The notes under the pieces are model-generated. The model did no database searches. It had not been told where the DNA came from and saw nothing but the letters and a program-made list of their open reading frames with translations. Below are positions 1 through 26,091 of a DNA stretch of 26,091 nt, piece by piece. The translations under genes and the position numbers were made by a program. Source of the DNA: a virus. Position 1 is the first letter of the stretch, and each line of letters starts with the position of its first letter. The DNA is taken from positions 1-26,091 of IMG/VR virus record IMGVR_UViG_3300006874_000118. One strand, 5' to 3'.

Positions 1-1
1 G

Positions 2-2248
2 AGAGTTGAGTCTTTTAACGAGTATCAACAAAAATTTGGTGGTCTTACCGAAGATTCATACCTTCCGTATACCGCTCAATCGTATTTAGAAGAAGCTGGT
101 GCTGCAACTATCGTAAGAGTATTGGGTAGTGGTGGTTATACTCTTGGTAACCCAATTGTATTGACAATCTCATCTTCTGCTGGTAACAAAGTTGCCGCTG
201 TATTACACCCATCAACTCAAATTGATAAAACTAATACTGGTAATTTTGCTAATACCACTTCAAGTAGGGTAATTGATAATGTTGATGGTAGTACACTTAT
301 TGTAACTGCTTCAAACTTCTCATTAAGTATTAGTGGTTCAGGTGCTACATTATCAACAGTGTCTGCATCATTAAATCCAAGTGATGCTAACTACCTTACA
401 AAAACATACGGATACGCTCCTAAATCTTCAAAGAATGTATACACTTACTTAAACTTCTCAACTTTCCAATCAGCATCTTTTGCTACCGGTGAGGTTGTTA
501 CAGTTCAAACTGCATCATTCTTGAACACAGCATACACAAGTGATTATTCTGAAGCATTAACTCCTTGGATTGTATCTCAAAGAGTGGGTGGTTCTACTAC
601 AAACTTGTTTAAGTTCCACACACTTTCTCATGGTACTGCTACAAACTACGAATTTAAAGTAGGTATCCGTGACATCAAACCAGCTTCAGAGGTGCCAGGT
701 TCTGAATATGGTACATTTAGTGTGATTGTTAGAAGAGTAGATACTGAAAAGATTCCTAATTCAATTTTCGGACAAGGTGTTGATGATTCTGATACTAAAC
801 CAAATATTGTAGAAGAATTTACAGGTCTTAATCTTGACCCTAACTCACCAAACTACATTAAGAGAGTAATTGGTGACAAATACATTACTGTTGACGCTAA
901 TGGTAAATTGTCAACTAATGGTGACTACGATAACGCATCAGTTCACATTCGTGTAGAAGTTGATTCTGATGTTGATAGTGGTGCTATTGATTCAACACTC
1001 GTTCCTTTCGGATTTGCCGCATTGACTTCTCCACTTCAAAGTGGATATACATTACCAGACCCATCATATGTAGTGTCTCAATCAATTTCATCTGAATACA
1101 ACAAGAGAGTATTCTTGGGATACAACTATGATTTCTCAAATACTGATAACTTGGCATTCTTAAACCCAGTACCTGCATCTTCAACTACAACAGTTGGTTC
1201 TGCGTTTAACTTGGCAGATTGTCACTCAAATGGTTCATCAATCACATTAACTTCAGACATCGATGCTAAGAAATTCATCGTACCTTTCCAAGGTGGTTTT
1301 GATGGATGGGAGCCAAACCGAGTTGTTAATGTAGGTTCATCTATTACCGCAGGAAATACTCAAGGATTAGATTGTACCAACGCAACATCTACCGGTACGG
1401 TTTCTATGAGAAAAGCTATCAACGCAGTATCAAATCCTGATGAATTTGACATCAATATGGTTGTAACTCCAGGTATGATTAATAGACTTCACTCTTCAGT
1501 CACCACATTCGCTAAAGATATGTGTGAAGATAGATTGGATTGCTTCTATGTAATGGATGGTGGTGCATATGGTGACTCAATCAATGTGGTTGTTAATTCA
1601 TTGACTTCGTTTGATTCTAACTATGTTGCTACTTACCACCCTTGGTGTAAAATTCTTGATACCGATAAGAACAAACCAGTCTGGGTTCCGCCAAGTGTTG
1701 TACTTCCTGGTGTAATTGCATTTAGTGATTCAGTAGGTGCTGAATGGTACGCTCCTGCCGGTTTAAATCGTGGTGGACTTCCAAACGTAATTGAAGTTGA
1801 GACTCGTTTAACTCACGATGAGAGAGATACTCTATATACAAATAGAATCAACCCAATTGCTACGTTCCCAGCACAAGGTGTGACTGTATTCGGTCAAAAG
1901 ACACTTCAAGCTAGACCATCCGCTTTGGATAGAATCAATGTTCGTAGATTGTTAATCGCAGTGAAGAAATACATCGCATCTTCAACAAGATACTTGGTAT
2001 TCGAAAACAACACCGCTGCTACAAGAAACCGCTTCTTGTCAATCGTGAACCCATACTTGGAATCAATCCAACAAAGAAATGGTTTGTACGCATTCCGTGT
2101 AGTAATGGATGATTCAAATAACACACCGGATGTGATTGATAGAAACATTATGGTAGGGGAAATTTACTTACAACCAGCCAAGACTGCTGAATTCATTGTA
2201 CTTGATTTCAACATTCTTCCAACTGGCGCTGCATTCCCAGAGGCATAA
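2..2248 (+). CDS. Tail sheath protein (5' end cut by window)
   Basis: Contractile tail sheath subunit, the counterpart of T4 gp18, which polymerises around the tail tube and contracts on infection. The frame is open from base 2, so the visible 748 residues lack the true N-terminus; the TTG near base 122 is internal. The first visible residues (FGG, then YLPYTAQSYLEEAG and IVRV) match the sheath N-terminal pattern in which a short loop precedes a helix and an RV strand. The last 120 residues carry the conserved C-terminal domain: NVRRLLIAVKKYI, TRYLVFENN, RNGLYAFRVVMDDSNNTP and an acidic-to-aromatic end (EFIVLDFNILPTG). The middle is rich in Ser, Thr and Asn, as expected for surface insertions. 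The tube gene follows 44 bases downstream, the usual sheath-tube order. Identification is confident; the missing N-terminal length cannot be judged here. Confidence 0.93.
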   Translation, partial: RVESFNEYQQKFGGLTEDSYLPYTAQSYLEEAGAATIVRVLGSGGYTLGNPIVLTISSSAGNKVAAVLHPSTQIDKTNTGNFANTTSSRVIDNVDGSTLIVTASNFSLSISGSGATLSTVSASLNPSDANYLTKTYGYAPKSSKNVYTYLNFSTFQSASFATGEVVTVQTASFLNTAYTSDYSEALTPWIVSQRVGGSTTNLFKFHTLSHGTATNYEFKVGIRDIKPASEVPGSEYGTFSVIVRRVDTEKIPNSIFGQGVDDSDTKPNIVEEFTGLNLDPNSPNYIKRVIGDKYITVDANGKLSTNGDYDNASVHIRVEVDSDVDSGAIDSTLVPFGFAALTSPLQSGYTLPDPSYVVSQSISSEYNKRVFLGYNYDFSNTDNLAFLNPVPASSTTTVGSAFNLADCHSNGSSITLTSDIDAKKFIVPFQGGFDGWEPNRVVNVGSSITAGNTQGLDCTNATSTGTVSMRKAINAVSNPDEFDINMVVTPGMINRLHSSVTTFAKDMCEDRLDCFYVMDGGAYGDSINVVVNSLTSFDSNYVATYHPWCKILDTDKNKPVWVPPSVVLPGVIAFSDSVGAEWYAPAGLNRGGLPNVIEVETRLTHDERDTLYTNRINPIATFPAQGVTVFGQKTLQARPSALDRINVRRLLIAVKKYIASSTRYLVFENNTAATRNRFLSIVNPYLESIQQRNGLYAFRVVMDDSNNTPDVIDRNIMVGEIYLQPAKTAEFIVLDFNILPTGAAFPEA

Positions 2249-2292
2249 ATTAGAGAAACGACTATTTATTAGAAAGACAATAGGAGATATAA

Positions 2293-2781
2293 ATGGCACA
2301 ATTACTTGACCCAAATGAAATTATGTTCACCAACTTTGAACCTAAAATGTCCAATAGGTTCATTATGTATGTGGAAGGAATTCCAGCATACTTGGTGAAA
2401 ACGGCTGCCAGACCTGAAATCCAAAATGGTAAAGTGACTATTGACCATATCAACACTCGTAGATATGTAAAAGGTCGTTCTGAATGGCAAGACCTTTCAG
2501 TAACTCTTTACGACCCAGTAGTTCCATCTGCTGCACAAGCAGTAATGGAGTGGGTACGTTTACACCACGAATCAGTAACAGGCCGTGATGGTTATTCTGA
2601 CTTCTACAAAAAAGAAATCGTATTCAACAGTTTGGGTCCTGTTGGTGATAAAGTAGAAGAGTGGACATTGAAAGGTGCTTTTGTACAATCAGCTAAATTC
2701 TCTGATATGGATTACGCTGGTGAAGATTTGGCAACAGTAGAATTGACACTTACTTACGATTACGCTATCTTACAATACTAA
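2293..2781 (+). CDS. Tail tube protein (gp19-like)
   Basis: Major tail tube subunit of 162 aa, close to the 163 aa of T4 gp19; it forms stacked hexamer rings inside the sheath. The start at 2293 is fixed by a strong ribosome site, AGGAGA at 2282-2287. Visible signs are the N-terminal segment SNRFIMYVEGIPAYLVKTAARP, the central RSEWQDLSVTLYDPVVPSAAQ and the C-terminal VELTLTYDYAILQY, a layout typical of T4-type tube proteins. It sits directly after the sheath gene and is followed by a strong intrinsic terminator, so sheath and tube probably share one late transcript that ends here. Confidence 0.92.
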   Translation: MAQLLDPNEIMFTNFEPKMSNRFIMYVEGIPAYLVKTAARPEIQNGKVTIDHINTRRYVKGRSEWQDLSVTLYDPVVPSAAQAVMEWVRLHHESVTGRDGYSDFYKKEIVFNSLGPVGDKVEEWTLKGAFVQSAKFSDMDYAGEDLATVELTLTYDYAILQY

Positions 2782-2813
2782 AATACGGATTGTAATAATA
2801 ATTGAAAAATGAT

Positions 2814-2835
2814 AACCCCACTTCGGTGGGGTTTT
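2814..2835 (+). terminator. Intrinsic terminator after the tail tube gene
   Basis: An 8-bp stem (AACCCCAC at 2814-2821 with GTGGGGTT at 2826-2833) closes a TTCG tetraloop inside a C/G pair, a very stable loop, and the run of T at 2832-2835 follows. It lies 33 bases past the tube stop codon. Confidence 0.9.
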
Positions 2836-2849
2836 CTATTAAATTGAGT

Positions 2850-2871
2850 ATATTTATTTGAGGTTAACCAA
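2850..2871 (+). promoter_or_regulatory. Candidate late promoter/operator motif, copy 1
   Basis: A 22-base element that begins ATATTTAT and ends with the palindrome GGTTAACC plus AA. A copy matching at 20 of 22 positions is at 3218-3239. Both lie just past a terminator and about 20-24 bases before a structural gene start. Repetition in the same setting suggests a regulatory site for the late genes; promoter function is inference. Confidence 0.5.
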
Positions 2872-2894
2872 TTTATTAAACAAAGGAGATATCT

Positions 2895-3149
2895 ATGGCT
2901 ATTCACGCAATCAAAAGAATCGAAGACAACATCGTAGTATACGTTAATGGTGGTACTATTGTTGATTCTTCTACTGAAAACCACTTGACATTCCAAGAAG
3001 CTACTGCAGAGTGGGGTCTTGATGTAGATGGTTGGGACAAAGCAAAGTTTACATCAGTTGAATTGGCAGATGAATATGAGTTTCCAGAAGGTTTCGCATG
3101 TGATGAAACTTGGAATCTTGTAGGAACTACAATGACCAAAGTAGGGTAA
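2895..3149 (+). CDS. Unknown 84-aa late protein
   Basis: I do not recognise this family. The 84-residue product is acidic and soluble, with no signal peptide or membrane segment. Notable stretches are IVVYVNGGTIVDSS near the N-terminus and a Trp-rich acidic middle (EWGLDVDGWDKAKF). The start at 2895 has a near-perfect ribosome site (AAAGGAG, 2882-2888). The gene is isolated: a terminator ends transcription just before it, a candidate late promoter motif follows that terminator, and a second terminator lies 20 bases past its stop. A single-gene unit with a strong ribosome site among tail genes suggests an abundant protein, perhaps a virion component or assembly factor, but this is inference. 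Confidence 0.85.
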   Translation: MAIHAIKRIEDNIVVYVNGGTIVDSSTENHLTFQEATAEWGLDVDGWDKAKFTSVELADEYEFPEGFACDETWNLVGTTMTKVG

Positions 3150-3169
3150 TTAAAAAACCTTAAAAAAGA

Positions 3170-3195
3170 CCCTCACCAATCGGTGGGGGTTTTTT
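3170..3195 (+). terminator. Intrinsic terminator after the 84-aa gene
   Basis: CCCTCACC (3170-3177) pairs with GGTGGGGG (3182-3189), with one T-G pair, around an AATC loop, and six T follow. It separates the 84-aa gene from the gp26-like gene. Confidence 0.9.
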
Positions 3196-3217
3196 GTATT
3201 ATAAATCTTTGACTTCC

Positions 3218-3239
3218 ATATTTATATGTGGTTAACCAA
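3218..3239 (+). promoter_or_regulatory. Candidate late promoter/operator motif, copy 2
   Basis: Second copy of the element seen at 2850-2871: ATATTTAT, then TG, then the palindrome GGTTAACC and AA. It begins 23 bases past a terminator and ends 20 bases before the ATG at 3259. Its position implies that it helps restart transcription for the gp26-like gene; this has not been shown. Confidence 0.5.
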
Positions 3240-3258
3240 AAATATAACAAGGAAAGTT

Positions 3259-4128
3259 ATGGCAGATTTACAAGATGATTACAAACTATCCGATAAGGAT
3301 GTTGCTGAAAAGTTGAGAGCTCAACACGAGGTTCAACAAGTTCGTGATTACAAATTCCCAACTGAAATTATTGACCTACCATCAAGAGGATTAATTTATC
3401 CAACAGATAACCCACTTTCAAGTGGTAAGGTAGAAATGAAATATATGACTGCAAAAGAAGAGGACATCCTCACAACACAATCATATATTAAAGATGGTTC
3501 GGTACTTGACCGACTATTCCAATCCCTAATCGTATCTAATGGTGAAGGTGTTGCTATTAAATACGTTGATTTAGTAGTTGGTGATAAAAACGCAATTATG
3601 ATTGCTGCACGTGTTTTGGGTTATGGTAAAGACTATGAAGTTGAAGTAACCGACCCATTCACAGGTAACAAACAAAAAGAAACTATTGACCTTACTCAAT
3701 TCGAGAATAAAGAATACGATGGTTCAGCACAAATTGCACCAAATGTTAATGAATTTCAATACACACTTCCACGTTCTAACCGAGAAATCACCTTTATGGG
3801 TATGACTGAATCGAAGGAACGTAGGGTAAAACATCAAGTTGAGGAACTCAAAAAGGCAAATCGTAAATTAAAAGATGAGACCTCAAGAGAATTAACAACT
3901 CGTTTAAAAACTATGATTCTTTCAGTAGATGGTGAAACTGAACAAAATGTAATTAATCACTTTGTTGATAATGAGTTGTTTGCAGTAGATTCAAAAGCAC
4001 TTCGTGACTATATTTCACAAACTCTTCCTGATATTGACCTTACTTGGGAATTTATTTCAGAGGAGACAGGCGAAAGGAGGGAGATGTCCTTGCCAATGGA
4101 CACGAGCTTTTTTTGGCCTAACTCTTGA
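3259..4128 (+). CDS. gp26-like baseplate/tail assembly protein
   Basis: A 289-aa product resembling the T4 gp26 family of baseplate hub assembly proteins (Pfam T4_baseplate family, recalled from its pattern). The family signature is clear: PTEIIDLPSRGLIYP, KYMTAKEEDIL, LDRLFQSLI and VGDKNAIMIAARVLGYG in the first half, a charged helical part near residues 190-225, and a C-terminal end at FFWPNS. The start at 3259 is chosen because AAGGAAA lies just upstream; an upstream in-frame ATG at 3226 lies inside the regulatory motif. In T4, gene 26 is followed by gene 51, and here a gp51-like reading frame overlaps the 3' end in another frame. The order (this gene, frame overlap, tape measure) matches tail assembly chaperones of other phages, made as a short and a frameshifted long form. 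An internal AGGAGGG at 4075-4081 precedes an in-frame ATG at 4084. Confidence 0.85.
   Translation: MADLQDDYKLSDKDVAEKLRAQHEVQQVRDYKFPTEIIDLPSRGLIYPTDNPLSSGKVEMKYMTAKEEDILTTQSYIKDGSVLDRLFQSLIVSNGEGVAIKYVDLVVGDKNAIMIAARVLGYGKDYEVEVTDPFTGNKQKETIDLTQFENKEYDGSAQIAPNVNEFQYTLPRSNREITFMGMTESKERRVKHQVEELKKANRKLKDETSRELTTRLKTMILSVDGETEQNVINHFVDNELFAVDSKALRDYISQTLPDIDLTWEFISEETGERREMSLPMDTSFFWPNS
4108..4114 (+). other. Probable programmed frameshift site (run of seven T)
   Basis: The zero-frame codons are AGC TTT TTT TGG CCT AAC TCT TGA. A +1 slip of the Phe-tRNA (TTT at 4111-4113 to TTT at 4112-4114), or a -2 slip on the same run, moves the ribosome into the frame that continues GGC CTA ACT to 4324. 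The continuing frame has no plausible start of its own near this point. A homopolymer count error in the assembly (seven T for six) would look the same. Confidence 0.6.
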
Positions 4129-4324
4129 TTATAGAAAGCATCTTCACTCTCACATTTTTGATTTGATTTATCACGGAAATGGTGGGTTTACATTCTCCGA
4201 TGTTTACAATATGCCTGTTTGGGCACGAAAGTTCTATATTAACAAGATTATAGAATTTAAACAAGAAGAGAAGAAGATTCACGATACTGAATCAGCTAAA
4301 ATACGTGCTAAAACACGAAGATAA
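4115..4324 (+). CDS. gp51-like C-terminal extension read by frameshift
   Basis: This 69-codon open stretch continues the gp26-like protein after a shift at the T run. It reads GLTLDYRKHLHSHIFDLIYH, then GNGGFTFSDVYNMPVWARKF, and ends in a basic helix. The pattern of a short helix, a GGF..SDVYNMP segment and R.FY..K resembles T4-type gp51-like proteins and the C-terminal parts of frameshifted tail assembly chaperones in other phages. Coding similarity appears to begin at FGLT, directly at the slip site. Upstream in this frame the translation from the ATG at 4004 is an unlikely out-of-frame read of the gp26-like gene, and the next in-frame ATG (in VYNMP, near 4209) is too late. With a +1 shift the fusion would be 354 aa. 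A terminator follows 8 bases after the stop and the tape measure gene comes soon after, which fits a chaperone role. Confidence 0.7.
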   Translation, partial: GLTLDYRKHLHSHIFDLIYHGNGGFTFSDVYNMPVWARKFYINKIIEFKQEEKKIHDTESAKIRAKTRR

Positions 4325-4331
4325 TGAAAGG

Positions 4332-4353
4332 CCCAACTTAAAGTTGGGTTTTT
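4332..4353 (+). terminator. Intrinsic terminator after the gp51-like frame
   Basis: CCCAAC (4332-4337) pairs with GTTGGG (4343-4348) around TTAAA, followed by five T. It is weaker than the two earlier terminators (6 bp). Confidence 0.8.
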
Positions 4354-4355
4354 CT

Positions 4356-4364
4356 ATATTTATA
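4356..4364 (+). promoter_or_regulatory. ATATTTATA element before the 63-aa gene
   Basis: ATATTTATA follows a terminator directly and lies 15 bases before the ATG at 4380. It shares the ATATTTAT core of the motifs at 2850 and 3218 but lacks the GGTTAACC part. A related TATTTATTAG lies at 2263-2272 before the tube gene. A late promoter core is possible. Confidence 0.35.
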
Positions 4365-4379
4365 CAATATGGAGAACTT

Positions 4380-4571
4380 ATGAAAAAGAGTCAACTTAAA
4401 CAAATTAGGGAAAACGAAGAACTCCGTGAGGGATTAGTCGACATTATTCTTAAAAAGATTGCTAACAAAAAAATCAAAGCAAACAAAAAAGATATGATGG
4501 ATATCCTCAAGGGAATCTATGGTTCAGAAGACAAAATACCTGATTGGAGAAAAGACCGATTGGGTCTTTAA
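4380..4571 (+). CDS. Small basic protein of unknown function, 63 aa
   Basis: I do not recognise a defined family. The product is very lysine-rich and likely all helical: MKKSQLKQIRENEELREGL at the start, a core KKIANKKIKANKKDMMDILK, and the end DWRKDRLGL. The start at 4380 is chosen because GGAG at 4371-4374 lies 5 bases upstream; an in-frame ATG at 4305 lies inside the preceding gene before the terminator and would be unlikely. It is 13 bases upstream of the tape measure gene, so the two are probably co-transcribed. By position it may help tail tube or tape measure assembly, but nothing in the sequence proves this. Confidence 0.75.
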   Translation: MKKSQLKQIRENEELREGLVDIILKKIANKKIKANKKDMMDILKGIYGSEDKIPDWRKDRLGL

Positions 4572-4584
4572 TTAAGGAGTTCAA

Positions 4585-6678
4585 ATGGCTGAAAAGTCTG
4601 GAGCAGATTACGAGAAAGAATTAAGAAGCGCAAACGACTATGCTAGAAATCTAGCAAAGGAGTTTATGGAGCTGGATGGTATATCGGAGTCAACCCGAAA
4701 AAAAATGGCTGCGATGTCCCTCGAAATGAAGGGGCAGGCTGACATTGGCGACCAACTAAATACACTTATTGCTCAACGACAAAAATTCATTGAAGATGAA
4801 ATAGCCGCAGGTCATACTATTAGTAAAGCCGCATTAAGTAGACTTGATAGCGAAATAAAATTACTTGAAAAAGCAAAAACTCAAAAGGATTTACAAGAGG
4901 AACTAAAAGATAATCTAAAAGATTCAGTTGGTTTAAATAATGAGTTTGTAAAAGCATTAACGAAGGGTGGTATTGTTGCTCTTGGATTATTGGTTCTGGC
5001 CAAAGTAGTAACATTCTTTACCGATGCAGTTAAACGTGGCATAGAACTTAACAAAACTTTAGGTTTAAATGTAAAGAATGCTGCTGTATTTGAAGGTAAC
5101 TTACAACGTGCACGGCTATCAGTAGATGGTATGAAGCATGGTATGGATGCACTTACCAAATCAGCCGAAGAATTAGTAAAACAAACAGGTAACATTAATC
5201 TATCACCTGATTTGATTGCAAACGCAACTGAAATTTCAGGGCTTCTTGGTGATGATACATTAGGTGTGTCTCTTACAAGAAGTATTGAAAATGCAGGTGT
5301 AAACTCTGGCGAGTTAGCTGATAAGGTCAAAGACATGGCCAACGCATTGGGGGTTGATGCAACCTCTGGAATGGAAATGTTGGCGTCCAATCAAGGTATT
5401 CTTAATAGTATGACTGAAGAGCAGATGTTAAATCGTGCTAAAGAAGGTTTGATGATTAAGAAAATGGGTCTTGATGTTAAAAAGATGAATGACCTTGCAT
5501 CTGAACGATTGGATATTGAATCCTCACTTCGTGCAGAAATGAAACTTCAGATGTTCTCTGGTCAACAATTAAATATGCAAGCCCTTCGAGAGGCAAAGGC
5601 AAGAGGTGATGCTGCTGGTATCGCAATGGAAACTAAAAAGTTGATAGATACGTTGGGGCCTGCTTATGAAAGTAACGCCCAACTTCAACGTATTATTGCA
5701 GATGAAACAGGATTCACCAAAGATGAAATTCAGAATGTTCTTAATGCTACCGAAGAACAAAAGAAACTTGATGAAGAGTTGTTGGAGCTTAGAAAACAAA
5801 TGCCAGAAGCAACATTGGAAGATTTGGATGCTCAAAAGCAACAAGAAGCACAAACTGCTGCTACAATTTCTACCGTAGGTCAATGGGCTCTTGGTCTTGG
5901 CGCCGTAGCCGCCGCCTATCTTTTAATAAAAAAGTTTGGTGGTGGTTTAGGAAAACTAATGGGTGGTAAGGGTGGAAACCCGATTGCAAACTTTGTTAAA
6001 GGGTTTGGTAATAAAAAAGTCCTTATGGGTGCTGCCGCAATGGCATTAGTTGCCGGGTCACTATTCATATTTGGTGCAGCCGTAAAACAATTTATGGAAG
6101 TATCGTGGGATGCAGTTGGTATGGCAGTTGTATCTATGTTAGCACTCGTTGGAGCACTTGCATTAGTGGGTGCTATTATGATGAGTGGTGTTGGTGCTGT
6201 CGCAATCCTTGCTGGTGCTGCTGCAATGTTAGTAATCGCAGCCGCATTGTTAGTTCTTGGTCTTGCAATTCAAGAAATCGCCAAAGGATTTGGAATGATG
6301 GGTGAGCTTGGTAGCCAATTAATTGCATTAGTAATGATTGCTCCAGGTCTTATTGCACTTGCTGGCGTCTTTGCTCTATTGGGAGCATCTATGATACCAT
6401 TTGCTATGGGACTTGCATTTATTACACCATTCCTTCCTACATTATTGATTTTAGGTGCTATGTTACCATTAATTGCAGGTGCTCTTGGATTTGGTGGTGA
6501 AGGTGAATCAGAAGGTGCCGGTGGTGGTGTTAGTTCAGACCCATTATTGGATGAAATTAAAGGACTCCGTAGAGATATTCAGTCACAACCTGTTCAGATT
6601 GTTATTGATGATAAAGTGGTGTCTCAAATGAATAAAAAGAATGTAAGAATGCAATCTTATAGAGATGGATTTAAGTAA
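4585..6678 (+). CDS. Tape measure protein
   Basis: A 697-aa tape measure protein, which spans the tail lumen during assembly and sets tail length; in T4 this job belongs to gp29 (590 aa). AAGGAG at 4574-4579 fixes the start. Residues about 45-115 form a charged, heptad-like helical region; a first hydrophobic segment lies near 128-146; residues 150-430 are helical and charged; and a chain of five or six hydrophobic, Ala/Gly-rich segments occupies about 432-632. The end has a Gly-rich linker (near 633-650) and a charged tail. This hydrophobic-segment pattern, and the place between the chaperone-like gene and the baseplate genes, is typical of tape measures. Using the usual rule of about 1.5 angstrom per residue the tail would be about 105 nm; this is inference. 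Confidence 0.87.
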   Translation: MAEKSGADYEKELRSANDYARNLAKEFMELDGISESTRKKMAAMSLEMKGQADIGDQLNTLIAQRQKFIEDEIAAGHTISKAALSRLDSEIKLLEKAKTQKDLQEELKDNLKDSVGLNNEFVKALTKGGIVALGLLVLAKVVTFFTDAVKRGIELNKTLGLNVKNAAVFEGNLQRARLSVDGMKHGMDALTKSAEELVKQTGNINLSPDLIANATEISGLLGDDTLGVSLTRSIENAGVNSGELADKVKDMANALGVDATSGMEMLASNQGILNSMTEEQMLNRAKEGLMIKKMGLDVKKMNDLASERLDIESSLRAEMKLQMFSGQQLNMQALREAKARGDAAGIAMETKKLIDTLGPAYESNAQLQRIIADETGFTKDEIQNVLNATEEQKKLDEELLELRKQMPEATLEDLDAQKQQEAQTAATISTVGQWALGLGAVAAAYLLIKKFGGGLGKLMGGKGGNPIANFVKGFGNKKVLMGAAAMALVAGSLFIFGAAVKQFMEVSWDAVGMAVVSMLALVGALALVGAIMMSGVGAVAILAGAAAMLVIAAALLVLGLAIQEIAKGFGMMGELGSQLIALVMIAPGLIALAGVFALLGASMIPFAMGLAFITPFLPTLLILGAMLPLIAGALGFGGEGESEGAGGGVSSDPLLDEIKGLRRDIQSQPVQIVIDDKVVSQMNKKNVRMQSYRDGFK

Positions 6679-8997
6679 ATGGCATTAAAAGATTTAAAAT
6701 CAGACTTGTCTAAATTTAGAAGACCCGTTGAAAACCCACTTGTAGAAAAACCACGAGTGAATATTCCAAAATCTTCTAATCAGACCCCATTATCTCAATT
6801 TGTGGGTAATACCCCTGATGCGCCAAAGTCTCAAACAACAACCCCTAAACAAGGTGTGACTCCAACAAAGTTTGATAACTCACCAAACTATTTGGGAGAA
6901 ACATCGCCAAGTCAGTTTGATAACTCATCAAACTATTTGGGAGAAACTACTACAAAACGAATGTCTTTAGAAGAAAGATTCTTGGGACAAACTGAAACAA
7001 CATTAGTTCAACAAGGGGATAAATTCAAAGGTGAAACCGAAACGGCAAATATTACTCAAGGAGATAGATTTAAGGGTGAAACGACTCCTGAAGACTACTC
7101 CAATGCCGAAAAGTTCAAAGGAGAAACCACACCAACAGAACTAAAATTTACACAACAATTTTTAGGTGAAACAACACCAAAGCCAAGCAATGTTTCAGAA
7201 AAGTTTTTGGGTGAAACTAACCCAACCAAGATGAATTTAGAAGCAAGGTTCTTGGGAGAGACTGATATGCCGGATATGGTATTAGAAAGTCCATTTAAAG
7301 GTGAGACCACTCCAACTAAAATGAATTTGGAAGCTGGATTTTTAGGTGAAACGACCCCAAGTACCTTTACATTTGACCCCAATCTACAAACCCAAGCAAA
7401 AGACCCTCAATTTGTTGACTTTATTACAAATGATGATGCACGTGGATTTTCACCATTCCAACAACCAAAGAATAATTCTACTTTTGTTGGAGTAGACCCA
7501 TCTCAAACTCAATTCGAGGGAGTTACCCCAATAACAGGTCAGTTTGTAATCAGTCAGTACAATGTATCAAAGCAAAATGATAGTGGATTGGGTAAATCAT
7601 ATACTGATAATAGGTTAAACGAACTATATAATCGGTATAATCTAAAAGAAGATTCTTACAACTCATCAGTCTTCAAACAACCATTTATTTTGAGTGGTAT
7701 TCAGAAAACAAATGGTGAGCCGGAACGAGTTGGTATAGGTTCGTTTTCATTCATCAGAGGGGGTGCTATTACATCCACGGCTAGAGCTGTAATTGACGCA
7801 GTAAGAGTGGGACAATTCCTTTTAACCCCTCGTGGTTTAATTTGGTCTTTGAAACAAGTAGGTATGCAGAGAAGCCAAACATATGGTAAAAAATGGACTC
7901 CAATTAATCTACTTTCTAATATAGCAACCCAACATCTTGGTTTACGATTTGATAGACCTGGTGTTAAACCTATTGGTGATGAGACTTGGAAGTATAACCC
8001 AAATGCATCTATAAATGAAAGCCCATTGTTAAACACATATAATACATTTACATTGGGTGGTATAGGTATAGAGTCCGATATTTGGGTATTTAAGGCCCAA
8101 ACCGGAGGACCTGACTCATTCTATGGTATTGGTGCTAGCGCTCACACAAGAACCATAAATACTTTTACAAATTACAAAAGTGACTCTGTATTACCATTAC
8201 CTACCATAAACGATTATGAAGGTATTTCATATGGTACAATTTCAAAAATTGCAAATGGTAACGCACCATCAAAATACAAAGGTGATTTTAGAAATCTAAA
8301 AGATGCATCAATCCAAAAATCAGATTACACTCAAACAAATCGTAATAAAACTTATGGTTTGCCTGAAACATTTAAGACAAATGCTGAAAGAATCAGGCCG
8401 AGTAATTTTAGAGCAAGAACGGATAGTGTATACAACTCTGTATTTAATGCTAAATTACAAAATGATTTTGTACACCTATTCTTCGCATATGATACTGATG
8501 CTGGTACTCAAGACTCCGGTAAGATAATTCAATTCCGTTCTACAATCAATGGTGTAACTGAAACATTCTCACCAAGTTGGAATGGTATCAAATATCCCGG
8601 TCGTGCTGATAAAGCATATATGTATAGTGAATTTGAGAGAACTCTTTCATTTAATTTCAAAGCATATGCATCATCACGAGATGATATGAAACAAATGTGG
8701 GAAAAGTTATCAGAGTTGTCAAAACTTACAATGCCAACTTACGGAAGTGCATATTCTGGCCACATTTGTTACTTTAGATTGGGTCAACTTTGGGGTAATG
8801 GTACAACAGGAGTTCCCACTTTGATTACATCACTAACATATACCATTCCAGATGATTTACCTTGGGATATAAATCACGATAATGAGTTAGCAGAATTACC
8901 AATGGGTGTTGATGTTTCAATTGGATTAACATTATTGCCAGATACTATTTATAGTAGTGATAAAAACCACTATTCATTTTACGATACGTTGACATAA
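6679..8997 (+). CDS. Baseplate protein with 15-residue repeat array
   Basis: A 772-aa protein with two distinct parts. Residues 41-235 are a chain of 15-residue units with a (F/Y)(L/K)GET core, low in hydrophobic residues and likely extended. Residues about 265-765 are a folded region. Its C-terminal 170 residues include FSPSWNGIKYPGRADKAYMY, then FERTLSFNFKAY, MWEKLSELSKL, and an end with SLTYTIPDDLPWDIN and GVDVSIGLTLLPD; this pattern is one I associate with baseplate proteins of T4-type phages. The ATG at 6679 follows the tape measure stop directly. The next genes are a LysM-like gp53-type protein and the hub, so it lies in the baseplate block. Its exact place (tube initiator, wedge or connector) cannot be told from sequence. 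The repeats are unusual for a baseplate protein and are described separately. Confidence 0.75.
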   Translation: MALKDLKSDLSKFRRPVENPLVEKPRVNIPKSSNQTPLSQFVGNTPDAPKSQTTTPKQGVTPTKFDNSPNYLGETSPSQFDNSSNYLGETTTKRMSLEERFLGQTETTLVQQGDKFKGETETANITQGDRFKGETTPEDYSNAEKFKGETTPTELKFTQQFLGETTPKPSNVSEKFLGETNPTKMNLEARFLGETDMPDMVLESPFKGETTPTKMNLEAGFLGETTPSTFTFDPNLQTQAKDPQFVDFITNDDARGFSPFQQPKNNSTFVGVDPSQTQFEGVTPITGQFVISQYNVSKQNDSGLGKSYTDNRLNELYNRYNLKEDSYNSSVFKQPFILSGIQKTNGEPERVGIGSFSFIRGGAITSTARAVIDAVRVGQFLLTPRGLIWSLKQVGMQRSQTYGKKWTPINLLSNIATQHLGLRFDRPGVKPIGDETWKYNPNASINESPLLNTYNTFTLGGIGIESDIWVFKAQTGGPDSFYGIGASAHTRTINTFTNYKSDSVLPLPTINDYEGISYGTISKIANGNAPSKYKGDFRNLKDASIQKSDYTQTNRNKTYGLPETFKTNAERIRPSNFRARTDSVYNSVFNAKLQNDFVHLFFAYDTDAGTQDSGKIIQFRSTINGVTETFSPSWNGIKYPGRADKAYMYSEFERTLSFNFKAYASSRDDMKQMWEKLSELSKLTMPTYGSAYSGHICYFRLGQLWGNGTTGVPTLITSLTYTIPDDLPWDINHDNELAELPMGVDVSIGLTLLPDTIYSSDKNHYSFYDTLT
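6799..7383 (+). repeat. Array of 13 in-frame 45-bp (15-residue) repeats
   Basis: The core (F/Y)(L/K)GET starts at residues 71, 86, 101, 116, 131, 146, 161, 176, 191, 206 and 221 of the baseplate protein, exactly 15 apart with no slippage (one unit has FLGQT). Two weaker units precede it: FVGNT at 41 and a GVTPTKFDNSPN unit at 56. Units often continue TP, and the motif TPTKMNLEA occurs in two units (one with N for the first T). DNA copies have diverged between units, so the protein period is under selection. Confidence 0.92.
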
Positions 8998-8998
8998 T

Positions 8999-9301
8999 AT
9001 GAACCGATACGAAAACATACAATTACAAAAGGACGCTACGGGTCGTAGATTCAGAACTACGGTATTGTTACCTGTAATTGAACCTGATTTGAATGATATA
9101 TACATCATTGGCCAAGTAGGTGACCGATTAGATAATCTTGCATTCAAATATTATGGGGATTCTTCACTTTGGTGGATTATTGCAAGAGCAAATGATATTG
9201 GTAAAGGTGATTTTACTGTACCAATTGGATTACAATTAAGAATACCGGCAAACCAATATGATATTATAGATGCATACAAGATTTTAAATAATATTGAGTA
9301 A
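8999..9301 (+). CDS. Baseplate protein, gp53/LysM-like
   Basis: A 100-aa protein like the LysM-type baseplate proteins, of which T4 gp53 (wedge) is an example. The LysM-like core is at about residues 39-68: VGDRLDNLAFKYYGDSSLWW followed by IIARAN, with the ending VPIGLQLRIP. This DRLD.LA..YYG...LWW.I...N pattern is characteristic. In baseplate proteins the fold mediates contacts between subunits, not peptidoglycan binding as such. The start at 8999 lies one base after the stop of the repeat-bearing gene, implying translational coupling; the hub gene follows at 5 bases. Confidence 0.82.
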   Translation: MNRYENIQLQKDATGRRFRTTVLLPVIEPDLNDIYIIGQVGDRLDNLAFKYYGDSSLWWIIARANDIGKGDFTVPIGLQLRIPANQYDIIDAYKILNNIE

Positions 9302-9306
9302 AAGTT

Positions 9307-11034
9307 ATGGCTAGTAGTATATTCGATACGGGAACTTTACCAATCCCCCCAAGTCCGTTTGATAGTAGAGAACGTGCATACAAACGTAGGTCATATGGTA
9401 GTGTTACTTGTGTTGGTAATGACCAATTTGATTGTGGATTAAGTTATACAATTTCATTCAAGAGTAACGAATCTACAAAATATGCTCAAGGTGGTGCATT
9501 ACAAGCCCGTGGTGGTGGTAGATACACTCCAAACTCACACTTAACATCCATAAAGACAAAAAACCAAGGTAGTGGTGATATTAACGACTCAGCATTATGG
9601 GAAATTGAATTTCAATATACTTGTTATAGTACAGCGCAACTGAATTCCGCTACAAATGCATTTATGGTTCCTGGAAATTTATTAAATATTACCATAGGAT
9701 ATGACCCTGGAAGTAAATTGACTATAAATAACGCTCGACTATATGACTTTAGTTGGTCTTATAATTCAGATGATGGAACATATAGTTGTACCGGAAAGGC
9801 ATTGGGTAAAAACTCTAAAGCCGGTATTTTGAATGCGGTAACAGTAAAACCATCAGATGTTTCTGTTTCAATTAAAGATAAAGGTGACAAATCACAATCC
9901 GGTCATGGCGTCATAAAAAAGTTAGCAAACGAAGGTGAGCTTGCATTAGGATTAACTCGTAGAGATGGTAAACTTAGCGGAGCTCGAATACCATCAACGG
10001 ATGGTAGAGCATATGCAAAGGAAGATTACGCTATTTTAAAATTGCAGAAAGATGCTGGTTTTTGGGATATGACATTTTCACTTGGTAGTGCTGACAATAT
10101 AATTGTTCCAATGGTTAAGATTAAAAAAGTTGTTGATTATATGGCAGAGAACACCGGAGTCCCTATTGAATTTAATAAAGGGCAATTTAATACGGGGTTT
10201 TCATTATTAAAATCAGCCGACCCTCGGAAAATGTGTTTTCCTGGAAAACGAGGAAAGTATGGTGATGATAATGATTTTAGTGCATTAACGGGCACCGATG
10301 GTGAGGTGAGTGAGATTTATGTAAGTTTTCCTCATTTAATAGAATTGGAAGAACGCATCCTAAACGAAATCAGTAAAGAGGGTCAAAGTTATACACTACC
10401 TACTTTTTTTAATACATTGTTTGGTGATTTAGAAATCTTGTCGGGTGGAGCCATTGATTGTTTTTTAACAGCAACATCAACCGGATATGCCATAATCAAT
10501 CGTAAATATGATATTAAAAAGAGTGGATATAGTACAATTAACTTATATAGTAAAGATTCCGCTGTAAAGAGCGTAAATATGTCATCTAATCTTGACCCTG
10601 ATATGGCAGCACTTGCATTTGCAGGTGGTAGTGGTAAATATCCTACCGCATTTGCAAATAATTTGTTTAGTGGATGTACACGAAAAGATACAAAAGCCAC
10701 TAAACCAGTAGACGACCCAGCAGCTAAACTTCAAGCGAAAATAGATGATATTGGAAAAAACTATAAATCAGAAATCGTATCCGACTTTCAGTCAGTATTA
10801 AGAGAATATATAAATTCAAACGCAAAGGGGTTTGCTATACGATATGGCATTGATTTATCAATAACAATGGATGGGTATTCTGATCCTGAATTTATGCAAA
10901 AGTTTAGAGTAAGTCCAATGCCAGCAGCAGTTTCTGGTGCAAGTGTTTACTTTGTAGTTGGTGAGATTGAACACACTTGTGATGGTGAAACGTGGGATAC
11001 TTCCATAGTTGGATATATGATGGTTTCAGTATAA
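9307..11034 (+). CDS. Baseplate hub protein (gp27/gpD-type candidate)
   Basis: A 575-aa protein that by position and pattern is a baseplate hub component, joining tail tube and central spike. N-terminal residues 30-180 are beta-rich with Gly-rich loops (YAQGGALQARGGGRYTPNSH). The C-terminal 90 residues (YGIDLSITMDGYSD, then FYFVVGEIEHTCDGETWDTS-like text ending IVGYMMVSV) resemble the end of hub proteins, where a beta-strand H....W.T.I.G.M is conserved. It follows a gp53-like gene and its stop overlaps the next start (TAATG). The annotation as hub is inference from context and weak pattern matching; a different baseplate subunit is possible. Confidence 0.62.
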   Translation: MASSIFDTGTLPIPPSPFDSRERAYKRRSYGSVTCVGNDQFDCGLSYTISFKSNESTKYAQGGALQARGGGRYTPNSHLTSIKTKNQGSGDINDSALWEIEFQYTCYSTAQLNSATNAFMVPGNLLNITIGYDPGSKLTINNARLYDFSWSYNSDDGTYSCTGKALGKNSKAGILNAVTVKPSDVSVSIKDKGDKSQSGHGVIKKLANEGELALGLTRRDGKLSGARIPSTDGRAYAKEDYAILKLQKDAGFWDMTFSLGSADNIIVPMVKIKKVVDYMAENTGVPIEFNKGQFNTGFSLLKSADPRKMCFPGKRGKYGDDNDFSALTGTDGEVSEIYVSFPHLIELEERILNEISKEGQSYTLPTFFNTLFGDLEILSGGAIDCFLTATSTGYAIINRKYDIKKSGYSTINLYSKDSAVKSVNMSSNLDPDMAALAFAGGSGKYPTAFANNLFSGCTRKDTKATKPVDDPAAKLQAKIDDIGKNYKSEIVSDFQSVLREYINSNAKGFAIRYGIDLSITMDGYSDPEFMQKFRVSPMPAAVSGASVYFVVGEIEHTCDGETWDTSIVGYMMVSV

Positions 11035-11576
11035 TGGCAACACGAAAAAAAATATATTATCCAGAAGGTCAAATCCAAAAAGGACTCTATACCGAAGGTA
11101 AAGAGTGGATGTTGGAAGACGGTACTGAATATGTTGGAGATTATCACAAATACTCCACAGGTGAAGTATTTACCAAATCATCGTACATAAAAAATGTATC
11201 TGAATTATTGATACCATATGTCAACTTGAATATCAGAGAGTTTAAAGAAAAGTTTGAGTATGACCGATTGATAGGTGAGCCGCCAGAAGATTTTGTGTTT
11301 GCTACTTATGGAGTAACACCACCTACTCAAAAGGAGTACGACTTTGGATACTTTAAAAGATATTTTGTAAAGAGACATTTTGATAATATTATAATCGAAG
11401 TTACATTTGACACATTTGATGCAGTTCAAGAAGAACACTATGTGAAAGTCGAAATAGGGTGGAAGTTGACCGGTGATGTGGTTGATGTTAATTATACACA
11501 AATTGCATTAGCTAACGAAAAGATGGTTGGTTTACGAAACTACATTACAAATTATTCTGAATTTGCAAAAGTTTAA
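11034..11576 (+). CDS. Putative virion-associated protein, 180 aa
   Basis: A 180-aa product of unrecorded function. The N-terminal 65 residues show YYPEGQIQKGLYTEGKEWML, EDGTEYVGDYHKYSTGEVF and a YIKNVSELLIPY segment. I recall a similar YT..GEF.L.DGTEY.G.YH....G..YTG pattern in uncultured T4-type phages next to baseplate genes. The middle (residues 70-150) is mixed alpha/beta with many aromatic residues. The start is the ATG at 11034, which overlaps the hub stop codon by one base; the in-frame ATG at 10992 lies within the hub gene and is not needed. It ends just before a strong terminator, so it closes the late operon. Structural role is inferred from position only. Confidence 0.75.
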   Translation: MATRKKIYYPEGQIQKGLYTEGKEWMLEDGTEYVGDYHKYSTGEVFTKSSYIKNVSELLIPYVNLNIREFKEKFEYDRLIGEPPEDFVFATYGVTPPTQKEYDFGYFKRYFVKRHFDNIIIEVTFDTFDAVQEEHYVKVEIGWKLTGDVVDVNYTQIALANEKMVGLRNYITNYSEFAKV

Positions 11577-11590
11577 CAATTTCTTAACAT
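11567..11590 (+). repeat. 24-bp direct repeat, copy 1
   Basis: Identical to 11988-12011: AAAAGTTTAACAA, then TTTCTTAACAT. This copy includes the stop codon of the 180-aa gene and lies just before a terminator. A partial copy (AAGTTTAACAATT) is at 16634-16646. Confidence 0.85.
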
Positions 11591-11591
11591 A

Positions 11592-11618
11592 GGGGGCTTG
11601 TATAAGTCCCCTTTTTTT
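11592..11618 (+). terminator. Intrinsic terminator closing the structural operon
   Basis: GGGGGCTT (11592-11599) pairs with AAGTCCCC (11604-11611), one G-T pair, around GTAT; seven T follow. It separates the tail block from the small-gene cluster. Confidence 0.9.
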
Positions 11619-11628
11619 ATTATCTTTA
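11598..11628 (+). promoter_or_regulatory. Possible promoter for the 112-aa gene, with palindrome
   Basis: TTG (11598-11600) and TATCTTTA (11621-11628) are 20 bases apart, a weak match to the Bacteroidota form seen elsewhere in the window. The second box runs into the perfect inverted repeat CTTTAAC-TT-GTTAAAG (11624-11639), which may be an operator. The first box is inside the terminator stem. Confidence 0.4.
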
Positions 11629-11650
11629 ACTTGTTAAAGAGAGATAAGTT

Positions 11651-11989
11651 ATGATAATGAAGAACGAAAGATTTCAAGTGACCAATGAGTTGATTGGTAA
11701 GTACATCAACCGAGTGTTGTTTTCAGATGTTGACCCTGTGGGTAAGATTGTGGGTATCAAAGGTAAGACCAAGATACTGATTCAACCGGTCTTCGCAAGT
11801 GAGAACAAAGCCGACATGAACTTTATACCAGGTGGATTTGCCGGACATTGTACCAATATGTATGACCAATCATATGAGTTCTACGAACATGGTGAGGTCT
11901 TTGAGGCCACATTAAGTAAAACGGCTATGAAGAAACGATTTTGGTCAATCAACGAACATCCTCGTAAATTTTACGATTACAACTTCTAA
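11651..11989 (+). CDS. Hypothetical protein, 112 aa
   Basis: No family recognised. The 112-aa product has an N-terminal beta-rich half (FSDVDPVGKIVGIKGKTKIL), a Gly-rich FIPGGFAGHCTN segment, and an aromatic, basic C-terminus. It could start at 11651 or at the ATG at 11657; there is no clear Shine-Dalgarno sequence (AGAGA only). It stands alone between a terminator upstream and a promoter downstream, with the second copy of the 24-bp repeat overlapping its stop. Position between late and replication genes suggests an early-type accessory gene. Confidence 0.75.
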   Translation: MIMKNERFQVTNELIGKYINRVLFSDVDPVGKIVGIKGKTKILIQPVFASENKADMNFIPGGFAGHCTNMYDQSYEFYEHGEVFEATLSKTAMKKRFWSINEHPRKFYDYNF

Positions 11990-12011
11990 AAGTTTAACAA
12001 TTTCTTAACAT
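11988..12011 (+). repeat. 24-bp direct repeat, copy 2
   Basis: Second perfect copy of the 11567-11590 repeat, 421 bases downstream. It overlaps the stop codon of the 112-aa gene and ends 7 bases before the -33 box of the promoter at 12018. Confidence 0.85.
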
Positions 12012-12017
12012 TAGAAA

Positions 12018-12049
12018 TTTGGATATTAAAAAAAGATTTCGTACATTAG
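12018..12049 (+). promoter_or_regulatory. Bacteroidota-type promoter for the 93-aa gene
   Basis: TTTG (12018-12021), 20 bases, then TACATTAG (12042-12049), matching TTTG-N19/20-TAnnTTWG. TTTCG precedes the second box, as at the 12917 and 19649 promoters. A leader of roughly 25 bases would follow. Confidence 0.75.
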
Positions 12050-12080
12050 TACTGTAAGATTGAGAGTTAATAATTAAATA

Positions 12081-12362
12081 ATGAAAAGTATGACTTACCA
12101 AGAGTTAAACCAAATGACCATCGAAGAACTACGAGTGTTGAACAACAAAGTAGTTGAAGTGATTAAGATGAAAAAGAGTGAAGTCGCCCTTGATGTTAAA
12201 GAATCACTTTATGTGGGTGCTAATGTTAAGGTTAACCACCCCAAGTTGATGGGTAAACAACTTCGTGTTGAAAAGATTAACCGAACCAAGGCTGTTCTTA
12301 AAGTCCTTAATGGGTTTGGTGGTTACACAGTTCCTTTGTCAATGATTGAAGTAGTAAAATAA
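12081..12362 (+). CDS. Hypothetical protein with KOW/SH3-like segment, 93 aa
   Basis: Function not known. Residues 1-42 form a charged helix (MTYQELNQMTIEELRVLNNK). Residues 45-91 look like a small beta-barrel: VGANVKVNHPKLMGKQLRVE, INRTKAVLKVL and YTVPLSMIEV, a pattern like KOW/SH3-type nucleic-acid-binding folds in phage proteins (inference). No Shine-Dalgarno sequence is seen before the ATG at 12081; the leader is AT-rich, as is common in Bacteroidota. It begins a run of three closely spaced small genes (gaps of 6 and 4 bases) driven by the promoter at 12018. Confidence 0.8.
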   Translation: MKSMTYQELNQMTIEELRVLNNKVVEVIKMKKSEVALDVKESLYVGANVKVNHPKLMGKQLRVEKINRTKAVLKVLNGFGGYTVPLSMIEVVK

Positions 12363-12368
12363 TCAGAT

Positions 12369-12587
12369 ATGGCTATTCTAAATAAACCCCAAACACGAGG
12401 TATTGAAATTGACCTCACCGGCCCTCAAGGTAACGCATTCTTCCTTCTTGGAACTGCTAAGAACCTGGCTCGCCAACTCGACTTCAATGAAAGTTTCATT
12501 TTGAATGAAATGAGAAGTGGTGATTACGAAAATCTAATCAAAGTATTTGACCACTACTTCGGTAGTGTGGTAACCCTTTATCGTTAA
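12369..12587 (+). CDS. Conserved-looking small protein, 72 aa
   Basis: A 72-aa product of unknown function. Its pattern, MAILNKPQTRGIEIDLTGP, then GNAFFLLGTAKNLARQL, SGDYENLIKVFD and FGSVVTLYR, is one I associate with a small phage protein found in many large tailed phages, but I cannot give it a role. It is 6 bases after the 93-aa gene with no evident ribosome site, suggesting coupled translation. Confidence 0.8.
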   Translation: MAILNKPQTRGIEIDLTGPQGNAFFLLGTAKNLARQLDFNESFILNEMRSGDYENLIKVFDHYFGSVVTLYR

Positions 12588-12591
12588 GATT

Positions 12592-12825
12592 ATGATGAGT
12601 GGTAAACTTGATTTTCAAACTTTAAGTAAAATTGAGAAAGAATTTGGTTCATTTGATATTGGGCAAGTTCATGGTGGTGGTAATCCAATCTACCTACGAT
12701 TTGGATATTGGAATCACGTTGATGTTGTTAAACTAGCCGAAATCATTGGTTATCGTGCTAATGTAATCGAAGAAGATTACTTTGATGATGATTGTGGTTG
12801 GAAATATTCATACTATCTAAAATAG
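12592..12825 (+). CDS. Hypothetical protein, 77 aa
   Basis: No family recognised. The 77-aa product is acidic and aromatic: SKIEKEFGSFDIGQVHGGGN, then LRFGYWNHVDVVKLAEIIG and an acidic EEDYFDDDCGWKYSYY end. Two ATGs occur in tandem at 12592 and 12595; neither has a clear ribosome site. It ends the three-gene run from 12081. Confidence 0.72.
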   Translation: MMSGKLDFQTLSKIEKEFGSFDIGQVHGGGNPIYLRFGYWNHVDVVKLAEIIGYRANVIEEDYFDDDCGWKYSYYLK

Positions 12826-12830
12826 TAGGT

Positions 12831-12911
12831 ATGTGGTATCAGATAGAAATTGAAGCTGATAAATGGGAAGAACAACAAAAAGTTCTTCGTGATTTGGAAA
12901 TCAACGAATAG
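12831..12911 (+). CDS. Possible 26-aa small protein
   Basis: An ATG at 12831, five bases after the 77-aa gene, opens 26 codons (MWYQIEIEADKWEEQQKVLR, ending DLEINE) to a TAG. The product would be one charged amphipathic helix. It fills the gap before the polymerase gene, and its 3' end overlaps the -33 box of the polymerase promoter. Only a weak TAGTAGGT precedes it. Too short to be sure; real expression is uncertain. Confidence 0.4.
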   Translation: MWYQIEIEADKWEEQQKVLRDLEINE

Positions 12912-12924
12912 TTTCGTATATTTG
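12893..12924 (+). promoter_or_regulatory. Bacteroidota-type promoter for the polymerase gene
   Basis: TTTG (12893-12896), 20 bases, then TATATTTG (12917-12924), a full match to TTTG-N19/20-TAnnTTTG, with TTTCG before the second box. The likely transcription start falls at about 12928-12930, on or next to the GTG start codon. Confidence 0.8.
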
Positions 12925-12929
12925 TCTTT

Positions 12930-14153
12930 GTGAAGATAGTAGATACAAACGAAAGATTAAGAAAGCATATTGTTTCTCTCTCCGAGAAGGTGTTGGTATT
13001 TCCCATTCTAACAAGTTTGGAGAAACACCCTCACCTTTCTCGTATATCGGCTATTTTAGTATCCGATGGGGTAACTGACCTATTTGTGAATTATAACAAC
13101 ATAGACGCTAGCTGTGTAAGTGATACGATAGATTTCAGTCCATTCAAAGAGGTATGGGTAGTTGGTCTGAAAGACTTTTTACATCACTATGAGTTCCTAC
13201 CTAATATGTATGACCTTGAAATGGGCCTATTCCACGAGGCAAGGGACTTTGATGTAGATGAGAAACCCATCTACACTATATTCAGAAGAAGAAAAGCACC
13301 CAAAGCAAACGACCTCATTCCAATTTGGAAACACTACGAACAATTCCAAGAGTGGAAGAAGAAGTGGGATAACCTCACCCCATCCAAATTCAGTCAACTA
13401 TACCCCAAAGGGTACAATTGGATAGAGAAGAGTGGACTTCATACCTCAACGGGTATAGAATACACCCAATATAATATGTTAACTACAACTTCACGACCTT
13501 CAAATGCATTTGGTGGAGTGAACTATGCAGCACTACCAAAAGATGGTGATGTTCGTAAGAGGTTTATATCACGATTTGAGGGTGGTAAGTTATGTCAGTT
13601 GGACTTTGATGGGTATCATCCACGGTTGATTGGAAAACTTATAGGTGTAGACATCCCATTAGACATTAAAGCACACAAATGGTTAGCTGACCAATATGGT
13701 GCCGACCTCAAAGATGCCAAAGCAATTACATTCCGACAATTGTATGGTGGAGTACAGGATGAATACAAGCATATTCCATTTTTCAGTAAAACTGCAGAAT
13801 ATATTGATTCACTTTGGAGTGAGTTTTTACTAAAGAGAGAGGTATTTACCCCAATTTTTAAAAGAAAGATAAAATATCACCAAGATTTAAACAAAAATAA
13901 GCTATTTAACTACATTCTCCAATCCGTTGAGACCGAACGAAACATACTTATAATCGAGAAATTATCTAAAATGAGATTATCTCAACAGTCCTTACCAATC
14001 CTATACACATATGACTCAATTTTGTTTGATGTTCATTCTGATGATGGTAATGACTATGTAAAAAAGATAAAAGAGGTGATGGAGATGGATGGATTCCCTA
14101 CCGATGTAGAATTTGGTGACAACTACAAAGATATGGTTAGGGTAAACCTTTAG
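12930..14153 (+). CDS. Compact family A-like DNA polymerase
   Basis: A 407-aa protein whose C-terminal 210 residues match the palm and fingers of family A (Pol I-type) DNA polymerases. Motif A is at 221-233 (LCQLDFDGYHPRL, catalytic candidate D225, Arg 232 kept). Motif B is at 261-274 (KDAKAITFRQLYGG, with K264 and Y272 where Pol I has its dNTP-binding Lys and Tyr). Motif C is at 356-366 (PILYTYDSILF, candidate D362). A helix with N327 and Q331 precedes motif C, as in Pol I. The usual E of QIELR and the HDE of motif C are changed to H230-type and YDS residues. Residues 1-120 may be a worn 3'-5' exonuclease domain, but no DxE is visible. T7 polymerase has 704 aa, so this is small. The start is GTG at 12930, next to the predicted transcription start. 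T4 itself uses a family B enzyme. Confidence 0.75.
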   Translation: MKIVDTNERLRKHIVSLSEKVLVFPILTSLEKHPHLSRISAILVSDGVTDLFVNYNNIDASCVSDTIDFSPFKEVWVVGLKDFLHHYEFLPNMYDLEMGLFHEARDFDVDEKPIYTIFRRRKAPKANDLIPIWKHYEQFQEWKKKWDNLTPSKFSQLYPKGYNWIEKSGLHTSTGIEYTQYNMLTTTSRPSNAFGGVNYAALPKDGDVRKRFISRFEGGKLCQLDFDGYHPRLIGKLIGVDIPLDIKAHKWLADQYGADLKDAKAITFRQLYGGVQDEYKHIPFFSKTAEYIDSLWSEFLLKREVFTPIFKRKIKYHQDLNKNKLFNYILQSVETERNILIIEKLSKMRLSQQSLPILYTYDSILFDVHSDDGNDYVKKIKEVMEMDGFPTDVEFGDNYKDMVRVNL

Positions 14154-14159
14154 ATATTT

Positions 14160-16127
14160 ATGGTTATGAAGAAACTTATCAATTACATAGCACAAAAAGT
14201 GTGGAACGAGGTCGGAGTATCCCTAAAAGAGGGTATTACTGAAGAAGAGGCATTAAAGGCCACCTTCAAAGTTGTTTCAGAAATCGTAGATGAAGAGTTT
14301 GCTGAAGCATATATCGTATCATTGTTAGAAGTTCAAGGTGCCAGCGGCGAAGAACCTGAAGTAGGTGATGAAAAAGACCTTGAAGATGAAAAACTTGGTA
14401 TGATGACCCAAGCTGAAAAAGATGCTCAAAAGAAAAAATTAGAACTTGATGAAGCCGATGGTGATATTCAATCAGTTCTCAATAGTAAGATAACAAATCC
14501 AGATACGGGTAGACAAATTAAGGTAAGTTCGGGCCTATCTTATGATAAAAATTCCGGTGGTTACCAAGCCGCAAAGGCAAAAATGAAAGATTCTGGTATT
14601 TCGGATGATGATATTGAAAAGGTAACTACCGCATCAACCGATGATACTAAATCCACATCCAAGTCAGAACCACAAGCAAATGGATATGTTGGTGATAAGG
14701 ATAAATCGCTAAAACAAGGTGACCCTACAAAAACCGAAACATATTCAATGGATTTACCACCAGATGAAGCTGATTTCCAAAAAAGAAATGCTAAATTTGC
14801 CAATCCAACCCCACCCGAATCATATAAGATGCCAGACTTTATGAAGAACAATCCAAAGTTCCCTAAAAAGTATCTGACCGCATTAGAACGAATGATGAAT
14901 ACTCAACCAAAAGGTGATGCTACTAAATGGCAACATTATAGTGACATTGCTGGTGGAGCAGGTCAAATTTCCGCACAAGCCGGTGAATTGATGACCATGA
15001 TGGGTGCTACTATGAGTGATAAAGAATGGGGTGAATTCAGTAACTCACTCCTTCAACATGAAGCTTCTCTAAAAGAGAATCATCCTGATGTCTTTATGAA
15101 AAAAGATGCAAAAACTGGTAAGTACAAAGACAATCCTGGTTCAAGAGTTGTTGATGGTTCTTGGGTTAAAGCCGCTACTCAAAGTAGAAAGGCAATCAAA
15201 GACCGACTTTTGAAACAATATGGTGATGGTACTGAAATTGTAGCTGGTGCTTGGGATACTGAAGCTGATGTTGAAGCAATGGGTATGTCAAATTACAATG
15301 ATAACAAAGGGTTCTCAACCGATATGTACCTAAAGGTGAAAAAGCCAAATGGTGAGCAAGTATTAGATGAGGTGTCTTTGAAGAAATCAACTAATGTAAA
15401 CTTTTTAAATTCAGGCGCAGGTAAATTTAACGAATGGGACCCTGATTTACCAGATGAAATCAATCCATCGGTATATGTTCAAAAAGCAAGAGAGCGAAAC
15501 ATCTCGTATGTATCACGAAATAGAGCTAAACTTGAAGAGTTGATGAAATCGCCAAAGGGTAAAGAAATTAACGCAGTTTTAAAGTCAAAGAAATTAACCC
15601 TTGACCAAGCTTTAGAAGGTAACTCACGAGATAAACAAAAAGTTTTATGGACTGCTATCAATTCATTAGCTAAAGCTGGTGACAAATCTGCAAGTGAAAT
15701 AGTAGATAGAGATGATAGGGAGCATAGAGAGTTCCAAGAAAATTCAGTAAAAGCAATTACTGAAAACCCAAAGATGAAAGAGGGTATGTTAAGTGAAATT
15801 CGTTCAGAATTCCCTCTTAAAGCAGTTTCCGAAGGTGAAGAGACAATGGCTATTGGCCCTTACTCATTGGATAAAGAAACTATGAAAACTATCTTTGGTA
15901 CTGATGATTATGATAAATTAAAAGAAAATCTTGTAGCAGAATCAAGTCCAGAGGGCCCGTTTGTTGGATATCGTATCCAATCTTCAGGTGAAGTTTTTAA
16001 AGTAGCAGATATTGTTATTAGAGAAGATGGTCGTGGATATGGTGGTCAGTTTAAGTTTGAAATGAAACTGAATCAAAAAGGATTTGCTAACCAACTTCGT
16101 AAAGCGCAATCCGAAGTATACGGATAA
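14160..16127 (+). CDS. Large protein of unknown function, 655 aa
   Basis: I cannot name this family. Residues 1-56 are a helical N-terminus (MKKLINYIAQKVWNEVGVSL); 60-105 are very acidic; 110-142 hold NPDTGRQIKVSSGLSYDKNS, which resembles the NP.TGR.IK short motif of viral adaptor segments; 155-225 are low-complexity and polar. Residues 235-470 look folded and contain STDMYLKV (D388) and LDEVSLKKS (K408), then FLNSGAGKFNEWDPDLPDE. That D...EVSLKK order could be a PD-(D/E)xK-type nuclease core, but this is a guess. The last 90 residues contain IGPYSLDKETMKTIFG, SSGEVFKVADIVIREDGRGY and FKFEMKL. The start may be ATG 14160 or 14166; there is no ribosome site. It follows the polymerase gene by 6 bases. 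Possibly an injected or DNA-processing protein. Confidence 0.85.
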   Translation: MVMKKLINYIAQKVWNEVGVSLKEGITEEEALKATFKVVSEIVDEEFAEAYIVSLLEVQGASGEEPEVGDEKDLEDEKLGMMTQAEKDAQKKKLELDEADGDIQSVLNSKITNPDTGRQIKVSSGLSYDKNSGGYQAAKAKMKDSGISDDDIEKVTTASTDDTKSTSKSEPQANGYVGDKDKSLKQGDPTKTETYSMDLPPDEADFQKRNAKFANPTPPESYKMPDFMKNNPKFPKKYLTALERMMNTQPKGDATKWQHYSDIAGGAGQISAQAGELMTMMGATMSDKEWGEFSNSLLQHEASLKENHPDVFMKKDAKTGKYKDNPGSRVVDGSWVKAATQSRKAIKDRLLKQYGDGTEIVAGAWDTEADVEAMGMSNYNDNKGFSTDMYLKVKKPNGEQVLDEVSLKKSTNVNFLNSGAGKFNEWDPDLPDEINPSVYVQKARERNISYVSRNRAKLEELMKSPKGKEINAVLKSKKLTLDQALEGNSRDKQKVLWTAINSLAKAGDKSASEIVDRDDREHREFQENSVKAITENPKMKEGMLSEIRSEFPLKAVSEGEETMAIGPYSLDKETMKTIFGTDDYDKLKENLVAESSPEGPFVGYRIQSSGEVFKVADIVIREDGRGYGGQFKFEMKLNQKGFANQLRKAQSEVYG

Positions 16128-16141
16128 CACGGGAGATATGA

Positions 16142-16528
16142 GTGAGAACACAATTATTATGTACCTTCACAAATGAAGGGCAATTTGAACAAGTTATTGC
16201 TACGATATTTAAGTCGTTTGAATTATTCAGCCGTAAGATATTTGTATTAAAATTAGACCCATCCAAAGAATTAGTAATAAGTTATAATATTATTCCAAAT
16301 TCATCAACAAAGTTCTTACCATCAACCATTATGGTTCATCGTAAGAAAGAGTCAAACACTATGTACACTATTAACGCATTGAATAGATTGATTGTTGATG
16401 AGAATGGGTCAATGGATAAAACATACCAAGTAGATTGGGAAAAATATCGTAATTCAGTAATCCTAACCGATGGTGATGGATATAAGGTAATGAAGACAAG
16501 TTTGTTCCGAATTATTGATGTTAATTAA
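16142..16528 (+). CDS. Conserved-looking hypothetical protein, 128 aa
   Basis: A 128-aa product that I recall as a pattern in T4-type phages, without a known role: RTQLLCTFTNEGQFEQVIA, FVLKLDPSKELVISYNI, STIMVHRKKESNTMYTINAL and YQVDWEKYRNSVILT. It appears to be a small alpha/beta protein with no membrane segment. The start is GTG at 16142, because GGGAG at 16131-16135 lies 6 bases upstream and the N-terminus MRTQLLC fits the pattern; the ATG at 16138 is in another frame and stops after 12 codons. It ends 139 bases before the SSB gene. Confidence 0.8.
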   Translation: MRTQLLCTFTNEGQFEQVIATIFKSFELFSRKIFVLKLDPSKELVISYNIIPNSSTKFLPSTIMVHRKKESNTMYTINALNRLIVDENGSMDKTYQVDWEKYRNSVILTDGDGYKVMKTSLFRIIDVN

Positions 16529-16597
16529 CCCCAGCACCATATTTATACCAGTAGTACAACTACAAATTGAAGATTGAAAAAAATATTTTGAAATACA

Positions 16598-16629
16598 TTT
16601 GGAATTGTCACCCAAATGTTGTATATTAG
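16598..16629 (+). promoter_or_regulatory. Bacteroidota-type promoter for the SSB gene
   Basis: TTTG (16598-16601), 20 bases, then TATATTAG (16622-16629). A leader of about 33 bases with AAGGAAA before the ATG follows. An ATATTTATA element at 16539-16547 lies further upstream in the same 139-base gap. Confidence 0.75.
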
Positions 16630-16635
16630 TGACAA
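16605..16635 (+). promoter_or_regulatory. Inverted repeat across the SSB promoter
   Basis: TTGTCAC (16605-16611) and GTGACAA (16629-16635) are perfect inverted 7-mers, 17 bases apart, flanking the -7 box. Placement in the spacer and at the start of transcription would suit a repressor site; a chance match of this length is possible. Confidence 0.4.
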
Positions 16636-16667
16636 GTTTAACAATTAACAATTAAAAAAAGGAAATT

Positions 16668-17429
16668 ATGGCTATTGATTTAAACGCAATCCGTAACCGT
16701 CTGAACACCCTTCAGACAAAAGTAACAAAAACCGATAACTTGTGGAAACCACAACCCGGTAAACAACAAGTAAGGATTCTCCCTTACGTTCACAACCCAT
16801 CCAACCCTTTCTTGGAACTTTACTTCCACTTTGATTTTGGTGGTAAGAACATCATCTCTCCAATGTCATTTGGTGAGGCTGACCCTATCGTAGAGTTTGC
16901 TGAAAAGTTGAAGGCAACTGGTAATCGTGAGGACTACCAACTTTCTCGTAAATTGACTCCAAAGATGCGTACTTACGTTCCTGTATTGGTTCGTGGTGAA
17001 GAATCTGAAGGTGTTAAGTTTTGGGGGTTTGGTAAAAACGTATACCAAGAGTTGTTGGGATTCTTCGCAGACCCAGACTATGGTGATTTGACTGACCCTG
17101 TAAATGGTCGTGATATCACAGTAGAATTCAAAACTGCTGCTGAATTGGGTAAGTCTTACCCTGAAACTTACATTCGTGTAAAACCCAACACATCTCCTAT
17201 TTCAGAAGACAAAAACATTTTGGAAGTTGCTAAAGACCAAATTGAACTCCCATCTATGTTCAAACGTGTTTCTTACGAAGAAATGCAAGGTATGTTGGAA
17301 CAATGGTTGGAAACTGGTTCAGTATCTGACTCTTCTCAAGAGCCAGTTGCAGAAACTTCTCAACCAACACAAGCTACTTCACCTGCTGGAAACGTGAAGG
17401 AAGCATTTGATGACCTATTTAACGACTAA
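16668..17429 (+). CDS. Single-stranded DNA-binding protein (gp32-like)
   Basis: A 253-aa T4 gp32-like SSB, which coats single-stranded DNA in replication and recombination and organises the other replication proteins. N-terminal residues 1-25 are basic and helical like the cooperativity segment. Residues 30-58 give QVRILPYVHNPSNPFLELYF; residues 117-130 give KFWGFGKNVYQELL, the family hallmark (FW.FGK.VY.ELL); and the C-terminus (EAFDDLFND) is acidic, the protein-contact tail known in SSBs. T4 gp32 binds zinc through one His and three Cys; here the matching segment (residues 60-76, IISPMSFGEADPI) has no Cys, so the zinc site seems lost. It opens a cluster with UvsX, RNase H and helicase. AAGGAAA sits before the ATG at 16668. 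Confidence 0.9.
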   Translation: MAIDLNAIRNRLNTLQTKVTKTDNLWKPQPGKQQVRILPYVHNPSNPFLELYFHFDFGGKNIISPMSFGEADPIVEFAEKLKATGNREDYQLSRKLTPKMRTYVPVLVRGEESEGVKFWGFGKNVYQELLGFFADPDYGDLTDPVNGRDITVEFKTAAELGKSYPETYIRVKPNTSPISEDKNILEVAKDQIELPSMFKRVSYEEMQGMLEQWLETGSVSDSSQEPVAETSQPTQATSPAGNVKEAFDDLFND

Positions 17430-17436
17430 TTAGATT

Positions 17437-18567
17437 ATGGCAAAGAAGAAGGAAAGTTCTCGTGATGAACTATCTTCAATCCTAGCCGACAACCTCAACA
17501 AGAAGTTTAAGTCCGCCCACAAGGTGGCTTTCTTCTTGGATGGGGAGGAAGTTACTCCAACCGACTTAAATGAGTGGGTATCAACGGGGTCTCCTATGTT
17601 GGATTTAGCAATCTCAAATAGACCAAATGGTGGATTGCCAGTAGGTCGTATCACCGAGATTACAGGATTAGAAGGTAGTGGTAAATCGCTACTTGCAGCT
17701 CACGCAATCGCAGACACTCAAGCAAAGGGTGGATTTGGAGTCTATATCGACACCGAAAATGCCATCAACCAAGAGTTTCTTGAAGCTATTGGAGTTGACA
17801 TTAAGAAGATGTTGTATGTTCCATTGGAAACAGTAGAAGACATCTTTGAAGCAATTGATTCAATCATTGAGTCGGTTCGTTCTTCTGACAAAAAGAAATT
17901 GGTTACAATCGTAGTAGACTCCGTTGCAGGTGCATCTACTAAAGTTGAGATATCAGCTGATTATGACCAAGCCGGTTACGCAACTCAAAAAGCCATCATT
18001 ATTTCGAAGGCAATGAGAAAGGTAACTAATCTTATTGGTAGAGAACGAATTTCACTAATCTTCACCAACCAATTGAGAACTCGTATGGGTGTATCATTCG
18101 GTGACCCTTGGACAACGAGTGGTGGTAAGGCAATTGCGTTCCACTCATCGTGTAGATTAAGACTGAAACAAATGGGTCAATTGAAGTCAAAGATTGGTGG
18201 TGTAGACCAAGTTGTGGGTATTAAGACTCGTGCTCAAGTAGTTAAGAATAGAATGGGGCCACCACTCCGTTCAGTAGATTATGACATCTACTTTGATAGT
18301 GGTATTGACAACTATGGTTCGTGGTTACAAATGATGAAAACCTACAACCTTGTAAAACAAAGTGGTGCTTGGTACACTTATGTAGATAAAGAGACTGGTG
18401 AGGAAATTAAGTTCCAAGCTAAAAACTTTGAGGAATTGTTGGCAGAACAACCTGAACTTAAAGAGTCAATTTATAAAGAAATTTGTGATGCATATATTAT
18501 GTCTTACAAAGAATCAAGCGCAGGTTCAAACATTGATAATATTGAAGTAACCGATTTTGATGATTAA
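17437..18567 (+). CDS. uvsX: UvsX/RecA-like recombinase
   Basis: A 376-aa strand-exchange recombinase of the RecA family (T4 UvsX has 393 aa). It forms filaments on single-stranded DNA coated by SSB and drives strand invasion and recombination-dependent replication. Walker A is GLEGSGKS at 77-84, the catalytic Glu candidate is E107 in YIDTEN, Walker B is IVVDS near 158-162, and the RecA-type signature FTNQLRTRMGV and TTSGGKAIAFHSS (L2 and ATP cap region) follows. The C-terminus is acidic (IEVTDFDD). It lies 7 bases after the SSB gene, and its stop is overlapped by the RNase H start, so these three genes are translated together. Confidence 0.95.
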   Translation: MAKKKESSRDELSSILADNLNKKFKSAHKVAFFLDGEEVTPTDLNEWVSTGSPMLDLAISNRPNGGLPVGRITEITGLEGSGKSLLAAHAIADTQAKGGFGVYIDTENAINQEFLEAIGVDIKKMLYVPLETVEDIFEAIDSIIESVRSSDKKKLVTIVVDSVAGASTKVEISADYDQAGYATQKAIIISKAMRKVTNLIGRERISLIFTNQLRTRMGVSFGDPWTTSGGKAIAFHSSCRLRLKQMGQLKSKIGGVDQVVGIKTRAQVVKNRMGPPLRSVDYDIYFDSGIDNYGSWLQMMKTYNLVKQSGAWYTYVDKETGEEIKFQAKNFEELLAEQPELKESIYKEICDAYIMSYKESSAGSNIDNIEVTDFDD

Positions 18568-19624
18568 TAGGTATAAGGAACTACTCAAAGAAGTTAGTAT
18601 CGAACGTAAGGAAGTAGAAAGTGAAGAACTTAATGACCGGGTTCTTATTATAGATGGACTAAATCAGTTCATCAGAGTATTTGGGGCAGTTCCTGCCTTA
18701 AACGATGATGGAGAACATTGTGGTGGTGTGACAGGATTCCTCTTGTCCACCGCTGCAACCATCAGAACATTAAAACCAACTCGTGTTGTCATCGTATTTG
18801 ATGGTAAGGGTGGCTCAAATCGTAGAAAGAGTTACTACAAGGGGTATAAAGAGGGTAGAACCGGTCTAACAAAAATCAACCGATTGGCTGGTTATGAAGA
18901 CCTCGAAGACCAACAAGAATCTATGAGAAATCAATTTAGTCGATTGATTGAGTATCTTCAGGTTCTACCCATCTCCCTTACCTATATTGATTATGTAGAG
19001 GCAGATGACATCATTGCATATCTTGCAAACCACTATTTTAAGAAAGAAGTCACCATTGTATCATCTGATAAGGATTTTCTTCAATTGGTAAACCACCGAA
19101 TTAAAGTGTGGGCCCCTACTAAAAAGAAAATGTATGATGAAGCTTTAGTAAAAGAAGATTATGGGGTAATTCCACAAAACCTAATTTGGTATCGTGTAAT
19201 TACAGGCGATAAATCTGATAATATTGAAGGTGTTCGTGGTATTGGTGAAAAAACCATTCACTCTAAAATGTCATTTTTAAATCAATCCGAACTTGATATG
19301 GATGGGTTTATGTCCAAAATCAAAACGGAATGTGATGATAAGTTATCACAAAAGTTGACTGAAAATGTGACAACTATTGAGATGAATTATAGATTAATGC
19401 AACTCAAAGACCCTGAAATTTCATCATCAATTACTTCTCAAGTACGAAATATTATGGATGAACTCCAACCCGAATTAGACTTGGTTGAATTTAAGAAGAT
19501 GTTTATGTATGATAAACTCTATACCGCGTTTGCTAATGTAGACTCGTGGTTAAGAAACTCATTTACATCTTTGCACAACAATTTGAAAAATCATTTCAAA
19601 GATTACGAATTCAACGATAAATAA
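18560..19624 (+). CDS. RNase H / FEN-type 5'-3' nuclease (T4 rnh-like)
   Basis: A 354-aa flap/5'-3' exonuclease of the family of T4 RNase H, which removes RNA primers and short DNA flaps on the lagging strand. The metal-binding acidic residues are all visible: D32 in LIIDGLNQF, D81 in VIVFDGKGGSN, E148/D149/D150 in VEADDIIAY, D170 and D172 in IVSSDKDF, and D217/D220 in ITGDKSDNI. The helix-hairpin-helix segment VRGIGEKT follows at 225-232. The ATG at 18560 is preferred to the TTG at 18557, and it overlaps the uvsX stop by 8 bases. The C-terminal part (230-354) is helical and charged. Length is somewhat above T4 RNase H (305 aa). Confidence 0.9.
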   Translation: MINRYKELLKEVSIERKEVESEELNDRVLIIDGLNQFIRVFGAVPALNDDGEHCGGVTGFLLSTAATIRTLKPTRVVIVFDGKGGSNRRKSYYKGYKEGRTGLTKINRLAGYEDLEDQQESMRNQFSRLIEYLQVLPISLTYIDYVEADDIIAYLANHYFKKEVTIVSSDKDFLQLVNHRIKVWAPTKKKMYDEALVKEDYGVIPQNLIWYRVITGDKSDNIEGVRGIGEKTIHSKMSFLNQSELDMDGFMSKIKTECDDKLSQKLTENVTTIEMNYRLMQLKDPEISSSITSQVRNIMDELQPELDLVEFKKMFMYDKLYTAFANVDSWLRNSFTSLHNNLKNHFKDYEFNDK

Positions 19625-19625
19625 T

Positions 19626-19656
19626 TTTGATAGTAACAAATAATTTCGTATATTTG
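19626..19656 (+). promoter_or_regulatory. Bacteroidota-type promoter for the helicase gene
   Basis: TTTG (19626-19629), 19 bases, then TATATTTG (19649-19656), again with TTTCG before it. The ATG is at 19664, so the transcript would begin about 2-5 bases before the start codon. Confidence 0.8.
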
Positions 19657-19663
19657 TACCTAT

Positions 19664-21022
19664 ATGGAGAAGTTAGGGAGTAAGTTTAGTACATCATTTC
19701 AGAATAAGGTTATATCCGCTATATTGTCGGATAGGTCGTTTACACGACAAATCTACGATATTCTAAAAGCAGAATACTTTGATTCGGAAGCGTCAGAATG
19801 GTTGGTAAAGGCAATTATGCAATATTTTGACCAATACGAAAAGATGCCTACTTTGGATGTCCTTAAAGTGAAGATAAACACAATTGAACGTGATGTTCTA
19901 AAAACTTCCGTTGTTGACACTCTTAAATTTGCTTGGAATCACCTTGAAAGTGATGATTTAACATATGTGAAGGAACAAATCCTTGACTTTTGTAAAAATC
20001 AGTCTATCAAGAACGCAATTTTGGATTCTGTGACTCTTTTAGAGGATGGTAAGTATGATACCATCAAAAAGAAGATTGATACTGCTATGAAAGCAGGTCA
20101 AGATTCAGATATAGGTCATGAGTACAAAACTATGATTACTGAGCGATATGAAGATTCAGTTCGTAATGTGGTTTCAACGGGTTGGAATGTCATAGATGAG
20201 ATTACACAAGGTGGTTTTGGTAAGGGTGAGTTAATTCTATTCGCAGCCCCTCCGGGTATTGGTAAATCGTGGTCATTAATTAACATTGGTGTTAACGCAA
20301 TGAAACAAGGTAAGATAGTAGCACATTACACTTTGGAGTTGAATGAAGGTTATGTCGGCCAACGATACGATGCTGTTTTAAGTGGAGTTGCTGTGGCTAA
20401 CCTTAAATACAATATGGATGATGTCAAAAAGGCAGTCCAAGGTGTTAAAGGTGACCTTATAGTAAAACATTATCCTACCAAAACCGCTAGTGTAACCTCA
20501 CTAAAAGCACATATGGACAAAATGATTCTTCAAGGTAAGAAGGCAGATGTGGTGATTGTGGATTATGCTGACCTTTTACGAGGACCTGCTAAAGAAAAGA
20601 GACATGAAGAGTTGGAAGAAATCATTGAAGACCTTCGTGGTATGGCCGGTGAGTACGAAGTGCCGGTTTATACTGCATCTCAAATCAATAGAAGTGGTGC
20701 AGAAGATGACATTATTACAGGTACAAAGATTGCGGGGTCATTCTCAAAGATGATGACTGCTGATTTCGTGGTATCACTATCTCGTAAGATTGAAGACAAA
20801 CTTGCTGGGACTGGTAGATGGCACGTTATTAAGAATCGGTTTGGGCCTGATGGTATGACTTTCCCATCAAAGGCCAACTTCTCAACCGGTCAAATTCACA
20901 TCTATAATGATGATTCCATTTCTGGCCAACAAACCAAAAAAGAGATGAAAGGTGGGGAGAGTTTAGTAAGAAAAGAATTGGCTCAAAAATATAAAGAAAT
21001 GAGTGGTGATATTGGTTTTTAA
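19664..21022 (+). CDS. Replicative DNA helicase (gp41/DnaB-like)
   Basis: A 452-aa hexameric helicase of the DnaB/gp41 family, which unwinds the fork and works with the primase. Residues 1-150 form the helical N-terminal domain. The RecA-fold domain begins near 172 (STGWNVIDEITQGGFGKGEL); Walker A is APPGIGKS at 195-202; the base-flanking Glu candidate is in HYTLELNE (near 221-228); Walker B is VVIVDYADLL at 296-305; motif H4-like PVYTASQINRSG is near 335-346. T4 gp41 has 475 aa. No Shine-Dalgarno sequence precedes the ATG; the promoter at 19626 probably gives a near-leaderless mRNA. No primase gene is seen within the window. Confidence 0.93.
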   Translation: MEKLGSKFSTSFQNKVISAILSDRSFTRQIYDILKAEYFDSEASEWLVKAIMQYFDQYEKMPTLDVLKVKINTIERDVLKTSVVDTLKFAWNHLESDDLTYVKEQILDFCKNQSIKNAILDSVTLLEDGKYDTIKKKIDTAMKAGQDSDIGHEYKTMITERYEDSVRNVVSTGWNVIDEITQGGFGKGELILFAAPPGIGKSWSLINIGVNAMKQGKIVAHYTLELNEGYVGQRYDAVLSGVAVANLKYNMDDVKKAVQGVKGDLIVKHYPTKTASVTSLKAHMDKMILQGKKADVVIVDYADLLRGPAKEKRHEELEEIIEDLRGMAGEYEVPVYTASQINRSGAEDDIITGTKIAGSFSKMMTADFVVSLSRKIEDKLAGTGRWHVIKNRFGPDGMTFPSKANFSTGQIHIYNDDSISGQQTKKEMKGGESLVRKELAQKYKEMSGDIGF

Positions 21023-21082
21023 ACACTATATATAAACACCCCCAAATGAAAAATATGTCTAACATTTTAACGCGGAGCCACT

Positions 21083-22078
21083 ATGGGTCTATTTGACAAT
21101 CGTATACCTTTTAAACCATTTGAATATCCTGAATACTACACCGAGGGTTGGTTGAAACAAGCACAAGCATTTTGGTTACATACCGAAATTCCAATGCAAA
21201 GTGATATCAAAGATTGGAATGAAAATTTGTCAGTATCAGAGAAGAATTTAGTAGGTAACATCCTACTTGGATTTGCTCAAACGGAATGTGCTGTATCCGA
21301 TTATTGGACTACTATGGTAACCGAGTGGTTTCCTAAACACGAAATCAAGCAAATGGCTATGATGTTCGGTTCGCAGGAAACAATTCACGCAACCGCATAT
21401 TCATACTTGAACGAATCCTTGGGGTTGGAAGACTTTGAGGCATTTCTTCACGAACCTGCAACTGCTGAACGATTTGAGAACCTTGCCGGTGTATCAAACA
21501 AGTATACATACGAAGACTTAAAGTCAAATCCTGACGCAAGAAAAGAAGTGGCTCGTTCACTTGCAATCTTCTCCGCATTTGCCGAAGGTGTTGCACTTTA
21601 CTCTTCATTCGCAGTATTGTACTCATTCCAAATGAGAAATATGTTGAAGGGAATTGGTCAACAAATGAAGTGGTCAGTTCGTGATGAGTCACTACACTCT
21701 AAAATGGGATGTCAACTATTCAGACATATGTGTGATGAATATCCAGAGTTGAAAGTTGATGTTAAAGAGGCCGTTGAAGCGGCTGCTGAAACTATGTTGG
21801 AATTGGAACTCAACTACATTGACAAAATGTTTGAAATGGGTGACCTTGAGAACCTTAAAAAGAATGACCTTAAAAACTTCATTCAACGTAGGGTAAATGA
21901 AAAGTACAACGAATTGGGGTACGAAGGAAAATTATTTGATTATAATGAAAAATCGGCCAATGAATTAGAATGGTTCTATCATCTTACAGGTGGTACAACA
22001 CATACTGACTTCTTCGCTGTAAGACCTACTGATTATAGTAAGGCAAACGAAGGTGAAGATTGGAACGATTTATGGTAA
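21083..22078 (+). CDS. nrdB: Ribonucleotide reductase beta subunit (class I)
   Basis: A 331-aa R2 subunit, which houses the metal site and radical for ribonucleotide reduction; it works with NrdA. The expected ligands can be aligned by spacing with E. coli R2: E68, E99, H102, E168, E202 and H205, plus radical Tyr Y106 (four residues after H102). The first ligand is Glu (E68, in AQTECAV) where most class Ia enzymes have Asp. Second-helix signatures FAEGVALYSSF and WSVRDESLHSK are clear. The C-terminal end (EDWNDLW) is an acidic, aromatic docking tail. GGAG at 21074-21077 precedes the ATG by 5 bases. NrdB precedes NrdA, and the two overlap. Confidence 0.94.
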   Translation: MGLFDNRIPFKPFEYPEYYTEGWLKQAQAFWLHTEIPMQSDIKDWNENLSVSEKNLVGNILLGFAQTECAVSDYWTTMVTEWFPKHEIKQMAMMFGSQETIHATAYSYLNESLGLEDFEAFLHEPATAERFENLAGVSNKYTYEDLKSNPDARKEVARSLAIFSAFAEGVALYSSFAVLYSFQMRNMLKGIGQQMKWSVRDESLHSKMGCQLFRHMCDEYPELKVDVKEAVEAAAETMLELELNYIDKMFEMGDLENLKKNDLKNFIQRRVNEKYNELGYEGKLFDYNEKSANELEWFYHLTGGTTHTDFFAVRPTDYSKANEGEDWNDLW

Positions 22079-23871
22079 AAAAAGTTATGAAGAATTACGG
22101 AGAAGAATTAGGTTGGGAGTTGGGAGTTGACTTTCCAACTTGGGGAAATACTGAAATATATGTCAAAACAATATCAAAAGGATACTTACTCGTAGGAGAA
22201 ACGCCAAAAGATGCATATTGGAGGGTATCAACCGCTGTTGCACGCAGGTTGGGCAAACCTCATCTCGCTAGTAAGTTTTTTGATTATATTTGGCGCGGGT
22301 GGCTTAATCTTGCTAGCCCTGTACTTTCTAATACTGGCACCGATAGGGGTCTTCCGATATCTTGTTTTGGGATTGATGTCGGTGATTCAATCCAAGAGAT
22401 AGGTCAAAAGAACCTCGAATTGATGTTGTTGGCCAAACATGGTGGTGGTGTTGGTATTGGTCTTAATATGATTAGACCTGCCGGTGCTAAAATCACCGAT
22501 AATGGTACAAGTGATGGTGTAGTACCATTCGCTAAGATTTACGACTCTACAATCCTTGCAACTAACCAAGGAGCAGTTCGTAGAGGTGCTGCTTCGGTTA
22601 ACCTAAACATTGAACACAACGACTTTGATGAGTGGATTGAAATCCGTGAACCAAAGGGTGATGTAAACCGCCAATGTTTGAACCTACACCAATGTGTTAT
22701 CGTTGGTGACAAGTTTATGAGAAAACTTGAGGATGGAAACGAAGAAGCAAGACGCAGATGGGGTAAGGTACTTCAAAAGAGAAAGGCAACTGGCGAACCT
22801 TACATTATGTACAAAGGTAATGTAAACAAACAAAACCCAGAGGCATACAAACAAAACTCATTGAAGGTCTTTATGACCAATATTTGTAGTGAGATTACAC
22901 TTCACACCGATGAGTCACACTCATTTGTATGTTGTTTGTCTTCAGTCAACTTGGCTAAATACGATGAGTGGAAAGATACTGACCTTATCTATACAGCAAC
23001 TTGGTTCTTGGATGGTGTACTTGAAGAGTTCATCCAAAGAGCAAAGAATATGAGAGGATTTGAGAATTCGGTTCGTTCTGCTGAAAAAGGTAGAGCATTG
23101 GGTCTTGGAGTTTTGGGATGGCACACATACCTACAACAAAAAGGTATGTCATTCGAGGGTCTTCCTGCTCAATTTGAGACTCGTAGAATCTTCTCTCAAA
23201 TGAAGATTGAGTCAGAACGTGCATCTCGTGATTTGGCTAACGAATATGGTGAACCACTATGGTGTGTTGGTACAGGTATGAGAAATACTCACTTGAGAGC
23301 TATTGCACCAACAGTATCCAACTCCAAATTGAGTGGTAATGTATCCGCAGGTATCGAACCTTGGGCTGCAAACGTATTCACCGAACAAACTGCTAAAGGA
23401 ACATTCATTCGTAAGAACAGTGAGTTGGAACGTGCTCTTCGTAAGATGGGTATGAACAACAAAGAGACTTGGGATAGAATCCTTACAGATGGTGGTTCAG
23501 TTCAAGGTTTGGATGAGTTGGATAATTGGGGGTATGTTGAGGGTAGACTTCAAAAGAAAGAAGATATGGACTCTCAAGTGATTGAAAACAATCAAGTTGA
23601 TTGGGTAAAGGATGTATTTAAGACATTCAAAGAAATCAACCAACTTGAATTGGTAAGACAAGCCGGTATCAGACAACAATATGTTGACCAATCGGTATCA
23701 CTTAACTTGGCATTCCCATCTCAAGCATCACCAAAGTGGATTAACCAAATCCATATGGAAGCTTGGAAACAAGGAATTAAGACACTTTATTATATGAGAA
23801 CGGAGTCGGTACTTCGTGGAGACATCGCAGCTCGAGCCACCGACCCTGATTGTTTATCTTGCGATGGTTAG
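22072..23871 (+). CDS. nrdA: Ribonucleotide reductase alpha subunit (class I)
   Basis: A 599-aa catalytic subunit that makes dNDPs from NDPs. Visible active-site features: NLASPVLSNTGT (79-90) with C98 in PISCFG (the first redox Cys), NICSE at 270-274 with C272 as radical Cys and N270/E274 as partners, C287 in VCCLS as the second redox Cys, paired tyrosines in KTLYYMRTES, and a C-terminal CLSC pair that receives electrons from thioredoxin. E. coli NrdA has 761 aa; this protein starts near the catalytic core and has no room for the N-terminal ATP cone, so overall activity feedback by dATP is probably absent (inference). The ATG at 22072 overlaps the nrdB stop; the TTG at 22060 is unlikely. A stretch at 22235-22385 has codon choice unlike the rest. 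Confidence 0.94.
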   Translation: MVKKVMKNYGEELGWELGVDFPTWGNTEIYVKTISKGYLLVGETPKDAYWRVSTAVARRLGKPHLASKFFDYIWRGWLNLASPVLSNTGTDRGLPISCFGIDVGDSIQEIGQKNLELMLLAKHGGGVGIGLNMIRPAGAKITDNGTSDGVVPFAKIYDSTILATNQGAVRRGAASVNLNIEHNDFDEWIEIREPKGDVNRQCLNLHQCVIVGDKFMRKLEDGNEEARRRWGKVLQKRKATGEPYIMYKGNVNKQNPEAYKQNSLKVFMTNICSEITLHTDESHSFVCCLSSVNLAKYDEWKDTDLIYTATWFLDGVLEEFIQRAKNMRGFENSVRSAEKGRALGLGVLGWHTYLQQKGMSFEGLPAQFETRRIFSQMKIESERASRDLANEYGEPLWCVGTGMRNTHLRAIAPTVSNSKLSGNVSAGIEPWAANVFTEQTAKGTFIRKNSELERALRKMGMNNKETWDRILTDGGSVQGLDELDNWGYVEGRLQKKEDMDSQVIENNQVDWVKDVFKTFKEINQLELVRQAGIRQQYVDQSVSLNLAFPSQASPKWINQIHMEAWKQGIKTLYYMRTESVLRGDIAARATDPDCLSCDG

Positions 23872-23880
23872 GAAATTATT

Positions 23881-24117
23881 ATGAAACAATATCTTTACTT
23901 TTCAGCTCCGTGGTGCGGCCCGTGTCGTATGTTAGGGCCAGTAATGCAACGAGTTAACAACACGATTCCAGTTCAGAAAATCAATGTAGATGAACAATCT
24001 GAAATGGCAATTCAATACAACGTAAGAAATATTCCAACCGTCGTATTATTGGAAAATGGCCAAGAGGTTAAACGAATTATCGGAGCAAAATCAGAATCAG
24101 AATATCTAAATGTTTAA
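23881..24117 (+). CDS. Thioredoxin-like protein, 78 aa
   Basis: A small thiol-disulfide protein with the classical motif WCGPC (residues 11-15) and the cis-proline P52 in NIPTVV, followed by LLENGQEVKRIIG. It most likely reduces the C-terminal cysteines of the adjacent NrdA, a role that phage NrdC and thioredoxins play. At 78 aa it is shorter than a normal thioredoxin (about 105), lacking the first strand and helix but keeping the active site and cis-Pro loop. The ATG at 23881 has AGGAAA at 23870-23875, overlapping the nrdA stop. Confidence 0.9.
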   Translation: MKQYLYFSAPWCGPCRMLGPVMQRVNNTIPVQKINVDEQSEMAIQYNVRNIPTVVLLENGQEVKRIIGAKSESEYLNV

Positions 24118-24120
24118 GTT

Positions 24121-25233
24121 ATGAAAACCACAAAAATATGTCTAAACGCAATGGTGGGTAGTGAAGAAGCCACCATTCAGCGAATGTTAGATTCAGTTGC
24201 GAACTATGTTGATTATTATGTCGTTCAATGTAATGGTAATGACAACACAAAAAATGTAATTGATGATTTCTTTAAAGAAAGAGGGATTCCTGGATTCACA
24301 TATGAAATCAAATGGGAATATCCAGGTTGGAATCGTGACCACACCTTACAAGAGGCTTTGAAAGCAGACCATGGGTGTGATTGGATTCTTCGTATGGATG
24401 CTGATGAACAATTAAAAGTTGAAGATGACTTTGATTGGACTATCCTAAACGATACATCAGTAGAATCTTGGAATATTGTTGCTGACCCAGGCAATTCACT
24501 CTATTTCCGTACTTGGATGTGGAATGCAAAATTACCATGGTACTTCCAACACGACAAACGACACGAAACAATCCATTTGCCGGAACGAGGTGAATCATTC
24601 CAACGTGTTAATCTACCAAAGTCATTTAGACAAGTAATTACTAATGATGGTAACACTTGGTTGGCGCCAATGAAATTTATTACGGATGGTTTGACTTTAG
24701 AGTTAGATAAAGTTCCTACTAAATTGGTATTGGAAGACTACTACCACTTGTGGTACATTGCAAAATCATATCATGATGGGTATCGTGATGTAGATAACCT
24801 ACCATTTGGTAAAGCACATTCAGATGAGTATGCCAGAAGGGTTATTTTCTACTATAAGCAGTACTTGAATATGTTGCATGACTTTGAAAATAGACAACAC
24901 CCAAAAGCTGTTGATGATATGGGATATTATGCCTGTATGTTGATTGCTGAGGCATATGAGTGGTTGGGTGAAGAAGACAAACAATTGTATTTCTTACAAA
25001 AAGCATCTGCTTTTAACCCACGAAGAAATGAACATTTTGTAAAACTGGCGATTTATTACCAACGTAGACAACAATGGGAAAACATGATTTATGTGACTCA
25101 AATTTTGGTAAATCCTGAACGTAAAAACCCATTCCCTGATTATTCGTTCTTAATTGAAAATAACTCATATTGGGATACTGGTAATCTATGTCAACAACTT
25201 CACGAAATTGCAATAAATGGACTCAACTCGTAA
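24121..25233 (+). CDS. GT2-type glycosyltransferase with helical C-terminus
   Basis: A 370-aa putative sugar transferase. Residues 4-100 have the GT-A pattern of family 2 enzymes: KICLNAMVGSEEATIQRML, VDYYVVQCNGNDNT, a W.RDHTLQEAL segment and RMDADEQL with the metal-binding D-x-D at 93-95. Residues about 260-365 are helical and resemble TPR repeats (MLIAEAYEWLGEEDKQLYFL, then KASAFNPRRNEHF). The acceptor is unknown: host surface glycan, virion protein or DNA are all possible. It begins 3 bases after the thioredoxin stop, and its end overlaps the UDP-galactopyranose mutase start by 17 bases. Confidence 0.85.
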   Translation: MKTTKICLNAMVGSEEATIQRMLDSVANYVDYYVVQCNGNDNTKNVIDDFFKERGIPGFTYEIKWEYPGWNRDHTLQEALKADHGCDWILRMDADEQLKVEDDFDWTILNDTSVESWNIVADPGNSLYFRTWMWNAKLPWYFQHDKRHETIHLPERGESFQRVNLPKSFRQVITNDGNTWLAPMKFITDGLTLELDKVPTKLVLEDYYHLWYIAKSYHDGYRDVDNLPFGKAHSDEYARRVIFYYKQYLNMLHDFENRQHPKAVDDMGYYACMLIAEAYEWLGEEDKQLYFLQKASAFNPRRNEHFVKLAIYYQRRQQWENMIYVTQILVNPERKNPFPDYSFLIENNSYWDTGNLCQQLHEIAINGLNS

Positions 25234-26091
25234 GTATGACTATGTAATTGTTGGTAGTGGGTTCTTTGGGGCAATATGTGCTCATGAGCTAAAAAAGGCT
25301 GGTAAAAAAGTTGTTGTTTTAGAGAAAAGAGACCACATCGGTGGAAATACTTACACCGAAGAGAAAGATGGGGTGCATATTCACAAATATGGCGCCCACA
25401 TCTTTCATACCAACGATGAAAGTGTTTGGAATTATGTAAATCAGTTTGCAGAGTTTAGACAATACGCTCATAGTGTTATTGCTAATTATAAAGGTGAGAT
25501 TTACACCCTACCATTTAATATGAATACATTCAATCAGATGTGGGGGGTAACTACACCACATGACGCAAAGAAAAAGATTGAAGAACAACGATATGATGGT
25601 AAGGTAACAAATTTGGAAGAGCAAGCACTTTCACTTGTCGGTAAAGACATCTACGAAAAGTTGATTAAGGGTTATACTGAAAAACAATGGAGAAAACCTG
25701 CAACTGAACTACCTGCCTCAATTATCAAAAGACTGCCGGTTAGGTTTACATACAATAACAACTATTTTAACGACAAATACCAAGGTATTCCTATTGGTGG
25801 ATATACTCAAATATTTGACAAGTTGTTAGATGGTATCAAAGTATATACTAATTGTGATTATCTTGAAAATAAAGAGTATTGGGATGATTTGACTGATAAA
25901 GTAATTTACACGGGCCCTATTGACAAATACTTTAATTATGAATTTGGTGATTTAGAGTACAAGTCAGTTAGATGGGATACTATGAAAATTAATGCAGATA
26001 ATTACCAAGGTTGTGCAGTTATGAATTACACCGATGACTCTTCATTTACTCGTATTATTGAACACAAGTATTTTGATGACCAAAATCAAAA
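25217..26091 (+). CDS. glf: UDP-galactopyranose mutase (3' end cut by window)
   Basis: The first 291 residues of a flavoenzyme that converts UDP-galactopyranose to UDP-galactofuranose. The FAD-binding motif is VIVGSGFFGAICAHELKKAG (9-28), followed by VVVLEKRDHIGGN; the family signatures IHKYGAHIFHTND, LPFNMNTFNQMWG and GYTEKQWRKP are all present, then RFTYNNNYFNDKYQGIPIGG with the substrate-loop residues. No stop occurs before the window end; known enzymes are near 370-390 aa, so about 80-100 residues remain outside. The ATG at 25217 overlaps the glycosyltransferase end by 17 bases. Together with that gene it suggests a galactofuranose-related modification. Confidence 0.93.
   Translation, partial: MDSTRKYDYVIVGSGFFGAICAHELKKAGKKVVVLEKRDHIGGNTYTEEKDGVHIHKYGAHIFHTNDESVWNYVNQFAEFRQYAHSVIANYKGEIYTLPFNMNTFNQMWGVTTPHDAKKKIEEQRYDGKVTNLEEQALSLVGKDIYEKLIKGYTEKQWRKPATELPASIIKRLPVRFTYNNNYFNDKYQGIPIGGYTQIFDKLLDGIKVYTNCDYLENKEYWDDLTDKVIYTGPIDKYFNYEFGDLEYKSVRWDTMKINADNYQGCAVMNYTDDSSFTRIIEHKYFDDQNQ

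Follow-up and report, generated by a model that had tools for sequence, protein, structure and literature searches.

A regular repeat array in a tail gene of an uncultured virus

The window analysed here, a stretch of 26,091 bases, is the record of an uncultured contractile-tailed virus, and the features of its tail genes are listed in Table 1. The gene for a 772-aa protein (ORF 6679-8997) sits between the tape-measure protein (TMP) gene and the genes of the LysM and putative hub proteins. The 697-aa TMP ORF (4585-6678) itself has no family match; its homologues match the TMP annotated in Flavobacterium Immutovirus, by BLAST at E=1.6e-70 and by hhalign at a probability of 100. The hub candidate at 9307-11034 was assigned by position, with no family match in Pfam or PHROGs. 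Elsewhere in the window, the 407-aa ORF at 12930-14153 matches the C-terminal part alone of phage DNA polymerase profiles (phrog_17 positions 926-1235 of 1445), which would fit a polymerase split over more than one ORF. No PHROGs family matches the 655-aa ORF at 14160-16127, which is flanked by the polymerase fragment and the ssDNA-binding protein gene.

Table 1. Tail genes and array-protein features in the window
Feature	Position	Strand	Basis or remark
Tail sheath protein, 5' end missing; alternative docking lattice	2..2248	+	Synteny with annotated Immutovirus sheath; on average 79% identical across the clade
Tail tube protein, 162 aa; candidate docking lattice	2293..2781	+	phrog_4542, E=1e-25; 78-99% identical in array clade
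T4_baseplate family protein (gp26/gp51-like)	3226..4128	+	PF12322, E=1.3e-6
Tape-measure protein (TMP), 697 aa	4585..6678	+	Homologues match annotated Immutovirus TMP; hydrophobic segments
Array protein, 772 aa: N-terminal array and predicted C-terminal tail-tube-initiator domain	6679..8997	+	ORF, fold matches, 57 non-redundant homologues
Conserved N-terminal motif MALKDLKSDLSKFRR	6679..6723	+	Present too in array-free homologues
Degenerate unit FVGNT	6799..6813	+	In register, two periods upstream of array
Array	6859..7353	+	11 units x 15 aa; profile T-P-x-x-x-[DN]-x-S-[ES]-[KQ]-[FY]-[LK]-G-E-T
Lone sequence similar to the ~44-residue repeat of Mel-JY01 and its relatives (VDFITNDDARGFSPFQQPKNNSTFVG)	7414..7497	+	By eye, against P0001 and L077
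Conserved GIQ...RGG region	7615..7995	+	Alignment A3; served to find relatives
Predicted tail-tube-initiator domain, tube-like beta-barrel and one helix	8383..8994	+	AlphaFold2 pLDDT 85; Foldseek
LysM/gp53-like baseplate wedge protein	8999..9301	+	phrog_7145, E=3.5e-13
Probable baseplate hub protein, 575 aa	9307..11034	+	Position only

The N-terminal part of the 772-aa protein contains eleven [FY][LK]G[EQ]T cores at aa 71-221. As the first-pass annotation had claimed, their starts (aa 71, 86, 101, ..., 221; window 6889-7353) are separated by exactly 15 residues at every step, and the lag-15 self-identity of aa 61-230 reaches 0.445, compared with a maximum of 0.20 for 5000 shuffles when all lags are considered. 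That annotation had also placed two degenerate units before the array: FVGNT (aa 41, window 6799) keeps the exact register, whereas KQGVT (aa 57-61) is off by one residue.

To find relatives, six scans of viral contigs were made, yielding close to 290 loci, many of them sharing contigs; 57 non-redundant loci possess both an FLGET array and a complete TMP ORF. Among 55 distinct N-termini, the core-to-core step is 15 in 692 of 721 intervals. At the DNA level the units of the window's array have a mean pairwise identity of 0.52, and Tandem Repeats Finder reported for the window a marginal 23-base array alone. Over the relatives taken together, the third base of the core Gly, Glu and Thr codons varies while the protein is fixed (Gly: GGT 559, GGA 158, GGG 48, GGC 11; Thr: ACA 400, ACT 215, ACC 100, ACG 61). 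This third-base variation, together with the divergence of the DNA, indicates that the period is held at the protein level, which bears out the earlier view that the period matters: the FLGET array is real and is kept as protein. That it could be a functionless by-product of recent tandem duplication is barely credible. Some loci do have identical adjacent units, as such an origin would leave, but with 52% mean DNA identity and variable third codon positions, the core and the period persist.

The array protein resembles contractile-tail tube initiators

The last 204 residues of the array protein are modelled by AlphaFold2 with a pLDDT of 85 as a tube-like beta-barrel with one helix. The best PDB matches of this domain are tube initiators of contractile tails with TM scores of 0.5-0.6. 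Foldseek matched it to the initiators of A-1(L) (8kea, E=1.7e-7), PVC (6j0n, E=1.9e-7) and Afp (6rao, E=3e-6), and also to the R2 pyocin, Mu and T4 counterparts; the best fold matches of the whole-protein model were again tube initiators. On the basis of fold and gene order, the array protein is probably a tail-tube initiator, which narrows its earlier, correct designation as a baseplate protein. The sequence itself had no match in Pfam or PHROGs, libraries that need not include this lineage, and nothing was obtained from domain libraries or a PDB sequence search; matches to a 'Cake' domain were weak and non-significant.

The array region has a pLDDT of about 35 in the whole-protein model and is without long helices. 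It is therefore not predicted as a stand-alone globular domain, in keeping with the extended chain that had been proposed from the sequence. We considered whether the array could itself be a tape measure, and rejected this on the same low pLDDT and lack of long helices and on the presence of a separate TMP ORF at 4585-6678. A TMP chaperone of the lambda gpG/gpGT type, which is a small frameshift product, was likewise rejected, since the array lies within the continuous 772-aa initiator ORF.

Whole-unit variation among relatives and other periods or none in other lineages

Across the 57 loci, the number of units ranges from 4 to 21 and TMP length from 595 to 1127 aa; a further locus, L042, has about 24 units and a TMP that is cut off. 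Where close relatives such as L040 and L045 have arrays of different length, they differ by a whole number of units. Outside the FLGET clade, arrays with other periods were found: 44 residues in Microcystis phage Mel-JY01 and its relatives, 41 in L209, 28 in L201, 14 in L212 and 16 in L292. The L292 array (aa 67-290 of its ORF) is an unrelated 16-residue repeat, GRHTEGKEVxNxSPLS, occupying the place of the FLGET array. In L210, GRH units related to those of L292 are irregularly spaced.

Homologues that retain the conserved C-terminus and lack any period, which the first-pass annotation had named as a refuting case, do exist in other lineages (L223, L225, L231 and Rhodothermus phage RM378); TMPs of array-free homologues are 776-1009 aa long. 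The existence of these array-free homologues indicates that the array is a lineage-specific addition, dispensable for tube initiation. Most homologues, including those with other arrays or none, keep the N-terminal motif MALxDLxSxLxxFR. It occurs also on chains too short to span the tail, and it must have a role independent of reaching the tail's far end.

Three loci (L280, L283 and L264) appear by eye to be recombinants, combining a window-type region after the array with an array and TMP like those of another lineage; in these, array size follows the TMP. Clearly different TMP sequence types occur in otherwise similar phages (window 4585-6678; L018, L103, L100 and L089), and most of the difference in TMP length comes from hydrophobic segments in the C-terminal half.

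Unit number scales with tape-measure length

TMP length was used as the proxy for tail length in all scaling figures. The first-pass annotation had suggested comparing repeat number with tail traits in relatives, and in the 57 loci unit number rises with TMP length (raw r=0.917), as does the length of the whole N-terminal region (raw r=0.81). A first fit to 55 loci gave r=0.926; ten loci fetched later fell mostly near it and extended it downward, to a 623-aa TMP with 6 units and a 595-aa TMP with 4. Independent contrasts were calculated mainly on a tree of the C-terminal domain with five treatments of the tip-branch lengths. They gave r=0.65-0.78 for unit number against TMP length (sign-flip p about 5e-5 or below) and r=0.70-0.74 (p at most 0.001) for N-terminal length. 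Deep contrasts on a hub-gene tree were 0.70 and 0.83. A binarised independent-pairs sign test was underpowered, with 3-5 pairs only. As controls, neither C-terminal length (r=0.18, p=0.23) nor hub length (r=0.02) was correlated with TMP length. The ratio of N-terminal to TMP length is 0.51 (SD 0.04) in 56 of the 57 loci. L261, with 18 units and a 788-aa TMP, and L282, with an N-terminus of 503 and a TMP of 595 residues, are outliers.

Three functions had been put forward for the array: a ruler, a tether and a clamp around six-fold rings. The scaling agrees with something like a ruler or a tether, whereas a clamp on a single six-fold ring predicts none. A strict counting ruler was rejected: pairs of loci (L040/L045, L037/L039) are one unit apart at equal or nearly equal TMP length, and since the near-identical phages L040 and L045 differ in this way at the same TMP length, strict length-counting is doubtful.

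The same one-unit differences would be expected of a loose baseplate tether or clamp, with the TMP correlation arising from exchange of adjacent gene blocks among a few phage types; the array and TMP genes are neighbours, and array-free homologues function. We consider this unlikely, because the contrasts are significant on two trees and under five branch treatments, the N-terminal/TMP ratio is held within narrow limits, and C-terminal and hub lengths are uncorrelated despite similar linkage. In tail proteins, repeat arrays are often adhesive, and this general precedent would favour surface-exposed repeats that bind host or glycan independently of tail length. Such a role is very improbable here: the array scales with TMP length, keeps a strict period and a conserved core in divergent phages, and is carried on a tube initiator, a component that is buried in solved tails.

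A conserved lattice is favoured as the partner of the array

The tube protein is 162 aa long throughout the array clade and on average 89% identical to that of the window; the corresponding clade identities are 79% for the sheath and 38% for the TMP. Within this clade there is almost no variation in the FLGET core. In partial correlations, unit number follows total TMP length (r=0.83) and not TMP hydrophobic content (r=-0.22), and TMPs of equal length and different sequence type carry equal numbers of units (L018, L103 and L108 versus L001). Docking of the array on hydrophobic TMP segments was not supported. The fixed core, the conserved tube and the partial correlations together favour, without proving, a conserved lattice rather than the TMP as the partner of the array. 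Seventeen residues of the tube protein (window 2293-2781) are specific to the FLGET clade relative to other lineages, N45, Y58, H91, S137, Y141 and G143 among them, and are candidate contacts in a possible docking site.

The partner could instead be the TMP if the array acted as a coat or chaperone, binding the TMP within the assembly-initiation complex, before the tube forms, at one unit per ~30 residues and keeping it soluble or extended. The array gene adjoins the TMP gene, the scaling is with TMP length, and long hydrophobic TMP stretches would need masking. Against this, unit number is independent of hydrophobic content and is equal for different TMP types of equal length, and no protein of the module is less conserved than the TMP, whereas the FLGET core is nearly fixed. 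We regard a TMP coat as rather unlikely, with perhaps the best claim among the alternatives to lattice docking.

Geometry of the proposed chain

The TMP gains 28-33 residues per array unit (reduced-major-axis slopes; bootstrap 95% limits 23-46). The A-1(L) tail is 1045 Å long with 24 tube rings, and its TMP is modelled to residue 689 (PMC10966104), figures that give about 28.7 TMP residues per ring. T4 has 138 gp19 subunits and a gp29 of 64.4 kDa (PMC3004832), from which 23 rings and about 26 gp29 residues per ring can be calculated. When N-terminal length divided by 15 is compared with TMP length divided by 28.7, the mean ratio is 0.99 (SD 0.12), or 0.85 with a calibration of 24.6. Fifteen residues per ring rise of ~40 Å correspond to 2.7 Å per residue, which by this arithmetic on a proxy would leave an extended chain slightly slack. 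One unit per ring is compatible with the increment, and roughly with the total if the non-FLGET N-terminus is counted. The window phage has 11 cores compared with about 24 expected rings, so that a full span can be argued only if the chain also includes N-terminal sequence other than FLGET units.

Starting from the observed fixed period, variable unit number, scaling with TMP length and initiator fold, we propose that the array protein is an extended chain, anchored at the initiator, that runs along the tube with approximately one docking per ring and is matched in length to the TMP. For this proposal, the likeliest of the explanations considered, we hold the chances to be evenly balanced. As its fold and gene position suggest, the C-terminal tube-like domain would form a hexameric ring on which the tube grows, and the N-terminal region, some 340 residues long here and 280-650 in most relatives, would lie as an extended chain along the tail axis. 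Each 15-residue unit would offer one F-L-G-E-T motif, and successive motifs may dock on successive tube rings, or on the enclosing sheath rings. Each of the six tube protofilaments would presumably have its own chain. This chain would lengthen by whole units with the tail, as a length-matched lace and companion of the TMP, comparable to nebulin on actin. Its benefit might be to keep the tube in register during growth, to hold it on the baseplate or to brace it in contraction.

The chain model is supported by homologues with unrelated motifs at a similar step, 16 in L292 and 14 in L212. Counting against it are the outliers L261 and L282, the array-free homologues with TMPs of 776-1009 aa and the presence of the N-terminal motif on chains too short to span the tail. 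The Mel-JY01 lineage also counts against it: the N-terminal/TMP ratio there is 0.81-1.02 versus 0.51, about twice the chain per TMP residue, and correlation with TMP length is weak (raw r=0.50, p=0.03; contrasts r=0.39, p=0.11). That the array is a second length-matched tail chain, a nebulin-like lace extending from the tube initiator with one motif per tube ring that co-evolves with the TMP by whole units, its motif sequence and partly its step (14, 16, 41, 44 residues) being replaced in other lineages, has in our estimate slightly less than an even chance.

In the prevailing view, the TMP alone sets tail length. If the proposal is true, a second protein matched to TMP length and anchored at the tube's starting ring would be added to the tail components, and unit number would be a readable code for tail length in uncultured phages. 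The array makes testable the registration of one chain with a helical protein tube and the co-evolution in length of two neighbouring genes by whole repeat units.

Comparison with known tail proteins and with nebulin

The array pattern, for which a search in phage proteins had been suggested, was absent from 50,697 phage records, and the 57 relatives were found in viral contigs. No FLGET array was present in the cultured phages, solved structures or family models searched, no relatives of the array protein were found in a bacterial and archaeal genome collection, and the open-licence literature yielded no description of such an array, of a second ruler or of the FLGET sequence. A lone FLGET elsewhere in a 181-kb relative lies within an AAA ATPase and was taken as chance.

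The initiators T4 gp48/gp54, A-1(L) gp18, Mu gp43 and those of R2 pyocin and Afp/PVC share with the array protein the tube-like fold and with the window the gene order TMP, initiator, LysM protein and hub, but those searched are without an N-terminal array. None of the matched solved initiator chains exceeds about 450 residues, compared with 772 for the array protein and up to 2306 for its homologues. An initiator is thus a known kind of protein, whereas a length-matched chain on an initiator is new to the sources searched.

In Microcystis phage Mel-JY01, the 2255-aa hypothetical protein WWT39329.1 has a homologous C-terminal region (33% identity), the same gene order, the same N-terminal motif and an N-terminal repeat array. 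Its unit differs, being 44 residues of other sequence without FLGET, with about one chain residue per TMP residue. In this cultured phage (L009:3618-10385) the protein contains at least 15 near-identical units; Pfam 'WDGH' and 'W2' matches to them look like chance matches of a repeated 44-mer and were set aside. The Flavobacterium Immutovirus protein QQO92153.1 (32% identity) and the RM378 protein NP_835654.1 (28% identity) have the homologous tube-like domain and no regular period. Like the array, TMPs scale in length with presumed tail length; unlike them, the array is predicted to be disordered, has no hydrophobic helices and is part of the initiator chain.

Along actin thin filaments, nebulin presents short motifs at regular intervals, their number following the length of the filament. 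It has no homology to the array, from which it differs in motif, length and filament, and one motif per subunit would apply to the array only under the chain model. The array has two nebulin-like properties, a fixed spacing (692/721 intervals) and a scaling of unit number with the TMP-length proxy.
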